Part shown: positions 1 to 64,000 of the stretch, one piece after another
Layout: each line of letters opens with the position of its first letter
Position numbering within the stretch: position 1 is the first letter of the stretch
From: Chitinophagaceae bacterium
GTDB lineage: Bacteria > Bacteroidota > Bacteroidia > Chitinophagales > Chitinophagaceae
NCBI GenBank assembly: GCA_019752045.1
Contig: JAIEMP010000004.1
Coordinates: 372,001 to 436,000 of the forward strand
DNA length: 64,000 bases
Reading direction: 5' to 3'
Made by a program: the position numbers and the translations under genes
The notes under the pieces: generated by a model
What the model was told of the DNA's origin: nothing
Seen by the model: only the letters and a program-made list of their open reading frames with translations
The model's database searches: none

Positions 1-1547
1 TCAGAACCGTTACTTGTAGCAATAAACCGATAAGTTGGTTGAGGTTGGTTACTTTGAAAGCTTATCATGTTCCTATAGTCCGCATCAAGAAAGCTATTGC
101 TCACCGAGGAGGTAGAGCTTGTTGCTCTCTGAATAAGCATTTGTTGTGCCGCAGGGGAGCTTAAAAGATTCACAGCTTCATCATACTCTGCAACAAAACC
201 TCTGATATTTTCTCCAAATAAAGTTACTTCTCCAGCCATCAGGATAAAATGTTGTAAACCTAAGGGAATATTGGCTCCACGTTGCGGACTGTCATGTGTA
301 ATTAGCAGACGAGTTCCTGTTGATAAACTGGCTTTTGTTATTTCTGCCAAAGCATACCTTGCTACCAAACCACCCATGCTTATTCCAAACACCACATTCT
401 GTTCAGTACTCCCTGCTCTTGCTTTCCATACATTTACAGAGTCCAGCACTTCCCTGAACAATCTTGCATTGCGTTGAATACTGTCTGCCCCGTTTGCATA
501 GTCAATAAAAATTAAATCATAACCCGCTGTATCATCTAATTGTTGATTGAAATTATAGGATCCTGGTTCTTGATTAATACGACGAATAAAATCTACATAA
601 TTGATATTCTGCCAAACATTGGGTGCAATGGCAGATGCATCATAGCCTTCTAATACAATAAACGGTTTGCGGATCATGCCTGTTGTATTGGTTGAGCTTA
701 AACTCACCGATACTTCAGCTCCGGAATGATTGGTTCTTGCGGGAAACAAATGAACAAAATCTGGTGTAATATCATAGGATAAGTTTGCAGCAGCGGGGTT
801 CTGTACAAAAAAATCGGAATAACATTCTTTACTGCTGTTATCGGTAAAAACTGTTTTTATTTTCAATCGTTTGCTTCCTCCGGTTGTATAAGAAATACTT
901 ATGGCTGCGCCTGCTGAAACAGTCCTGTAACCATAACCATCGTTAAAATCAACTGAGAGGTAACTAACCTGTTTACTTGTATTGGTATAAAACTGGTTGC
1001 TGTAAAAAATAAATTGCACCTCTCCATCTTTTGAAAACTTCTTAACAGGCGTAGCAAGATATAGTTCTTTACTGTTATAGGGATTTTGTGATCGGCCTGG
1101 TACATCATGCACCTGCTCATTGGCAACATAGAGTAAATTATTAGAAAAAGCATCTGGCTTTACAGTATTATACTCAGCATAGAAAACCGGGATTGGTACA
1201 GCAGTCGTGTCGTTCCATGATGATTGTAATTGGTTTTTTACTGTTGTAATACCCGGTAAAGGGTTACTGGTTCCTGTATACGTAGTATAAAAATTAAAGT
1301 AAACCAGCCTCCATACATTCATATCAACCAGGTTGCTGTCATGGAGCAAACCGTTAAAATAATACAGCGGTAAAATACCAGCTCCACGTTCTTCAAGAAA
1401 CCCTGTACTGATTTGGCTTTTGTCTAAAGGAGCGAATGCATAAGTAAGTTTCTTTTCATACGTGCCGGTATCCGGAGCCTGTGCCTGCACATTGTTAGCA
1501 TAGATGCATACCATTAACAGGCATGCTGTAAACATGATTTTCTTCAT
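1..1547 (-). CDS. Secreted lipase/esterase-like alpha/beta hydrolase (3' end beyond window)
   Basis: The reading frame is open from ATG at 1547 to the window edge, so the C-terminus is missing; about 515 codons are visible. The N-terminus (MKKIMFTACLLMVCIYA, then NNVQAQ) is a signal peptide ending in a typical AQ cleavage region, so the product is exported. In the second half lies VVFGISMGGLVARYAL, a GxSxG nucleophile elbow followed by the GLVARYAL pattern of PGAP1-like and lipase-type hydrolases. The reaction is therefore probably ester or lipid hydrolysis, but the substrate is unknown. The N-terminal 300 residues are an unrecognised extension. A C-terminal T9SS sorting domain may lie beyond the window and cannot be checked here. 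The gene stands 28 bp downstream of the next minus-strand gene. Confidence 0.7.
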   Translation of the reverse strand, partial: MKKIMFTACLLMVCIYANNVQAQAPDTGTYEKKLTYAFAPLDKSQISTGFLEERGAGILPLYYFNGLLHDSNLVDMNVWRLVYFNFYTTYTGTSNPLPGITTVKNQLQSSWNDTTAVPIPVFYAEYNTVKPDAFSNNLLYVANEQVHDVPGRSQNPYNSKELYLATPVKKFSKDGEVQFIFYSNQFYTNTSKQVSYLSVDFNDGYGYRTVSAGAAISISYTTGGSKRLKIKTVFTDNSSKECYSDFFVQNPAAANLSYDITPDFVHLFPARTNHSGAEVSVSLSSTNTTGMIRKPFIVLEGYDASAIAPNVWQNINYVDFIRRINQEPGSYNFNQQLDDTAGYDLIFIDYANGADSIQRNARLFREVLDSVNVWKARAGSTEQNVVFGISMGGLVARYALAEITKASLSTGTRLLITHDSPQRGANIPLGLQHFILMAGEVTLFGENIRGFVAEYDEAVNLLSSPAAQQMLIQRATSSTSSVSNSFLDADYRNMISFQSNQPQPTYRFIATSNGS

Positions 1548-1575
1548 AGCAGTGTTTTTTATTGGTTAAAAAATA

Positions 1576-2109
1576 TCAGAGTTTTAAATCAAATCTTCCG
1601 TCTGATACAGTAATCGTATCACAACCAGGTTTTGCAAGTTTGAAAAAAAAAGTTCCTGAAATAATATTCTTATTTAAATCAAACTTTGTAATTGTTAAGC
1701 TTCCATTTAGAGGAGTTGTCAGGTCTCGATAAGAGTAATATACACATCCTGTAATAACATCATCAAAATACGCTAAACTTGTATCTTTAATGATTAATGA
1801 GTAAATACCAGTCGATTGTAAATTATCTGAGCTAATTGCTATAGATTGGTCAATAAGATTGTCTTTTCTTCTTGCAGTTATAACCAAAGACCCTCCTCTC
1901 CATCCCGGGTCGTAAGTGATGGTAAGCTTATTTGAAAATAACAAACCTTTCGGCACCCATACTTTACCATTAACCAAGCAACCAAATGTAAATGCTCCGG
2001 TTTGCGTTAGGGGGGGTAGTGTTTCAACTTCAGGGGTTTCTTTCTTGCACTTAAGGTGTAAGGATAAGACAGAGAATAAAAGTAAAAGAAACAGGTGTTG
2101 TGTTTTCAT
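1576..2109 (-). CDS. Small exported protein, possible lipoprotein, unknown function
   Basis: 177 residues. The N-terminus MKTQHLFLLLLFSVLSLHLK followed by CKKE is a signal sequence. The Cys at residue 21 could be lipidated, although HLKC is a poor lipobox. The mature part starts with a FGCLVNGKVWVPKG stretch typical of small Bacteroidota exported proteins with a predicted all-beta fold (they resemble DUF6252-type proteins; this is recall, not a search). No catalytic motif is visible. It lies upstream of the lipase-like gene on the same strand and may be co-transcribed with it. The upstream 250 bp (2110-2359) is very A/T rich with long A and T runs and holds no recognisable gene. Confidence 0.6.
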   Translation of the reverse strand: MKTQHLFLLLLFSVLSLHLKCKKETPEVETLPPLTQTGAFTFGCLVNGKVWVPKGLLFSNKLTITYDPGWRGGSLVITARRKDNLIDQSIAISSDNLQSTGIYSLIIKDTSLAYFDDVITGCVYYSYRDLTTPLNGSLTITKFDLNKNIISGTFFFKLAKPGCDTITVSDGRFDLKL

Positions 2110-2359
2110 GTAAGTTGTTTTTCAATTCACATGTAAGGTAAAAAAAAAAAAATCCAGAATAGCAAATTTTTTTATAAAAAAAAATTGATCTGATTGTTTA
2201 TTAATTGAATTAGATTATATGATTAGTATTAATACCGGGTATCAAAATTGTATTCAGCAATATTTATCTTTCCGCTTTTTGAATTAGCAGCAACAAATAA
2301 AAATCAACCTGATAGAATGTGTTGTGTTTAAGACAAGAAAAACTACAATGAGATGTAAA

Positions 2360-3106
2360 CTAAATTGCTTCGTAGCGTTGCTGTACAAAATCCCAGTTCA
2401 GCACATTCCACCAGGCATTAATATAATCGGCCCGTTTGTTTTGATACTTGAGATAATAAGCATGTTCCCATACATCCAAGCCGAGAAGCGGCGTTCCTTT
2501 GATGTCGCTTAGGTCCATTAATGGATTATCCTGATTGGGTGTTGATCCAATGCGGAGTTGTTTGTCTTTATTGATATATAACCATGCCCATCCGCTGCCG
2601 AAACGGTTTTTACCGGCATCAGCAAACTGTGTTTTAAATGCATCAAAACTGTTAAATGATTGGTTGATGGCTGCTGCTAATGTGGAAGTGGGTGTTCCGC
2701 CTCCATCTTTTTTCATACAACGCCAGAATAATTCATGATTGTAATGCCCGCCTGCATTGTTCCGCAGCTTGGCACTGAATTTTGAAATACTGCTGAACAT
2801 ATTTTCAACAGGCTTGGTCATATCAATCCCTTCTGCTTTTGCGGCATCTTTTAAATTGCCTGCATAAGCAGCCGCATGTTTGCTGTAATGGATTTCCATG
2901 GTGGTTGCATCAATAAACGGCTCTAATGCATTGTAGGCATAAGGGAGAGCTGTTTGATCAAAACCAATGAATGCTGCACTACCCAAAACTTTTGGAGCAT
3001 TGCAGCCGGCAATTGCATCAGCACCAAGCATACCGGCAACAGAAACTGCAACGGTTGTTTTTGCTGATTGATGAAGAAAGCTGCGGCGTGAAATATGTTT
3101 TGACAT
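2360..3106 (-). CDS. sodA: Superoxide dismutase (Mn/Fe family) with Tat signal
   Basis: 248 residues. Converts superoxide to O2 and H2O2. The N-terminus MSKHISRRSFLHQSAKTTVA is a twin-arginine (SRRSFL) signal followed by a hydrophobic Ala-rich stretch, so the folded metalloenzyme is probably exported by Tat. The family landmarks are present in order: metal His in IHYSKHAAAY, NNAGGHYNHELFW with the second His, GSGWAWL, and DVWEHAYYLKYQNKRADY carrying the last Asp and His ligands. GGH rather than AAQ near residue 115, and Gln in STPNQDNPLMD, favour the Mn type or a cambialistic enzyme. It is monocistronic by position; lptG-like starts 45 bp downstream of its start codon, on the same strand. Confidence 0.93.
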   Translation of the reverse strand: MSKHISRRSFLHQSAKTTVAVSVAGMLGADAIAGCNAPKVLGSAAFIGFDQTALPYAYNALEPFIDATTMEIHYSKHAAAYAGNLKDAAKAEGIDMTKPVENMFSSISKFSAKLRNNAGGHYNHELFWRCMKKDGGGTPTSTLAAAINQSFNSFDAFKTQFADAGKNRFGSGWAWLYINKDKQLRIGSTPNQDNPLMDLSDIKGTPLLGLDVWEHAYYLKYQNKRADYINAWWNVLNWDFVQQRYEAI

Positions 3107-3150
3107 ACGAAATGAATTGTTGCTTTAAGTTACGATCATTGACTGACAAC

Positions 3151-4587
3151 TTATTTTTCTTTTACTTTCAGAAAACGATTCAGTTTTAATTTACGAAGCA
3201 TGCGGTAATAAAACTCTGCATTGAAAATAGTAGAGTCCTGCATGGCTTTCCAGGTAAGAAAAAAACCAACCGGCACTAAGATCATGGTAGAGAGCCACAT
3301 ACCGCTGAAAGGTTTCAACACATCTTCTCTTACTAATTTTTCTCCGCTGGTATTGGTAATATGGAACGCAATAAAAAATAAAACGGAGATCACTAGCGGT
3401 AAGCCAAGACCACCCTTGCGAATGATGGAACCAAGTGGCGCACCAATTAAAAACAATACAATGCAGGCAAAGGATAAAGTAAACTTGCGGTGACGTTCTG
3501 ATTTATGTAAGCGTAATTGCTTTTGCTGCTCACTGTAATCGTACGATAAAAAATCAACCTGATTTTTTACGCCGGAGATTTTAGAAGTTAATGCTGTGTA
3601 GACATTTGTTTTTAAACTGTCAGGTATCAGTGCTTCTATAGATTTAATTTTTTGTTTCAGCGGTTTGCTTTTTTTCCACACACTGTCAGGAATCATTTGC
3701 AGCGGCAGGGTAGGTGCAATTTCCCGTGCAGCTTTTTTTGAAACGGTGTAAGTGAGTTTTTGTAAAGAGTCTACAACAGTTGTTAATTGCTGCAGACTTA
3801 ACATTTTGTAATAATTTTTAAATGTTGAGTCGGCCGTTTTTGATAATTTAAACGAACTGAGGTCAAATACTTTTTTATATTCTTTAAAACCCAAACGGTA
3901 GTAATCTGTTTCAGTAGTGCCCGGGTTTCCTTTTTCCTGGTAACGCCATCCGTTTTTTAAATGAAAGTTTAAATAACGCTGATCAGGCGAAATGGTCATG
4001 GTGCCTTTATCGGCCAGTATAATATTATCCTGCAGGGTGTAACTGCTTTCATAAATTACAATGTTGTGAATGATGGAGTCATTTTCTTTGCGGCCAATCT
4101 TAATGGTATAGCCATCGAGCTTTTTATAAAAAATACCTTCTTTAATATCAAAGGCCGGTTTTGCCACACGAATATCATACAACAGTGTACGCATTTTTAA
4201 TTCTGCAACAGGTATAACATAGTTGGCAAATGCAAAAGCAACAACACCCAGCAAGGCCGATACAATTAATACAGGGCGCATAAAACGAATGAGCGGAATG
4301 CCTGCACTTTTAATAGCCACCAGCTCAAAGCTTTCGCCGAGGTTGCCAAATGTCATGATAGATGAAAGTAATATACCCAGCGGTAACGCAAGCGGAACAA
4401 GGGTGGTGCTTACGTAAGCAATAAAACGGAGTAAAGTAAACGTATCAATACCTTTCCCAACAAATTCATCAATATACAGCCAGAAGAACTGGATTACAAG
4501 GATGAACAATGCAATAAAGAAAGTGGCAAGGAATGGCCCGATAAATGCTTTTATAATAAGTTTGTCTAACTTTTTAATCACTGTCAT
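3151..4587 (-). CDS. LptF/LptG (YjgP/YjgQ) family permease
   Basis: 478 residues. Inner-membrane half of the LptB2FG ABC transporter that extracts lipopolysaccharide and feeds it to the periplasmic Lpt bridge. The N-terminus has the family signature: KLDKLIIKAFIGPFLATFF, then a second helix and a third around LVPLALPLGILLSSIMTFG. A roughly 200-residue periplasmic domain follows, then three C-terminal helices (FTLSFACIVLFLIGAPLGSI, then GLGLPLVISVLFFIAFH, then the last near residue 440). Family proteins of this phylum are longer than the 360-residue proteobacterial forms. Only one such gene is in the window, so F versus G cannot be assigned. It is divergent from the unknown gene at 4596 with 8 bp between start codons. 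Confidence 0.88.
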   Translation of the reverse strand: MTVIKKLDKLIIKAFIGPFLATFFIALFILVIQFFWLYIDEFVGKGIDTFTLLRFIAYVSTTLVPLALPLGILLSSIMTFGNLGESFELVAIKSAGIPLIRFMRPVLIVSALLGVVAFAFANYVIPVAELKMRTLLYDIRVAKPAFDIKEGIFYKKLDGYTIKIGRKENDSIIHNIVIYESSYTLQDNIILADKGTMTISPDQRYLNFHLKNGWRYQEKGNPGTTETDYYRLGFKEYKKVFDLSSFKLSKTADSTFKNYYKMLSLQQLTTVVDSLQKLTYTVSKKAAREIAPTLPLQMIPDSVWKKSKPLKQKIKSIEALIPDSLKTNVYTALTSKISGVKNQVDFLSYDYSEQQKQLRLHKSERHRKFTLSFACIVLFLIGAPLGSIIRKGGLGLPLVISVLFFIAFHITNTSGEKLVREDVLKPFSGMWLSTMILVPVGFFLTWKAMQDSTIFNAEFYYRMLRKLKLNRFLKVKEK

Positions 4588-4595
4588 CCATTTTT

Positions 4596-5186
4596 ATGCA
4601 GAGTACAGCAAATGTAAGCCTTTCAGCTTTTGAGAAAGAATTGGTTCGAAATCCGGAATGGATATTAACAAAGAACAAAATCATTGAAAAGGTTTATGTT
4701 TTATTCGGCCATTTAAGCGAAGTGTATAAACAGCATCATGCATCTGTACAACTGCCGCTTGCAGTAACTGCAGCTTCACCTAAAATTTCAAAGGGCGAAA
4801 ACTACAAAGGACTGCCTTATGTAATGCTCGATTATCCCCGTTGTTTTTCGAAAGAAGATGTGTTTGCAGTCAGAACGTTTTTTTGGTGGGGGCATTTCTT
4901 CAGCATCACACTGCATCTGAAAGGAATTTATCTAAAGCAATATCAATCAGCCATTCAACATGCCATCAACAATAAACAACTGAGCAATGCCTGGTTAAAT
5001 GTAAGTGATGATGAATGGGAACATCATTTTGAACAAACGCATATGAAATCAGCAGAAGTAACAACCATTGCTGCAGATGCCGGGATCATTAAGCTTGCTT
5101 ATAAAATTGAATTAGACAAATGGGAAGAAGCAGAACTTTTTCTGTGCAATGCTTTTGATGAATTAATGCAGACTATTACAATTTAG
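4596..5186 (+). CDS. Conserved unknown protein
   Basis: 196 residues, starting at an ATG 8 bp from the divergent permease start. No signal peptide, membrane segment or known motif is seen. The sequence is soluble, mixed alpha/beta in character, and rich in aromatic residues around residues 85-110 (VRTFFWWGHFFSITLHLKG). Codon use is like the neighbours, so I take it as real. It ends with a 4-bp convergent overlap with the START-like gene. I do not recognise the family and propose no function. Confidence 0.75.
   Translation: MQSTANVSLSAFEKELVRNPEWILTKNKIIEKVYVLFGHLSEVYKQHHASVQLPLAVTAASPKISKGENYKGLPYVMLDYPRCFSKEDVFAVRTFFWWGHFFSITLHLKGIYLKQYQSAIQHAINNKQLSNAWLNVSDDEWEHHFEQTHMKSAEVTTIAADAGIIKLAYKIELDKWEEAELFLCNAFDELMQTITI
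4608..4616 (-). promoter_or_regulatory. -7 box of the LptF/G permease gene
   Basis: TACATTTGC on the minus strand, matching the Bacteroides-type -7 consensus TAnnTTTG, 20 nt upstream of the ATG at 4587. It lies inside the 5' coding end of the divergent gene at 4596, so the two transcripts overlap at their 5' ends. Confidence 0.5.
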
Positions 5187-5569
5187 CTACTGCCACCTAA
5201 ACGGTGAAAGAGATCTTTGATCTGATATTCCCACAAACGGCTTTGATCTTTGATTTCTTTTTTATCTGCAAAATCTTTAATCACCAGAATTGTTTGATTG
5301 GAAATTTCTGTTTTCTCAATTCTGAATTCAAAGTATTCATCTTTATGCATATGCTCCCATCTGAAGCGCACAAATTTGTCTAATTCTGTTTCCAGTAACT
5401 CTGCTTTGTCTTCTGATCCGTTCCAGTTAAACGAATAAACTCCATCTCGTTCATCAACTTTATCTGCAAACCATTCTTGTAATCCGGAAGGTGTCGCTAA
5501 AAATTCATATAAAATTGCTGGAGAACATCTAACAGGAAACTCTAACGTGTATAGGACTTTTTTACTCAT
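5183..5569 (-). CDS. START-like (SRPBCC superfamily) domain protein
   Basis: 128 residues. The N-terminal pattern KVLYTLEFPVRCSPAILYEF followed by LATPSGLQEWFADKV is typical of AHSA1/START-like helix-grip proteins, which bind hydrophobic ligands in a central cavity. The middle holds alternating strands (RDGVYSFNWNGSEDKAEL, KFVRFRWEH) and the C-terminus a long helix (SRLWEYQIKDLFHRLGG) that closes the pocket. No signal peptide, so cytoplasmic. The ligand is unknown. The gene overlaps the convergent gene at 4596 by 4 bp. Confidence 0.82.
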   Translation of the reverse strand: MSKKVLYTLEFPVRCSPAILYEFLATPSGLQEWFADKVDERDGVYSFNWNGSEDKAELLETELDKFVRFRWEHMHKDEYFEFRIEKTEISNQTILVIKDFADKKEIKDQSRLWEYQIKDLFHRLGGSS

Positions 5570-5869
5570 TTTATTTCTGATTCACCACTGATAAGATGCA
5601 ATAATAAAAAATTAATGGAGGATTCAAAATTTTAATCTTTAAATTTTGTTTAATCATCAAATATAAAAAACTAAACAAAACATACTCTTTTAGTAGTAAA
5701 ATCAAGCCAGATGGGGTTTTTTTTTGGCTGATCTGTTGAGAATTGTTAAATTCATGTCATAATTTAAAGACTAACACCTACCTCAAGTAATCCTTTTTTA
5801 TTAGCAGTTCATTTGAAAGTGGGTGTTGCCGGAACTATGGAACCTAAGTAATAACCTAAATCAAAGCTT
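5570..5869. other. 300-bp A/T-rich spacer upstream of rpoD
   Basis: No open frame of note. The second half should hold the rpoD promoter. A TTTG at about 5814 followed after about 20 nt by TATGGAAC is a weak candidate, but the -7 box lacks the TTTG part, so I do not claim it. Confidence 0.4.
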
Positions 5870-6742
5870 ATGAGCATGCGCCAACTCAAAATCACAAAGT
5901 CGATCACCAACCGTGAATCGCAGAGTCTTGAAAAATACCTGCAGGAAATTGGTAAGGTGGAATTAATTACTCCTGAAGAAGAAGTAAAACTGGCTGAACG
6001 GATTAAACAGGGAGATCAACGGGCGTTAGACCGCCTTACAAAAGCAAATCTCCGTTTTGTTGTATCAGTAGCAAAACAATACCAGAATCAAGGCCTCTCA
6101 CTCCCCGATCTTATTAATGAAGGAAATTTAGGTCTCATTAAAGCCGCACAGCGTTTTGATGAAACCCGTGGATTTAAATTTATTTCTTATGCTGTTTGGT
6201 GGATTCGGCAAAGTATTTTGCAGGCATTGGCCGAGCAGTCGAGAATTGTACGGTTACCTCTAAACAAAGTGGGGCTTACCAATCGCATCAACAAAGCATT
6301 TTCTCAACTGGAGCAGGAGTACGAACGTGAACCTTCAACAGAAGAAATTGCCGAAGCACTGGAAATAGAAATTGAAGAAGTTGCTTCAACACTTGGAGTA
6401 GCCTCCCGTCATATAAGTATGGATTCGCCTATGTCTGATGGTGAAGAAAACACATTGATGGATGTGCTCGAAAATCCAAATGCAGATGCAACAGATGGTG
6501 AGTTAGATCACAATCAATCATTACAGACAGAAATAACCAGGTCTTTAAAAACATTAACTGAACGCCAGCAGGATGTTATCCGTTTCTTCTTTGGAATCGG
6601 TGTAGATCATCCACTCAGTTTAGAAGATATTGGTGAACGCTTCAACTTAACCCGTGAACGTGTTCGCCAGATCAAGGACAAAGCAATCAGCAAGCTAAAA
6701 ACAAACAGCCGTTGCAAACTGCTGAAAGGTTACCTGGGTTAA
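5870..6742 (+). CDS. rpoD: Primary RNA polymerase sigma factor SigA/RpoD
   Basis: 290 residues, the short primary sigma factor of Bacteroidota, which lacks the long region 1.1. Region 1.2 is [20 protein letters not shown]. Region 2 holds [18 protein letters not shown] and the promoter-melting segment [19 protein letters not shown]. Region 3 is around residues 130-210. Region 4 ends in the -35-reading helix [17 protein letters not shown]. There are two in-frame ATGs; [15 protein letters not shown], the usual N-terminus in the phylum, begins at the second one (5876), so the protein may be 288 residues. It is expected to read the TAnnTTTG promoters seen throughout this window. A hairpin terminator follows at 6764. 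Confidence 0.97.
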
Positions 6743-6763
6743 TATTCGCAAATTGTTTTATAG

Positions 6764-6795
6764 CCGGGAGTAAGATAATTACTTCCGGTTTTTTT
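6764..6795 (+). terminator. Rho-independent terminator of rpoD
   Basis: Ten-base-pair stem, CCGGGAGTAA and TTACTTCCGG with one G-T pair and a 5-nt loop, directly followed by seven T residues. Confidence 0.85.
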
Positions 6796-6847
6796 ATGTT
6801 CTGCAATGAATGGATGTTTGATGTTTCTTTTATCTTCGTCAACACGC

Positions 6848-8482
6848 ATGAACAGAATTCTTTCTTATTTAATAATTGCTGCTATCGCTGCCGTTTTATT
6901 TTTCCATTCACTGGGAAAAGTTCATTTGTTTGATTGGGATGAAATCAATTTTGCAGAAAGCGCCCGTGAAATGATCGCCACCGGCAACTATATGCAGGTG
7001 CAGATCAACTATGAACCCTTCTGGGAAAAACCTCCGTTGTTTTTTTGGATGCAGGTAGCCAGTATGAATATGTTTGGTGTAAATGAATTTGCTGCAAGGT
7101 TTCCGAATGCTGTTTGCGGAATCATTACTTTACTCGTGTTGTTTGCAATAGGTAAACGTTTGCACAATGAACGTTTTGCATTTTGGTGGGTGCTGATCTA
7201 TGCCGGCACATTTTTACCGCACATGTATTTCAAGAGCGGCATCATTGATCCTTGGTTCAACCTGTTTATTTTTCTGGGCATTTATTTTCTCGGCAATTTT
7301 ATGGCTGCTAAAGAAGAGAGAAGAAAACTGATTCAACCTTTGTTACTTTCTGCTTTATTTACAGGATTGGGTATTTTAACAAAAGGGCCGGTTGCATTCA
7401 TGGTTATACTGCTCAGTTATGCGTTATTTCTTTTTTTCAATAGAGGAAAAGGATTGGTTGCAATAAAATATTATCTCTGGTGGGGTCTTGCTGTGATTGC
7501 GGTTTCATTGCTTTGGTTTGGGTTAGAAATTCTGCAACATGGCTGGTGGTTTGTCAATGAATTTTTTACCTATCAGGTACGGCTTGCACAAACAAAAGAT
7601 GCAGGCCACGGAGGATTTTTACTTTATCATTTTGTAGTAGTGTTGATTGGTTGTTTTCCTGCTTCCTTACTCATCTTCCGCTATAAGAATCAAATTCATG
7701 AAAACACATCGCAGCAAATTTTCAGAAAACTGATGATTGCATCGTTGATGGTGATCCTGATTGTATTCAGCATTGTAAAAACAAAAATTGTTCATTATTC
7801 ATCCTTTACTTATTTGCCCATTGGTTATTTAGCAGCCTCAACAGTGTATGGTCTTGTAAACAGAACAGCTACTTTAAAATCGTGGCAGAAGTTTGGATTG
7901 TTGTTTCTTGGGTTGATCTGGAGTATCCTTTTTATTGCTTTACCATTGATTGGGAATAATATCCATTGGTTGAAACCTCTATTGCAAAAAGATAAGTTTG
8001 CTTTAGGAAATATTGAAGCATCGGTTAACTGGAGCTATACACATATGATACCGGGTGTGCTGTTTTTAGCTGCCATTATCTTAGCAGCTATCTGGCTGAG
8101 GCAAAAGAAATATCAGCGTGCATTTGCTACCTTGTTCATTGCCGGTATTGGAGCCATGCAGGTGTTACTTACATTATTTACTCCTCGCATTGAACAATAT
8201 TCTCAAAACGCAGCAATTGAATTTTTTCAAACACTGAAAGGGAAAGATGTGTATGTAAAAACGCTGGGCTATAAAAGTTATGCTCAGTATTTTTATACAG
8301 AAATAAAACCCGGTAACCGTAAAGAATCGAAAGATGAAAACTGGCTGTTAACGGGAACAGTAGATAAACCAACTTATTTTATCAGCAAGAATACATACAG
8401 CGATACTGTGATGAAGTATCACGGTGATCGATTAAATATCCTCTACAAAAAAAATGGCTTTGTTTTTTATCAACGGAAGTAA
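6848..8482 (+). CDS. Glycosyltransferase family 39 (ArnT/PMT-like) membrane protein
   Basis: 544 residues from ATG 6848. The frame is open from 6806, but the hydrophobic first helix MNRILSYLIIAAIAAVLFFH begins at 6848. The motif LFDWDEINFAESAREMI is the acidic first-loop motif of dolichyl-phosphate-mannose-protein mannosyltransferase and ArnT-type enzymes (DE being catalytic in the family). FWEKPPLFFWMQ and NEFAARFPNAV are the next conserved loops. About a dozen membrane helices follow, then a soluble C-terminal tail. Such enzymes transfer a sugar from an undecaprenyl-linked donor to lipid A or protein on the periplasmic side. It is convergent with the GT2 gene, with only 5 bp between the stop codons; together they suggest polyprenyl-linked sugar synthesis and transfer. 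Confidence 0.88.
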   Translation: MNRILSYLIIAAIAAVLFFHSLGKVHLFDWDEINFAESAREMIATGNYMQVQINYEPFWEKPPLFFWMQVASMNMFGVNEFAARFPNAVCGIITLLVLFAIGKRLHNERFAFWWVLIYAGTFLPHMYFKSGIIDPWFNLFIFLGIYFLGNFMAAKEERRKLIQPLLLSALFTGLGILTKGPVAFMVILLSYALFLFFNRGKGLVAIKYYLWWGLAVIAVSLLWFGLEILQHGWWFVNEFFTYQVRLAQTKDAGHGGFLLYHFVVVLIGCFPASLLIFRYKNQIHENTSQQIFRKLMIASLMVILIVFSIVKTKIVHYSSFTYLPIGYLAASTVYGLVNRTATLKSWQKFGLLFLGLIWSILFIALPLIGNNIHWLKPLLQKDKFALGNIEASVNWSYTHMIPGVLFLAAIILAAIWLRQKKYQRAFATLFIAGIGAMQVLLTLFTPRIEQYSQNAAIEFFQTLKGKDVYVKTLGYKSYAQYFYTEIKPGNRKESKDENWLLTGTVDKPTYFISKNTYSDTVMKYHGDRLNILYKKNGFVFYQRK

Positions 8483-8487
8483 GCACA

Positions 8488-9225
8488 TCAATACAACTTA
8501 CTCTTCATCAATCCCCATTTGCATAAGCGGTAAATAAGTGAAGTTTTTAAACAACCTAGGCCATATTTCATACTGCGGCTGAAGTTGATGCTGCTGGCTT
8601 CTTCAAAATATTTGGTAGGGCAGGTTACTTCTCCAATTTGAAATCCTTTGTAAAAAATTTGAGCCGCCATTTCATTGTCAAAAACAAAATCATCATTACA
8701 TGCTTCGTATTTGATGCTTTGCAATACCTCTTTACTGAAAGCACGGTAACCTGTATGATATTCTGATAGTTTCTGATTCAACAAAAGATTTTGTGTAAAC
8801 GTTAAAAAACGGTTGGCAATATATTTATACATGGGCATACCGCCTTTCAATGCACCATTTCCTAAAATGCGACTGCCAAACACAACGGGATAAACATCGT
8901 TTCCAATAATACTGATCATTGCATGCAATAACATGGGTGTATATTGATAATCTGGATGCAACATCACCACAATATCGCCACCCAATTCGAGTGCTTTGTT
9001 GTAACAGCTTTTCTGGTTGCCGCCATAACCTTTGTTTTTTTCATGACTTACAATATGTTTGATGCCGAGTTCTTTTGCCTTTTGCACGGTCTCATCTTTA
9101 CTGGCATCATCTACCAGCACCACTTCATCCACAATTTCAAAAGGGATCTCATTGTAGGTGATCTCTAAGGTTTTTGCTGCATTGTAAGCAGGCAATACCA
9201 CAATGACTTTTTTGTTGTTGAACAT
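8488..9225 (-). CDS. Glycosyltransferase family 2, DPM1-like
   Basis: 245 residues. N-terminal GT-A fold: KVIVVLPAYNAAKTLE, then VDEVVLVDDASKDETV with the nucleotide-binding acidic pair. NKGYGGNQKSCYNKAL and the metal-binding region MLHPDYQYTP follow, and GSRILGNGALKGGMP and YHTGYRAFSKEVL match polyprenyl-phosphate glucose or mannose synthases. No C-terminal membrane helices are evident, unlike GtrB types. The likely role is sugar transfer from a nucleotide donor onto a lipid carrier or envelope polysaccharide. The start at 9225 is immediately preceded by a TATCTTTGC box, so the message may be almost leaderless. Confidence 0.87.
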   Translation of the reverse strand: MFNNKKVIVVLPAYNAAKTLEITYNEIPFEIVDEVVLVDDASKDETVQKAKELGIKHIVSHEKNKGYGGNQKSCYNKALELGGDIVVMLHPDYQYTPMLLHAMISIIGNDVYPVVFGSRILGNGALKGGMPMYKYIANRFLTFTQNLLLNQKLSEYHTGYRAFSKEVLQSIKYEACNDDFVFDNEMAAQIFYKGFQIGEVTCPTKYFEEASSINFSRSMKYGLGCLKTSLIYRLCKWGLMKSKLY

Positions 9226-9229
9226 GGGG

Positions 9230-9238
9230 GCAAAGATA
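9230..9238 (-). promoter_or_regulatory. -7 box of the GT2 gene
   Basis: TATCTTTGC on the minus strand, five bases upstream of the ATG at 9225; it matches TAnnTTTG and implies a transcript starting at or very near the start codon. Confidence 0.5.
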
Positions 9239-9240
9239 AG

Positions 9241-9277
9241 GGAGAGGCCCCTCCCAACCTCCCCGGAGGGGAGGCAT
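9241..9277. repeat. CCCCTCCC/GGGGAGG hairpin repeat
   Basis: A G/C-rich hairpin (CCTCCCC and GGGGAGG arms around CCTCCCCGGAGGGGAGG), one of the family also seen near 11745, 53310, 54860, 54935, 57145, 58485 and 58570. Confidence 0.6.
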
Positions 9278-9398
9278 TCCTTGCACAGCCCTCGCTATTG
9301 CTAACATTAAGCAAAAAGAAAAAGCTTTATTTTTTTGTTGAATTTGGTATTTAAGTTGAAATGCTTAGCTATAAAAGAACATAAAAGAGGTAACGCCG

Positions 9399-9465
9399 GG
9401 CCTCCCTCTCTTTTGGAGAGGGATTGAGCCTGCCCGACTTTGTCATTCAGGCGGGGGGTGAGGCC
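9399..9465. repeat. Composite repeat: GGCCTC...GAGGCC unit with a 28-bp palindromic element inside
   Basis: Outer inverted ends GGCCTC (9399-9404) and GAGGCC (9460-9465) enclose a CCCTCTC/GAGAGGG hairpin (9404-9422). A second element at 9429-9456 begins CCTGCCCGA and ends CATTCAGGCGGGG. That 28-bp element is, in reverse complement, the same as the segment inside nuoL at 60439-60466, with 2 differences. Confidence 0.75.
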
Positions 9466-9475
9466 AATCTTTCTG

Positions 9476-9483
9476 TACATTTG
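9476..9483 (+). promoter_or_regulatory. -7 box of ffh
   Basis: TACATTTG, followed by C, 21 nt upstream of the ffh ATG; matches TAnnTTTG. No clear TTG is found at the usual -33 spacing, where the composite repeat ends. Confidence 0.45.
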
Positions 9484-9504
9484 CAACCCTTAATTAAGTG
9501 AATT

Positions 9505-10833
9505 ATGTTTCAAAATTTAAGTGAACGTTTAGAGAGTGCGTTTAAAAATATTAAAGGCGAAGGACGTATTACCGAGCTCAACATTGCAGCAACGGTAAAG
9601 GATATTCGCCGTGCATTGGTAGATGCGGATGTAAATTACAAGATTGCCAAAGAATTTACTGATACAGTAAAGGACAAAGCACTTGGTGCAAAAGTATTGC
9701 TGGCTGTGAATCCGGGTCAGCAGATGGTGAAAATTGTACAGGACGAGTTAACCGAACTGATGGGCGGTTCAGAAGCTGAGCTGGATATTAAAGGCGCACC
9801 TGCTGTGATATTGATCGCCGGTTTGCAGGGTAGTGGTAAAACAACCTTTAGCGGCAAGTTGGCCAATTATCTAAAAACACAAAAAGGAAAATCGCCTTTA
9901 CTGGTGGCCGCAGATATTTATCGTCCGGCTGCAATTGATCAGTTAACAGTACTTGCGGGGCAAATTGGTGTAGATATTTACAGCGAACCCGAAAATAAAG
10001 ATGCCGTTGATATTGTAAAGAATGCCATCAAAGAAGCAAAATCAAAAAATAAGAATGTAGTGATCATCGATACGGCAGGTCGCCTGGCTATTGATGAAGT
10101 ATTGATGAAGGAAGTAGCTGATATAAAAGCTGCTGCCAACCCCAATGAGATTTTGTTTGTGGTGGATAGTATGACAGGGCAGGATGCGGTGAATACAGCC
10201 AAGGCCTTCAACGACCGACTCAACTTTACCGGTGTGGTATTAACAAAGCTGGATGGCGATACAAGAGGTGGTGCGGCGCTTTCGATCAAATACACCGTAA
10301 ACAAACCCATTAAGTTTGTCAGCAGTGGCGAAAAGATGGAAACACTGGATGTGTTCTATCCTGAACGTATGGCACAACGGATTCTTGGAATGGGTGATAT
10401 TACTTCGTTGGTTGAAAAGGCACAGGCTCAGTTTGATGAAGAGGAAGCGAGAAAATTAGAAAAGAAGATCCGAAAAAATCAGTTTGATTTTGAAGATTTT
10501 AAAAAACAGCTTGAGCAGATAAAAAAGATGGGGAACCTGAAAGACCTGATGGGTATGATACCCGGAATGGGCAAGGCCATGAAGGATGTTGACATCAGCG
10601 ATGATTCGTTTAAAGGGGTTGAAGCTATTATAGATTCAATGACTCCACAGGAAAGGGCCAATCCTGATCTCATTGATCAAAGCAGACGTAAACGGATTGC
10701 AAAAGGATCAGGAAAAGATATTGCCGAAATCAACGCTTTCATGAAGCAATTTGAGCAAATGAAGCAAATGATGAGCATGATGAACAAAATGCCCATGGGT
10801 GGCCGGATGATGCCGGGAATGGGTAAAAGATAA
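9505..10833 (+). CDS. ffh: Signal recognition particle protein Ffh
   Basis: 442 residues, full length. GTPase of the signal recognition particle, which delivers nascent inner-membrane and exported proteins to FtsY and SecYEG. N domain at residues 1-85. G domain with P-loop GLQGSGKTTFSGKLA, then DIYRPAAIDQL, the G3 motif DTAGRLAIDEVL, and TKLDGDTRGGAALS. The C-terminal M domain is Met rich (MGMIPGMGKAMKDV, then FEQMKQMMSMMNKM, the last ending in a GRMMPGMGKR tail) and binds the SRP RNA and signal peptides. No SRP RNA gene was recognised next to it. rpsP follows from its own promoter. Confidence 0.98.
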   Translation: MFQNLSERLESAFKNIKGEGRITELNIAATVKDIRRALVDADVNYKIAKEFTDTVKDKALGAKVLLAVNPGQQMVKIVQDELTELMGGSEAELDIKGAPAVILIAGLQGSGKTTFSGKLANYLKTQKGKSPLLVAADIYRPAAIDQLTVLAGQIGVDIYSEPENKDAVDIVKNAIKEAKSKNKNVVIIDTAGRLAIDEVLMKEVADIKAAANPNEILFVVDSMTGQDAVNTAKAFNDRLNFTGVVLTKLDGDTRGGAALSIKYTVNKPIKFVSSGEKMETLDVFYPERMAQRILGMGDITSLVEKAQAQFDEEEARKLEKKIRKNQFDFEDFKKQLEQIKKMGNLKDLMGMIPGMGKAMKDVDISDDSFKGVEAIIDSMTPQERANPDLIDQSRRKRIAKGSGKDIAEINAFMKQFEQMKQMMSMMNKMPMGGRMMPGMGKR

Positions 10834-10851
10834 AATTTAATCTTTTATTGG

Positions 10852-10882
10852 TTGGAAGTTTGCCCCTCAGCCATTATTTTTG
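10852..10882 (+). promoter_or_regulatory. rpsP promoter
   Basis: TTG at 10852-10854, 20 nt, then TATTTTTG at 10875-10882, the spacing and boxes of the Bacteroides-type SigA promoter. Transcription would start near 10888, about 48 nt before the rpsP ATG. Confidence 0.65.
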
Positions 10883-10935
10883 CAGCTCTTATTTAAGATA
10901 ACCTAATTATTCACGCATTTAAATTTTAATTTACG

Positions 10936-11412
10936 ATGCCAGTTAAAATCCGACTGCAAAGACACGGGTCTAAGAAGAGACCCTTCTATTTCATCGTAGT
11001 GGCTGACGCAAGAGCCCCAAGAGATGGAAAATTCATTCAGAAAATTGGTACTTACAATCCTGTTACAGAGCCTGCTGTGATCCAGATCGATCGTCAGAAA
11101 GCACTGGAGTGGTTAACCAAAGGAGCACAGCCAACTGATACAGTTCGCAAAATCCTTTCTACCAAAGGTGTATTGTACCTGAAACATTTGTTACGTGGTG
11201 TAAGTCTTGGTTTGTTCGATCAGGCTGCTGCTATGGAGAAATTCCAGGTGTGGCATGCTGAACACGAAGCTGCTGAAGCTAAGAAAAGAGATGAAGCACG
11301 CCGTAGCCGTTTCAAACAACGCAGTGGTGGTAACTATCAACGCCGTCCGTATACGCCTACACCACGCAGGCAGGAAGGTGGAGAAGCACCGGCACAACCA
11401 CAAGGAGAATAA
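10936..11412 (+). CDS. rpsP: 30S ribosomal protein S16
   Basis: 158 residues. The N-terminal 80 residues are canonical S16: [39 protein letters not shown], and [18 protein letters not shown]. The remaining 75 residues are a Lys/Arg/Glu-rich tail ending in a Pro/Gln-rich stretch, an extension common in this phylum and absent from the 82-residue E. coli protein. S16 binds 16S rRNA early in small-subunit assembly. It is separated from rimM (the usual partner in an rpsP-rimM-trmD operon) by a terminator and a block of repeats. Confidence 0.97.
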
Positions 11413-11433
11413 TCTTACATTAATCTTCATAAA

Positions 11434-11466
11434 GGATCCCCTGAATTTTTCGGGGGATTTTTTTTT
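11434..11466 (+). terminator. rpsP terminator
   Basis: A stem of ATCCCC with GGGGAT separated by a short loop, followed by a run of T residues, 22 nt after the rpsP stop codon. Confidence 0.85.
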
Positions 11467-11789
11467 GAAGCCCCTTTCTCCTTCTCTTTCCCCAGAGGAG
11501 AAAGAGCGGTACAGTAGAATCAGGACAAACTTTTTTTCTTCCACATCAGCAATAAAATACAGCCTATCATTACTTAAACTCTTAAACAAGAAAGGGCAGT
11601 GAGGCCTCATCCTCCATCTCCTTCTCCAAAAGAGAAGGAACGGTACAGTTGAATAAAGCCAATCATTTTGTTTTTCCATTTCAGCTATAGAATAAAATTG
11701 AAAATACTCAATCTCATTGATAAGCTTGGGCTGTGCGTTGAACTCTCCCCCTCCGGGGGAGTTGGAGGGGGCCGCCTTATATTTGCACA
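11467..11789. repeat. Repeat-filled spacer: two tandem imperfect copies plus a G/C hairpin
   Basis: Two diverged copies, starting near 11470 and 11605. Each has a CTCCTTCTC...GAGAAGGA-type hairpin followed by CGGTACAGT and a T-rich tail ending in CAGCnATAnAATA. A related copy in reverse orientation is at 57321-57394. The spacer ends with a CTCCCCC/GGGGGAG hairpin (about 11745-11765) just before rimM. I see no gene here. Confidence 0.6.
11778..11785 (+). promoter_or_regulatory. -7 box of rimM
   Basis: TATATTTG followed by C, only 4 nt before the ATG at 11790. The rimM message from this promoter would be leaderless or nearly so. Confidence 0.5.
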
Positions 11790-12362
11790 ATGGAACAATA
11801 CTTCAGCATCGGGCAAATACTTGGCACATTCGGATTAAATGGTGAAGTGGTGCTGAAACATAACCTCGGTAAAAAAACTTCGCTCAAAGGGTTGGAAGTG
11901 TTGTTTGTTGAAGAAGCGAAAGATAAATTTCTTCCTTACTTTATTACTGCTACCAAGATCAAGAACGAAGAGGAAGTGTACATCGCTATTGATGGAATTA
12001 CAACCAAAGAACAGGCAAAAAAACTGTCGCCCAAGAAAGTGTGGTTGCGTGAAGATGATTTTAAAAAGCAGGCCGGTAAAACTGCGCCCATTTCATTGAT
12101 TGGATATTTAATGATTGACGCCCGCCTGCCTGCCCGATCTGATCATTCAGGCGGGAATGACGAAGTCGGGCAGGGCAAGAAAGAATTGGGAACGATACTG
12201 GAAGTAATTGAACAACCCTTGCAGATTTTATGCAGATTAGAAATTGAAGGCAAAGAAGTATTGATACCGCTGCACGAAGAAACCATTCGCACAATTAATC
12301 ATAAGAAGAAACAGGTTGTTGTAGAATTGCCGGAGGGTTTGCTGGAAGTGTATTTGGGATAA
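11790..12362 (+). CDS. rimM: Ribosome maturation factor RimM, with in-frame repeat insertion
   Basis: 190 residues, about 15-20 longer than usual. RimM binds S19 and assists maturation of the 30S head. The N-terminal domain opens with FSIGQILGTFGLNGEVVLKH, and the C-terminal PRC-barrel includes LGTILEVIEQPLQIL and EVLIPLHEETIRTIN. Between the two barrels, where homologues go from IGY..xD directly to the LGTILEVIE strand, this protein has ARLPARSDHSGGNDEVGQG (residues about 111-129). It is encoded by a palindromic repeat at 12120-12175 that also occurs in nuoL and between genes. The frame is kept and downstream motifs are intact, so the protein is probably functional with a surface loop insertion. 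Confidence 0.95.
   Translation: MEQYFSIGQILGTFGLNGEVVLKHNLGKKTSLKGLEVLFVEEAKDKFLPYFITATKIKNEEEVYIAIDGITTKEQAKKLSPKKVWLREDDFKKQAGKTAPISLIGYLMIDARLPARSDHSGGNDEVGQGKKELGTILEVIEQPLQILCRLEIEGKEVLIPLHEETIRTINHKKKQVVVELPEGLLEVYLG
12120..12175. repeat. Palindromic repeat inserted in rimM
   Basis: Interlocked inverted repeats: CCCGCCTG (12121-12128) with CAGGCGGG (12148-12155), and CCTGCCCGA (12129-12137) with TCGGGCAGG (12166-12174). The first 27 bases from 12129 match the intergenic element at 9429 except in the 6-nt centre. Confidence 0.8.
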
Positions 12363-12398
12363 ATGTCTGACATCTCGAAGAGCGTCTGACACATTTCC

Positions 12399-12920
12399 TT
12401 ATTTTAATTGTATTTTCTTTCTGACGAGATAAACAATACCTGCAAATAAACCAAGTATTCCGCCGATATAACTGAAGTTGTGGATAGATCCTACTATAAT
12501 AAATTTATCCTTTTCTATCAGATCTTCAGGTAGCCACCAGCTGACTTCTGTTTTAGCTAAATAAAAATTTCCATACAAGAATCCAAGAAATCCTGTTGTT
12601 ATTGCTATTGCTAATATTATTCTTAATGTTTTAGAAAGAGTAGAAATCATTTGTTTATGATCTGGCAAAATTAAACTTAGCAGCCCCAGAATGAATCCAA
12701 TAAATAGCCCAGTCCACCAAGTAGCTAGAAAACCTATTACAGCAACAGTTTGTCGATGACCTCCAAGCCATTCTGGCTCAAAACCAAATTGTTTGTACTT
12801 GAATTTAGTAAAGTATTCAGGTGAAATTGAGTAAGTAATTTGATCATGAAGAATGCCATATATTCCAGCAATAAGTACTGAGATAAAAATAAAAGATGAA
12901 ATGACTCCAAACTTTCTCAT
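12399..12920 (-). CDS. Integral membrane protein, unknown function
   Basis: 173 residues with about four membrane helices: residues 5-25, 60-85, 100-120 and 148-166. The first external loop holds HDQITYSISPEYFTKFKYKQ, a conserved-looking block I recall from unnamed membrane proteins of several phyla. The charged C-terminus RKKIQLK suggests a cytoplasmic end. No catalytic motif is visible. It is transcribed in the same direction as the anti-sigma gene, 14 bp after that gene's stop codon, so it may be the last gene of the sigma operon; a functional link is only positional. Confidence 0.7.
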   Translation of the reverse strand: MRKFGVISSFIFISVLIAGIYGILHDQITYSISPEYFTKFKYKQFGFEPEWLGGHRQTVAVIGFLATWWTGLFIGFILGLLSLILPDHKQMISTLSKTLRIILAIAITTGFLGFLYGNFYLAKTEVSWWLPEDLIEKDKFIIVGSIHNFSYIGGILGLFAGIVYLVRKKIQLK

Positions 12921-12934
12921 TCAAAATATTTCTT

Positions 12935-13663
12935 TTACTTCACCTTCTTCAACAACGCCTTCGCATATTTATAATACCTGCTCTCTTTCTTCACTGCTGC
13001 AGCGTAGAGTTTTGCTTTGTCGTTTTGCTGTAAATGATATGCACTGATTGCTGCAAAGAAATTTGCATCGTCTTTATAAACAGATGCACCATTTGCAAGT
13101 TGCTCAAATAAGGGTAGCGCATCAGCATCGTTTTGTGTTTTGATCAAACTGATACCTAAGTAATACATGATTGTTGCATCATCCGGATTGGTTCTGTTCA
13201 ATTGTTGAAAAGCAGTTACTGCTTCTGCATATTTTTCATCATTGAACAATTGCGCTGCTTTGGCCAGTTCTGTTTCGTTGCCTCTGGTGATAGCACCACT
13301 CATATCATCTACCGGATAACCATCAATCGAAACTCCGGGAATCATTAAGAAAAAGATCAATGCAATGGAAGCAGCTAATGCAAGGCCGGTAACAATACGG
13401 TTCATTGAAATCACTCTGCCAGCTTTTTGTTGTTCTGCTTTACGAAAATGAGTTTGTGTAAGAGGAGTTAAGATCTTTTTCAGTTCAGGTAATGTTTGCT
13501 CTGCCTGCTGATGTTTATCAATAGTTGTTTGCAGAAAACGGAATTCTTCCAACTGCTTTTTCAATTCATCATCCACTTGGAGCTGCTGTTCAAATGCCTG
13601 CTGTTGTACAGCATTCATTTCCCCGTTGAGATAAGCACTTATATCGTCGTAACTAAAGTTCAT
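12935..13663 (-). CDS. Membrane anti-sigma factor with periplasmic TPR domain (predicted)
   Basis: 242 residues. The N-terminus MNFSYDDISAYLNGEMNAVQ followed by QQAFEQQLQVDDELKKQLEE is the zinc-less anti-sigma N-terminal helix pattern typical of Bacteroidota (Y..GEM...E...FE..L..D..L...). A single membrane helix at about residues 88-108 (IVTGLALAASIALIFFLMIP) follows. The C-terminal part (about 130-242) carries tetratricopeptide-like repeats (AAQLFNDEKYAEAVTAFQQL, TIMYYLGISLIKTQNDADAL). I infer a cytoplasmic N-terminus that holds the sigma factor encoded just upstream and a periplasmic TPR sensor. The gene lies 99 bp after the sigma gene on the same strand. Confidence 0.75.
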   Translation of the reverse strand: MNFSYDDISAYLNGEMNAVQQQAFEQQLQVDDELKKQLEEFRFLQTTIDKHQQAEQTLPELKKILTPLTQTHFRKAEQQKAGRVISMNRIVTGLALAASIALIFFLMIPGVSIDGYPVDDMSGAITRGNETELAKAAQLFNDEKYAEAVTAFQQLNRTNPDDATIMYYLGISLIKTQNDADALPLFEQLANGASVYKDDANFFAAISAYHLQQNDKAKLYAAAVKKESRYYKYAKALLKKVK

Positions 13664-13762
13664 TTGTTCATTTTCATTTTTTTTCTTTTTGTCAAATGGA
13701 ATTCCACAAAAAAATATTCATCTTCATTCAGATAATTTACTCGAATATTTTTTTGTTTCATT

Positions 13763-14281
13763 TCATGGCATCAAGTCTTTAAATTGAGGGTTAAGATGTA
13801 CCAGCTCTGCCAGCTCGCCCATACAGTTACTTTTTCGCTTGCGGTAATAGGCATAGCTCATGCCTAATTCTTCAGCGATTTCTTCCTGTGGTTTTTTCAG
13901 CAGACTTTTCAGGATAACTTCTTTGCAGTTACCCATCTGTTCAAGTAAACTCATTACCAGTTGTTCACGACCTAACTGGTTAAGATGCTCATCTGCTGAG
14001 GCGTTCGCATCGCCCGGTATATTGGTATATGCCTCTTCTTCGCCATTTGTTACCACGTGCAACGAAGTTTTTTTCGTTTTATTAAAAAATTTCCGCTTGC
14101 ATACCAGAATCAGGAACGCTTCAAACGGGCAACTCAATACAAACTGTTTATCATTTGCCAGCTTATAAATATCAATCAATGCTTCCTGAAATACATCCCC
14201 TGCATCCTCTTCAATACAGCCACGGGACATCAGATAGGCTTTCATATTCGGCGCAAACCGTTGATAAATTTCACTGATCAA
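13763..14281 (-). CDS. ECF-type RNA polymerase sigma factor (start uncertain)
   Basis: At least 172 residues. Region 2 is seen in ISEIYQRFAPNMKAYLMSRG and EEDAGDVFQEALIDIYKLAN. Region 4 lies in LLEQMGNCKEVILKSLL, EEIAEELGMSYAYYRKRKSN. There is no region 3, as in ECF factors. The listed start is a TTG at 14281, but homology-like sequence continues upstream (KYIDALLTHDQRL) to a TGA at 14348-14350 with no ATG. The true start is therefore probably a non-ATG codon between 14302 and 14347. It is divergent from the PKD/CHAT operon and followed by its anti-sigma gene. It is the natural candidate to read the AGGGTAACA/TGATATACC promoters nearby. Confidence 0.82.
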   Translation of the reverse strand: MISEIYQRFAPNMKAYLMSRGCIEEDAGDVFQEALIDIYKLANDKQFVLSCPFEAFLILVCKRKFFNKTKKTSLHVVTNGEEEAYTNIPGDANASADEHLNQLGREQLVMSLLEQMGNCKEVILKSLLKKPQEEIAEELGMSYAYYRKRKSNCMGELAELVHLNPQFKDLMP

Positions 14282-14376
14282 TCGTTGATCATGTGTAAGC
14301 AGGGCATCAATATATTTCTGATCGGAGTGCAGATAATGAGCTTTGATTCAATTAAAAGTAAGATTTTTTATACTTT

Positions 14377-14409
14377 AGGGTAACAGTTTGCCAACTCTAT
14401 TGATCTGCC
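14377..14409 (+). promoter_or_regulatory. Predicted ECF promoter of the PKD/CHAT operon
   Basis: AGGGTAACA (14377-14385), 15 nt, TGATCTGCC (14401-14409). The same boxes with identical spacing precede the lipoprotein genes at 19188 and 20264. The ATG follows at 14421. Confidence 0.65.
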
Positions 14410-14420
14410 CTTATTACAAC

Positions 14421-16352
14421 ATGCAAAAAATACTGCTCCATATTTTCCTGCTCTTGCCTTTTGTTCAAACCTTTGCACAGGGCGATACTTCTGTAAAAGT
14501 TGTTCAGAAAGAAAACAAAATTTTGTTTAAACCAAACTTGCCTGCACTCACACAAATACCCGGCGCACCCAAACCGTTCTATACTTATTTATGGGATTTT
14601 GGTGATGGGCATTTCAGCACAGCAGAAAACCCTGAACATATTTATGATAAACCAGGTGATTATGAAGCCATTCTTTATGCCGTGAATAATTATGATGATG
14701 GAAAAAAACCCGGACGTAAACCAACCAAGGTTGGAATTAAGCAGGTAAACAAAACCTATTTAGCAGCAACATCTCCTGCAGAAAATAATTTCTTTAAAGC
14801 CAATGGTCATTTTGAACTGAAGTATAACTGTATGGCCAAACCCGGTGATACCATGCTGTTGATGGCCGGCTGGAAAAATGAGATGGCTGTGAATGGAAAG
14901 ATTTACCTCTTCATTAATGAAAAACAGTTTGGGCAGAACTCCTTTGATACCGCCGGTTTTCGTTTGTATCATGAAGCTGCAATGGCGAATGATAAAAATG
15001 CAATCGCTTCTGTTCGTTCATTCGATAATTTATTGTTGACCAGCAGCGGTAGTCCTTCTTCTCATTTCAAAGAGGAGAAAAAATTTGCAGGAGCAGAGAG
15101 TAAAACATTTTTAATGAACACCCTGAAGGCTTACAACAATGTATTTGCAGTTGATGTAAAGCATGCAGAAGAGCAATCGCAGTTTCTGTTTGCCAATCTC
15201 TACGTAACACCGGGAATGATTAAGGATACCAATGCAACAATTGTAATTACCGGTTTGTTTGTTCCGGATACCGGTGATGTGTATATGCATCAACTCAATA
15301 TTCCCATTGTTACTTCGCATGATCCCAATAAAATGAATTTAAAAAGCGGACGATTGAGTTACCGTACGCTCAAAAAAAATAAAGCATTGACGTATAAGAT
15401 CCGTTTTCAGAATAATGGCGAGGGCCCTGCACGAAAAATTTTGCTTGATATCAGTTTGCCATCGGCCATGGATGCAAAAACGATCCAGATCAAAGACATG
15501 TCGCCTTATTGTTTGCCATGCGACAGTGTACCAAGCCGAACCGGTTGCTGGGAGTTGATTACAACCAACGACAGTGCTGCATTTGTATTCAACGGTATTT
15601 ATTTGCCCGGCACCAATCAACAGGGTGTGGAAGATAAAGACAGCACCAAAGGATTTGTAGAGTTTGATGTACAAACAAAAAAGAAACTAGATAATCTTCC
15701 ATTCAAAGGGCGTACTGCTATTTATTTTGATAAGAACGAACCGGTGATCACCAATTTTGCAACAGGCAGATTTAAGCCCGGTTTTTCTCCCATTGTAATG
15801 GCGGGTTATGAGTTAAACCTCGGAAAGTTTGGAAACAATGACGGGATAACTGTTGGTGCCGGTATTGCCAGGCTTGCTCCGCATAAACCTTATTTTCAGT
15901 TTGAACTGTTTTTCAAGTCCATCAGCTATAATACAAGTGTAACCAGCAATGAGCCCGGTCTGGTAAGAATAGATCAAAAAGATTATGACTATCGTACAAG
16001 AACCACACGCAGTACAAATGCACTGTTGCGTTTGGGTATTGTGCCGCTGCATGTGCGTCATAACCTCAACGACATTTTTTCTGTTGGTGTGGGTTTAAGA
16101 GTAGATACAGATTTGAGCGGAACAATAAAAGATGCCAACGAGTATGTACTGTTTAATTTTAACGGACAGGCAAGTTATCCTTACAGTAATTTATCAAACA
16201 CAAAGATCAAAGGCTTTTCAAATTTCGATTTTCTTCCCTTTGCTGATCTGCAGGCAGGAAGAGTGCGTCTGGGTCCGCAGATCGGCACCCGTTATTACTA
16301 TGGCGGAAAAAACAATAGTTATCTCTATTTTTATGCATCCTGGCGCTTATAA
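14421..16352 (+). CDS. PKD-domain protein with predicted C-terminal outer-membrane beta-barrel
   Basis: 643 residues from ATG 14421 (the frame opens at a TTG, 14388, but the signal peptide MQKILLHIFLLLPFVQTFAQ starts here). Residues about 40-110 form a PKD domain (YLWDFGDGHFSTAENPEHIY, with YDKPGDYEAILYAVN), an extracellular Ig-like fold. A DUF11-like beta domain lies around residues 310-450 (TYKIRFQNNGEGPARKILLD). The last 190 residues alternate polar and hydrophobic residues with Gly turns and end in NNSYLYFYASWRL, the look of an outer-membrane beta-barrel with an aromatic C-terminal strand. Function unknown; I infer a surface-exposed sensor or adhesin part of the sigma/CHAT system. The CHAT gene follows with overlapping codons. 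Confidence 0.7.
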   Translation: MQKILLHIFLLLPFVQTFAQGDTSVKVVQKENKILFKPNLPALTQIPGAPKPFYTYLWDFGDGHFSTAENPEHIYDKPGDYEAILYAVNNYDDGKKPGRKPTKVGIKQVNKTYLAATSPAENNFFKANGHFELKYNCMAKPGDTMLLMAGWKNEMAVNGKIYLFINEKQFGQNSFDTAGFRLYHEAAMANDKNAIASVRSFDNLLLTSSGSPSSHFKEEKKFAGAESKTFLMNTLKAYNNVFAVDVKHAEEQSQFLFANLYVTPGMIKDTNATIVITGLFVPDTGDVYMHQLNIPIVTSHDPNKMNLKSGRLSYRTLKKNKALTYKIRFQNNGEGPARKILLDISLPSAMDAKTIQIKDMSPYCLPCDSVPSRTGCWELITTNDSAAFVFNGIYLPGTNQQGVEDKDSTKGFVEFDVQTKKKLDNLPFKGRTAIYFDKNEPVITNFATGRFKPGFSPIVMAGYELNLGKFGNNDGITVGAGIARLAPHKPYFQFELFFKSISYNTSVTSNEPGLVRIDQKDYDYRTRTTRSTNALLRLGIVPLHVRHNLNDIFSVGVGLRVDTDLSGTIKDANEYVLFNFNGQASYPYSNLSNTKIKGFSNFDFLPFADLQAGRVRLGPQIGTRYYYGGKNNSYLYFYASWRL

Positions 16353-18967
16353 ACAGATCATATCAATACGTTCGTTCACTGCTATTGTTAGTTAGCAGTA
16401 GCTTTTTATTTGCCTTATTTTTTTCGGGTGATGATCAGCCGGCAAACAAAGAAAACTGGCGGAATAGTTATCTGCAGAAAGATTCACTTGGTCTTTATCT
16501 GGAGAAATTATATGAGTTAACAGATGATCATCCGTTTTATTTTTCGAATAAGGCTGACTCTGTTCTGAAAACATTGTGGCGGCAGCCAATCAATGAAAGA
16601 GAGCAAACGGTATATCTCGATTTCATCCTCAATATTGCTTATCATTTATTACAACAGGGACAGGTGCCTGCATCCATCCGTTGGTATGAAACAGGTTTAA
16701 CTTTTTATCAGCAAAACAAACTCCACCAGTACGAAGCAGAAGAATTTATTCTGAAACCGCTTGGTAATAATTATGTGCGGCTGGGTGATTATGATAAAGC
16801 GGTGGCTATTCAGCAAATCGCCATTGAGCAGGCTATTAAAACAAACAAGAAAGAATTACTGGCAGCATTGTACAGCAACCTCGCCATCAGTTATTTCTGG
16901 TTAACGGATTATGCGGCTGTTCAACTGAATTGCAATAAGGGATTGCAGTTTGTTTCGTTTAATGAAACTGTTACTGGCTTATTGTACAATGTAAAAGCCG
17001 ATGCGTTTGATAAGGCTGGTATACGGGACAGTGCTTTGTTTTATAATCAACAGGCCCTTCGTTTTTTTCAATCACCCGAAGCGGCTGAAGCAGATGCAGG
17101 ATGGATTGTTTCTACATTGCGGCTTTCTTCCAAGTTATTAGCTGATCAAAAAAAGTATCAACCTGCATTGATCAAATTACAGAATGCGGAAAAGATCCTG
17201 CAACAATCTTACCCGGATACAAGACAACGGGATAAAGCGAAACTGTTGATTGAAAAAGGAAAAATGTTCTTACAGTTGAATCAAACAGACAGCAGCGCTG
17301 CAGCATTCAGAAAAGGACTGAAAAATTTTCAAATCAGTTCTACGGGATTTTTTCCTGACAATACTGTCAGCAGCCTTTACTATGGTCTGGCAAGAGCTAT
17401 GAAGTTAAACACCGACAGCAGTCTGCATTATTATCAGCTGGCTGTTGCCAATGATTATTACAGCAATCAACTTGTGAGCACATCAGCCAACAGCTTGCAG
17501 AACATTGTTGCTGTGGATGAAACCATGAACGATGAAGCGGTGCATGCATTTCATCAACAGTTTCAGCAAACAAAGAATAAAGATTATCTGCAAAAGCAAT
17601 TATGGTTGATGGAACTGTCGAAAGGGAGAAAGCTGTTGAATGAAATGAGCCGCAGCAAAGAATGGCAAACAGATACAAGCCTCCGGCAAACGCAGCAACT
17701 CTTTACTGAACTACGGTATGATTATTTGTTGCTGGCAGAAACAACAGACACCGTTCGTAAACAACAAATTGAGCAACGTATTCGTCAACAGGAGCTGGTA
17801 TTAGGATTGGAAGAGAATCGCTTTGCCCGGTTACTGAAAGAACCATCCTTTGAACAATTTATCCAAAAGCTTGCTTCAGTAACAGACTCTGCTTCGCTAT
17901 TAAGTTATTATGATGCAGGTGATTCTTTGTATTGTATGATGATCCATAAAGACGAATGGCAGAGTGCTGTTTTATCATCCACAAAATTGAGTGAATCTGT
18001 AAATAATTTTATCGGCCTTTACTTTAAAGAGGGATTAAACAGCTTCAATAATAACCCGGCTGTATATTTTACAACTGCACAGCAGTTATTAAAAACAGTT
18101 ATTCCATTTACATTCTCAACAGAGCAACTGATTTGTTCACCTGATGGCTTTCTGCATCAGCTTCCGTTTGAAGCGTTGAGTACTGATGGTAAAGATAAAT
18201 TCCTTGGGGAACAACAAGAGATCAGTTACCTGTTTTCCTTCCTGCAATATGTAAATGAAGAAACAACAGCAAACAATTCCCTACCTGTTACGGTTTATTC
18301 ATTCAAGGGGCCTCATCTTGGTTTTGCTGATCTGCCAAATGCAGCAACAGAAGCCACTTACCTCAACAAACAATTTTCAATAACTGTTGCTGATGCAGTA
18401 CAAACAACAGAACAGGAATTTGTAGAGTCCATGCAATCAAAAGCTGTTCTGCATATTGCCACACATGCAGTTGCAAACGACAGCAGCAATCAACCTTACT
18501 TGGTATTGCAAAAGAAATTCTATTTAGCACAATTACAATATACAGTTACAAATGCGCCATTGGTTGTACTCACAGCCTGTGAAACTGCAGCAGGAGAATT
18601 GCAAAAAGGCGAAGGCATTGTAAGTATCGGAAGAGCATTTATCAGCAAAGGTGTAAAAGGAGTGGTGGCCAGCAGGTGGAAAGTAGATGATGAAGTTGCT
18701 CCGATATTTGTAAAAACATTTTATGAACAGTTGAATAAAATCCATTCACCGGCTGCTGCTTTACTGCAGGCAAGAAAAGAGTATTTACAATTAACTACCA
18801 ATCTGTCGCAAAAAAACCCAATACTATGGGCAGGCTTTAACTATATGGGAGTGGAGCAGCAGATTGAGTTGAAAAAAGCTGCGGGGTTTAGTTGGTATTG
18901 GTTGTTGTTATTATTGTTGATCCCGGTGCTGTATTTTGTGAGAAGAAAAAAGCAATCATCAAAATGA
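16349..18967 (+). CDS. TPR-CHAT protease-like membrane protein
   Basis: About 860-872 residues. The caspase-like CHAT domain occupies roughly residues 600-830. The catalytic His is in AVLHIATHAVAND and the catalytic Cys in PLVVLTACETAAGELQKGEG, followed by the usual GRAFISKGVKGVVASRWKVD. The N-terminal 450 residues hold TPR-type helical repeats (NNYVRLGDYDKAVAIQQIAI, LYSNLAISYFWLTDYAAV). A hydrophobic N-terminus (SLLLLLVSSSFLFALFF) and a C-terminal helix (WYWLLLLLLIPVLYFV followed by RRKKQSSK) place the bulk of the protein in the periplasm. No ATG starts the frame: the candidates are ATA at 16349, overlapping the upstream TAA as ATAA, or TTG at 16385. Probable co-translation with the PKD/barrel gene. 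Confidence 0.85.
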   Translation: MNRSYQYVRSLLLLVSSSFLFALFFSGDDQPANKENWRNSYLQKDSLGLYLEKLYELTDDHPFYFSNKADSVLKTLWRQPINEREQTVYLDFILNIAYHLLQQGQVPASIRWYETGLTFYQQNKLHQYEAEEFILKPLGNNYVRLGDYDKAVAIQQIAIEQAIKTNKKELLAALYSNLAISYFWLTDYAAVQLNCNKGLQFVSFNETVTGLLYNVKADAFDKAGIRDSALFYNQQALRFFQSPEAAEADAGWIVSTLRLSSKLLADQKKYQPALIKLQNAEKILQQSYPDTRQRDKAKLLIEKGKMFLQLNQTDSSAAAFRKGLKNFQISSTGFFPDNTVSSLYYGLARAMKLNTDSSLHYYQLAVANDYYSNQLVSTSANSLQNIVAVDETMNDEAVHAFHQQFQQTKNKDYLQKQLWLMELSKGRKLLNEMSRSKEWQTDTSLRQTQQLFTELRYDYLLLAETTDTVRKQQIEQRIRQQELVLGLEENRFARLLKEPSFEQFIQKLASVTDSASLLSYYDAGDSLYCMMIHKDEWQSAVLSSTKLSESVNNFIGLYFKEGLNSFNNNPAVYFTTAQQLLKTVIPFTFSTEQLICSPDGFLHQLPFEALSTDGKDKFLGEQQEISYLFSFLQYVNEETTANNSLPVTVYSFKGPHLGFADLPNAATEATYLNKQFSITVADAVQTTEQEFVESMQSKAVLHIATHAVANDSSNQPYLVLQKKFYLAQLQYTVTNAPLVVLTACETAAGELQKGEGIVSIGRAFISKGVKGVVASRWKVDDEVAPIFVKTFYEQLNKIHSPAAALLQARKEYLQLTTNLSQKNPILWAGFNYMGVEQQIELKKAAGFSWYWLLLLLLIPVLYFVRRKKQSSK

Positions 18968-19060
18968 AGTAAGATGTCTGACGTCTTAACGAGGTCCTGA
19001 CATCAGTCTCCGAATATCAAAATGCCAGATGTCAGGACCTTGCAAAGATCAGACACCGGC
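18968..19060. repeat. GATGTCTGACGTC-type repeat
   Basis: Contains GATGTCTGACGTC and the inverted pair GGTCCTGACATC / GATGTCAGGACC (about 18990-19040), forming a strong hairpin after the CHAT stop codon. It may act as a terminator although no T run follows. Related TGTCTGACA sequence lies at 12363-12395 after rimM. Confidence 0.55.
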
Positions 19061-19115
19061 CTAACTACCTCATTCCCACCTCATCTGATATCAATTTAAA
19101 ATTTCTTTTCCAAAC

Positions 19116-19148
19116 AGGGTAACAATCCCTTCATGCTGCTGATATACC
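19116..19148 (+). promoter_or_regulatory. Predicted ECF promoter, lipoprotein gene 1
   Basis: AGGGTAACA (19116-19124), 15 nt, TGATATACC (19140-19148), 39 nt before the ATG at 19188. Similarity to the 20191 site extends on both sides (AAATTTCTTTT upstream, CTG before TGATATACC). Confidence 0.7.
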
Positions 19149-19187
19149 AGCACAAAACAATAATTTAAACAAACTAAAACAAGAATC

Positions 19188-19640
19188 ATGAAACAGTTAT
19201 CTGCAACAACATACATGCTTACCATCGCTATTGCTTTGCTTTTTACAGCATGTACAAAAGAAAACAATGTATCACCGGTAACAACCAATATTACATTAGG
19301 TGCTCCTGCCAACAATGCAATTATTGCCCTTGATGAAGCAAAACAAGCGGTGAATTTTAAGTGGAGTGTTGGCCCAACCAGCCCCATGGTTACTTATCGC
19401 TTACGTGTATGGCAACTGATGCAGGGACAAAACGGTACCTCAGCCATGAGAGACAATACACCTATTGTTGATCGAAATACAGATGTAAATACAATTTCTG
19501 TATTGGGAATGTTAACCGGTCCCTGTAAACCTCCTTATCTCTGCGATTTTGTCTGGAACGTAGCAATTGTTGAAAGAGATTCAAACGGCACCATCAAAGA
19601 AACCGTAGTAAGTACTACTGGAAGTTTCAGTGTGAATTAA
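19188..19640 (+). CDS. Lipoprotein, unknown function (sigma-regulon member)
   Basis: 150 residues. Lipoprotein signal MKQLSATTYMLTIAIALLFT with lipobox FTAC and Cys at about residue 22. The mature part is a single beta domain with a fibronectin-type look (VNFKWSVGPTSPMVTYRLRV, then DFVWNVAIVERDSNG). No enzymatic motif. A rho-independent terminator follows 20 nt after the stop, so it is monocistronic. The upstream motif shared with the PKD/CHAT operon suggests it is made under the same signal. I do not recognise a named family. Confidence 0.75.
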   Translation: MKQLSATTYMLTIAIALLFTACTKENNVSPVTTNITLGAPANNAIIALDEAKQAVNFKWSVGPTSPMVTYRLRVWQLMQGQNGTSAMRDNTPIVDRNTDVNTISVLGMLTGPCKPPYLCDFVWNVAIVERDSNGTIKETVVSTTGSFSVN

Positions 19641-19660
19641 TATAAACCTGTCCTTAAAGC

Positions 19661-19691
19661 AAAGCTCCGAAATTTCAGTCGGAGCTTTTTT
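19661..19691 (+). terminator. Terminator of lipoprotein gene 1
   Basis: AAGCTCCGA and TCGGAGCTT form a perfect 9-bp stem (19662-19687) followed by T residues. Confidence 0.88.
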
Positions 19692-19730
19692 ATTGCACTA
19701 ATGTATTGAGCTGATTGTTTCCTGGGTAAT

Positions 19731-20030
19731 TTGGGCTAAAGCCCATAGAAGTAGGTTTCTGTCTAACCCCGGCCTTAAGGCCGGGGTTATGAAAAGCAGG
19801 CTGATGAACGGCTTTAGCCATGATTAATGTTCTGCTCAATAAACAATGCTCTTCAAAGTCTCCAGACTTTGAAGTTTTATGCATTCCGTCTCCGACGGAA
19901 TAAAGTTGAGGAAAAGTCTGAAAGACTTTTTGCATAGCTGGCTTGGGCTAAAGCCCCTTAATCCTGGCTGCGAATAACCCCGGGCTTAAGCCCGGGGTTA
20001 TGAAGACATAGTGATAAATGGCTTTAGCCA
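19731..20030. mobile_element. Two copies of a palindromic element with hairpins between them
   Basis: Copy A (19733-19819) and copy B (19945-20029) share one design: GGGCTAAAGCCC at the left, a perfect 24-bp palindrome in the centre (19765-19788 and 19976-19999, starting AACCCCGG), and GGCTTTAGCC at the right. The right end is the inverted complement of GGCTAAAGCC at the left. Between the copies are three more hairpins: 19851-19874, 19883-19901 and 19912-19930. No open frame is present, so these are non-autonomous; REP/BIME-like elements moved by a RAYT transposase encoded elsewhere would fit, by inference. Confidence 0.7.
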
Positions 20031-20061
20031 TGATTGATTTCTACTCAATAGATTTCTACCT

Positions 20062-20093
20062 GCACAAGAGTGCGACCTGCCTACCGGCAGGCA
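20062..20093. repeat. GCACAAGAGTGCGA repeat, copy 1
   Basis: GCAC-aaga-GTGC mini-hairpin followed by GACCTGCC, then CCGGCAGG and GCAGGCGCC. A diverged copy is at 53383-53431 upstream of nuoF. Confidence 0.6.
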
Positions 20094-20190
20094 GGCGCCA
20101 ATGCAGCATAATACTAGCACAGGCCTCTGGTACCTAAAAAAATATCGCCTTTCCAGCTTATATAAAAAATTCGAAAATTTCTTTTAAAAC

Positions 20191-20223
20191 AGGGTAACAA
20201 AGTTTTACTGCCGCTGATATACC
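20191..20223 (+). promoter_or_regulatory. Predicted ECF promoter, lipoprotein gene 2
   Basis: AGGGTAACA (20191-20199), 15 nt, TGATATACC (20215-20223), 40 nt before the ATG at 20264; near copy of the site at 19116. Confidence 0.7.
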
Positions 20224-20263
20224 TGTATACAAACAAAAAACAAATCATCTTAAAACTAAAATT

Positions 20264-21334
20264 ATGAAACAGTTCCTTTTATCAGCCGTAGCACTTGCAG
20301 TCACGATCAGCTTTACTGCATGTAAAAAACAAGAAGTGAAAACTTTTGTACTGCCACATGTATTGGAAGCAAAAATGGTTTCTTTCTTTAATGCCAATGC
20401 ACCCAAGTATGAAAGCTTTACCATTGATGCATCAACCGGTGGTACATTAACTACAACCAAGGGAACAAAAATTAATTTCCCTGCAGGCATCTTTAAAAAA
20501 GCAAACGGACAAATTGTTAGCGGTAATGTAACGGTAGAAGTAAAAGATATTTTAAGCGCAAGCGATATGCTGTTGGGTAACCGCCCAACAGAAGCAAACG
20601 GACAAATGCTGGTTTCTTTTGGTGAAATGACCGTGAAGGCATCACAAAACGGAGAAGCTCTTCAATTGAAAAATGATTCTGCAAGAGTGCAGGTGCCTTT
20701 AGCTCCCAAACCTGCCAATGGTCAACTGATTCGTGAAGTACCTATGTGGAGCGGCGACTCAGCAGTTGCTTATACCATCAACGGTCATGATCATGAAAAC
20801 ACATTGGTTACATTAACACAAACCGGTTATATGCCAAGAGGTATTAACTGGAACCAGAACGGAAACTTTGCAACCAATAATAATAACGGTACAACAAGTT
20901 TTGCATTAGATAGCCTGGGTGTGTGGCGCAATTGTGATGCACTGATGAGTGATCCACGTCCTAAAACAACCGTGCTTGGTTACTTCAGCAATCATTGGAA
21001 TCCTGCAACAAGTACATCGTACATGGCAGCCGAGCCTTCGATGTTATACTTTAAAGTGAAACAGCAAAACACAATGGTGAAGTTGTATAACAAAATTGTA
21101 AACGCACCGGTTGGTAAAGAAGGATTGTTGAGTTACCAAAGCAGTTTCCCGATTGGCTTAGAAGGTACCTTCCTTGCCATTACCATCAAAGACGGAAAGT
21201 TTTATGCCGAAATGAAAGATGTAACAATTGGCGCACCTGCATCCGGTAAAACATATTTCCCTGTAACATTCGCTTTAACCGAAGTAACAGAATCCGGTTT
21301 GCTTGCTCTGATACAACAGCTGAATACAAAATAA
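20264..21334 (+). CDS. Large lipoprotein, unknown function (sigma-regulon member)
   Basis: 356 residues. Signal peptide with lipobox SFTACKKQ (Cys about residue 20). The N-terminal beta domain includes IDASTGGTLTTTKGTKINFP and GNVTVEVKDILSASDMLLGN, resembling the ZU5/autoproteolytic-type beta-sandwich of Bacteroidota surface proteins (by eye). The C-terminal half has no recognised domain (VLGYFSNHWNPATSTSYMAA, FPIGLEGTFLAITIKDGKFY). It shares its promoter region and the opening MKQ with the lipoprotein gene at 19188. It is single, with its own terminator. Confidence 0.75.
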   Translation: MKQFLLSAVALAVTISFTACKKQEVKTFVLPHVLEAKMVSFFNANAPKYESFTIDASTGGTLTTTKGTKINFPAGIFKKANGQIVSGNVTVEVKDILSASDMLLGNRPTEANGQMLVSFGEMTVKASQNGEALQLKNDSARVQVPLAPKPANGQLIREVPMWSGDSAVAYTINGHDHENTLVTLTQTGYMPRGINWNQNGNFATNNNNGTTSFALDSLGVWRNCDALMSDPRPKTTVLGYFSNHWNPATSTSYMAAEPSMLYFKVKQQNTMVKLYNKIVNAPVGKEGLLSYQSSFPIGLEGTFLAITIKDGKFYAEMKDVTIGAPASGKTYFPVTFALTEVTESGLLALIQQLNTK

Positions 21335-21365
21335 GCCCGTCGTTAATCCGGAAAACATCTGTACC

Positions 21366-21397
21366 AAAGCCCTGACATTATCGTCGGGGCTTTTTTT
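21366..21397 (+). terminator. Terminator of lipoprotein gene 2
   Basis: AAAGCCCTGAC and GTCGGGGCTTT stem with one G-T pair and 6-nt loop, ending in a T run. Confidence 0.88.
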
Positions 21398-21433
21398 CGG
21401 TCGGCCCGATGCAATCGGTCTGACCGAAAAAAA
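21391..21433 (-). terminator. Convergent terminator hairpin
   Basis: TTTTTTTCGGTC and GACCGAAAAAAA arms with an inner CCGAT/ATCGG stem. On the minus strand it ends in a T run, 20 bp after the stop of the gene at 21454. It shares its T run with the plus-strand terminator. Confidence 0.7.
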
Positions 21434-21453
21434 GGCGGAACAAGGGAGAAGTG

Positions 21454-21930
21454 TTATTTAAAATCACTCTTTATAAAATCAACCAACAATTTCATCCGGA
21501 AATATAGATTACTGATCATGAGCGGCACATTGTTTTTTAATTTTTCAACCGATCCTTTATTCATTTTCTTCAACAGCTTCAGCTCTACAATTTTTTCATC
21601 AATCTTGTCAATGAGTTTTTCAACCGTCCAGCCAATGTATTTTTTATTGCGTTCATCAAATACATGATAAGGTTCTATGCCGCCGGCTTTTAATTTTTTA
21701 AAAGCAAAATTATTTTTCACTGCATCCTGAATGGCATCATTACTTAACAGATCAATAATGGTATCGGACGATACTTCATTTAAAAAAGCGTTCTTAAAAA
21801 TGTTGAGATTGTTCCGTAGCTCCATGAGCACCTGCTTCTTGAGCACATCATTGGTTTTTGATTGCTTGTGCAAAAAGGAGATGAGGTTATCTAAAGGCGC
21901 AATGCCGCTTTTAAGCCAGTCGAGGTTCAT
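21454..21930 (-). CDS. Unknown cytoplasmic helical protein
   Basis: 158 residues, no signal peptide and no membrane helix. Lys-rich and mainly alpha-helical (residues 110-140, KLIDKIDEKIVELKLLKKM). A block GGIEPYHVFDERNKKYIGWT around residue 85 is the only distinctive loop. No known motif. It stands alone between a terminator and a divergent spacer. I do not recognise it. Confidence 0.65.
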   Translation of the reverse strand: MNLDWLKSGIAPLDNLISFLHKQSKTNDVLKKQVLMELRNNLNIFKNAFLNEVSSDTIIDLLSNDAIQDAVKNNFAFKKLKAGGIEPYHVFDERNKKYIGWTVEKLIDKIDEKIVELKLLKKMNKGSVEKLKNNVPLMISNLYFRMKLLVDFIKSDFK

Positions 21931-22017
21931 AATAAGAATTAAGAATTTAAGATAGCATAATTAGCAGTATCACTGAGCGGCTGCCTGCAAATGATTTTGC
22001 AATCTCTTTAATATCAG

Positions 22018-22039
22018 TGGTCGGTGGGGACACCGACCA
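22018..22039. repeat. TGGTCGGTG hairpin
   Basis: TGGTCGGTG and CACCGACCA arms with a 4-nt loop in the 160-bp spacer between two minus-strand genes; it is not followed by a T run on either side. Confidence 0.5.
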
Positions 22040-22092
22040 TGGCGCTCGGACCAGTGCGGCAATAAAAAGATGTTTGAAGGCTTTACAGAAAA

Positions 22093-22680
22093 TTATTGTT
22101 TTTTCAATACCAAATACGTAGTTGCTTTTGAGGCATAAACAACCGTAGCACCATTTTCAACCGAAGTTTCGTTATGTGCAGTCACGGTAACAATAGTCAT
22201 TTTATTGTTTTCAATTTTCAATTGACAACTTGTAGGGGTGGTTTGTAAAGCGATGGGTAGTGGTGTTTTGATAAATGTGCCTTGGTTAAATATAACCGAA
22301 TCAACAGTTATTTTTTTAAATACAGAAATTTTTGATTCCGGATGAGTAGAATCTCCGGACGTGCTAGAATGCTCTGATGCAAAATTACCATTTACAGTAT
22401 CCTTGATGTTGCTTACAAACGAATAGGAGTATGAAACTTGTTTTCCTGAAAAAACATCTTCTGTAATTTGAAAAGAACCATTTGTTTTCAGCGATGCAAA
22501 ACTGTACGTATAAACCTGTTTTGAATTATATCCGGGGGTGGTAAATGTGCGTATAGTTTCTGAATTTCCTGTAATGGATATTAAATTCCAGATATTATTT
22601 TTAACCGGTGTGTCTTTTTTTCCGCAAGAGTATAGAACACTCAAACAGTAAAAGGAAATTAGTATATATCTGTTTTTCAT
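22093..22680 (-). CDS. Lipoprotein, unknown function
   Basis: 195 residues. Lipoprotein signal MKNRYILISFYCLSVLYSCG with lipobox VLYSC (Cys 19). The mature part is Thr/Ser-rich with alternating strands (NIWNLISITGNSETIRTFTT, TYSFASLKTNGSFQITEDVF), reminiscent of small calycin-like Bacteroidota lipoproteins, but I cannot name a family. No neighbours suggest a role. Confidence 0.65.
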   Translation of the reverse strand: MKNRYILISFYCLSVLYSCGKKDTPVKNNIWNLISITGNSETIRTFTTPGYNSKQVYTYSFASLKTNGSFQITEDVFSGKQVSYSYSFVSNIKDTVNGNFASEHSSTSGDSTHPESKISVFKKITVDSVIFNQGTFIKTPLPIALQTTPTSCQLKIENNKMTIVTVTAHNETSVENGATVVYASKATTYLVLKKQ

Positions 22681-22759
22681 CTGTGTGTGTATTGCCAGTT
22701 AAAGTTAATTCCAGCTTTTTAAAAAAGGAAGTGTTCAGTTAAAATAATTATGTTAAAGC

Positions 22760-22767
22760 TAACTTTG
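22760..22767 (+). promoter_or_regulatory. -7 box of dinB
   Basis: TAACTTTG, 16 nt before the dinB ATG at 22784; matches TAnnTTTG. No obvious SOS box is visible. Confidence 0.4.
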
Positions 22768-22783
22768 AATCAGGAATTTGATT

Positions 22784-23971
22784 ATGAGTCAACAACGCAT
22801 CATAGCTCACTTTGATCTGGATACTTTTTTTGTATCAGTAGAACGGTTGAACGATCCCTCGCTCATTGGTCAGCCCGTGATTGTAGGTGGTACAAAAGAA
22901 AGGGGAGTAGTAAGCACCTGCAGTTATGAAACAAGAACTTTTGGTGTACATAGTGGTATGCCTATGGCGCAGGCAATGAAATTATGTCCGCATGCAATTG
23001 TGTTGCAAGGAACCAGAGGTGATTACAGCCGTTACTCCCGCTGGGTTACAGATATTGTGGCAGCAAAAGCCCCGTTGTTTGAAAAAGCATCCATTGATGA
23101 ATTTTATATTGACCTCACCGGCATGGATCGTTTTTTTGATCCCTTTCAATGGACCATTGATCTGCGGCAGGAAATTATTGATCAAACACAATTGCCTATT
23201 TCGTTTGCAATGGCAAGTAACAAACTCGTTGCAAAAATTGCAACCGATTTTGCCAAGCCCAACAATTATATATTGGTTGAGTTTGGAAAAGAAAAAGAAT
23301 TTCTTGCACCGTTACGTGTAAACAAAATGCCGGGCATTGGTGAAAAAGCGTATCACACTTTACTTGATCTGGGTATTGAAACTATTGGCGAATTGCAGCA
23401 GGCCAATCCTGCCATGCTTGAACAACAACTGGGAAAACATGGAAGAGATCTCTGGCAACGGGCACATGGCATCAGCTTTGGTACGGTGAATGCCTATCAT
23501 GAATCTAAATCAATCTCCAGTGAAAATACCTTTCATGAAAACAGTAACGATCTTTCTTTTCTTGAAACGGAAATTGTTCGCTTAACTGAAAAAATTGCAC
23601 ATGAACTCCGGCAGGAAAATAAAATGGCCGGTTGTGTGTCCATCAAAATCCGTTACCCCAACTTTGAAACACAACAGCGACAGGCATCCATCCCTTATAC
23701 GTTTTATGATGATGAACTGATTTATAATGCCAAACAACTGTTCCATCAATTATACCGCAAAGAACAACCCGTTCGTTTGTTGGGTGTAAAGCTGAGTGAG
23801 CTCACCGACGAAGCTGCACAAACCAACCTGTTTCAGGATGTACAGAAGAAAAACGATTTGTACAAAGCAATTGATGAAGTAAAAGACAGGTTTGGTAAGG
23901 CCCTGCTCACAAAGGGCCGCAATGCAAAGAAGAGGGAAGATCCGCCGCTGGGTTTGCATGAAGTTTCCTAA
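22784..23971 (+). CDS. dinB: DNA polymerase IV (Y family)
   Basis: 395 residues from ATG 22784 (the frame opens 6 nt earlier at TTG). Error-prone translesion polymerase. Palm catalytic acidic residues are in HFDLDTFFVSVERL and in SIDEFYIDLTGM. The finger region holds VVSTCSYETRTFGVHSGMPM. The helix-hairpin-helix thumb is KMPGIGEKAYHTLLDLGIET, and the little-finger domain runs from about residue 240. The C-terminal NLFQDVQKKNDLYKAIDEVK contains a possible clamp-binding QTNLF. The enzyme's usual replacement of the YYFDY variant by FDLDTFF is kept, so it should be active. Confidence 0.95.
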   Translation: MSQQRIIAHFDLDTFFVSVERLNDPSLIGQPVIVGGTKERGVVSTCSYETRTFGVHSGMPMAQAMKLCPHAIVLQGTRGDYSRYSRWVTDIVAAKAPLFEKASIDEFYIDLTGMDRFFDPFQWTIDLRQEIIDQTQLPISFAMASNKLVAKIATDFAKPNNYILVEFGKEKEFLAPLRVNKMPGIGEKAYHTLLDLGIETIGELQQANPAMLEQQLGKHGRDLWQRAHGISFGTVNAYHESKSISSENTFHENSNDLSFLETEIVRLTEKIAHELRQENKMAGCVSIKIRYPNFETQQRQASIPYTFYDDELIYNAKQLFHQLYRKEQPVRLLGVKLSELTDEAAQTNLFQDVQKKNDLYKAIDEVKDRFGKALLTKGRNAKKREDPPLGLHEVS

Positions 23972-24017
23972 CGAATGTTTAATTGGGAGTAAAACGCAAA
24001 CGATTGCTCAATAAAAA

Positions 24018-24034
24018 CCTACCAGTTCGGTAGG
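24018..24034. promoter_or_regulatory. Candidate operator for the peroxiredoxin gene
   Basis: CCTACC-agttc-GGTAGG, a 6-bp inverted repeat with 5-nt centre. It ends 7 nt before the -7 box and overlaps the expected -33 region, so a bound dimeric regulator would block transcription. The regulator is not in the neighbourhood. Confidence 0.4.
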
Positions 24035-24041
24035 AAATACA

Positions 24042-24049
24042 TATATTTG
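24042..24049 (+). promoter_or_regulatory. -7 box of the peroxiredoxin gene
   Basis: TATATTTG, 36 nt upstream of the ATG at 24086. Confidence 0.5.
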
Positions 24050-24085
24050 TGTCCCGATTGAATTATCAACATTAAATTATACAGT

Positions 24086-24724
24086 ATGAGTTTACGATTA
24101 GGGGACATAGCTCCCAACTTTAAAGCAAGGACTTCTGTTGGCGAAATAGATCTTTATGAATATCTCGGTGATGGCTGGGGTGTATTGTTTAGTCACCCGG
24201 CCGATTACACTCCCGTGTGTACAACAGAGCTGGGAAAAACAGCTTTATTAAAACTGGAATTTGAAAAACGGAATGTAAAGGTGCTTGCGTTAAGTGTTGA
24301 TGGATTAGACAGACACAAAGGCTGGATCAGCGATATCAATGAAACACAGCATACATCGGTTGAGTTCCCCATTATTGCAGATGAAGACAGAACCGTTGCC
24401 AATTTGTATGATATGATTCATCCCAATGCATCCGAAACAGCTACAGTACGTTCATTATTTATTATTGGTCCGGATAAGAAAGTAAAACTGTTTATTACGT
24501 ATCCTGCATCAACCGGAAGAAATTTTCATGAAGTGTTACGTGTCATTGATTCGTTACAGTTAACAGCTAACTACAGTGTAGCCACACCGGCCGATTGGAA
24601 AGAAGGAGAAGATGTAATTGTTGTACCGTCGGTTAGTACGGAAGCTGCCATTGAAAAATTTCCGAAAGGAGTGAGAGTGGTTAAACCTTATCTGCGTTAT
24701 ACACCGCAACCCAACCTGGATTAA
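24086..24724 (+). CDS. 1-Cys peroxiredoxin (Prx6 family)
   Basis: 212 residues. Reduces hydrogen peroxide and organic peroxides with a single peroxidatic Cys. The catalytic motif is HPADYTPVCTTELG (Cys about 47), with Arg in ATVRSLFIIGPDKKVKLF. The C-terminal extension from about residue 160 (RVIDSLQLTANYSVATPADW, then EKFPKGVRVVKPYLRYTPQP) is the dimerising arm of the Prx6 group; no second resolving Cys is seen. A palindrome overlaps its promoter, suggesting control by a dedicated regulator. Confidence 0.93.
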   Translation: MSLRLGDIAPNFKARTSVGEIDLYEYLGDGWGVLFSHPADYTPVCTTELGKTALLKLEFEKRNVKVLALSVDGLDRHKGWISDINETQHTSVEFPIIADEDRTVANLYDMIHPNASETATVRSLFIIGPDKKVKLFITYPASTGRNFHEVLRVIDSLQLTANYSVATPADWKEGEDVIVVPSVSTEAAIEKFPKGVRVVKPYLRYTPQPNLD

Positions 24725-24728
24725 AAGA

Positions 24729-24855
24729 ACGGTGGGTCACCCCATCGTTACAATTAAATAATAGTAATCACAAAGGGTGGCTCAACGGGATCAATGCCGG
24801 TGAGCCACCCTTTTAATAACTTGTATGTTTGAGTATGATAAGGGTGACCCACCGT
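24729..24855. repeat. Nested inverted repeats after the peroxiredoxin gene
   Basis: Outer perfect 14-bp arms ACGGTGGGTCACCC (24729-24742) and GGGTGACCCACCGT (24842-24855) enclose an inner hairpin of AAAGGGTGGCTCA with TGAGCCACCCTTTT. The arms of both hairpins are themselves alike. Confidence 0.75.
24772..24814 (+). terminator. Terminator of the peroxiredoxin gene
   Basis: Stem of AAAGGGTGGCTCA (24772-24784) and TGAGCCACCCTTTT (24801-24814). The T run is short and partly paired. Confidence 0.6.
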
Positions 24856-24891
24856 ATTGAAGGTTTAAGATAAAAAGGGGATGCCACACCA

Positions 24892-25614
24892 TTATTTTAC
24901 CCATTTTTCAAATTGTTGCAACAAAGCTCTCAAATCCTTGCTCAGCGGGGCCTCCAGTTCAATGGTTTGATTCGTTGAATCTGTAAAAGAAAGTTTCCAT
25001 GCATGCAGTGCCAGCCTGTTCATTAACGGACGTTCCTCCTCATCTGCTTTTGACAGTTTGAATTTTTTTCGTTTCAAAGAAGATAAGAGGATGGGTGTTG
25101 CAGTGCCATACACTTCATCACATACAATGGGGTGACCAATATGTTTCATGTGCACACGGATCTGGTGTGTGCGTCCTGTATGAATCTGAAACTGCATCCA
25201 TGAATATTGTGCATGTTCTTCGAGCACTTTATAATCAGTTAAAGAGGCACGACCTTTTACATGTGTAATGTAAGTGGCGTTTTTAGCAGGGTGCTCCATA
25301 ATCGGTGCATCCACACTTCCTTCTTTATTTTGCAAAGTGCCGTGTACAAGACCGAGATAAAATTTTTCTACAACTCTGTCTTCAAATTGTTTTGAAAGGA
25401 GCTTGTGTGTTTCTTCATCTTTTGCAAATACAATTAAACCACTGGTGAATTTATCCAGACGATGAACGATCCACACCTTGCCATATTTTTCATTCAACCA
25501 ATCTTTAAGCGATGGTTCACTCTGCATCCTGTCTGGAATAGACAACAGACCGGATGGTTTGTTGAGCGCAACCCAATGATCCGTTTCTGCAATAATTTCC
25601 AGTTTATTCTTCAT
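24892..25614 (-). CDS. RluA-family pseudouridine synthase
   Basis: 240 residues. Isomerises uridine to pseudouridine in rRNA or tRNA. The catalytic motif is WIVHRLDKFTSGLIVFAK (Asp about 53; the usual HRLDxxTSG). Other conserved blocks are WVALNKPSGLLSIPD, FQIHTGRTHQIRVHMKHIGH and PLMNRLALHAWKL. There is no N-terminal S4 domain, so it resembles the short RluA/TruC/RluC-like members; the target base cannot be stated. Its start overlaps the end of the next upstream gene by 11 bp, indicating co-transcription. Confidence 0.9.
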   Translation of the reverse strand: MKNKLEIIAETDHWVALNKPSGLLSIPDRMQSEPSLKDWLNEKYGKVWIVHRLDKFTSGLIVFAKDEETHKLLSKQFEDRVVEKFYLGLVHGTLQNKEGSVDAPIMEHPAKNATYITHVKGRASLTDYKVLEEHAQYSWMQFQIHTGRTHQIRVHMKHIGHPIVCDEVYGTATPILLSSLKRKKFKLSKADEEERPLMNRLALHAWKLSFTDSTNQTIELEAPLSKDLRALLQQFEKWVK

Positions 25615-26605
25615 CTCTGTTCTTGCCTTTAAGTTCTTCTTTCTTTTTTACAAATGATTTGTTGAGGAATTTCAACAGTCTCACTTCTTTTTCATTCAGG
25701 TAGCGCCACTTGCCACGGTCTACATTTTTCTTTGTGAGGTTGGCAAACAACACACGGTCCAATCCTTTTACATCATAGCCCAACGATTCAAACATCCGAC
25801 GTACAATACGGTTGCGGCCACTGTGTATTTCAATGCCAATTACTTTTTTATTTTTCGGATCTGCATAACCCAATGCATCAGGAGCAATAAATCCATCTTC
25901 GAGTGTAACGCCTGCTAACATTTTTTCAAAATCTTTTTTCTCCAGATTTCTGTCGAGTGTTACTTCGTATACTTTCTTTACCTGAAAACTTGGATGTGAT
26001 AATTTTTGTGTGAGTTCTCCATCATTGGTTAACAGCAATACACCGGTTGTGTTTCTGTCTAAACGCCCAACAGGATATATGCGTTGTGTTGATACACCTC
26101 TCATTAAATCCATAATAGTTCTTCTTCCCTGCGGATCTTCTGAAGTAGTGATATAATCTTTTGGTTTGTTAAGCAGGATGTACACCAGCTCTTTTTGTAT
26201 GCTGATTTTTTTACCGTTAACTTTTACTTCATCCTTATCTGTTACTTTATGTCCCGGCTCTGTAATCACTTTTCCATTTACCACAACGGTACCTTTTTTA
26301 ATTACCGCTGCCGCTTCACGTCTGCTGCACACATCGCAATGCGCCAGATATTTATTCAATGGCATTTCGCCACCGGTATTCTCTTTTTTAAACGTAATGG
26401 GTTGTGCAGGAGTTTGTGCTTTTGCAGCAAGGGGTCCTTTCTTTACTCTGGTATCTTGTGCACGCAGGCTGTTTTCTTCCGCTTTCTTTTTAGCAAAGTA
26501 CTCGTTCTTCTCTGCTCTTGCCTGTTTCTTTTCCTGGCGGAACTCTTCTTTTTTTTGTGCGTTTGTTTTCTGACTTTGAAAATTACCAAAACTCTTTTTT
26601 GCCAT
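25604..26605 (-). CDS. RsuA/RluB-family pseudouridine synthase with basic N-terminal extension
   Basis: 333 residues from ATG 26605 (the open frame extends further upstream but MAKKSFGNFQSQKTNAQKKE is the natural beginning). Residues 1-90 are a Lys/Gln/Glu-rich low-complexity region. An S4 RNA-binding domain follows (MPLNKYLAHCDVCSRREAAA, VVVNGKVITEPGHKV), then the RsuA-type catalytic core with YPVGRLDRNTTGVLLLTNDG (Asp in GRLDxxTxG) and GRNRIVRRMFESLGYDV. It probably modifies 23S (RluB) or 16S (RsuA) rRNA. It forms an operon with the RluA-type gene. Confidence 0.92.
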   Translation of the reverse strand: MAKKSFGNFQSQKTNAQKKEEFRQEKKQARAEKNEYFAKKKAEENSLRAQDTRVKKGPLAAKAQTPAQPITFKKENTGGEMPLNKYLAHCDVCSRREAAAVIKKGTVVVNGKVITEPGHKVTDKDEVKVNGKKISIQKELVYILLNKPKDYITTSEDPQGRRTIMDLMRGVSTQRIYPVGRLDRNTTGVLLLTNDGELTQKLSHPSFQVKKVYEVTLDRNLEKKDFEKMLAGVTLEDGFIAPDALGYADPKNKKVIGIEIHSGRNRIVRRMFESLGYDVKGLDRVLFANLTKKNVDRGKWRYLNEKEVRLLKFLNKSFVKKKEELKGKNRDEE

Positions 26606-26642
26606 ACTATTTGTATTTGCTGTTTTGCAACAGGATGAGGAA

Positions 26643-26650
26643 CAAAGATA
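26643..26650 (-). promoter_or_regulatory. -7 box of the RsuA/RluB operon
   Basis: TATCTTTG on the minus strand, 37 nt upstream of the ATG at 26605. Confidence 0.45.
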
Positions 26651-26821
26651 ACTGAAATGCATTAGGGGCAGAAATGTGCTTTCTGCATGCGTGCAATCGA
26701 GGATTGTAATGGCAAGAAAAGAGTAGTGGGGAATGTATGTACTCTGCGGAAAGCTTTGTGAGAAAAAGCTGTTTGATGCACTGGGGTCTGTTTTAAATGC
26801 AACTACTCGTCCTGAATGCAT

Positions 26822-27242
26822 CGCATTCTTTTTATGATAAAAATCTAATTGGTTATGTATGTAGTCTCAGATTATTGATGCAGTTTTTATCTGCTGAAAC
26901 ATCACAGCTGCATTGTTTGTTGTTATAGAAAAGCTATAAAAAAATATATAAGTACTGAATGTGTTGCCTTCATTTTGTTTTCTATTAAAATACCAACTTA
27001 TAGGTATTGCACTGCATATTGAATCATATTAAATTCATAGTGTATAATACGCACTATTCTATTTGTCTCTAAGAATACAGTAAAAAGACGGTTTTATTAC
27101 GAAACCCACTTGTTTAGATTTGATCTGTTTAGAATTGTCTCTGTAATTCCTGCTGAGAAGATTGAAATCCATTTTCTGCTGTAAAACCTTCCTGTAAAGA
27201 AATTGCCCTCAAATCAAATTGTATTACCATCAACTGCTTATT
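26822..27242. other. Long A/T-rich upstream region of the giant secreted protein
   Basis: No gene seen. It contains CCAACTTATAGG-type short symmetric stretches and many TATA runs. A TAGATTTG box at 27115-27122, with T residues at the -33 position, is the best promoter candidate and would give a leader of about 115 nt. Confidence 0.5.
27115..27122 (+). promoter_or_regulatory. Candidate -7 box for the giant secreted protein
   Basis: TAGATTTG matches TAnnTTTG; TTT lies 20 nt upstream. Confidence 0.4.
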
Positions 27243-30200
27243 ATGAACAGAATACATTCTGCTGCCCGTTCCTTTCTAATCATTTACACGGTTTTAGCTA
27301 CAACTGTTTTAAAGGCGCAAACCTTTAATAAGATTAAAGAAATTAATACCACTGCAACGGTTGGCTCCATTGCTACTTTCAGTTCCTGTGCCGTAGGGAA
27401 TACAATATTCTTTGCTGCCAATGATGGGAACATTGGGAGTGAATTATGGAAAACCGAAGGCACAGCAGCAAGTACAATGCTCGTGAAAGATATACGAGCA
27501 GGTATTAACGGTTCAGTGATTAATAATATGGTTGAAGCAAACGGACTACTTTATTTCACAGCCGACGATGGTGTGAATGGTGGGGAACTCTGGCGCAGTG
27601 ATGGTACAAACGGAGGTACTTACATGCTAAAAGATATTCGGTCGGGAAGTGCTGGCTCAGGTATTGTCCAGATATATAATCATACCGAAGTACTTTATTT
27701 TTCAGCCAATAATGGAACAAATGGTTTGGAGTTGTGGAAAACAGACGGAACCGAAGCCGGTACAGTAATGGTCAAAGATATTTTTACAGGACCCAGCAAC
27801 TCTATGTTTGGAACGGCATCATCTAATGCGTTTCTTTCAATGGGAGCCGATGTATATTTTGCAGCTTCATCAAGCAATGGTCGTGAATTATGGAAGAGTG
27901 ATGGCACAGACTCAGGAACTGTCATGGTTAAAGATATCTGGACAGGTGGATTTTCTTCCATCTCAAATCATAAAGCAGCGTTGGTAAACGGAAAATTATA
28001 TTTTGCTGCATCAAATGGCAATACAATTAATGGAACAGAACTGTGGGCAACCGATGGTACAGATGCAGGCACTTATTTAGTAAAAGACATTGCAAATGGT
28101 TCTGCAAGCGCCTCTCCAAATAATTTAATCGAGTTTGATGGCACTTTATTTTTCACGGCATCAAGCACCAATAATGGAACGCCTGATTTATGGAAAACTG
28201 ATGGAACAAATAGCGGTACAGTGATGGTAAGAAATTTTGTAGCTGATGGTATTGGACTAGCCGTAGGGACCAGCAATATAAGTAATCAGTTTACTGTTGT
28301 TGGTAATAAATTGTTCTTTGTTAATAATACCGGACCTCTTGGTGTTGAATTATATATGACAGATGGAACTGCAGGAGGTACTGGAATAGTAAAAGACATT
28401 CTTCCCGGTCAAAATGGAAGCACTCCCACAAGTCTAATATCATGGAATGGGAAAGTTTATTTTTCTGTTTTTGTACAAAGTTTTGTATCAGAAAGAAAAT
28501 TATTCTATTCCGATGGAACAACTGTGGGAACATCATTTGTAACATATGACGAGCTTTCACCCATTTTATCAGTGAGTACAGGCAACTTCGCATCAACAGA
28601 AAACCAGCTGTTTTTTGGAGGTATTACAATTGATCAGGGAAATGAAGTTTGGAAAACCGATGGTACTTCCGCAGGTACAAATCTTATCAGCGATATTAAT
28701 ACTGTTGTAACAGGCACTCCAAACTCAGGTGCTTCATTGTTTGGCTCAACTACAATGAATGGCTACTATTATTTTGCAGCTGCAAATTCTACTCAAGGTT
28801 TAGAAATTTGGAAAAGTAATGGTACGGAAGCAGGCACTGTCATAGTTAAAGATATCTGGCCGGGCAAGGGCTCATCCAACCCTTTGAATTTCTTTACAGC
28901 CGGGGGCTTTGTTTACTTTTCTGCTACGGATAACTTTAATGGAACCGAGTTATGGAAAACAGATGGTACAGAAACCGGAACAGTAATGGTGAAAGATATC
29001 TGGACTGGTTTGTCCTCTTCAGCACCAAGGCAATTTACAGTGAGTAATAACCTTGTTTATTTTCATGCAGAAGATCCCATAAATGGCAGAGAGCTATGGA
29101 AAACTGATGGCACAGCAGCTGGTACAAGCCTTGTACAGGAATTAGTAGCAGGTATTGGAAGCGGCTTGCCGAATGCCAATGACTTTATTTCAGCAGGCAA
29201 CTATGCTTACTATGCATTTGGTAAGTTGTATAAAGTGGATGGAACTACAAATACAATTACAGAACTTTCTTCATCTATTGTTAATGTAAATGATCTTGGA
29301 GTAAATAATGATACGCTCTATATCATAGGAAGAAATACATTAAGTCAAACAGTTTTATGGAAAAGCTTTAATGGAGCGGCACCTGTTCAGGTTAAAATCC
29401 TCAGCAATTCTACTTTAAGCGGTTATCAATTGACTGCTTGTAATGGTAAAATGTTTTTCAATGCTAACAACGGAACTTCAGGACAGGAACCCTGGGTGAG
29501 TGATGGTACAGAAGTAGGAACTTACATGATCAAAGATATTAATCCGGGTGCTGGAAGCTCACAACCATTTCAGTTTGTGGCTTCACATGGTAAAGTTTAT
29601 TTCCAGGCATCTAATGCTGCAAATAATTTTGAGCTTTGGGCTACAGATGGGACTGAAGCAGGAACATATCTTGTAAAAGATATTTTTCCCGGCTCTACTA
29701 ATAATGGATTTCCCTCTGCTATGATTGCAAAACCCGGAGGTAATATTTTATTTGTGGCCACCGATGGTGTAAGTGGAGTAGAATTATGGGAAAGTGATGG
29801 AACAACCTCCGGAACAAATTTGAAACAGGATTTTAATACAAGTGGTGATGGCTTTACCATCCCTGGCAGATTTTTAAATTATTCGCAGGATTTTCTCCTT
29901 ACCAAATTGAATAATGGTAATGACCTGCTTTTTTTTGCACGAAGTGCAGATAAAGGCATTCAGTTATACACCGGTAGTATTGCCGGAACTTATTTGTATG
30001 TAAATGATACAAGCCGGTTAAATGATGCTTTCACTACTGCTGTGGGCAGCAATGCAAATAACGGAAGTCAGTCTGCTCCGTTTGTAACACTAACTTATGC
30101 CTTGTCGCAGGCAAGCGAAGGCGATACGATTTATGTTGATGCAGGCATATATGCTGAACAAGTAATTATTAATAAAGGCATTACTATCATTGGAGCGGGC

Positions 30201-33200
30201 CAAAATTTTACTTCATTTATACCACCAGCTACAACATTGGTACCAGCGCCGGGGCCTTTTACCGAAATAGGTTTATTTGAAACAACGCAAGGAATTGGGG
30301 ATGTTCATATCAGCAATCTTTATATCAACAGTATTAATACTTCACAAAACATCATTATACAAAGTGGGGGTAGTGTAAAAAATTGTACACTCCTCAATGG
30401 TGGCCAAGGTATTTTCTTTAGGGTGGAATCAGCAGTGAAAACAGCACTGATAGAAAATAATTATATACAGCCTCAAGGTATTGGTATTAACTGCCAGGGT
30501 AGCAGCATGACTGCAATTATCATCAACAATACAATTACTAACCCAGCAGGTTTTTTTGCCGGTATTTTTGCCGGTCTCGATTTTGGGCCTTTACCACAAC
30601 TTACAATTCAAAATAATTTACTTACCAATACCGGATTCTCTGGTATAGGGATGGAAGTAAACAGCTATAACGGTAATTATAACCTTAACAGCATAGTTGG
30701 CTTCCCACTTGCAATTCGTACATATAATACAGGCAATACACCCAATGCAACCTGTAACTGGTATGGCACAACAACTGCCGGTACTATTGCAGGAATGATT
30801 AACGGAAGTATTAATTACATTCCTTACATAACGAATAGTACAGATAATAGCAGCAACAATGGTTTTCAACCGGTGAATGCAGCATGCAGCGGAAGAAATA
30901 TTTATTATGTAAATGACAACAGCCTTACAGGAGATGTATTTACTTCTGCTATTGGCAGTAACAGTAATAATGGTTCGCAGTCTGCTCCTTTTGCCAGCAT
31001 CAGTTATGCGTTAACGCAGGCAGCACCAGATGATTATATTTATGTAGATGCCGGAACTTTTACTGAGCAGGTAACAACGGATAAAGGCATCTCTATTTTT
31101 GGTGCAGGGCAAAATCTTACTTCTATTCTTAAACCAGCTGTAACTGTTGCGCCACCAGGTTTATTTACTGAACAGGGTGTTATTCAAACTGCACAAAGTA
31201 TTACAGGCGATGTGCACATCAGTAATCTTTCGGTAACCGGAGATCACACCGTGGGCGTAACGTCAGTTATCTTTCAAACCGGTGGCAGTGTAAAGAATTG
31301 TAAACTGCAAAATGGTAACCAGGGAATTTTCGTTCGTATTGATTCCACCATCAATAATGCTAACAAAACAATTTTTGTAGATGCAAATACGATCCATGCG
31401 GAGTATATCGCAGTAAATTTTGCAGGGCTCAAATTAACTGCTACGCTAACCAATAATACATTGGCCACTTTCAATCCGGGCTTTTCAACTGGGGTATTTG
31501 CAGGATTAGATTTTGGAACGCTTAACGGATTAACGGTTACCGGCAACACCTTCAGTTCTTTTGTAAGTGACGGACTTTTGGTAAGAACAAACAATGGAAC
31601 AATATCACAAAACAGTTTCTTAGGCACCGGGCCAAAAGCCATCAATAAAATTGGAGGCAGTAATATCAACGCTACCTGCAACTGGTTTGGCTCTGCAGAT
31701 GTAAATGTATTGGCATCTAAAATAACACCCGGTGTTACTTTTTCACCATGGTTGGTGAATGGAACTGATAACAGCAGTGCAATTGGTTTTCAGCCTTTAC
31801 CAAATGTTTGTACCGGAAGACAAACCCGGTTTTATGTAAACAACAACACTTCTGCCACAAAAATCTTTACAACAGCTGCTGGTAATGATGCAAACCCCGG
31901 CATTCCATCGGCTCCATTTGCAACCATCAGTGCTGCTTATCAAAAAGCACAAACCGGCGACAGTCTCTTTATAGATGCAGGAACTTATAGCCCCGGAGAT
32001 GGTACTATTGGAAAATCAATCACGTTGGTTGGTACAAACTACCTTACATCTCCCAACGATGTAACGAATCCTTTAAATGCTAATAGCAGCAGGGTGGCTG
32101 AAACCATCATTAGTAATCTTACATGGACAATTGGTGCTAATGATATAAGAGTTAAAGGATTTACGTTTGACCCGCAAAGTAAAACGGCTCTTGTACAAAC
32201 TAATAACAGCCTTGATTTTGATAATGTAGAAATTTCCAAAAATATATTTTTGGCAAAGAGTACAATCACTGTTGTGAATTTAACCGGCAAACAACAATCT
32301 CCACTGGTAACAAAGAATTATGTAATTAATGATAACAGATTTATAAAGCAGTCAGGCGGCGGCAGCACCAGTATTTCTATCAACGCTATAGATACAGTGC
32401 AAATCAACAACAATGTATTTAATACCGATAATACCAGTGCTAATAATGCAAGAATTCAAAATAGCATAGTTGTTAACGGGTTAACCGGAGACATTGTTAT
32501 ATCTAATAACCAGGCCTACCAGCAGAATATTTTCATTAACGGAATATCTGCGAAAAAAACAACTATTTCATTGAATACAGCGGATGAGTGTAACAGGCTT
32601 TTCTTTGCCAGCAGTAGTAACGTAAACCCGAACGAGGTAGAGATTACAGATAATGTTATAACCAATCCCAGAAGTACCGGAGGTCCTGTAATTAGTTATG
32701 TAAGAAGCAACGGAACAAACTTAAGCAGTCCCAACATTGCAAGGATTGAAAGAAATACAATTACCCTTAATGGAACTGGTTTAACCTTTGTAGCTCAGGC
32801 ATTGATTGCACCAACCATTGACGCAGCTTCTGCCAATACACAGGTATATATCAGGGATAATAAATTAAGCATTACCGGTGATTTTAGTACACAGTCTGGT
32901 GCAAATAATTATGTGTCTGCTATTCGTTTTTTAAATAACAGCAGACAGGTTGTTGTTGAACGCAATGAAATGCAGTTTACTGCCACTAACTATGGTAGTG
33001 CCAATAAATTTGGTATCGGCTTTTTACACAATGGCTTACAACCCGGGACTAGTTTTAACTTTCAGAATAATAAATTTTCAGGCTTCCCGACTTCAGTGGG
33101 CATTCAAAATAATGGCAATGCAAATAATTATGGAGAGCTGCCCAATGGTGTTACGGTAAACATCAACAACAATAGTTTTACAGGCGATGTGATGTCAATT

Positions 33201-35723
33201 AACAATGGTACAGTTAGCCAAACTGTTCAGGCAAACTGCAACTGGTTTGGTTCTGCAGCAGCACAAAACTTTATCAGTAAACTTACATTACCTACAGTTG
33301 ATATTGTTCCTTGGTTAACAAACGGAACAGATAATGATGTTGCGACAGGCTTCCAACCAGTAGCTGGAGCTTGTGATGGTTATCCAACATTAATTACGTT
33401 AAACGATACAACCAATGTAACCTGTAATGGTGCAGCCAATGGAACAATCAACATTACTACATCTTATGGCAAAGCTCCGTTTACATATACATGGACAAAA
33501 GATGGCGATGCCAATTTTGTTTCACATAATGAAGACCTGACCGGTCTTGCGCCTGGTACTTATCGTTTAGCCATTACAGATGGCAACGGATCAAATATCT
33601 ATATCACAGATCCCAATGCTGATGGCCCGGGAACGATAGTGGTAACAATTACTGAACCCGATGTATTAACTGCATCTGCAAGTGGTGATAATAACATTTG
33701 CTTCAATGGAACAATTGGTTCAGCTGCAGTTGTTGCAGAAGGTGGAACAGCGCCATACACTTACTTGTGGAGTAATGGAGCTACAACAGATGAAATAACG
33801 AATTTAATTGCAGGCACCTACTCCGTTACCGTAACTGATGCCAATGGTTGTACAACGGTTGCTTCTTATGTAGTAACACAACCAACACAGGTTACATTAA
33901 GCATTACGAATGGTTCTACTGCATGTTCTAATATTGCAACCGTTATTGTAAGTGGCGGTACACCTGGTTATACGTATCTGTGGAGCAATGGTTCAACATC
34001 AGTAACTATAAGTGGCGTACCTGTTGGTACATATAGTGTTACCGTAACCGATGCAAACGGGTGTACTGCAACAACAAGTGTTACACTTTCAGTAGGGGAA
34101 GCATTTAATCCATCAGCATCTGTAACAAATATTACATGCTTCGGTGCGAATAACGGTATCATTACAGTAACCAATGCAAATGGTACTGCACCATTCATGT
34201 TTAGTAAAGATGGCGGTGTAAATTTTGTAAGTGGATCTTTACCATTCAGCTTCACCAATCTTGCACCTGGTACTTATAACATAGCAGTGAAAGATGCAGG
34301 TGGCTGTACTGGCTTTGTAGAAAAGATTGTTACACAACCAACACAATTAACAACAACGCATACTGTTCAAAATACCTGTGCGGGTGCTACTACAGGCAGT
34401 ATTAGTGTTACTGTAAACGGCGGCTCTCCTTCATATAGCTATAGTTGGAGCGGGCCGAATAGTTTTACTTCAACACAATTAAATATCAGTAACCTTGCTG
34501 CGGGTAATTACACCCTTACAGTTACAGATAAAAACAATTGTACAGTTGTAGTTCCTGTAACAGTTAATCCTTTCCCTGCAATTGTAATTGCAAGAACAAT
34601 AACAGATGTTGCATGCAGAGGAGGAGCAACTGGTGCAATCAATATTACTGCAACAGGTGGTACAGGAAGTGGATTTACATATAGCTGGACAGGTGGTATC
34701 ATTTCTTCTGCTGAAGACCTGAATAATATTGGAAAAGGCACTTATAAAATAAGAGTAACGGATAATGGAAGTGGATGTATAGTTGACAGCACTTTCATTG
34801 TGAATGAACCTGCTTCAAGCCTAGCATTAGCAACTGTAAAAACAAATGCAACAGGTTGCAACAGCTTGGGTACCATTACAGGAACAGGAAGTGGTGGCAC
34901 GGCTCCTTATACTTACAACATCAATGGTGGAGCTTATGTGAGCAGTGGTTTATTTACCGGTTTGTATGCAGGCAGTTATACCATAGGCATCATGGATGCA
35001 AGAGGCTGCACTACTACAAAAGTTGTTGCTATTACGGATAATGGTGGAGATGAATATGAAGGAACCGGTCCGAATAAAAACAATACTAAGACAAGGGCCT
35101 TCACCATCCCAATTGCAACAAATATTTATGCACGAATTCCTACAGTTGCAGATTCATTAGACTGGTACAAGTTTACAACAGCCTCAATTGGAAATTATAC
35201 AGTAACATTCAGTCATCCAAATCCGGCCATTGTATTTGATGTGTACACATCAACAGGAACAATACCAATGGCACCTGCAACAGGAAGTACTCCAACAGCA
35301 AAAACATATAGTTTTGCTGCAGGCACACAATATTTTATTAAAGTGTATGGTGCACTCTCCTTTATCTGTTACGATCTGAAAGTTTCTTTCGGTGGAGCTG
35401 CACGAATCAATAACAATCATGCTCCTGCAAATGAAACAGGTAATGGAATGAAACCTGTAATTACAGCGGAAGTAATAAAAGCAACAGCTTTTCCTAATCC
35501 ACACCAAGGCACTTTTGCGCTGTCAATTGAATCGCCTGAACAGGGAATTGCAATGATTGAACTATTTACTGCAAACGGACAACAGATCAGTGAAAGGAAA
35601 GTAAATGTGCTGAAAGGAAAAGGAAACCTTGTACAGTATAATAATATGCATCAAACCGTTCTGTACTATCGGATAAGGATCGGAAAGCATATGGTAACAG
35701 GCAAGATCATCGGCCCGAATTAA
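27243..35723 (+). CDS. Giant T9SS-secreted mosaic protein (ELWxxDGT / beta-helix / SprB repeats)
   Basis: 2,826 residues from ATG 27243. Signal peptide ends near VLKAQT. Residues about 35-900 hold some 15 copies of the ELWKTDGTxxGTxxVKDI repeat (propeller-like). Residues about 915-2045 form three parallel beta-helix modules, each opening with a YVN..GSNxNNGSQSAPF block and closing with a CNWxG...NGTDN...GFQP block. Residues 2050-2600 are SprB-type repeats (CNGAANGTINITTSYGKAPF, VTDANGCT). Residues about 2605-2730 resemble a pre-peptidase C-terminal (PPC) domain (ADSLDWYKFTTASIGNYTVT). The end, FPNPHQGTFALSIESPEQG with GKHMVTGKIIG, is a T9SS type A sorting domain. The product should be exported through Sec and then T9SS and attached to the surface or released. 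Adhesion is likely but unproved. Confidence 0.92.
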   Translation: MNRIHSAARSFLIIYTVLATTVLKAQTFNKIKEINTTATVGSIATFSSCAVGNTIFFAANDGNIGSELWKTEGTAASTMLVKDIRAGINGSVINNMVEANGLLYFTADDGVNGGELWRSDGTNGGTYMLKDIRSGSAGSGIVQIYNHTEVLYFSANNGTNGLELWKTDGTEAGTVMVKDIFTGPSNSMFGTASSNAFLSMGADVYFAASSSNGRELWKSDGTDSGTVMVKDIWTGGFSSISNHKAALVNGKLYFAASNGNTINGTELWATDGTDAGTYLVKDIANGSASASPNNLIEFDGTLFFTASSTNNGTPDLWKTDGTNSGTVMVRNFVADGIGLAVGTSNISNQFTVVGNKLFFVNNTGPLGVELYMTDGTAGGTGIVKDILPGQNGSTPTSLISWNGKVYFSVFVQSFVSERKLFYSDGTTVGTSFVTYDELSPILSVSTGNFASTENQLFFGGITIDQGNEVWKTDGTSAGTNLISDINTVVTGTPNSGASLFGSTTMNGYYYFAAANSTQGLEIWKSNGTEAGTVIVKDIWPGKGSSNPLNFFTAGGFVYFSATDNFNGTELWKTDGTETGTVMVKDIWTGLSSSAPRQFTVSNNLVYFHAEDPINGRELWKTDGTAAGTSLVQELVAGIGSGLPNANDFISAGNYAYYAFGKLYKVDGTTNTITELSSSIVNVNDLGVNNDTLYIIGRNTLSQTVLWKSFNGAAPVQVKILSNSTLSGYQLTACNGKMFFNANNGTSGQEPWVSDGTEVGTYMIKDINPGAGSSQPFQFVASHGKVYFQASNAANNFELWATDGTEAGTYLVKDIFPGSTNNGFPSAMIAKPGGNILFVATDGVSGVELWESDGTTSGTNLKQDFNTSGDGFTIPGRFLNYSQDFLLTKLNNGNDLLFFARSADKGIQLYTGSIAGTYLYVNDTSRLNDAFTTAVGSNANNGSQSAPFVTLTYALSQASEGDTIYVDAGIYAEQVIINKGITIIGAGQNFTSFIPPATTLVPAPGPFTEIGLFETTQGIGDVHISNLYINSINTSQNIIIQSGGSVKNCTLLNGGQGIFFRVESAVKTALIENNYIQPQGIGINCQGSSMTAIIINNTITNPAGFFAGIFAGLDFGPLPQLTIQNNLLTNTGFSGIGMEVNSYNGNYNLNSIVGFPLAIRTYNTGNTPNATCNWYGTTTAGTIAGMINGSINYIPYITNSTDNSSNNGFQPVNAACSGRNIYYVNDNSLTGDVFTSAIGSNSNNGSQSAPFASISYALTQAAPDDYIYVDAGTFTEQVTTDKGISIFGAGQNLTSILKPAVTVAPPGLFTEQGVIQTAQSITGDVHISNLSVTGDHTVGVTSVIFQTGGSVKNCKLQNGNQGIFVRIDSTINNANKTIFVDANTIHAEYIAVNFAGLKLTATLTNNTLATFNPGFSTGVFAGLDFGTLNGLTVTGNTFSSFVSDGLLVRTNNGTISQNSFLGTGPKAINKIGGSNINATCNWFGSADVNVLASKITPGVTFSPWLVNGTDNSSAIGFQPLPNVCTGRQTRFYVNNNTSATKIFTTAAGNDANPGIPSAPFATISAAYQKAQTGDSLFIDAGTYSPGDGTIGKSITLVGTNYLTSPNDVTNPLNANSSRVAETIISNLTWTIGANDIRVKGFTFDPQSKTALVQTNNSLDFDNVEISKNIFLAKSTITVVNLTGKQQSPLVTKNYVINDNRFIKQSGGGSTSISINAIDTVQINNNVFNTDNTSANNARIQNSIVVNGLTGDIVISNNQAYQQNIFINGISAKKTTISLNTADECNRLFFASSSNVNPNEVEITDNVITNPRSTGGPVISYVRSNGTNLSSPNIARIERNTITLNGTGLTFVAQALIAPTIDAASANTQVYIRDNKLSITGDFSTQSGANNYVSAIRFLNNSRQVVVERNEMQFTATNYGSANKFGIGFLHNGLQPGTSFNFQNNKFSGFPTSVGIQNNGNANNYGELPNGVTVNINNNSFTGDVMSINNGTVSQTVQANCNWFGSAAAQNFISKLTLPTVDIVPWLTNGTDNDVATGFQPVAGACDGYPTLITLNDTTNVTCNGAANGTINITTSYGKAPFTYTWTKDGDANFVSHNEDLTGLAPGTYRLAITDGNGSNIYITDPNADGPGTIVVTITEPDVLTASASGDNNICFNGTIGSAAVVAEGGTAPYTYLWSNGATTDEITNLIAGTYSVTVTDANGCTTVASYVVTQPTQVTLSITNGSTACSNIATVIVSGGTPGYTYLWSNGSTSVTISGVPVGTYSVTVTDANGCTATTSVTLSVGEAFNPSASVTNITCFGANNGIITVTNANGTAPFMFSKDGGVNFVSGSLPFSFTNLAPGTYNIAVKDAGGCTGFVEKIVTQPTQLTTTHTVQNTCAGATTGSISVTVNGGSPSYSYSWSGPNSFTSTQLNISNLAAGNYTLTVTDKNNCTVVVPVTVNPFPAIVIARTITDVACRGGATGAINITATGGTGSGFTYSWTGGIISSAEDLNNIGKGTYKIRVTDNGSGCIVDSTFIVNEPASSLALATVKTNATGCNSLGTITGTGSGGTAPYTYNINGGAYVSSGLFTGLYAGSYTIGIMDARGCTTTKVVAITDNGGDEYEGTGPNKNNTKTRAFTIPIATNIYARIPTVADSLDWYKFTTASIGNYTVTFSHPNPAIVFDVYTSTGTIPMAPATGSTPTAKTYSFAAGTQYFIKVYGALSFICYDLKVSFGGAARINNNHAPANETGNGMKPVITAEVIKATAFPNPHQGTFALSIESPEQGIAMIELFTANGQQISERKVNVLKGKGNLVQYNNMHQTVLYYRIRIGKHMVTGKIIGPN

Positions 35724-35750
35724 TAACAACCCAAAAACCATGTTCACCAA

Positions 35751-35780
35751 AACCCCCCGATTTATCGGGGGGTTTTTTAA
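35751..35780. terminator. Bidirectional terminator
   Basis: CCCCCCGAT and ATCGGGGGG with a TT centre, preceded by an A run and followed by TTTTTT. It serves the giant gene and the convergent rlmN, whose stop codon is at 35781. Confidence 0.9.
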
Positions 35781-36827
35781 TTATTTCTTATTTGCCAATT
35801 GTCCGCACGCTGCATCAATATCTTTTCCACGGCTTCTTCTTAGCCGTGCATTCACTTTGTGTTTTTCTAAATAAGCCATGAATTGATTGGTGACTTCTTC
35901 TTCGGGTTTTTGAAAGGTGGCCATATCAATCGGGTTGTATTCAATGATGTTGATGAGATCTGCAGGAACCTGTCGGTATAGTTTAATGAGATCATCAGCA
36001 TCTTTCAAACCATCATTGAAATCTTTGAACAGGATATATTCAAACGTAATTTCATTTCCTGTTTTTTTATAGAAATGATTTAATGCTTCAACCAATGATT
36101 TAATATTATTGCTGTCGTTGATGGGCATAATTTCATGTCGCTTGGCATCTGTTGCTGCATGGAGTGATAAAGCTAATTTAAACTTCACTTCATCATCGCC
36201 CAGCTGCTTAATCTGTTTGGCAACACCTGCAGTTGAAACAGTAATACGCCGCGGACTCATACCCAATCCATCCGGTGAGGTAATCCGCTCAATGGCTTTC
36301 AATACGTTTTTATAATTTAATAAGGGTTCGCCCATTCCCATGAACACGATGTTCGTGAGCTTTTTTTGATACACCTGCTCGCTCTGCGTATTCAGCAACA
36401 CTACTTCATCATAAATCTCATCAAAATCAAGATTGCGTTTTCGGTCAATATAACCGGTTGCACAAAACTTACAACTGAGTGAGCAACCAATCTGAGAAGA
36501 TACGCAGGCTGTCTTTCTTTCATCTGTCGGTATCAATACACCTTCAACCAAATGTCCTTCATGTGTGCGGAATCTTGATTTCACTGTGCCGTCACCTGAA
36601 TATTGCGTAGCATCAACTGCTAATGCAGGTAGTGTAAATTGTTCGCCTAATTTTTGACGGAGTTCTTTGCTGAGGTTGGTCATATCGGCAAAACTGTGTG
36701 CATGTTTTTGCCAAAGCCATTCGTGCACCTGTTTTGCCCTGAATTTCTTTTCACCAATGCTTTCGAAGTAATCGTTGATTTCTTCAAGACTTAAGTGGCG
36801 TATATTTCGCTCGTTCGCTACTTTCAT
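35781..36827 (-). CDS. rlmN: Dual-specificity RNA methyltransferase RlmN
   Basis: 348 residues. Radical-SAM enzyme that methylates C2 of adenosine 2503 in 23S rRNA and adenosine 37 in some tRNAs. The cluster motif CKFCATGY (CxxxCxxC form, in GCSLSCKFCATGYIDRKRN) is intact. Other landmarks are VHEWLWQKHAHSF, NIVFMGMGEPLLNY, and the C-terminal RLRRSRGKDIDAACGQLA with the second catalytic Cys. The start at 36827 is preceded directly by a TACCTTTG box on the same strand. Confidence 0.97.
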   Translation of the reverse strand: MKVANERNIRHLSLEEINDYFESIGEKKFRAKQVHEWLWQKHAHSFADMTNLSKELRQKLGEQFTLPALAVDATQYSGDGTVKSRFRTHEGHLVEGVLIPTDERKTACVSSQIGCSLSCKFCATGYIDRKRNLDFDEIYDEVVLLNTQSEQVYQKKLTNIVFMGMGEPLLNYKNVLKAIERITSPDGLGMSPRRITVSTAGVAKQIKQLGDDEVKFKLALSLHAATDAKRHEIMPINDSNNIKSLVEALNHFYKKTGNEITFEYILFKDFNDGLKDADDLIKLYRQVPADLINIIEYNPIDMATFQKPEEEVTNQFMAYLEKHKVNARLRRSRGKDIDAACGQLANKK

Positions 36828-36832
36828 GCCGG

Positions 36833-36840
36833 CAAAGGTA
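36833..36840 (-). promoter_or_regulatory. -7 box of rlmN
   Basis: TACCTTTG on the minus strand, five bases before the ATG at 36827; the message is probably leaderless. Confidence 0.5.
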
Positions 36841-36870
36841 CAAAGCCTGAGCCGATTGAAACGAGTTCTT

Positions 36871-36878
36871 TACTTTTG
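36871..36878 (+). promoter_or_regulatory. -7 box of the thiolase gene
   Basis: TACTTTTG, 16 nt before the ATG at 36895. The divergent rlmN promoter lies 30 bp away. Confidence 0.45.
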
Positions 36879-36894
36879 AACTATACAACTTAAT

Positions 36895-38091
36895 ATGAAA
36901 CCTGTCTACGTTATTGATTGCCTGCGAACTCCCATTGGAAAATATGGCGGAGCTCTTGCCTCTGTTCGTCCTGATGATTTGCTGGCACATGTCATCAAAG
37001 CATTGATTCAGCGCAATGCATCTGTTGATGTGAATGCTATTGAAGATGTCATTGCAGGTGCAGCAAATCAAAGCGGAGAAGATAACCGCAATGTGGCTCG
37101 TATGGCTGCTTTACTGGCAGGATTACCCATAACTGTTGCAGGTAATACCGTCAACCGTTTATGTGCAAGTGGTTTGCAGGCCATCATGGATGCTGCAAGA
37201 GCAATTGCATGCGGCGAAGGTGAATTGTATATTGCCTGCGGGGTAGAAAGTATGAGTCGTGCTCCATTTGTTGTTCCTAAACAAACCGATGCGTTTGGCC
37301 GCAAAGCCGAGATCTATGATACAACATTGGGCTGGCGTTTTCTCAACTCCCGGTTATCAGAACTCTATCATCCACACAGCATGGGCGAAACGGCAGAGAA
37401 TGTAGCAAAGCAGTGGAATATTTCACGTCAGGCACAGGATATTTTTGCATTAGAAAGTCAGGAACGATATTTTGCTGCGTTGGCATCAGGTAAATGGAAC
37501 GATGAAATTGTTCCGTTAGAAACATTGCAGGGAAAAGAAGCCGTATTGGTTGATGCAGATGAACATCCACGTAAAACATCCATTGAACAATTAGCCAAAT
37601 TAAAACCTGCATTTGCAAAAGACGGGACTGTTACTGCAGGCAACTCAAGCGGTATTAATGATGGTGCTGCTGCCATGATACTTGCAAGTGAAGAAGCAGT
37701 AAAAAAATATCAGTTAAAACCAATTGCAAGTATTACGTCAATGGCAGTGGCAGGTGTTGATCCTTCCATCATGGGTATTGGCCCGGTACCTGCAACGTTA
37801 AAAGCATTGCAGCGTGCAGACCTTACCGTGAGTGATCTCGATTTAATTGAGTTGAATGAAGCATTTGCTTCCCAAAGTATCGCATGTATTCATGACCTGA
37901 GTCTTGACTTACAAAAAGTAAATGTAAATGGCGGTGCCATTGCATTGGGTCATCCGCTTGGTTGCAGCGGCGTTCGTATCTCCACTACTTTATTACACGA
38001 AATGAAGCGTAGAAAAAGTAAATACGGTTTAGCAACCATGTGTGTAGGCGTGGGGCAAGGCGCTGCTGTTATTTACGAGCATCTTCATTAA
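36895..38091 (+). CDS. Acetyl-CoA acyltransferase (thiolase), PcaF/PaaJ-like
   Basis: 398 residues. Cleaves or condenses 3-ketoacyl-CoA with CoA. The nucleophile Cys is in TVNRLCASGLQAIMDA (about residue 88), the catalytic His in NGGAIALGHPLGCSG, and the second Cys in TMCVGVGQGAAVIYE. ANQSGEDNRNVARMAALLAG and DTTLGWRFLNSRLSELY resemble 3-oxoadipyl-CoA thiolases of aromatic degradation (PcaF/PaaJ). No other gene of that pathway is near, so the natural substrate is uncertain. It is a single gene with its own promoter and terminator. Confidence 0.9.
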   Translation: MKPVYVIDCLRTPIGKYGGALASVRPDDLLAHVIKALIQRNASVDVNAIEDVIAGAANQSGEDNRNVARMAALLAGLPITVAGNTVNRLCASGLQAIMDAARAIACGEGELYIACGVESMSRAPFVVPKQTDAFGRKAEIYDTTLGWRFLNSRLSELYHPHSMGETAENVAKQWNISRQAQDIFALESQERYFAALASGKWNDEIVPLETLQGKEAVLVDADEHPRKTSIEQLAKLKPAFAKDGTVTAGNSSGINDGAAAMILASEEAVKKYQLKPIASITSMAVAGVDPSIMGIGPVPATLKALQRADLTVSDLDLIELNEAFASQSIACIHDLSLDLQKVNVNGGAIALGHPLGCSGVRISTTLLHEMKRRKSKYGLATMCVGVGQGAAVIYEHLH

Positions 38092-38097
38092 AAAAAC

Positions 38098-38130
38098 AAA
38101 ACCCCGCCATGTTAAATAGCAGGGTTTTAT
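38098..38130. terminator. Terminator between thiolase and convergent lipoprotein gene
   Basis: AAAACCC and GGGTTTT arms with an inner GC/GC pair and A and T runs on the two sides, so it can work in both directions. Confidence 0.8.
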
Positions 38131-38147
38131 TTAAGTATGCGATAAGA

Positions 38148-38669
38148 TTAAAGCGGACTGGCTTTAATTCTGAATTTAATATTTGCACGAATATCAATAG
38201 CCTGTGTTACGGTTTCTTTTGTTACTACTCTGGTGCGCAATTTGTAATTATTTGACTTTACATATTTATCCAGATTCTGCGTTGAGGTGTTTAAAGAGAT
38301 GGTTTGAGAGCTGCTTGCAATATTATCCAGGCTCGCAAGTTCAATTTCATCGTTGCTGTTAGTAGAAATAAAAATCTGAACAGATTTCAGAAAGCTGAAG
38401 GTTTTACCACTGGGGCTCATGATGGTTAACTTCAACTCTTCCAGCTTCACTTCTTTAATAAGATTTGCTGCTGTGTTGTTGTTCTGAAACTCCTGCGATG
38501 AGTTGGTAGTTACTTCAGGCGTACCCATTTCAAACGGAAGGTTAATGGGTGATGAGCTTTCCACCCTGAAATCGGCCTGATTCGAAAGAGAAAAGTTGAT
38601 GCCGGCTTTGTTACATCCTGTCATGATGCCTGCAAAAATCACGATAAATAAAAGAAGCGTTGTTTTCAT
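38148..38669 (-). CDS. Lipoprotein, unknown function
   Basis: 173 residues. Signal MKTTLLLFIVIFAGIMTGCN with lipobox IMTGC. The mature protein is Asn/Ser-rich and beta-like (VKLEELKLTIMSPSGKTFSF followed by LKSVQIFISTNSNDEIELAS), suggesting a single beta-sandwich. No named family recognised. The promoter box TATTTTTG lies 19 nt upstream. It is transcribed in the same direction as the two genes further upstream, but with its own promoter. Confidence 0.7.
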   Translation of the reverse strand: MKTTLLLFIVIFAGIMTGCNKAGINFSLSNQADFRVESSSPINLPFEMGTPEVTTNSSQEFQNNNTAANLIKEVKLEELKLTIMSPSGKTFSFLKSVQIFISTNSNDEIELASLDNIASSSQTISLNTSTQNLDKYVKSNNYKLRTRVVTKETVTQAIDIRANIKFRIKASPL

Positions 38670-38688
38670 TTGATATTAATTATTTGTA

Positions 38689-38696
38689 CAAAAATA
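38689..38696 (-). promoter_or_regulatory. -7 box of the 38148 lipoprotein gene
   Basis: TATTTTTG on the minus strand, with TTG about 18 nt further upstream (38715-38717), 19 nt before the ATG. Confidence 0.5.
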
Positions 38697-38734
38697 CAAT
38701 GGTTCCGGTTTCTGCAATTAAGCTGACCAATTTA

Positions 38735-39235
38735 TTACATTCCAATAAACGGAGAAAGTGCCTTAATAGTTTTTGATGTTGCAAAATATTGTTTACCCTT
38801 CCATCTGTAAGCCATTACTAACTCATTTGTTTTTAACAATTTGCCTAATTGACTCCCCGGTCTGGGTGCTGGTTCAACTTTTTCAAGTACCTGCAATTCA
38901 CGAACCGTATCACTTGTTTTAGGCACAAGAATCACCCGTTCATTACCTTCCTGCTGCACCTGTAATACAGGAGTGCGTGTTGCAGGCATCATTTTCACCC
39001 GGTAATATTCCTGCTCAATCCAAACGCCTTCAATAATAAGAGGCCCTTTTCCAGATGCAATAAACAAACGGTACTGTTCTTTTTTGGGTACAGTTGTTTC
39101 ATGCTCAGATGGTTTTTTACCACCGAGCGATGCCTGCTTATAAGCATAAATTTTTTTTACAGGAGCAGTTTGAGCAGTAATTGTATTCAGAATAAAAAGA
39201 AAACAGACGAACGTAAATAGTTGCCGGTGTATCAT
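38735..39235 (-). CDS. Secreted protein, unknown function
   Basis: 166 residues. Cleavable signal peptide MIHRQLFTFVCFLFILNTIT ending AQTA. The mature part is basic and Pro-rich (KKIYAYKQASLGGKKPSEHE, then VLEKVEPAPRPGSQLGKLLK), with a beta-like centre (YRLFIASGKGPLIIEGVWIE). No motif recognised. It lies downstream of the 981-residue T9SS protein gene's terminator region on the same strand. Confidence 0.65.
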   Translation of the reverse strand: MIHRQLFTFVCFLFILNTITAQTAPVKKIYAYKQASLGGKKPSEHETTVPKKEQYRLFIASGKGPLIIEGVWIEQEYYRVKMMPATRTPVLQVQQEGNERVILVPKTSDTVRELQVLEKVEPAPRPGSQLGKLLKTNELVMAYRWKGKQYFATSKTIKALSPFIGM

Positions 39236-39293
39236 GATCTTTTTTTTGTTTGATGAAAATGTTTATTGAAAAATTTATAAGATCCTGTTAAAG

Positions 39294-39321
39294 AAAAACC
39301 CTGCAACTAAGCAGGGTTTTT
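39294..39321 (-). terminator. Terminator of the 981-residue T9SS protein gene
   Basis: AAAAACCCTGC and GCAGGGTTTTT, an 11-bp perfect stem with 6-nt loop. The A run becomes a T run on the minus strand, 19 bp after the stop at 39341. Confidence 0.85.
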
Positions 39322-39340
39322 CTTTATGAATGAAATCTTC

Positions 39341-42286
39341 TTATTGCCTGATCACCTTTTGCAGATGACGGTATTTCTGATCATCACTCGTAATGCTGAG
39401 GAAATAAATTCCTTTGTTCATCCGGCTGATGTCTATCTGTCCGTTCTGATAACCTCCTGAAGTTCTGTACACTTCCTGTCCGTTAGAATTGTATAACTGA
39501 ACACTGATGCGTTTTACACTGTACAAATTACCAATACGGTATTGAATATTGCTGTTGCTGATGGTAGGTAATACTTTGCTGATAAAGTTTTTATCATTCA
39601 GCACCTGATCATTGATCCCTGTTGGCTGATTGGGATTGTAGTTAGGTGTACCCAGATAAGTAAAATACATACCGTTACCATGTGTGCCAACCAGCAACAC
39701 GTTATCCGATGGTCTGTATGCCAGCGATTGAACAACCGGTAAGTTTAATGTAGTACCACCTTCACGGAACCAGTTTACTGTGCCGCCACTGATGAGCGTT
39801 GGACCAATATTTACTGCACTGAACAAACCTACTGAAGTGCCAATATAATATTCTGTAACAGGAACATTGCTTGCATCTCTTTTTACAATAATGGCGCAAC
39901 TTCTTACCGATGCTGCTGTAATTAAACTGCCCTCTGCATTACGCCAGATTGGTGTGGCAGATTTTGCATTGTTGGTCCACCATACACTTACTGCATTTGC
40001 ACTGTTAATTTCATAATTGGAAATAACAGCCATAATCTCATGATCATTGTTAGGGTTCACCGCAATGTCCTGAATATTTGCACCTAAGGGTAATCCCGGA
40101 ATACTGATGTTTACAGGAGTTTGTGTTGTAAGAGCGTTCACCGGATTATCTAACCTGAAAATTCTTCCATCGGTTGTACCAAGGTACATGGAGTGTGATG
40201 TTTGATAGGGCCCCCAGCTAAATGCAAGTGAGCGGATATATAAACCGTTGCTTGGGTTATTGGTTGCATCAACAGCATTTCCTACACCGGTTAATTCATC
40301 CCATGTATTTTGAGTAACATTTGATGCGTCGTTGGTACGGAACAAGCGGTTAAAGTTTACATAGTACAGATCTTCTGTATTACTGGGGTTCAGTTTAAAG
40401 GTTGTTACAAATTCTCCAAAACCGCCGCCATTTGCTGTTAAGCCGTTTGGACGAATCAATGTACTTGAATTGATATTCGGTAATGATGCTCTTCTGATAG
40501 TACCCAGTTGTGATGAACCGTACATAAATTGCTGGTTGCCGCTGTTAACAGCCAATCCAACCGATCCGCCATCACCTGAAAATGCAGGAAACAGAAAACG
40601 ATGATTGTTGCTGTCGTTTGCTGCAGTGCCTAAAATGCCCACACGGTCTCTCATCCAGGTACCGTTATCCTGCAAGCCACCCACAAAATTATTTCTGCCT
40701 GCAGTAGGGTCAATACCTACATAATAGTATTGGAATGTTTGATAACCCGGAACCATACTGTAACTCACACTTGGAGCCAGAATATTTGTGGTTAATGAAA
40801 GACCGCCATCATGGGCAGAGATCATTTCATTTGGATTATCCGGTCTAAATGCATTTGCATGCTGATCGGGGTGATGGTTCGGATATAAAAACGGGTTCAG
40901 GTTTTGATTGCCATATCCGCCAATCCAGGTAACATTTCCCTGTGAAGTAAATCCATCTGTTGAACGAAGGAGGTTTACACCGCCCAAAATAACCACATTG
41001 GGATCATTGGGTTTAACAGTTACTGTAAGATCATATCCACCTTGTGTACTGAAACTACCAACCTGTCCGCCGAAGTCAGTAATGTTTGCACTTCTGTTTG
41101 TCCATGTATTAGTTGTTAAATCAACATGCCATAAATGCACATCATTACCTGCCGTAGCACCATTTTCATAAGCAACATACATGATGTTGTTGTTTGATGG
41201 AGCCAATGCAAGTACAATCCGTTTTGGAGAATAAAATATGGGCGTATTGCCGTCAATGACATCATAAGAGTTGCCTCTCCATCCCGGAATTGAATCACCT
41301 GCTCCTTGTGGTCCGCCGGCTATTCTTGTAAATGATCCGCTGTTACCTGTTGTAGAAGAGAACACACCTCTGAAGGGAATATCAGGATTACCGCCATTTT
41401 GTGCAGCTATAATTCGTCCGGTTGACGAGATTACTACATCCATTGTTCCGCACACTGCGGTTGATGCCTGTGTGCCAATCATTACAACTTCCCAACTGAT
41501 TCCAAAATTGGTAGAGCGCATTAAGCGTCTGTGACAACCAACATAGAGGTGACTGTTTGTTGGGTTTACCGCAATCTTATGTACAAAATCAAAGGGATGA
41601 TCAAATGCTTCTAAACGAAAAGGGCCCGGTGCTCCCGGAAATGCCTGTGGTAAACGCACCCATGTTGCACCATTGTCTGTTGAACGGTACAAAGCATCGC
41701 CCATATAAGATGCACCGTTTTCTGATGCAGTATTTCCCCAATGCTCACCACCACCGGCATACCAGCGGTCGAGATTTGCATTTGGCCCTGTGCTGGTGTC
41801 CTGTACAATCCAATGCACATTATGTATTTCGCCGGGTCTGGTAACATTGGTCCAGGTAGTGCCGCCGTCTGTTGAACGGAAAATGCCACCACTTACTGCC
41901 CCGGCCAATAACACACGGTTACTGGTACCATTAAAGCGTTTGTCGTATGCAATGGTACGTGTTCGGCCACCTGCATTTAATGCACCCGCAGCAAAATAAG
42001 TATTGGCATCATTTGGAGATCTTACGTTGTTACGTTCTTGTACTAACAGCGCCTGTTGAAATGATTTTTCAATAATGCCATCCGGTATTCTTCCTGTTAC
42101 AGGATCTTTTACCATGTTATACATGTATTCATTCCTGCGTTTATCAAAAGCTGTTTTATCCATTCCCATCAGCTCATCGTCTGCGGCAGGATGGTTTTGA
42201 AGTGTGCGGTGATTCATTATTGCCGAAAACAGGATGATCCCGGCAAGCATGGGTAGTAAAAAAACAACAAGTACATTTTGTTTCAT
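39341..42286 (-). CDS. Sortilin/BNR-type beta-propeller protein with T9SS sorting domain
   Basis: 981 residues. N-terminal signal or anchor MKQNVLVVFLLPMLAGIILF. Residues about 100-880 carry BNR/Vps10-like propeller repeats: GGIFRSTDGGTTWTNVT, ALYRSTDNGATWVRL, LMRSTNFGISWEVV, NLLRSTDGFTSQGNV, GGLQDNGTWMRDR. The C-terminal 80 residues (VKRISVQLYNSNGQEVYRTS, MNKGIYFLSITSDDQ, HLQKVIRQ) form a type A T9SS sorting domain. It is therefore a surface or extracellular glycan- or protein-binding propeller. No Asp-box hydrolase active site is evident. It is a single gene with a hairpin terminator. Confidence 0.9.
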   Translation of the reverse strand: MKQNVLVVFLLPMLAGIILFSAIMNHRTLQNHPAADDELMGMDKTAFDKRRNEYMYNMVKDPVTGRIPDGIIEKSFQQALLVQERNNVRSPNDANTYFAAGALNAGGRTRTIAYDKRFNGTSNRVLLAGAVSGGIFRSTDGGTTWTNVTRPGEIHNVHWIVQDTSTGPNANLDRWYAGGGEHWGNTASENGASYMGDALYRSTDNGATWVRLPQAFPGAPGPFRLEAFDHPFDFVHKIAVNPTNSHLYVGCHRRLMRSTNFGISWEVVMIGTQASTAVCGTMDVVISSTGRIIAAQNGGNPDIPFRGVFSSTTGNSGSFTRIAGGPQGAGDSIPGWRGNSYDVIDGNTPIFYSPKRIVLALAPSNNNIMYVAYENGATAGNDVHLWHVDLTTNTWTNRSANITDFGGQVGSFSTQGGYDLTVTVKPNDPNVVILGGVNLLRSTDGFTSQGNVTWIGGYGNQNLNPFLYPNHHPDQHANAFRPDNPNEMISAHDGGLSLTTNILAPSVSYSMVPGYQTFQYYYVGIDPTAGRNNFVGGLQDNGTWMRDRVGILGTAANDSNNHRFLFPAFSGDGGSVGLAVNSGNQQFMYGSSQLGTIRRASLPNINSSTLIRPNGLTANGGGFGEFVTTFKLNPSNTEDLYYVNFNRLFRTNDASNVTQNTWDELTGVGNAVDATNNPSNGLYIRSLAFSWGPYQTSHSMYLGTTDGRIFRLDNPVNALTTQTPVNISIPGLPLGANIQDIAVNPNNDHEIMAVISNYEINSANAVSVWWTNNAKSATPIWRNAEGSLITAASVRSCAIIVKRDASNVPVTEYYIGTSVGLFSAVNIGPTLISGGTVNWFREGGTTLNLPVVQSLAYRPSDNVLLVGTHGNGMYFTYLGTPNYNPNQPTGINDQVLNDKNFISKVLPTISNSNIQYRIGNLYSVKRISVQLYNSNGQEVYRTSGGYQNGQIDISRMNKGIYFLSITSDDQKYRHLQKVIRQ

Positions 42287-42531
42287 GTGTAGTTATTTAC
42301 GTTTGTTGGCAACAGTTCGTTTTCCGGTTAATTTATTAATTTATATGGCCTGTTACTTTTTAAGCTGAATGGCTCGAAAGTTACTGCTTTTTGGGCAATG
42401 CTGAAAGAAGTCTGGATGATAATATCCTGAAATTGTTACGGTTTATTTGATTTAAAACGGTTCTGTTCAACTTTGTGAAATGCTTTATTTCCATAGAAGC
42501 AGAAACTTTCCACAACAGGTGGTTGAAGGCT
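42287..42531. other. Spacer upstream of the 981-residue T9SS protein gene
   Basis: 245 bp, plus the repeat copy at 42532-42602, between two minus-strand genes. No TAnnTTTG box was found within 60 bp of the T9SS protein start and no convincing gene in either strand; small open frames here overlap the repeat and are not supported. Confidence 0.4.
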
Positions 42532-42602
42532 TACAAAAAAACCGATCAGTTGTGCAACTGATCGGTTTGGGCCGGCTCAACTACGCCAAGGCTTCGTTGA
42601 GC
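42532..42602 (-). repeat. tRNA-Ser trailer/terminator copy 1, downstream of the GIY-YIG gene
   Basis: On the minus strand: a 26-bp hairpin (42576-42601) with CTCAAC/GTTGAG ends, then CCGGCCCAAA, then a CCGATCAGTT/AACTGATCGG terminator and a T run. A second copy is at 42892-42961. Confidence 0.85.
42535..42565 (-). terminator. Terminator after the GIY-YIG gene
   Basis: CCGATCAGTTG and CAACTGATCGG stem (42542-42565) followed on the minus strand by seven T residues. Confidence 0.85.
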
Positions 42603-42629
42603 TGGTCTGCTGCTCTGCAGCTTTGTTTG

Positions 42630-42881
42630 TTAAAGTTTGGTTTGGAGAAACCGTTTCTTTAAAATGGCAGCCCCCGACCCGGTTTTAAAATACTTTTCTA
42701 ATTCTCTCACTTGTTTTTCTTCAGGAAGAGCAACATACATGACAAGCTCAAAGGGTAAATAATGTTTTGTTGATTGGCTCATGCCCTCGTTGTGTTCTTT
42801 CAATCTTCGCTTTAGGTCATTAGTAGAACCGATGTAGGTAAAGTCTTTTCCCAGACTCTTTAGAATATAAACATACCACAT
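42630..42881 (-). CDS. GIY-YIG nuclease family protein (YhbQ-like)
   Basis: 83 residues from ATG 42881 (the frame opens 15 nt earlier at a TTG). The N-terminus MWYVYILKSLGKDFTYIGST carries the VYILKS...YIGST form of the GIY-YIG motif, then NDLKRRLKEHNEG with the catalytic Arg. QVRELEKYFKTGSGAAILKK is the usual C-terminus with the catalytic Glu. These small single-domain nucleases are abundant in Bacteroidota, often beside tRNA genes. It is flanked on both sides by copies of the tRNA-Ser trailer, suggesting that the gene arrived as a cassette. Confidence 0.92.
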   Translation of the reverse strand: MWYVYILKSLGKDFTYIGSTNDLKRRLKEHNEGMSQSTKHYLPFELVMYVALPEEKQVRELEKYFKTGSGAAILKKRFLQTKL

Positions 42882-42891
42882 GGTAGTAAAG

Positions 42892-42961
42892 TACAAAAAA
42901 ACCGATCAGTTTTATACTGATCGGTTTGGGCCGGCTCAACGAAGCCTTGGCGTAGTTGAGC
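42892..42961 (-). repeat. tRNA-Ser trailer/terminator copy 2, directly after tRNA-Ser
   Basis: Same layout as copy 1, but the 26-bp hairpin (42935-42960) is inverted relative to copy 1: it reads as the exact reverse complement while the flanks keep their orientation. The hairpin abuts the tRNA discriminator base. Confidence 0.85.
42895..42924 (-). terminator. tRNA-Ser terminator
   Basis: CCGATCAGT and ACTGATCGG stem (42902-42924) followed by a T run on the minus strand. Confidence 0.85.
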
Positions 42962-43049
42962 GGTGAGGGCGGGATTCGAACCCGCGGTACAGTTTAACCC
43001 GTACGGCAGTTTAGCAAACTACTGATTTCAGCCACTCATCCACCTCACC
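42961..43049 (-). tRNA. tRNA-Ser(GCT)
   Basis: 89 nt on the minus strand. Acceptor stem GGTGAGG/CCTCACC with discriminator G. D arm GATGAGTGGCTGAAATC. Anticodon stem-loop GTAGT-TTGCTAA-ACTGC with anticodon GCT (reads AGC/AGU). A long variable arm GCCGTACGGGTTAAACTGTA typical of serine tRNA follows, then T arm GCGGGTTCGAATCCCGC. CCA is not encoded. Confidence 0.96.
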
Positions 43050-43144
43050 GGCTGATTTTTTTTTGGGTGGCAAAAATAAAGATTCAGAGGCATACAACCC
43101 AAAAAAAGAAAAGTGCAGTTGCAGATATGCAGGAAAGTCTTTGA

Positions 43145-44503
43145 TTAAAATTTTTGAAGTAATACATCCATGCTTATTGTTTCCTGCAAACCGGTAACGA
43201 TATTTTTTACATTACAGGTGCCGGTCTCCAGTTCTTTTGTGCCAATGATAACGATGAACGGAATATGTTTTTTCTCAGCGTATTTAAATTGCTTGTCGAA
43301 TTTGCTGTTTTCATGATACAACTCACAAGCAACATTTTTGCTGCGGAGTTGCTGCATCAGTTCAAATGCTTTTTTACTTTCTGCCTCACCAAGATTGAAA
43401 AATAAAATTGTTGTTCCGGTATGAACATTTGCAGGAAAAAGTTTCAGTTCTTCCAGCACATCATAAATACGATCTACACCAAATGAAATACCAACTCCGG
43501 GAATATTGGGTACACCAAACAAACCGGTGAGATCATCATAACGTCCGCCACCACCTATACTGCCCATCTGCACATTGGTTGCTTTTACTTCGAAGATGAT
43601 GCCGGTGTAATAGTTTAATCCCCTTGCCAGCGTAAAATCAAATTGCAGATTTGAGATTTGCGATTGCAGATGAACTGTTTCAAGTTCTTCTATTCCCTGC
43701 TTACCTGTTTCTGATTCGCCAAGTAATGATTTTATCTGTTGCAGTTTCTCTTCGTTACTGCCAGCGATGAGTAAATATTTTTCAATGATAGAAATTTGAT
43801 CAGCTGTTAATCCCCGTTGTATTAACTCCTCTTTTACTTTTTCTAAACCAATCTTATCTAATTTATCAATAGCAACAGTTATATCAGCCATCTTTTCACT
43901 TCCGCCACATACTTCAGCTAATGCAGCAAGTATTTTCCTGCTGTTGATTTTTATTTCAACTTCAATGCCGAGTTGTTGAAAAACAGTGGCATACATGGTT
44001 GCCAGCTCCACTTCATTCAGCAATGCGTTGCTTCCCACCACATCTGCATCGCATTGATAAAACTCACGGTAGCGGCCCTTTTGCGGTCTGTCGGCTCTCC
44101 ACACCGGCTGCACCTGATAGCGTTTGAACGGCATCGTAAGTTGTTGGTGATTCATGGCCACATAACGGGCAAACGGAATAGTGAGATCGTACTTCAATGC
44201 ACGTTCAGTAATAGCACTGCTGTTTTTTCCTGCTGTTACTTTTTCAAATTCATCTTTTGCAAGTTGATGTTTTGCCGGGTTATCTAAACCGTTGTTCAGT
44301 ATTTTAAAAATCAATTTATCACCTTCTTCACCATACTTGCCCATTAACGTATCAAGGTTTTCCATTGCCGGTGTTTCCAATGGTTCAAACCCATACAATT
44401 CAAATACAGATTTAATGATATTAAAAATATAAGTTCGCTTGCGAACAACATCTGCTCCAAAATCTCTTGTGCCTTGCGGTAATGATACGTTAACCTTCGC
44501 CAT
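43145..44503 (-). CDS. hisS: Histidyl-tRNA synthetase
   Basis: 452 residues. Charges tRNA-His. Class II core: motif 1 region FELYGFEPLETPAMENLDTL, motif 2 FKRYQVQPVWRADRPQKGRY, the histidine motif FTLARGLNYYTGIIFEVKA, motif 3 IPGVGISFGVDRIYDVLE, and a C-terminal anticodon-binding domain (KHIPFIVIIGTKELE). Just before the LARGLNYYTG motif is LQSQISNLQ, encoded by a TTGCAGATTTGAGATTTGCG type tract that looks like an intergenic repeat, so this loop may be repeat-derived. It lies upstream of tRNA-Ser on the same strand. Confidence 0.97.
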   Translation of the reverse strand: MAKVNVSLPQGTRDFGADVVRKRTYIFNIIKSVFELYGFEPLETPAMENLDTLMGKYGEEGDKLIFKILNNGLDNPAKHQLAKDEFEKVTAGKNSSAITERALKYDLTIPFARYVAMNHQQLTMPFKRYQVQPVWRADRPQKGRYREFYQCDADVVGSNALLNEVELATMYATVFQQLGIEVEIKINSRKILAALAEVCGGSEKMADITVAIDKLDKIGLEKVKEELIQRGLTADQISIIEKYLLIAGSNEEKLQQIKSLLGESETGKQGIEELETVHLQSQISNLQFDFTLARGLNYYTGIIFEVKATNVQMGSIGGGGRYDDLTGLFGVPNIPGVGISFGVDRIYDVLEELKLFPANVHTGTTILFFNLGEAESKKAFELMQQLRSKNVACELYHENSKFDKQFKYAEKKHIPFIVIIGTKELETGTCNVKNIVTGLQETISMDVLLQKF

Positions 44504-44560
44504 TCTTTAATTTGTAGTTTATAGTATTAATGCCTGCTATTCCAAATCATAATTCCGACA

Positions 44561-45043
44561 TCATACATCCGACATTTTTTTACTTTTCACATTATACTTC
44601 TCAATTATCTTATCACAAGCTTTATCAATCATGTCATACACGGTATGATAACCATCTTCTTTTCCATACCATGGATCAGGAACAGCTCTGTTTTCGCCGG
44701 GGTATGATTCATTCAGCAACAGATCCACTTTATCTTCTTTCCACAACTTTCCGCTGATTTTTTTTACATCAACATAGTTGTCGCTGTCCATCACATAAAT
44801 AAAATCGTAGTGCAGAAAATCTTCTTTTACAAACTGTCGTGCACGTTGGCGGCTGATGTCAACTCCATTAATACCGGCAACTTTTATACTGAGCGGATGT
44901 GGTGCTTTGCCAATATGATAGGCACCTGTTCCTGCACTTTCAACAGTCCATTGCAAACCGGCCTTAAATGCTTTGTGTTGCAGGATGCCTTCTGCCAGCG
45001 GACTTCTGCAAATATTTCCCAAACAAACCATTAAGATACGCAT
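44561..45043 (-). CDS. Low-molecular-weight protein-tyrosine phosphatase
   Basis: 160 residues from ATG 45043. The long open frame upstream is repeat sequence, and MRILMVCLGNICRSPLAEG is the family start. The P-loop CLGNICRS is the catalytic CxxxxxRS motif, and the general acid Asp is in AVPDPWYGKEDGYHTVYD. Such enzymes dephosphorylate tyrosine kinases of polysaccharide export or small molecules. No kinase or export gene is adjacent. The C-terminus runs into a repeated CCGACATCATACATCCGACA tract. Confidence 0.93.
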   Translation of the reverse strand: MRILMVCLGNICRSPLAEGILQHKAFKAGLQWTVESAGTGAYHIGKAPHPLSIKVAGINGVDISRQRARQFVKEDFLHYDFIYVMDSDNYVDVKKISGKLWKEDKVDLLLNESYPGENRAVPDPWYGKEDGYHTVYDMIDKACDKIIEKYNVKSKKMSDV

Positions 45044-45048
45044 CGTTG

Positions 45049-45056
45049 CAAAGATA
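45049..45056 (-). promoter_or_regulatory. -7 box of the phosphatase gene
   Basis: TATCTTTG on the minus strand, six bases before the ATG; probably a leaderless message. Confidence 0.5.
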
Positions 45057-45170
45057 AGGTGTAAGGGAAAAGGGACAAGAAGCAAGATACAGGGAACAAG
45101 ATACAAGGGACAAGGAACAAGGATCAAAAAGCAAGAAGAAAATCCAATGTCCAAAATCCAACATCGGAGA
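45057..45170. repeat. GGGACAAG/GATACAAGG low-complexity repeat
   Basis: Purine-rich imperfect direct repeats of AAGGGACAAG, AAGATACAGG and GGAACAAGG types between the phosphatase and TonB genes, then AATCCAATGTCCAAAATCC. No gene. Confidence 0.55.
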
Positions 45171-45241
45171 TCATCCATCAGCCATCGCATTTCTTTTGTG
45201 GATTTTGTTTGCAGCAGCATCTCAATTTAAAACCAAACGCT

Positions 45242-46060
45242 ATGACAAGTAATCAATTTCTCACCGCCAGTTTTTTAGATATACTTTTTGAAAACAGGAA
45301 CAAAGAATATGGTGCTTACAGTATTCGCAAAGCATATCCCAAACATTTAATGAAAGCAATTGGACTGATGCTGTTGCTTGTAATTGCTTTTTCATTTTTT
45401 GTAAATAGCAGACCAAATAATAATCAAAATGAAGGTGGTTTATTTGCTCATGATACATTGGTTGTAGATCTGGAACCGTATCATGAAAAAGAACAACCCC
45501 GTGAAGCTCAAACCCAACGAACAGTTGCTGCACAGCCCGAAACAAGACCTGATTTTGTGCCAACAATTGTAGAAGAGGTAGTAGAACATCCTGTTCCGGA
45601 TCGTACAGATACAACTATATACAATCCGGGTGCAGAAACCAAACCTGCAACAGGATCAGATGGAGCTGATTTTATACAGGCAGAAGCAGGAACTGTTACA
45701 ACCATTACTCCCGAACATCAATCAGCACCGGAACCTGAAACGCCAGTGATACATGAAACAGCCGATGTAATGCCTGAATTTCCCGGAGGGACAGATGCAT
45801 GGAGAAATTATCTGCAACGCATGCTTCGTGTGCCCGATGATTTGGAAACAGGAGATCGTAAAACGGTTCGTATACGGTTTGTGGTAAATGCAACGGGCGA
45901 AATAACAGATATGATTGTTGTACAAAGTGCAGGTGCAGCATTTGATAAAGAAGTGCTTCGGGTAATAGCGAAGATGCCCAAATGGAAACCCGGTAAACAG
46001 GCAGGCAAACCGGTTGCAGTTTATTATACACAGCCCGTAACCTTTACAGCACCTGAATAA
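45242..46060 (+). CDS. TonB-type energy transducer
   Basis: 272 residues from ATG 45242. A short cytoplasmic segment with FLDILFENRNKEYGAYSIRK, usual in Bacteroidota TonB. One membrane helix follows (LMKAIGLMLLLVIAFSFFV), then a Glu/Pro/Thr-rich periplasmic linker (residues 65-185) and a C-terminal TonB domain: MPEFPGGTDAWRNYLQRML, RIRFVVNATGEITDMIVVQS, MPKWKPGKQAGKPVAVYYTQ. It couples the proton gradient to outer-membrane receptors. Partner ExbB/ExbD genes are not in the window. A small membrane protein, a PstS-like lipoprotein and a TPR protein follow on the same strand. Confidence 0.93.
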   Translation: MTSNQFLTASFLDILFENRNKEYGAYSIRKAYPKHLMKAIGLMLLLVIAFSFFVNSRPNNNQNEGGLFAHDTLVVDLEPYHEKEQPREAQTQRTVAAQPETRPDFVPTIVEEVVEHPVPDRTDTTIYNPGAETKPATGSDGADFIQAEAGTVTTITPEHQSAPEPETPVIHETADVMPEFPGGTDAWRNYLQRMLRVPDDLETGDRKTVRIRFVVNATGEITDMIVVQSAGAAFDKEVLRVIAKMPKWKPGKQAGKPVAVYYTQPVTFTAPE

Positions 46061-46149
46061 CAGGATATGATTAACGGCAGCTGCATGGTTTGAAAAGTTT
46101 TACAGCAGTATAAAATTTATTTATCTTGCCCGTTCCTTATAAAATAAAT

Positions 46150-46386
46150 ATGTCCCTTCAGGAAGATTTCAGAAAAAAAAATAAACCTGTCAACGTCAAA
46201 GCAATTTTTGATCTGGTGATGGGTTTAATTTATGTGGTAATGGGCGGGGCGTTGGCAGCGTCTAAATACATAGGTTTTGAATTAACTTTTACGTCACCGG
46301 AGGCTGTTGTCATTTTTGGTATTGCTGCAATGCTGTACGGGGCCTTTCGCATGTTCAGAGGTGTAAAACTGTATAAACAAGTGTAG
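46150..46386 (+). CDS. Small membrane protein, unknown function
   Basis: 78 residues from ATG 46150 (open from 46126). Two membrane helices, about residues 18-36 (AIFDLVMGLIYVVMGGALA) and 51-68 (AVVIFGIAAMLYGAFRMF). Basic ends. It stops one base before the PstS-like gene, so the two are almost certainly co-translated. I recall similar small proteins upstream of PstS-like genes in this family, but no name. Confidence 0.7.
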   Translation: MSLQEDFRKKNKPVNVKAIFDLVMGLIYVVMGGALAASKYIGFELTFTSPEAVVIFGIAAMLYGAFRMFRGVKLYKQV

Positions 46387-46387
46387 G

Positions 46388-47317
46388 ATGAAAAACGGAT
46401 GTTTGATGCTGTGGCTGATCCTGTTGTGTTTTTCTTCCTGTAAAGAAAAAAAACCGCTACCAACCGATACAGGTACAACCGGTACTATTCATATCAGTGT
46501 GGATGAAACCTTTAAGCCGATTATTGAAGAACAGATCAGGGTTTTTGAATCTTCCAATCCTAAGGCAAAGATTATTGCTCATTACAAATCAGAAGCAGAA
46601 TGCTGGGATGATTTAATGAAAGACAGCACAAGAATGGTGATTGTGACCAAAAAAATTACACAGGCAGAGTCACGATATTATGCTGATTCTATTGGTATCT
46701 ATCCCCAAGGCGGCATTCTTGCTTACGATGCAGTAGCACTGTTGTTAAACAGGAATGAACCCGATTCAGTTTTTGAACATGAAGAAGTGGTACAGCTCTT
46801 GCAAGGTAAGAGCAGATTGCCTTATAAACCGGTATTTGATGGAGTAAAAGCCACCAGTACAGTTCGGTATGCAATAGACAGTTTATTAAAGGGAAAGCCT
46901 TTTAATACATCGGTCATCACTGCTGCTAAAACAAGCAGTGAAGTGGTAGAATATATTGGTAATAACAAGGGCTATATTGGTTTTGTGGGTGTAAGCTGGA
47001 TTGGTAACCCGGAAGATACGGCACAGCTCAACAGTTTAAAAAAAGTACGGATTGCATGGCTGCCCTGTGATAGTTGCAAAGACGGGTCGTATACCAAGCC
47101 CTGGCAGGAGGAGATTTTAACAAACCGTTATCCTTACACAAGAGGAATCTATTACGTCATTAAAGAAAATCACGCAGGACTTGGAAAATCAATGGTGAAT
47201 TTTATGAAAGGAGACAGGGGACAGTTAATATTCAGAAGGGGTTATCTGGTGCCGGCGTGGCGGATATTCATGATGAGGGAAACGAAATTGAAATTAGTAA
47301 AGCCTTTAAAACAATAA
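46388..47317 (+). CDS. PstS-like periplasmic substrate-binding lipoprotein
   Basis: 309 residues. Lipoprotein signal MKNGCLMLWLILLCFSSCKE (lipobox FSSC). The fold is that of phosphate-type binding proteins: GTIHISVDETFKPIIEEQIR, then VIVTKKITQAESRYYADSIG, ILAYDAVALLLNRNEPDSVF. The Ser/Thr phosphate-binding loops of true PstS are not clearly kept, and no pstABC genes follow. The role may therefore be structural or sensory rather than phosphate uptake. It sits in a TonB / small membrane protein / PstS-like / TPR cluster. Confidence 0.8.
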   Translation: MKNGCLMLWLILLCFSSCKEKKPLPTDTGTTGTIHISVDETFKPIIEEQIRVFESSNPKAKIIAHYKSEAECWDDLMKDSTRMVIVTKKITQAESRYYADSIGIYPQGGILAYDAVALLLNRNEPDSVFEHEEVVQLLQGKSRLPYKPVFDGVKATSTVRYAIDSLLKGKPFNTSVITAAKTSSEVVEYIGNNKGYIGFVGVSWIGNPEDTAQLNSLKKVRIAWLPCDSCKDGSYTKPWQEEILTNRYPYTRGIYYVIKENHAGLGKSMVNFMKGDRGQLIFRRGYLVPAWRIFMMRETKLKLVKPLKQ

Positions 47318-47381
47318 ATTAATATTTTTACTGCCCTTTGAACATCAGATTACGTAAACAATAAGAACAAAAAACAGAAAA

Positions 47382-49169
47382 ATGAAGCGATCACTCAGTG
47401 TAGTACTCTTAGCAGTCGTTTTTGTGCAGCAGGTGTTTGCACAGTCTATTGATGAAGGAAAGAAGTTCATGTATTATGAACGCTTCAACAGTGCAAAAGA
47501 AGTGTTTACCAAGCTGCTTGCAGCCAATGCTAAAAATGAAGATGCAGCCTATTGGCTGGGTCAGGCTTATCTTGGTTTAGAAGATGTGGCCAAGGCTAAG
47601 CAAACCTATCAAACTGCATTGCAGGGTAATCCAACCTCTCCGCTGTTGCTTGCAGGTATGGGGCAGGTTGAATTGATTGAAAACAAAACAACCGATGCCC
47701 GAAATCATTTTGATATGGCTGTGAATACCAGTAAATCAAAAGATATAGATGTGCTGCATGCAGTGGGCCGTGCCAATGCGTATACGAAAGCCGGTGATGC
47801 AAACTACGGTATTACCATGCTGCAAAAAGCAACAACACTCAAAGGTTTCAAAGACCCCTCAGTATATGTAACCATGGGTGATGCATACCGTAAACTTGTT
47901 GATGGTGGCAATGCCGTTCTTGCTTTTAAAAATGCGTTAGCTATCAATCCAACGTATGCTGCGGCAAAACATAAGGAGGGCTTGATTTATGAAAGTCAGA
48001 AAAATAAGGAATTCTTTATCCCTGCTTTTGAAGAAGCGGTGAGGATGGATCCCAACTATGGCCCCGCTTTCTACTCACTTTATGTGTACTGGTATTTCAG
48101 AGATGTTACAAAAGCAGAAGATTACCTGAATAAATATATTGCTGCTATTGACAGCGATCCGCAAAATGATTATTACCGGATTTATCTGAAATACGCCTCT
48201 GGTCAATTTGCTGAGGCCATCACACAAAGTGATGATCTGATTAAACGGGTTGGTGTGGATGTGATAAAACCACGTATTTATGTTTTGAAAGCTTATAGCC
48301 ATAAATCATTGGCCGAGAAAGCAGCAAAAGAAAAAGACTCTGTAAAAGCAGTTGCAGAGTACGCCAACGCAAAAAAGAACATTGACATCTATCTTTCAAA
48401 ATCAAAGTCAGAAGAAGTTGTTCCTAAAGATTATGAATTATTAGGTGATATTGTTGCCGGTACACCGGGCAGTGAATCACAAGCCTATGCCAACTATGAG
48501 CGTGCCATGAACATGGATACTGCTGCAGAAAATAAAGCATCGTATCTGCAAAAAGCAGTTGATCTTGCCAAGAAACAGAAAGATAAAATTGCAACAGCCT
48601 ATTGGATGGCAAAACAGTACAATGCAAAAAAGAATCCTACAAATGTGGATATTTACAACTTGGGACGTGCTTATATGGATGCCGGATCAGTTGACTTCAA
48701 CGCCTTTAAATCTGCTGATAGCATTTTTACAATTTACACTGAAAAGTATCCAACACAATACTTTGGCTATTATTGGCGAGGAAGAGCAAATTGGAGTATT
48801 GATACAAGTATGATGAATGGAATGGCAAATCCTCATTTTGAAAAGTTTATTGAGTTGGCATTACCTTTACTAAAAACGGCAGATTCGTCAAACGCTGTTG
48901 GCTCAGTTAAATTAGCTTACAAATATTTTATCGGCTACAATATTTTTGTAAAGAAAGATTATAAAGTGGCCATTGAATATTGCGATAAAATTCTGGCCAT
49001 TGATCCTGCAGATCAGGAAGCAGCAGATTATAAACGTCAGCTAACCGGAGGTAAAACACAATCTACCGGAAACACTGCAACGCCTGCCGGAAATAACCAA
49101 AAGAAACCGGCTACCGGTTCAAAACCTGCAGCAACAAAATCGCCTGCAACATCAGCCCGAAAGAGATAA
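47382..49169 (+). CDS. TPR-repeat protein, exported
   Basis: 595 residues. Signal peptide MKRSLSVVLLAVVFVQQVFA. At least six tetratricopeptide repeats follow, e.g. AAYWLGQAYLGLEDVAKAKQ, PLLLAGMGQVELIENKTTDA, VYVTMGDAYRKLVDGGNAVL and YNIFVKKDYKVAIEYCDKIL. The last 35 residues are a Thr/Pro/Lys/Ala-rich tail (TPAGNNQKKPATGSKPAATK). A periplasmic scaffold is likely. It follows the PstS-like gene by 64 bp and ends the cluster at a clear terminator. Confidence 0.88.
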   Translation: MKRSLSVVLLAVVFVQQVFAQSIDEGKKFMYYERFNSAKEVFTKLLAANAKNEDAAYWLGQAYLGLEDVAKAKQTYQTALQGNPTSPLLLAGMGQVELIENKTTDARNHFDMAVNTSKSKDIDVLHAVGRANAYTKAGDANYGITMLQKATTLKGFKDPSVYVTMGDAYRKLVDGGNAVLAFKNALAINPTYAAAKHKEGLIYESQKNKEFFIPAFEEAVRMDPNYGPAFYSLYVYWYFRDVTKAEDYLNKYIAAIDSDPQNDYYRIYLKYASGQFAEAITQSDDLIKRVGVDVIKPRIYVLKAYSHKSLAEKAAKEKDSVKAVAEYANAKKNIDIYLSKSKSEEVVPKDYELLGDIVAGTPGSESQAYANYERAMNMDTAAENKASYLQKAVDLAKKQKDKIATAYWMAKQYNAKKNPTNVDIYNLGRAYMDAGSVDFNAFKSADSIFTIYTEKYPTQYFGYYWRGRANWSIDTSMMNGMANPHFEKFIELALPLLKTADSSNAVGSVKLAYKYFIGYNIFVKKDYKVAIEYCDKILAIDPADQEAADYKRQLTGGKTQSTGNTATPAGNNQKKPATGSKPAATKSPATSARKR

Positions 49170-49198
49170 GATTTTATATCATCTCATCTAATAAATTA

Positions 49199-49229
49199 AT
49201 CCCCTCATTTTTAAAGAGGGGATTTTTAT
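49199..49229 (+). terminator. Terminator of the TPR gene, upstream of nuoA
   Basis: ATCCCCTC (49199-49206) and GAGGGGAT (49216-49223) followed by T residues. Confidence 0.85.
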
Positions 49230-49260
49230 TTTATATCAGGGAATTTTGGTTACCCTGCCT

Positions 49261-49268
49261 TATTTTTG
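49261..49268 (+). promoter_or_regulatory. Candidate -7 box of the nuo operon
   Basis: TATTTTTG followed by C, 22 nt before the nuoA ATG at 49291. No TTG at the normal distance, so the -33 part is weak. Confidence 0.4.
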
Positions 49269-49290
49269 CGACATTCAAAACCGTCTTTTC

Positions 49291-49710
49291 ATGCAATGGT
49301 TTTTCTTTTTACAGTCCAATCCCGCAGTTCCCGTTGCTCAGGCGGTGAATGATTCAGGAAATTATTTCCCAATCGGTATTCAGATCTTATTTGCAGTAGG
49401 TTTTGTAGCATTCATGATGGTGCTTACACATTTGCTGGGTCCTAAACGGCCAACAGCTCAAAAACTCGAAAATTTTGAAAGCGGAATTGAAATTCATGGT
49501 AATGCCCGCCAGCCAATGGCAGTAAAATATTTTCTGGTAGCAATTTTGTTTGTTTTATTTGATGTGGAAGTGATCTTTTTCTATCCTTACGCTGTTAATT
49601 TCAGGGAATTGGGATGGAACGGTTTTATGGCCGTGTTGATGTTTGTAGGTTTTTTCCTGTGTGGGTTCTATTATATAATTAAGAAAGGTGCACTCAACTG
49701 GGAAGATTAG
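49291..49710 (+). CDS. nuoA: NADH-quinone oxidoreductase subunit A
   Basis: 139 residues from ATG 49291 (open from 49246; MQWFFFLQ is the likely start). Three membrane helices: about 25-45, 75-97 and 105-128. The conserved loop NFESGIEIHGNARQPMAVKY (usually Y.CG in other phyla; here FESG, as usual in Bacteroidota) and the FLFDVEVIFFYP-like LFVLFDVEVIFFYPYAVNF identify it. First gene of the complex I operon; part of the membrane arm at the junction with the quinone site. Confidence 0.95.
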   Translation: MQWFFFLQSNPAVPVAQAVNDSGNYFPIGIQILFAVGFVAFMMVLTHLLGPKRPTAQKLENFESGIEIHGNARQPMAVKYFLVAILFVLFDVEVIFFYPYAVNFRELGWNGFMAVLMFVGFFLCGFYYIIKKGALNWED

Positions 49711-49781
49711 AAAATTTGAAAAATCCTGAGCGGAGTCGAAGGGCAAATTTTCAAATTAATCAATTTTCAAATTAAAGAATT
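49711..49781. repeat. nuoA-nuoB spacer repeat
   Basis: GAAAATTTG and CAAATTTTC inverted arms with CTGAGCGGAGTCGAAG between them, then TCAAATT direct repeats. Confidence 0.65.
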
Positions 49782-50372
49782 ATGTCACGTCCGGTACAAT
49801 TTAATATCAATCCAATTCCAACCGACTATAAAGGTCACATCAGTGTTGCTGATATGCCCGATGGTCATATGGGTGAAGGATTTTTTGCTACCAAGCTCAG
49901 CGAAGTAGTGGGGCTGGCCCGTAAAAATTCTATCTGGCCATTACCATTTGCAACTTCCTGCTGCGGTATTGAGTTCATGGCAACGGCAGCAGCTCATTAC
50001 GATCTGGGTCGCTTTGGTTCTGAGCGAATGGCCTTTACTCCACGCCAGTGCGATCTGATGATGGTGATGGGAACAATTTCTAAAAAAATGGGTCCTGTTG
50101 TAAAACAGGTGTATTTGCAAATGGCCGAACCCCGCTGGGTAATGGCTGTTGGTGCTTGTGCAAGCAGTGGAGGTATTTTCGATACCTACAGTGTGTTGCA
50201 GGGAATTGATCAGGTGGTTCCGGTGGATGTATATGTGCCCGGCTGTCCGCCAAGACCCGAAGCCATTCTGGATGGATTGATGAAAGTGCAGGAGTTGGTA
50301 GGTCAGGAAAGTCTTCGCCGCCGCAACAGTGAGCATTATCAAAAATTACTGAACAGTTACGGAATACAATAA
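49782..50372 (+). CDS. nuoB: NADH-quinone oxidoreductase subunit B
   Basis: 196 residues. Carries the terminal [4Fe-4S] cluster N2. Ligands are in ATSCCGIEFMATAAAHYDL (adjacent Cys pair), VGACASSGGIFDTYSV and VYVPGCPPRPEAILDGL. The loop RFGSERMAFTPRQCDLMMVM is family-typical. Peripheral arm, next to NuoD. Confidence 0.97.
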   Translation: MSRPVQFNINPIPTDYKGHISVADMPDGHMGEGFFATKLSEVVGLARKNSIWPLPFATSCCGIEFMATAAAHYDLGRFGSERMAFTPRQCDLMMVMGTISKKMGPVVKQVYLQMAEPRWVMAVGACASSGGIFDTYSVLQGIDQVVPVDVYVPGCPPRPEAILDGLMKVQELVGQESLRRRNSEHYQKLLNSYGIQ

Positions 50373-50445
50373 GAAGCCTCAAGCTGCAAGCCATTAGCCC
50401 CAAGCTATTTGCTCGCAGCTCGCAGCTAAAAGCTAATAGCTAAAT
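50373..50445. repeat. nuoB-nuoC spacer repeat (AGCT-rich)
   Basis: Repeated AAGCT/AGCTA/CGCAGCT words (CTCGCAGCTCGCAGCTAAA, AGCTAATAGCTAAAT) filling the spacer up to the nuoC start. Confidence 0.55.
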
Positions 50446-50964
50446 ATGTCATTGACCAACGAACAGATTCAAAACAAACTGACAGAAAAATTTGGAGAGC
50501 AGGTATCTGCTTTCGCTGAGCCTTATGGTATGCTCACATTTGAAGCGCCAAAGGATTTGAATTTAAAAGTCCTTCAGTTTTTGTTTGATGATGAAACCTT
50601 GCAGTTTCGTTTCCTTACCGATTTACAGGCTGTGCATTATCCAACCGATAAAGGTCGTGAGTTAGCAGTGGTGTATCATTTACACAACCTGGTTGATAAT
50701 GTACGTATCCGTTTTAAAGTATTTACAGATATCAATACACCCGATGTATTTACAGCAACGCAGTTGTATTCATCGGCCAACTGGATGGAGCGTGAAACCT
50801 ATGATTTCTTTGGAGTGAATTTCGTTGGGCATCCGAATCTCAAACGCATTTTGAATGTAGATGAGATGGATTATTTCCCGATGCGAAAAGAATTTCCATT
50901 AGAAGATCAAACACGTATTGATAAAGATGATGAGATGTTTGGAAGAGGAGGAAGTAGTAATTAG
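50446..50964 (+). CDS. nuoC: NADH-quinone oxidoreductase subunit C
   Basis: 172 residues, separate from NuoD (not a NuoCD fusion). The 30-kDa subunit pattern is present: FRFLTDLQAVHYP, ELAVVYHLHNLVDNVRIRFK, then the signature YSSANWMERETYDFFGVNFV and KRILNVDEMDYFPMRKEFP. No cofactor; a structural part of the peripheral arm beside NuoD. Confidence 0.96.
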   Translation: MSLTNEQIQNKLTEKFGEQVSAFAEPYGMLTFEAPKDLNLKVLQFLFDDETLQFRFLTDLQAVHYPTDKGRELAVVYHLHNLVDNVRIRFKVFTDINTPDVFTATQLYSSANWMERETYDFFGVNFVGHPNLKRILNVDEMDYFPMRKEFPLEDQTRIDKDDEMFGRGGSSN

Positions 50965-51072
50965 GTAATTTGAAAATTAATTAATTTGAAAATTTGAAAA
51001 TGCTTGATTCGATTTGTCTTCAATTTTCAAATTCCCAAATTTTCAAATTTTCAAATCTTTAATTGTATTAAA
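50965..51072. repeat. nuoC-nuoD spacer repeat (TTTGAAAATT)
   Basis: Several TTTGAAAATT words followed by the inverted ATTTTCAAATT words (e.g. AATTTGAAAATTTGAAAAT near 50985 and CAAATTTTCAAATTTTCAAA near 51040), able to form a long A/T stem just before the nuoD ATG. A shorter copy fills the nuoD-nuoE spacer (52300-52344). Confidence 0.65.
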
Positions 51073-52299
51073 ATGAGCGACGTTCAAAATATATTATTAC
51101 CGGAAGGTTCCATTGAGAAGCAAACCATCACACTCAATGTAGGGCCAACGCATCCTGCCACACATGGTGTGTTTCAAAACATCATGGAAATGGATGGGGA
51201 ACGGGTGATGTCTTCTGAATCAACAGTAGGCTATATTCACCGTGCATTTGAAAAGCTGGCCGAGCGTCGTCCGCTTTATCAGATCACACCCATTACTGAT
51301 CGTTTGAATTATTGCAGCAGCCCTATTAATAATATTGGCTGGCATCTTACCTGCGAAAAATTATTAGGCATTCAAACACCCAAGCGTGTTGACTACCTGC
51401 GAGTAATATTAATGGAACTTGCCCGCATCAGCGATCACCTGATTTGTAATTCCATTTTAGGTGTTGATACAGGTGCCTTCTCCGGTTTCGTTTATCTCAT
51501 GGAGTTCCGTGAGTTGATCTATGAAATTTATGAAGAGATCTGTGGAAGCCGTTTAACAACCAACATCGGCCGTATTGGAGGTTTCGAACGAAACTTTACA
51601 CCCGTAGCATGGGAGAAATTAGAAAAGTTCCTCAAAGAATATCCAAAGGCGCTAAAAGAATTTGAAAATCTCTTTACACGTAACAGAATATTTATTGACC
51701 GTACAGTTGGCTGTGGTCCTATCTCTGCAGAGCGTGCATTGAATTACGGTTTCACCGGTCCAAACCTGCGTGCAGCCGGTGTTGATTATGATGTGCGTGT
51801 ACACACTCCTTACTCATCGTACGAAGATTTTAATTTTGTAGTTCCTGTTGGAACAACCGGCGATACGTATGATCGTTATCTTGTTCGCAATGTAGAAATG
51901 TGGGAAAGTTTAAGCATTATTGAACAGGCCTATCAAAAAATACAGGATTTCAAAGGTGCTGATGCGGAGGTGTATCATGCACATGTGCCGGAATATTATT
52001 TGCCTGAAAAGAAAGAAGTATATACGAGCATGGAGGCACTCATCTGGCACTTCAAAATCATCATGGGTGAAATTGAAATGCCCAAAGGTGAAGTGTACAA
52101 TAGTGTTGAAGGTGCAAATGGTGAGTTAGGATATTACTTTATTAGTGATGGTGGACGTACACCGTATCGCTTGCATTTCCGCCGTCCATGTTTTATTTAT
52201 TACCAGGCATTTGAAGAATTGGTGAAGGGAAGCATGTTGAGTGATGCCATTGTGGTGATGAGTAGTTTGAATTTGATTGCAGGAGAGTTGGATGCATAA
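51073..52299 (+). CDS. nuoD: NADH-quinone oxidoreductase subunit D
   Basis: 408 residues from ATG 51073; the 23 codons upstream in the open frame are repeat sequence and MSDVQNILLPEGS is the real start. The 49-kDa subunit lines the quinone pocket. Landmarks are NVGPTHPATHGVFQ (quinone-site His), YIHRAFEKLAERRPLYQI, ITDRLNYCSSPINN, RIGGFERNF and GELGYYFISDGGRTPYRLHF. It ends in the usual LDA-type short tail (NLIAGELDA). Confidence 0.97.
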   Translation: MSDVQNILLPEGSIEKQTITLNVGPTHPATHGVFQNIMEMDGERVMSSESTVGYIHRAFEKLAERRPLYQITPITDRLNYCSSPINNIGWHLTCEKLLGIQTPKRVDYLRVILMELARISDHLICNSILGVDTGAFSGFVYLMEFRELIYEIYEEICGSRLTTNIGRIGGFERNFTPVAWEKLEKFLKEYPKALKEFENLFTRNRIFIDRTVGCGPISAERALNYGFTGPNLRAAGVDYDVRVHTPYSSYEDFNFVVPVGTTGDTYDRYLVRNVEMWESLSIIEQAYQKIQDFKGADAEVYHAHVPEYYLPEKKEVYTSMEALIWHFKIIMGEIEMPKGEVYNSVEGANGELGYYFISDGGRTPYRLHFRRPCFIYYQAFEELVKGSMLSDAIVVMSSLNLIAGELDA

Positions 52300-52344
52300 G
52301 AGCAATTTGAAAATTAGTTGATTTGAAAATTTGAAAATAAAAGA

Positions 52345-52833
52345 ATGAAGTTTTCTGACGATAAGTTAAAGCAGGTTGATGAGATGATCTCTCATTATCC
52401 CGAAGGCAAACATAAAAGTGCATTGCTGCCATTGCTGCATTTTGTGCAGAAAGAAAATGGTGGTTGGTTGAGCAGTGAAGCAATGGACTATACAGCAGAG
52501 TTATTAAAGATCGCTCCCATTGAAGTGTATGAAGTGGCAACGTTCTACAGCATGTATAATTTGCAACCTGTAGGTAAAACAATATTTGAAGTTTGTCAAA
52601 CCGGCCCGTGTATGTTGAGAGGCAGTGATGGGATTGTAGATTATATCTATGAGAAGCTGGGCATCAAACCCGGGCAAACAACTGCAGATGGTTTGTTTAC
52701 ATTAAAGACTGTGGAATGTTTAGGTGCCTGTGGTTATGCACCTATGATGCAGCTGGGTCCTGATTACAGAGAGCATCTTACAAAAGAAAAAATTGATGCA
52801 TTGATTGCCGAAGGAAAAACAAAAGCTAATTAA
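52345..52833 (+). CDS. nuoE: NADH-quinone oxidoreductase subunit E
   Basis: 162 residues. The 24-kDa thioredoxin-like subunit binding the [2Fe-2S] cluster N1a. The ligands are in EVCQTGPCMLRGSDG and VECLGACGYAPMMQLG. The N-terminal helical part YPEGKHKSALLPLLHFVQKE and EVYEVATFYSMYNLQPVGK are typical. It is followed within 1 bp by a small membrane-protein gene rather than by nuoF. Confidence 0.96.
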   Translation: MKFSDDKLKQVDEMISHYPEGKHKSALLPLLHFVQKENGGWLSSEAMDYTAELLKIAPIEVYEVATFYSMYNLQPVGKTIFEVCQTGPCMLRGSDGIVDYIYEKLGIKPGQTTADGLFTLKTVECLGACGYAPMMQLGPDYREHLTKEKIDALIAEGKTKAN

Positions 52834-52834
52834 G

Positions 52835-53041
52835 ATGACAAAGAAAATGGCGATGATTATTGGTTTTTTACTTTCTACATCAGCAATGGTTGTGATCATT
52901 GTTTTTTTGATGGCAGATGATAAAGAAACCATGCGCCCAATGATGTTTGTGGGAATTGGATTGGCACTTGGGTCATTAGTTCTCAGAAACCTGATTCGTT
53001 TTAAACCGGATTGGTTTAAGGATAATAATGTTGACAAATAA
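52835..53041 (+). CDS. Small membrane protein inserted in the nuo operon
   Basis: 68 residues from ATG 52835 (open from 52805). Two membrane helices, about residues 4-25 (MAMIIGFLLSTSAMVVIIVF) and 34-50 (MMFVGIGLALGSLVLRN). Polar C-terminal tail. The spacing (1 bp after the nuoE stop) indicates translational coupling. No family recognised; not a canonical complex I subunit. Confidence 0.65.
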   Translation: MTKKMAMIIGFLLSTSAMVVIIVFLMADDKETMRPMMFVGIGLALGSLVLRNLIRFKPDWFKDNNVDK

Positions 53042-53051
53042 AAACATCAAT

Positions 53052-53294
53052 ATGAAAAACATCAGCATTTTAAAAATATTTAGAGTACTTATTGCAATTG
53101 CACTTATGCTGCAGATAAGCAGTACATTTTTTAAAAAGCAAATAGGAGAAACGTGGGATTTGGTATTTATGAGCTCGGTGACAATAATATTTGTGGTGAT
53201 ATTAATTCTTGCATTTGGGTTTGGTAAAAAACTGGAACAGGAAAAAATAGATAGGGAAGAGCGAAAACGTGAAGCCCGGAAAAAGATCGTATAA
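53052..53294 (+). CDS. Second small membrane protein in the nuo operon
   Basis: 80 residues from ATG 53052. An alternative in-frame ATG at 53028 overlaps the end of the preceding gene and would add 8 residues. Two helices: IFRVLIAIALMLQISSTFF and VFMSSVTIIFVVILILAFGF. The C-terminal tail is strongly charged (KKLEQEKIDREERKREARKK). Function unknown. Its position between nuoE and nuoF suggests an accessory or assembly role, but that is only inference. Confidence 0.6.
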   Translation: MKNISILKIFRVLIAIALMLQISSTFFKKQIGETWDLVFMSSVTIIFVVILILAFGFGKKLEQEKIDREERKREARKKIV

Positions 53295-53504
53295 CGTTCT
53301 GTTTATCCCCTCCCTGGAGGGGTGTGAGTGTGTTACTCAAAAGAGTGATTGTGTGGGGTGGGTTGCACAATAGAGTTAAGAATGCACAAGAGTGCGACCC
53401 GCCTTCGCTAAAGCTACGGATGGGCAGGCGCAACAGAAGTTCAATAGTAGTAACTGCGATGACTAAATAAAATATTAAGTCGAGAAAAACAGACGACGAA
53501 AACA
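53295..53504. repeat. Repeat-bearing spacer before nuoF
   Basis: CCCCTCC/GGAGGGG hairpin (53308-53323), then the GCACAAGAGTGCGA repeat copy 2 (53383-53431, with CCCGCC...GGGCAGGCGC). No gene seen. Confidence 0.6.
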
Positions 53505-54863
53505 ATGGGAAGAAAAATACTTTTAGACAAAGCACATATTGAAGGCATCAGGCATTATGATGTGTATCGCCGTGAAGGTGGTTACCGCAGCGTGGAGAAA
53601 GCATTGAAAACAATGTCGCCCGATGCAGTAACAGAAGAAGTAAAGAAAAGTGGGTTACGTGGTCGTGGTGGTGCAGGTTTCCCCACAGGTATGAAATGGG
53701 GTTTTCTTGCAAAGCCTGAAGGGGTTCCCCGTTACTTAGTGGTGAATGCAGATGAGAGTGAGCCGGGTACATTCAAGGATCGTTACCTCATGGAATTTAT
53801 TCCGCATCTGTTGATCGAAGGAATGATCACTGCGTCGTATGCATTGGGAAGTAACGTTTCATATATCTACATCCGTGGTGAATATTGGTGGGTGAAAGAA
53901 ATTTTAGAAGTGGCGGTGCAGGAAGCACGTAATGCAGGTTGGTTAGGAAAAAATATTTTAGGTAGTGGTTTCGATTGCGACATCTTTGTACAACCAGGTG
54001 CCGGTGCTTATATCTGTGGCGAAGAAACTGCATTGATCGAAAGTCTGGAAGGCAAGCGTGGTAATCCACGTATCAAGCCTCCGTTCCCTGCGGTAAAAGG
54101 TTTGTGGGGTTGCCCAACAGTGGTAAACAATGTTGAAACCATTGCAGCAGTTGTACCGATTGTAAATGATGGTGGCGATGAATATGCAAAAATTGGCATT
54201 GGTAAATCAACAGGTACGAAATTGATTTCTGCATGTGGTAATTTAAATAAGCCGGGTGTGTATGAAATTGAAATGAATATTTCGGTGGAAGAATTTCTTT
54301 ATAGTGATGAGTATTGTGGTGGTATTGCAAATGGCAAACGATTGAAAGCTTGTATACCCGGTGGTTCATCGGTTCCCATTCTTCCTGCAAATCTTTTGTT
54401 GAAAACAGCAAAAGGGGAAACCAGAATGATGACCTATGAAAGTTTGAGTGATGGTGGTTTTGCAACAGGAAGTATGATGGGTAGTGGTGGTTTTATTGCA
54501 ATGGATGAAGATCAGTGTGTAGTAAAGCATACCTATACATTGGCCCGTTTCTATCGTCATGAAAGTTGCGGACAATGTTCACCTTGCAGAGAAGGAACCG
54601 GTTGGATGGAAAAAATTCTGCTCAACATCGAAAACGGAAAAGGAAAGATGAGTGATATTGATTTGTTGTGGGATATACAACGCAAGATTGAAGGCAATAC
54701 CATTTGTCCGTTGGGTGATGCAGCAGCATGGCCAGTGGCAGCAGCCATCCGTCACTTCCGTGATGAGTTTGAATGGCATGTGACAAATCCAACAGATGCA
54801 TTGAAAGGAAATTATGGGTTGGCGAATTATGCGAAGCCGTTAGAAATTGCAGTGGCCCCCTAA
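53505..54863 (+). CDS. nuoF: NADH-quinone oxidoreductase subunit F
   Basis: 452 residues. The 51-kDa subunit that binds NADH, FMN and cluster N3. The NADH/FMN loop is SGLRGRGGAGFPTGMKWGFL, with VVNADESEPGTFKDRYLM and QPGAGAYICGEETALIESLE (FMN site). The cluster ligands are in HESCGQCSPCREGTGWM and the later Cys in NTICPLGDAAAWPV. Catalytic entry point of electrons from NADH. Confidence 0.97.
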   Translation: MGRKILLDKAHIEGIRHYDVYRREGGYRSVEKALKTMSPDAVTEEVKKSGLRGRGGAGFPTGMKWGFLAKPEGVPRYLVVNADESEPGTFKDRYLMEFIPHLLIEGMITASYALGSNVSYIYIRGEYWWVKEILEVAVQEARNAGWLGKNILGSGFDCDIFVQPGAGAYICGEETALIESLEGKRGNPRIKPPFPAVKGLWGCPTVVNNVETIAAVVPIVNDGGDEYAKIGIGKSTGTKLISACGNLNKPGVYEIEMNISVEEFLYSDEYCGGIANGKRLKACIPGGSSVPILPANLLLKTAKGETRMMTYESLSDGGFATGSMMGSGGFIAMDEDQCVVKHTYTLARFYRHESCGQCSPCREGTGWMEKILLNIENGKGKMSDIDLLWDIQRKIEGNTICPLGDAAAWPVAAAIRHFRDEFEWHVTNPTDALKGNYGLANYAKPLEIAVAP

Positions 54864-54964
54864 ATCCCCCAAAGGGGGACTTTTGGAGTCGCAGAAAATT
54901 TGAAAAGTATTGTTTAATTAAAATGCTACAAACCCTCCCCTTTGGGGGAGATGGAGGGGGCTAT
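54864..54964. repeat. nuoF-nuoG spacer repeats supplying a ribosome-binding site
   Basis: Two G/C hairpins: CCCCC/GGGGG around 54862-54885 and CCCTCCCC/GGGGGAG around 54933-54950. The G-rich arm continues as GGAGG at 54953-54957, 7 nt before the nuoG ATG, an ideal Shine-Dalgarno spacing. Confidence 0.65.
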
Positions 54965-56077
54965 ATGGCAGACGAAAAGAAATTATTTACAGTAACCATC
55001 GACAACATCACTGTTGAAGTGGAGCCGGGAACAAGTATTTTGCAGGCTGCACGTAAAATTGGTGGTGATGTGGCACCGCCTGCGATGTGTTATTACACAA
55101 AGCTGAAAGATAGTGGTGGTAAGTGCCGCACTTGTTTAGTGGAAGTGGCTGCAGGTTCTGCTGCCGATCCACGACCCATGCCTAAGTTGGTGGCAAGTTG
55201 CCGTACCAACGTGATGGATGGCATGGTGGTGAAAAATATTACCAGCGATCGTGTGATTGATGCAAGAAATGGAGTGGTTGAATTTTTATTAATCAATCAT
55301 CCGTTGGATTGCCCCATTTGCGATCAGGCAGGTGAATGTCATCTGCAGGATCTCAGTTACGAACATGGTAAAGGCGCCAGCCGTTACGAGTTCAAACGCA
55401 GAACATTTGATAAGCATGATCTTGGTCCATACATTCAATTGCACATGACACGTTGCATTCTTTGCTATCGTTGTGTGTATACTGCGGATCAGGTAACAAA
55501 TGAACGCAAACACGGTATATTAATGCGTGGCGATCATTCTGAAATTGCAACCTATATCGAGAAGAGTTTAGAAAATGATTTTATTGGTAATGTGATTGAT
55601 GTTTGTCCTGTAGGTGCATTAACCGACCGGACATTCCGTTTCAAAAATCGTGTTTGGTTTACCAAGCCCGTTGATGCACATTGCAATTGTGAGAAATGTA
55701 GTGGTGAAGTGCAATTGTGGATGCGTGGCGATGAAGTGCTTCGTGTAACTGCACGGAAAGATGAGTGGGGCGAAGTAAAAGATACAAGCAAAGGTGAAAC
55801 AGGATGGATCTGTAATACCTGTCGGTTTGAACGGAAGAAAGCAAGCGACTGGATCATTGAAGGACCATCGCAGATCAATCGTCATTCAGTGATTTCACAA
55901 GGCCATTATGAGAATGGAGTGAAACCGAATGAAACAATTAAGAAAGTAATGGGAGGAAGGGATCCGAAGTTGCTCATGAACATTAAAGATGTAAGTGAAG
56001 TAAACCAGGTGGAGCTGAGCGAAATAAAAGGAGCCGCCACATCGGAATCGTTTAAACAATTGAAGAAAGGAAATTAA
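54965..56077 (+). CDS. nuoG: NADH-quinone oxidoreductase subunit G, short form
   Basis: 370 residues from ATG 54965; the 64 codons upstream in the open frame are nuoF end and repeat. Cluster ligands: [2Fe-2S] N1b in MCYYTKLKDSGGKCRTCLVE, the His-Cys site in HPLDCPICDQAGECHLQDLS, and [4Fe-4S] in TRCILCYRCVYTADQ with DVCPVGALTDRTFRF. After a partial Cys-containing segment (NCEKCSGEVQLW, GWICNTCRF) it stops, so the molybdopterin-like domain of E. coli NuoG (908 residues) is absent, as I recall for this phylum. Confidence 0.93.
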   Translation: MADEKKLFTVTIDNITVEVEPGTSILQAARKIGGDVAPPAMCYYTKLKDSGGKCRTCLVEVAAGSAADPRPMPKLVASCRTNVMDGMVVKNITSDRVIDARNGVVEFLLINHPLDCPICDQAGECHLQDLSYEHGKGASRYEFKRRTFDKHDLGPYIQLHMTRCILCYRCVYTADQVTNERKHGILMRGDHSEIATYIEKSLENDFIGNVIDVCPVGALTDRTFRFKNRVWFTKPVDAHCNCEKCSGEVQLWMRGDEVLRVTARKDEWGEVKDTSKGETGWICNTCRFERKKASDWIIEGPSQINRHSVISQGHYENGVKPNETIKKVMGGRDPKLLMNIKDVSEVNQVELSEIKGAATSESFKQLKKGN

Positions 56078-57135
56078 TGGATATCACATTATTAGCAGTT
56101 GATTGGGCATTGGTGCTGGAGAAATTCATCTTCATCGCTTTTATCATTACCGTTTCATTGGTGGTGGCTTTGTACATGACGTTTGGCGAACGCAAAGTAG
56201 CGGCATGGATTCAGGATCGTTTGGGTCCAAACCGTGCAGGCCCGTTTGGAATTTTACAACCACTGGCCGATGGTGTAAAAATGTTTTTTAAAGAAGAGAT
56301 CATACCCACTTCGTCTAACAAAATTTTATTTATTCTCGGTCCGTCACTGGCCATGATCACTGCCATGTTAACAAGTGCGGTGATTCCATGGGGCGATAAA
56401 GCAGAATTATTCGGTCGTACCATTTCATTACAAATTGCTGATGTAAATATTGGTATCCTCTATGTATTCGGAATTTTAAGTTTAGGTGTATATGGCATTA
56501 TGATTGGTGCATGGGCGAGTAATAACAAGTTCTCCTTGATGGGTGGTTTGCGTGCAGCATCACAGATCATTTCATATGAACTGGCAATGGGTATTTCATT
56601 GATCGCTTTGATCATGATCACCGGCACATTGAGTTTGGGTGAAATGGTGCATCAGCAAAAAGAAGGATGGTGGAACTTTTTTGTACAGCCGTTGGGTTTT
56701 TTCATTTTTCTGATTTGTGCATTTGCAGAATGTAACCGTACTCCATTTGATTTGGCTGAAGCAGAGAATGAATTGATTGGTGGTTATCATTCTGAATATT
56801 CAAGTTTGAAACTGGGGTTCTATTTATTTGCTGAATACATCAACATGTTCATCAGCAGTGCAGTAATGGCTACATTGTATTTCGGTGGCTATGATATCAT
56901 TCCGTTTTATGATGAGAGTGTGTGGGGATTATCAGCCAACATCATGGCTTTGTTAGGAGCTGCTGCATTATTTTTTAAAATTCTGGTGTTCATTTTTATA
57001 TTCATGTGGGTACGTTGGACAGTTCCAAGATTCCGTTACGATCAATTGATGAACCTTGGTTGGAAGGGATTGATTCCTTTGGCCTTGTTCAATATGTTGG
57101 TGACAGCGGCAGTGATTTTGTTTTTGAAGAAATAG
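56077..57135 (+). CDS. nuoH: NADH-quinone oxidoreductase subunit H
   Basis: 352 residues; its ATG shares one base with the nuoG stop (TAATG). Eight-helix membrane subunit that forms the quinone tunnel. Landmarks: FGERKVAAWIQDRLGPNRAG, LQPLADGVKMFFKEE, ELAMGISLIALIM, CAFAECNRTPFDLAEAENEL, GYHSEYSSLKLGFYLFAEY, and FIFIFMWVRWTVPRFRYDQL. Full length. Confidence 0.97.
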   Translation: MDITLLAVDWALVLEKFIFIAFIITVSLVVALYMTFGERKVAAWIQDRLGPNRAGPFGILQPLADGVKMFFKEEIIPTSSNKILFILGPSLAMITAMLTSAVIPWGDKAELFGRTISLQIADVNIGILYVFGILSLGVYGIMIGAWASNNKFSLMGGLRAASQIISYELAMGISLIALIMITGTLSLGEMVHQQKEGWWNFFVQPLGFFIFLICAFAECNRTPFDLAEAENELIGGYHSEYSSLKLGFYLFAEYINMFISSAVMATLYFGGYDIIPFYDESVWGLSANIMALLGAAALFFKILVFIFIFMWVRWTVPRFRYDQLMNLGWKGLIPLALFNMLVTAAVILFLKK

Positions 57136-57409
57136 GAAATCCGGCCCCCTTCCGACTTCCCCCAGTTGGGGAAGCCACCAAGGCACAAGGCTAACTTATT
57201 TAAAGAGTTTGAGAATGTAAGACATACTGATGATTACTGAGAGTGAATTGAAGGAGTGGGATGGCGAGTAGGAGAGTAAAAGAAGATGTGGAAGCGATGA
57301 AATTGATTATATAAATTAAAGCACCGCTCTTTCCCCTCGGGGATAACTGAGGAACGAAAGTTACGAGCGAAGCTCAGGAGGAGAAAGGGGCTTTCTAAAT
57401 AAAACATTG
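57136..57409. repeat. nuoH-nuoI spacer with two repeat families
   Basis: GGCCCCCTTCC...CCCCAGTTGGGGAAGCC hairpin (57143-57180), then at 57321-57394 a reverse-orientation copy of the repeat found twice at 11467-11640 (GCACCGCTCTTTCCCC ... GGAGAAAGGGGCTTT). 274 bp, no gene seen. Confidence 0.6.
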
Positions 57410-57976
57410 ATGCAATTAACAAACAAAGCAAAACTGGTAGACCGTAAACCAATGAGCATTGCAGAGAAAATTTATCTCCCTGCAATTTTCAAAGGAATGG
57501 GTATTACGTTTTCGCATATTTTTAAAAAGAAGGTAACGATTCAGTATCCCGAGCAGACAAGATCATTCAGTCCGGTGTTTCGTGGTTTGCATATTCTGAA
57601 CCGTGATGAAGAAGGCCGGGAAAATTGTACGGCTTGTGGTTTGTGTGCAGTAGCTTGTCCTGCAGAAGCCATTACGATGGATGCAGCAGAACGTTTGCCT
57701 GGTGAAGAACATTTGTATCGTGAAGAAAAATATGCAGCCAAGTACGAGATCAATATGCTGCGTTGCATTTTCTGTGGTTTGTGTGAAGAGGCTTGTCCGA
57801 AAGATGCAATTTATTTAACCGAAACATTTGCACCTGCCAATTACAGCCGGCAAAGTTTTATTTATGGTAAAGACAATCTGGTGATTCCTCATCCAACGGA
57901 AAACCCGGAAGCATTTACCAAAGCAAAAGGATTAATTGACGAACGAAAGGCGAAAGCCAATCAACAGACTGCATAA
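57410..57976 (+). CDS. nuoI: NADH-quinone oxidoreductase subunit I
   Basis: 188 residues from ATG 57410. Two ferredoxin-type [4Fe-4S] clusters (N6a, N6b): CTACGLCAVACPAEAITM and CIFCGLCEEACPKDAIYL. The N-terminal amphipathic helix (MSIAEKIYLPAIFKGMGITF) lies on the membrane. It links NuoG to NuoB in the electron path. It ends one base before the nuoJ start. Confidence 0.96.
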   Translation: MQLTNKAKLVDRKPMSIAEKIYLPAIFKGMGITFSHIFKKKVTIQYPEQTRSFSPVFRGLHILNRDEEGRENCTACGLCAVACPAEAITMDAAERLPGEEHLYREEKYAAKYEINMLRCIFCGLCEEACPKDAIYLTETFAPANYSRQSFIYGKDNLVIPHPTENPEAFTKAKGLIDERKAKANQQTA

Positions 57977-57977
57977 C

Positions 57978-58481
57978 ATGAGTATTACTGAAATTCTATT
58001 CTGGTTCCTTACTGCAATGGCAGTTGGCGGAGCATTGATGATGGTTACCAGCAAAAACCCGGTGTACAGTGTACTGTGGTTAATTGTTGTATTCTTTGCA
58101 ATTTCCGGTCATTATATTTTATTGAACGCACAGTTCCTTGCAGTGGTGAACATTATTGTATATGCAGGGGCAATCATGGTGTTGTTTTTATTCGTAATCA
58201 TGCTCATGAACATGAATGCAGATAACGAGCCGCAAAAAAACATCTGGTTAAAAATTGCGGGGATGATTGCAGGCGGTTGTTTGCTGCTGGTGTTTATTGC
58301 AGCTATCCGTCAAACAGAAGCGTTGCAAATACAGAAAGTAAATACCGGCGGACAAACAGGATTGATTCATTTGCTGGGCAAAACATTGTTTACTGATTAT
58401 GTATTGCCTTTTGAAATAAGCAGTGTGTTGTTTTTAAGTGCAATGGTAGGAGCCGTGGTGTTGGGGAGAAAGGGAGATTAA
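57978..58481 (+). CDS. nuoJ: NADH-quinone oxidoreductase subunit J
   Basis: 167 residues from ATG 57978. Five membrane helices. ALMMVTSKNPVYSVLWLIVV and the conserved QFLAVVNIIVYAGAIMVLFL with VIMLMNMNADNEP, whose pi-bulge helix is near the E channel, identify it. Confidence 0.95.
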   Translation: MSITEILFWFLTAMAVGGALMMVTSKNPVYSVLWLIVVFFAISGHYILLNAQFLAVVNIIVYAGAIMVLFLFVIMLMNMNADNEPQKNIWLKIAGMIAGGCLLLVFIAAIRQTEALQIQKVNTGGQTGLIHLLGKTLFTDYVLPFEISSVLFLSAMVGAVVLGRKGD

Positions 58482-58602
58482 GAGGCCCCATCCCAACCTT
58501 CCCCAAAGGGGAAGGAGTTTGGCAGCCTGCAATTCGGAGTTGTTCTTTTAATTTTTATGTTTCATTAATTCCCTCCCCTTTGGGGAGGACAGGAGGGGCC
58601 TT
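58482..58602. repeat. nuoJ-nuoK spacer repeats supplying a ribosome-binding site
   Basis: CCTTCCCC/GGGGAAGG hairpin (58498-58516) and CCCTCCCC/GGGGAGG hairpin (58570-58588). AGGAGG at 58591-58596 stands 6 nt before the nuoK ATG. Confidence 0.65.
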
Positions 58603-58938
58603 ATGCCGATCAATTATTATATTTTTTTAGCAATTGCACTGTTCAGTATTGGTGTGGCCGGTGTGTTAACACGCCGAAACGCCATCATTATTTTTATGTG
58701 TGTAGAGTTAATGCTCAATGCAGTGAATCTGTTGCTGGTAGCGTTCAGCAAAATGCATTATGAAAATGTAGTGGTGTTTAATCCTGCATCGCCGGTTGGA
58801 ACAGAAGCGCAGTTGTTTGTATTTTTTATTATGGTGGTGGCAGCAGCAGAGGTAAGTGTAGGGCTGGCCATTATTGTAATGATGTACAGAAATATCCATA
58901 GTGTGGATGTAAACTTTTTGAACAGACTTAAACACTAA
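58603..58938 (+). CDS. nuoK: NADH-quinone oxidoreductase subunit K
   Basis: 111 residues. Three helices. The functional Glu residues lie in [20 protein letters not shown] and in [20 protein letters not shown], as in the family. The N-terminus [12 protein letters not shown] matches the first helix end. Confidence 0.96.
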
Positions 58939-59088
58939 TACAGAAGTACGAACTACGAAGTACGATCTACGGATGGCGTACTTCGTCTCTTGTACTTAAA
59001 TAGATTGACAGATTAAACAAATAGAAGTACGAGGTAAGAAGTGCGAGGTACGTACTTCAAACTTCGTAATTCGTACTTGATTTATATT
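58939..59088. repeat. nuoK-nuoL spacer repeat (GTACGAAGTACG)
   Basis: Multiple GTACGA/AAGTACG words in both orientations (AGTACGAACTACGAAGTACG near 58943, GTACGAGGTAAGAAGTGCGA near 59025, TTCGTAATTCGTACTTG near 59063), able to form long stems that end just before the nuoL ATG. Confidence 0.6.
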
Positions 59089-61026
59089 ATGAACAGTATT
59101 ATTGACCTGGTTTATTTGGTTCCGTTGTTTCCGTTGATTGGTTTTTTGATCAATGGATTGGGAAGAAACAATCTGAGCAAATCGCTCAGCGGCATTATTG
59201 GCAGCGGAGTTATTCTGGCTTCATTTATTGTGAGCCTGTTGATCTTTAATGAAACAAGAGCTGAAGGTTTTACAGCAACAACAGTCAACCTGTTTGAGTT
59301 TATCAATGTAGCCGGGTTAAATATTCCGTTTGCTTTCCAGATAGATCAATTATCTGCACTCTTTCTGCTCATCATTACCGGTGTAGGGTTTCTTATTCAT
59401 GTGTATTCAACTTCCTACATGCACGAAGAAGCGCCGCAGCATTTTGCACGCTACTTTGCTTATCTCAATTTGTTTGTGTTCAGCATGTTGTTGCTGGTGT
59501 TGGGTGCAAACTATCTCATCATGTTTATTGGATGGGAAGGTGTTGGTCTATGTTCTTACTTACTCATTGGTTATTGGTTTAAGAATAATGAATATGGTAA
59601 TGCAGCACGCAAAGCCTTTGTGATGAACCGTATTGGTGATCTTGGATTTTTGCTCGGTTTATTCTTCATCATTCAGCAGTTTGGATCATTAACATACATT
59701 GATGTGTTTTCACAAGCGCAGGGCGCAGGTACAAGCATTCTCACAGTCATTACTCTTTTATTATTTGTTGGTGCTATGGGTAAGAGTGCGCAGATTCCTT
59801 TGTACACCTGGTTGCCCGATGCAATGGCTGGTCCAACACCTGTATCTGCACTCATCCATGCTGCAACGATGGTTACCGCAGGCATCTACATGATTGCACG
59901 GAGCAACATATTATATACGCTGGCTCCCGTTTCACAAACTGTGGTTGCGGTGATTGGTTTGGCAACCGCTATACTTGCAGCTACTATTGCTCTCAAACAA
60001 AACGATATTAAAAAAGTATTGGCTTACTCAACAGTTAGTCAGTTAGGTTATATGTTCCTTGGTTTAGGAGTGGGTGCTTATACAGGTGCTGTGTTTCATG
60101 TAATGACACATGCGTTCTTCAAAGCTCTCTTGTTCTTAGGAGCTGGTTCTGTGATTCACGCCATGCATCATGAGCAAGACATTCGTAAAATGGGTGGCTT
60201 AGCGAAAAAACTTCCTGTAACACATTGGACGTTCTTAGCCGGTTGTATTGCTATCGCCGGTATTCCTCCGTTCAGTGGTTTCTTTTCAAAAGATGAAATA
60301 TTAGTACATGCATTTGCAGCAAATCCTGTTTACTATATAATTGGTTTGGCAGGTGCATTAATGACAGCGTTCTATATGTTCCGTTTATATGCCATGACTT
60401 TCAGAGGAACATTTCGTGGTACACATGAACAGGAACATCCCCGCCTGAATGACGCAGTCGGGCAGGATTTACATGAAAGTCCCTGGCAAATGACGATGCC
60501 ATTGGTTGTGCTTGCTGTATTAGCTATTGTTGCAGGGTTTGTTGGTATACCTGAATTATTTGCGGCTGATGCACATAAGCTGGAACATTATTTAGCTCCT
60601 GTTTTTGCAGCATCAACAGATATTGCAGAAGCACATCATGTATCACATGAAACCGAATATACTTTATTAGCTGTAAGTATAACGCTGATTGTTGTTTCCA
60701 TACTGTATGCATTAAACCGTTTCAGCAAAAAACCTGAAACAGGCGAAGCTGAAGGCTTTGGAAAAATATTGGCCAACAAATGGTATGTAGATGAATTGTA
60801 CAATAACATCATCACAAAACCTTTGAATGGATTTGGCATTTTTGCCAATCGCTTTATTGAAAAGAGTGGCATTGATGGTCTGGTAAACGGTGTAGGTAAA
60901 ACTGTTCAGTGGGGCGGACGTCAACTTCGATTATTACAAAGCGGACAAGTTGGAAACTATGTTTTGTGGATGGTGTTGGGCATATTAATCTTCTTTGTAC
61001 TTGCAATTACAATACTTAATAAATAA
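59089..61026 (+). CDS. nuoL: NADH-quinone oxidoreductase subunit L, with in-frame repeat insertion
   Basis: 645 residues from ATG 59089. Antiporter-like proton-pumping subunit with the long lateral helix at its C-terminus. Core motifs: GWEGVGLCSYLLIGYWF, MNRIGDLGFLLGLFF, LPDAMAGPTPVSALIHAATM, KVLAYSTVSQLGYMFLGLGV and GCIAIAGIPPFSGFFSKDEI. At residues 451-460, after RGTFRGTHEQEH, the sequence PRLNDAVGQD interrupts what in homologues runs straight to LHESPW. It is encoded by the same palindromic element found in rimM. It lies in a loop, so function may be kept. Confidence 0.96.
   Translation: MNSIIDLVYLVPLFPLIGFLINGLGRNNLSKSLSGIIGSGVILASFIVSLLIFNETRAEGFTATTVNLFEFINVAGLNIPFAFQIDQLSALFLLIITGVGFLIHVYSTSYMHEEAPQHFARYFAYLNLFVFSMLLLVLGANYLIMFIGWEGVGLCSYLLIGYWFKNNEYGNAARKAFVMNRIGDLGFLLGLFFIIQQFGSLTYIDVFSQAQGAGTSILTVITLLLFVGAMGKSAQIPLYTWLPDAMAGPTPVSALIHAATMVTAGIYMIARSNILYTLAPVSQTVVAVIGLATAILAATIALKQNDIKKVLAYSTVSQLGYMFLGLGVGAYTGAVFHVMTHAFFKALLFLGAGSVIHAMHHEQDIRKMGGLAKKLPVTHWTFLAGCIAIAGIPPFSGFFSKDEILVHAFAANPVYYIIGLAGALMTAFYMFRLYAMTFRGTFRGTHEQEHPRLNDAVGQDLHESPWQMTMPLVVLAVLAIVAGFVGIPELFAADAHKLEHYLAPVFAASTDIAEAHHVSHETEYTLLAVSITLIVVSILYALNRFSKKPETGEAEGFGKILANKWYVDELYNNIITKPLNGFGIFANRFIEKSGIDGLVNGVGKTVQWGGRQLRLLQSGQVGNYVLWMVLGILIFFVLAITILNK
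60439..60466. repeat. Palindromic repeat inserted in nuoL
   Basis: 28 bp starting CCCCGCCTGAATG and ending GTCGGGCAGG. It is the reverse complement of 9429-9456 with 2 mismatches and starts exactly on a codon boundary. Confidence 0.8.
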
Positions 61027-61044
61027 ACCGGATTAAAACTGTTT

Positions 61045-62484
61045 ATGACTGCATTATTGTTGATATTGATTCCGTTGATTGGTGGCTTCACTGCTTTTTT
61101 TATCAAAGAAGAAAAGCAGGTAAAGATGTGGAGCCTGGCAGTTGCATTCGCCTCGCTGGCAGTAATGAGTTATGGATTGCTGTTTGCTTTTAATCTCGAC
61201 AACAAGGTTTTTGTTGCCGAATGGTTGCCGCAGTTTGGTTCATCATTCGCTTTGCTCATGGATGGAGTAAGCACACTGCTTTGTTTATTAACTGTCGTTG
61301 CTTATCCCGTCATCTTTGCATCTACATGGAAAAGCAAGTATACATCGCCCAATAGTTTTTATGGATTGATGCTGTTAACACAGGCAGGTATACTGGGTGT
61401 GTTTCTTGCAGCAGATGGATTGTTGTTTTATTTCTTCTGGGAGCTGGCGCTTATTCCTGTTTATTTTCTTTGCTCAAAATGGGGTGGCGAAAAACGCATT
61501 GCCGTTACATTTAAATTCTTCATTTATACATTCGTTGGTTCTTTACTGATGCTGGTTGGATTGATTTATCTCTATTATCAAACATCCGATGCATCGTTTT
61601 CCATGCAGTCGTTGTATGAAGTAAAGCTTACCGTAACACAGCAGGCATGGTTGTTCTGGTTATTCTTTATTGCCTTTGCTGTAAAGATGCCGGTGTTCCC
61701 GTTTCATACATGGCAGCCCGATACCTACGAGCAATCTCCAACTGCAGTAACCATGGTGCTGAGTGCATTGATGGTAAAGATGGGTTTGTTTGCAGTGGTA
61801 CGTTGGTTAATCCCTTTGTTCCCTGCAGGAGCTTTGATGTTTGATAATGTAGTGATTGGTTTAAGTGTAGTGGGAATGGTTTATGCAAGTGTGCTTGCCA
61901 TGCAACAGGATGATCTCAAACGTCTGGTGGCTTATTCATCTATTGCCCATATTGGTTTAATGAGTGCAGCACTGTTTGTCAATAACGAAAGTGGTATGCA
62001 GGGAGCAATGATTCAGTTCTTCAGTCACGGTGTAAACGTATTGGGGATGTGGATCGTTGTTGAACTCATCGAACGCCAGTTCGGTACTCGTAAAATGAGT
62101 GAACTGGGAGGTATTGCACAAAAAGCACCAACACTGGCTATTTTATTGGTGGTGGTTGCACTGGCAAATGTGGCATTGCCATTAACCAATGCATTTGTGG
62201 GCGAATTCCTCATGTTTAACGGACTGTTTAAATTTAATCTGTGGTATGCGGCAGTAGGTGGATTGAGTATTATTCTCAGTGCTGTTTATACGTTGCGTAT
62301 GATCCAGAAAGTATTTTTCGGAAATGAAAATGCAGTTACTGTAAATACAACCGAGATCAACTGGTATGAAAAAACAAGTCTGGCAGTAATTGTAGTGGCA
62401 ATCTTTGTAATGGGTATTTATCCAAAACCTGTGTTTGCTTTGGTGCAGGAAACCGTAACAATGATTTTAGGAATTTTTAAATAA
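61045..62484 (+). CDS. nuoM: NADH-quinone oxidoreductase subunit M
   Basis: 479 residues. Second antiporter-like subunit. Conserved blocks are LLFYFFWELALIPVYFLCSK (functional Glu in the FFWE motif), KMPVFPFHTWQPDTYEQSPT, DLKRLVAYSSIAHIGLMSAA and QFFSHGVNVLGMWIVVELIE. Eighteen bases separate it from the nuoL stop. Confidence 0.96.
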   Translation: MTALLLILIPLIGGFTAFFIKEEKQVKMWSLAVAFASLAVMSYGLLFAFNLDNKVFVAEWLPQFGSSFALLMDGVSTLLCLLTVVAYPVIFASTWKSKYTSPNSFYGLMLLTQAGILGVFLAADGLLFYFFWELALIPVYFLCSKWGGEKRIAVTFKFFIYTFVGSLLMLVGLIYLYYQTSDASFSMQSLYEVKLTVTQQAWLFWLFFIAFAVKMPVFPFHTWQPDTYEQSPTAVTMVLSALMVKMGLFAVVRWLIPLFPAGALMFDNVVIGLSVVGMVYASVLAMQQDDLKRLVAYSSIAHIGLMSAALFVNNESGMQGAMIQFFSHGVNVLGMWIVVELIERQFGTRKMSELGGIAQKAPTLAILLVVVALANVALPLTNAFVGEFLMFNGLFKFNLWYAAVGGLSIILSAVYTLRMIQKVFFGNENAVTVNTTEINWYEKTSLAVIVVAIFVMGIYPKPVFALVQETVTMILGIFK

Positions 62485-62584
62485 AGGAAGCATGTTTTTC
62501 AATCGTTCAGTTGAACGGCTGAATAGTTTGTGAAATGCAAATGATTTAAAAGTTGAAGAACGACTTATAATTAAAAGTTGAATA
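62485..62584. repeat. nuoM-nuoN spacer
   Basis: CGTTCA-GT-TGAACG palindrome (62504-62517) and two direct AAAAGTTGAA words near 62550 and 62573; 100 bp without a gene. Confidence 0.5.
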
Positions 62585-63964
62585 ATGAACCTGATTTTAA
62601 TTTCGGCGCTTTGGGGTGTGGTGATGATGTTTAGCGGATTGTTTATTGCAAACAAATCAACAGCAAAAACAATTGCTGTTGTTGGTGCACTTGTTTTGCT
62701 GGCGGGCAACCTGTTTGATCTTTCCGGTAAAATGATCATAGACAGCAACTTCAACGGAATGTTGCAATATGATAAGTTCGGGTTACTTTTTTTAACGGTG
62801 ATTGTACTGGCCTTGCTGTTTTATTTTCTGCTCAGCGGTAAGGCCATTCAGGAAGTGGGCAATCACTCCTACGAATACTTTGCCCTCATGTTTTTTATCA
62901 TGAGTGGGATTGGATTAGTTGCTTTGTTCAATAATCTTCTGATCCTGTTTATTGGTATCGAAATTGTTTCTATTCCGCTGTATATCTTAACAGGTGCAGA
63001 TAAAAAGAACCTGAAGGGAAATGAAGCAGCACTTAAATATTTTTTAATGGGCGCATTCTCTACCGGTATCATGCTTATGGGTATTGCATTTTTGTATGGT
63101 GCTACCGGATCTTTTCAGGTAGATAAATTAAACCTCACGGCCAATGATAACTTCACCATTTTTCTGGTGATTGGTGTTGTAATGATTATGATTTCACTGG
63201 CGTTTAAAGTTTCTGCAGCTCCTTTTCATTTCTGGACACCCGATGTGTACGATGGTGCACCCACCGTTTTTACATCCTTTATGGCCAGCATTGTAAAAGC
63301 TGCTGTCTTTATCGGTTTCCTCAACTTGTTTATGAATGGTTTTGGAACCATCACAGGTAAATGGCAACTGTCCATTGCCATCATCACTGCACTTACATTG
63401 TTCATTGGAAATATTACAGCCGTGTATCAGCAAAGTGTAAAACGTATGCTGGCTTATTCAAGCATTGCACAGGCCGGCTTTATGATGTTTGCCATTTTTG
63501 CGGTAAACGATATGTCAAAGCAGGGACTGCTCTTATATGCAGCTGCTTACTGTCTTGCCACCATTGGCATTTTTGCAGTGCTTGTAAAAATGAAAGATTT
63601 TACCATTGATGGGTTTAACGGTTTGGCTAAAAAAGAACCGCTCATTGCATTGGTGGTAACGGTTTGTTTTCTCTCTCTTGCAGGTATTCCGTTAACTGCA
63701 GGGTTCTTTGCTAAATATTTTGTGCTGGCTGCAGCCATTAAAACAGGTACTTATCTGTGGCTGGTAATTTTTGCTGTATTGATGGCAGCTGTGAGTGTAT
63801 ATTATTACTTCCGTGTGATACAGGCCATGTACTTTAAAGAAGGCAACAGCGAAATGGCCGAAACAAGTTCCGGCTTTAAGGGATTGCTCGTGGCAGTTGC
63901 AGTACTCATTATTGTATTGGGTGTTGCGCCCAACCTGCTGCTCAACTGGTTAATCCTGTATTAA
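62585..63964 (+). CDS. nuoN: NADH-quinone oxidoreductase subunit N
   Basis: 459 residues. Third antiporter-like subunit. LLILFIGIEIVSIPLYILTG (functional Glu in GIE), KVSAAPFHFWTPDVYDGAPT, VKRMLAYSSIAQAGFMMFAI and SLAGIPLTAGFFAKYFVL identify it. Last gene of the operon; no terminator is visible in the 36 bp that remain. Confidence 0.96.
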   Translation: MNLILISALWGVVMMFSGLFIANKSTAKTIAVVGALVLLAGNLFDLSGKMIIDSNFNGMLQYDKFGLLFLTVIVLALLFYFLLSGKAIQEVGNHSYEYFALMFFIMSGIGLVALFNNLLILFIGIEIVSIPLYILTGADKKNLKGNEAALKYFLMGAFSTGIMLMGIAFLYGATGSFQVDKLNLTANDNFTIFLVIGVVMIMISLAFKVSAAPFHFWTPDVYDGAPTVFTSFMASIVKAAVFIGFLNLFMNGFGTITGKWQLSIAIITALTLFIGNITAVYQQSVKRMLAYSSIAQAGFMMFAIFAVNDMSKQGLLLYAAAYCLATIGIFAVLVKMKDFTIDGFNGLAKKEPLIALVVTVCFLSLAGIPLTAGFFAKYFVLAAAIKTGTYLWLVIFAVLMAAVSVYYYFRVIQAMYFKEGNSEMAETSSGFKGLLVAVAVLIIVLGVAPNLLLNWLILY

Positions 63965-64000
63965 GTCCGTCTGCAGAAAGAACTTGTTTATCGTTGGTTG

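Follow-up and report, generated by a model that had tools for sequence, protein, structure and literature searches.

A probable ECF sigma factor regulon in a Chitinophagaceae bacterium, with a conserved putative promoter inside the sigma factor gene

Three copies of a two-box motif in a 64,000-nucleotide stretch of the genome of a Chitinophagaceae bacterium (the window) are very probably the promoters of a regulon that is read by a divergently encoded ECF-type sigma factor. A variant with the -35 box and a partial -10 box is found on the sense strand within the sigma factor gene itself, and sequence conservation and analogy with a known system indicate that it is probably an internal promoter with a role in negative feedback. 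On balance, the cluster seems to represent a group of Bacteroidota ECF sigma factors that carry their own promoter in the coding sequence, in which DNA recognition fixes codons and limits the residues of the linker, and which are coupled to a TPR anti-sigma factor and to a regulon of exported CHAT, PKD and lipoproteins. The motifs, their spacing, their conservation, the codon-level constraint and the gene order are established from the sequence. The initial annotation had proposed a probable ECF regulon, and this part stood; it had overlooked the copy inside the sigma factor gene, the anti-sigma-like gene and the kinship of the second and third sites. The features involved are listed below, with their positions in the window.

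12935..13663, minus strand: anti-sigma-like gene, encoding an N-terminal helical domain, a probable transmembrane helix and a C-terminal TPR domain
13763..14332, minus strand: ECF-type sigma factor gene, 189 amino acids, with a proposed CTG start
14024..14056, minus strand: internal site, GTGGTAACA-N15-GCATATACC, on the sense strand of the sigma frame (GTAACA at 14053-14048, AT core at 14030-14029)
14377..14409, plus strand: site 1, AGGGTAACA-N15-TGATCTGCC, predicted -35 and -10 boxes of the PKD-CHAT operon
14421..16352, plus strand: PKD protein (PKD, DUF7619 and DUF7849 domains) with a signal-peptide-like start; homolog in 73/80 named sigma loci
16385..18967, plus strand: TPR-CHAT protein with a hydrophobic C-terminal stretch; homolog in 71/80 named sigma loci
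19116..19148, plus strand: site 2, AGGGTAACA-N15-TGATATACC, predicted promoter of lipoprotein 1
19188..19640, plus strand: lipoprotein 1, apparently a recent recruit
20191..20223, plus strand: site 3, AGGGTAACA-N15-TGATATACC, predicted promoter of lipoprotein 2
20264..21334, plus strand: lipoprotein 2; homolog in 63/80 named sigma loci

The initial annotation had placed three copies of the motif, each just upstream of a start codon, and had suggested a genome-wide pattern search. In this search, which covered both strands of the 4.16 Mb genome (4,163,991 bases), AGGGTAACA-N15-TGATNTNCC has three exact matches of 33 nt, all of them the annotated copies in the window and on its plus strand, compared with none for a reversed-pattern control. 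When up to three mismatches are allowed, 35 matches are found for the motif and 32 for the control, so the signal is carried by, and confined to, the exact form. The 9-nt second box ends 11, 39 and 40 nt before the ATG at sites 1, 2 and 3, respectively. A PKD mRNA starting from site 1 would be nearly leaderless, because the PKD start codon follows the second box after only 11 nt (14409-14421). The housekeeping-type sequence TAnnTTTG is indeed absent from the 150 nt upstream of the PKD, lipoprotein 1 and lipoprotein 2 genes. A directional two-box motif with near-fixed spacing upstream of its targets, as expected of ECF promoters, is present.

The 15-nt spacers of sites 1 and 2, which had been described as almost completely different, agree at 4 of 15 positions, those of sites 1 and 3 at 3 of 15 and those of sites 2 and 3 at 8 of 15. 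The flanks of sites 2 and 3 and the adjoining signal-peptide DNA are also alike (local score 60.5, against a maximum of 25.5 in 300 shuffles), and in the same local comparison the flanks of site 1 are unrelated to those of site 3. Judged by this similarity, sites 2 and 3 are related copies, so the three sites amount to about two independent instances of the motif. This kinship could suggest that the motif is nothing but duplicated DNA without a function, which is nevertheless extremely improbable given the unrelated flanks of sites 1 and 3 and the persistence of the boxes over two bacterial families while the spacers diverge. Lipoprotein 1 is found at this position in one of the 11 genus genomes with at least part of the cluster. 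Its mature part is similar to a domain found in larger proteins that are encoded elsewhere in its own genome and in two other genomes of the comparison (G009 and G012), so lipoprotein 1 seems to be such a domain, recently placed behind a copied lipoprotein 2 promoter and signal peptide. Between the two lipoprotein genes, at 19700-20090, GC-rich repeated pieces (for example, variants of TTAAGGCCGGGGTTATGA) are visible by eye.

ECF sigma factors that act on envelope genes have been described in Bacteroidota, such as SigP of Porphyromonas gingivalis and EcfO of Bacteroides. The gene divergent from site 1 encodes an ECF-type protein, as had been annotated. In its 172-aa TTG-started form, the protein matches the model TIGR02937 over residues 4-159 with an E-value of 7e-11 and 42.0 bits, narrowly under the curated cut-off of 42.9. 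A profile search matched four solved ECF-type sigma factors with E-values of 1.2e-4 to 3.3e-4, and a Pfam search of the protein gave no match. Homology to both sigma2 and sigma4 across a protein of about 190 aa places it among the ECF (group 4) sigma factors. The sigma factor of the window shares 84% with homologs whose titles name Lacibacter cauensis and L. luteus. The residues Y160, Y162, R164, K165 and K167 are invariant in 18/18 homologs and, from their position, would sit in the helix that recognizes the -35 box. In the sigma frame, no ATG occurs at the conserved N-terminus or upstream of it; the CTG at 14332 is the likely start. The aligned start codon is CTG in the window and in one genus ortholog (G012), TTG in the other eight genus orthologs and never ATG; such a start may keep translation of the sigma factor low.

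The motif was followed at the loci of 80 named sigma homologs, which are the best 80 among 245 relatives that two peptide patterns outside the internal site had retrieved. The region from 420 nt upstream of the sigma gene to 30 nt into it was searched for sites with at least 11 of the 13 core bases. A motif on the divergent side is present in 69/80 loci, from both Chitinophagaceae and Sphingobacteriaceae, with a spacer of 15 nt in 65 and 14 nt in four, compared with 6/80 for the other strand and 2/80 for reversed boxes in the same region. Here, too, the boxes persist while the spacers diverge, in line with the conservation limited to the two boxes that the initial annotation had described. The 65 sites with a 15-nt spacer all share GGTAACA and, within TGATAT, the letters A, T and T; this invariance is partly selected, since the same letters were scored and at most two mismatches were allowed. 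The divergent motif stands before the PKD gene or the lipoprotein 2 gene, whichever comes first in the locus. A motif reading into the sigma gene from upstream is absent from the window at up to three mismatches, and at least 11/13 core bases are reached in only 6/80 named loci, so the arrangement typical of a self-activated ECF sigma factor is not seen.

The 11 loci without a good divergent motif comprise 5/5 from Sphingobacterium, 4/4 from Parapedobacter, one from Terrimonas and one from Chitinophaga. In the five Sphingobacterium and four Parapedobacter loci, a looser pattern is matched at another place in the locus. In the Sphingobacterium loci (L163, L170, L173, L182 and L185), the motif is located approximately 4.9 kb upstream of the sigma gene, and in 5/5 it is followed at 69-72 nt by a similar 29-aa open frame; in L163, no frame of at least 60 aa follows the motif on its strand up to the end of the CHAT gene. 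Two other loci (L147 and L153) have a second motif about 1.3 kb after the sigma start, past the anti-sigma gene and before a small, exported-looking protein rich in Ala, Ser and Thr.

The presence of the motif is correlated with that of the sigma gene. It is found in 12 of 17 sigma-positive and 3 of 82 sigma-negative genomes (Fisher p 2.6e-9, across 99 genomes that are related and thus non-independent), with sigma-positive defined as having a close homolog of at least 98 bits, a cut that was chosen after the list was seen. In one of the 12 co-occurring genomes (G016), the motif is on a different contig from the sigma gene. Within the genus, the site stands before the PKD gene in 10/10 genomes for which the PKD upstream region was fetched and before lipoprotein 2 in 11/11 genomes in which this gene was seen. 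In two of these genomes (G003 and G007), the PKD operon lies 53-62 kb from the sigma gene, and the motifs remain with PKD (only 11/13 core bases) and lipoprotein 2 (12/13 core bases), below the exact pattern. The idea that these two genomes had lost the regulon along with the motif is ruled out by this distant operon with both motifs. Three of the 14 genus genomes (G005, G006 and G008) lack the sigma ortholog, the CHAT gene, a gene for a 96-aa protein and the exact motif together. In G002, a perfect motif precedes an OmpA-family gene and lipoprotein 2 is present; the CHAT contig is cut at its edge, and a search for a sigma ortholog in this genome gave none. A divergent motif is missing from 14/14 sigma paralogs of greater distance.

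Additional members of the regulon may be encoded outside the cluster. In the genome of the window, a looser pattern has five sites, which are sites 1-3, one before a 284-aa lipoprotein (lipoprotein 3) and one before the 96-aa protein. The lipoprotein 3 gene is present in two of the 14 genus genomes and preceded by the site in both, with 40 nt between the end of TGATAT and the ATG. For the 96-aa protein, this distance is 17 nt in the genome of the window. This protein is present in the same 11/14 genus genomes as CHAT, and its site has at least 11/13 core bases in 8/11 genomes with the gene, being degraded or absent in G013, G011 and G002. The sigma-less genomes G005, G006 and G008 have 3, 2 and 0 loose matches, so that a single site before the 96-aa gene could be due to chance; its recurrence before the same gene suggests more than a lone chance match, and it is kept as a trans site. 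In two loci (L218 and L220), the gene for the 96-aa protein is seen by eye between genes resembling glmS and a penicillin-binding protein gene, and the L218 copy has no Pfam match. In G002 and G035, the far sites stand before genes for OmpA-family proteins.

The co-occurrence, the near-fixed spacing and orientation over two families, the motifs staying with distant targets, the trans sites, the joint absence and the motif-less paralogs all agree with recognition by the sigma factor, as the initial annotation had supposed. The boxes could also serve a different DNA-binding regulator, possibly a dimer, as its operator, without any sigma-dependent promoter; by eye, they weakly resemble each other when inverted, and the divergent motif is missing at 11/80 sigma loci. 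Such an operator is quite improbable, as the motif is directional, stands 11-40 nt from an ATG in the window with no TAnnTTTG nearby and tracks the sigma gene, and the invariant residues Y160 to K167 lie in the presumed -35 recognition helix. The distance between the two boxes also resembles that of ECF promoters.

Directly downstream of the sigma gene, an open reading frame of more than 150 aa starts beside the sigma stop codon in 80/80 named loci. The median offset of its first ATG from the sigma stop is 2 nt (the genes overlap in 35/80 loci, and the ATG is within 35 nt in 42 and further away in three), so that most loci offer scant space for an ordinary promoter. In the window, the two genes are separated by 99 nt that contain neither TAnnTTTG nor GGTAACA; another promoter could fit in this gap. 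The protein encoded here is probably anchored in the membrane by a helix at residues 90-105, and the 50 matches listed in a fold search with its model were all TPR matches. Its match to an anti-sigma model reaches 19.5 bits, far below the cut-off of 100. From its position and this far sub-threshold profile match, the TPR protein is a candidate anti-sigma factor.

The internal site reads toward this anti-sigma-like gene and was studied in 89 distinct sigma homologs (the 80 named loci, the window and eight others). The pattern GTAACA-N17-AT is present in 89/89, compared with about four after synonymous shuffling. With the additional G, GGTAACA-N17-AT is found in 87/89, against a shuffle mean of 1.6 and maximum of 5, and among 25 representatives with less than 70% identity in 24, against 0.4 with a maximum of 5. 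On the antisense strand, GTAACA-N17-AT occurs in 1/89. Among the conserved degenerate columns listed for 18 homologs, only V94 and T95 use a single codon (GTA and ACA, respectively). In 75 homologs that were extracted from the 80, GTA and ACA are used at the site in 75/75 each, versus 220/585 and 68/444 elsewhere. Of the 175 columns examined, columns 94, 95 and 101 have A as the third base in 89/89 homologs, and column 93 has G in 87/89; these four bases correspond to the G, A, A and A in GGTAACA-N15-xxAT. Column 101 keeps its A while the residue varies (V 30, L 29, G 14, A 10 and Q 6). An origin of GTAACA from conserved V-T residues alone is ruled out by the codon use and by column 101. Outside the motif, column 88 (Lys), six codons before the internal -35 box, is AAA in 88/89 homologs. 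GTAACA is found in the linker of 0/14 more distant paralogs; one of these paralogs (L052) has GTAACA-N17-AT near the 5' end of the gene. A product consisting of sigma4 only, made from the internal site, was considered and rejected, as the alignment rows share no Met after the site up to column 170.

The internal site differs from the intergenic promoters in its second box. A TG before the AT is found in 0/89 homologs, whereas in the intergenic sites with a 15-nt spacer the T is present in 63/65 and the G in 59/65, and a T two bases after the A of this AT is found in 63/89 homologs. Given these two differences, the internal site may be a weak promoter or none. The lack of the TG is also what favors the main rival to feedback, in which the site is held by another function of the DNA or RNA, for example, as a pause or roadblock for the sigma-RNA polymerase that tunes read-through into the anti-sigma gene. 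This is unlikely, as every homolog keeps GTAACA together with the -10 box AT at the same spacing, and in Corynebacterium glutamicum a site of this kind is known to yield a monocistronic anti-sigma transcript (PMC3489674). In that species, rshA alone is transcribed from a SigH-dependent promoter located inside the coding sequence of sigH, for which a role in fast shut-down of the response has been proposed (PMC3489674). An internal site that faces the anti-sigma-like gene, the scant room for another promoter and the sigH-rshA precedent led us to read the site as a probable negative-feedback promoter.

The SigH-RshA system, in which an ECF sigma gene is followed by its anti-sigma gene (PMC3489674), resembles the layout predicted for the window, with a putative sense-strand promoter inside the sigma gene upstream of a candidate anti-sigma gene. 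It differs in that RshA is an 89-aa ZAS-domain protein of another phylum instead of a TPR membrane protein, and the boxes are GGAAta and GTT-like for SigH but GGTAACA and TGATAT here (PMC3489674). Conservation at the codon level is not treated in the passages of PMC3489674 considered here. In Bacteroidetes, a class I anti-sigma domain is found beside only 6% of ECFs, according to excerpts of PMC7406223. The cluster resembles such systems (PMC7406223) in that the sigma gene adjoins a candidate membrane-bound inhibitor, and differs from them in that the anti-sigma-like family is far below the curated cut-off. Like the TPR-CHAT protease Csx29 (PMC10028731), the CHAT protein combines TPR and CHAT domains; unlike Csx29, it is apparently exported and is encoded beside a sigma factor. 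ECF regulons and internal feedback promoters are thus known kinds of regulation. Among the matches listed in searches of the open-access literature, including one with GGGTAACA, none dealt with the sigma group, the motif or the cluster, nor with the promoter code, the targets or a persistence of the internal site at the codon level.

We infer recognition by the sigma factor, the transcription start sites, the anti-sigma function and the feedback from the sequence, and the following mechanism is proposed. RNA polymerase with the sigma factor of 13763-14332 would read promoters consisting of a -35 box GGTAACA and a -10 box TGATAT with 15 nt between them. The membrane-anchored TPR protein that is encoded directly downstream probably holds the sigma factor. 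Once freed, the sigma factor would switch on exported envelope proteins, including the PKD-CHAT operon, the lipoproteins and some unlinked genes. It would also read the weaker promoter in its own frame (14024-14056, minus strand), and the additional anti-sigma mRNA would then shut the response down.

These results define a small regulon, with a promoter code that can be tested, for a probable ECF group common to Chitinophagaceae and Sphingobacteriaceae, in a phylum in which few ECFs have a recognized anti-sigma neighbor (PMC7406223). The site within the sigma gene is a clear example of overlapping codes, in which the recognition sequence of the sigma factor appears to hold synonymous positions as well as the choice of residues. 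The same codon test can be applied to other ECF genes.
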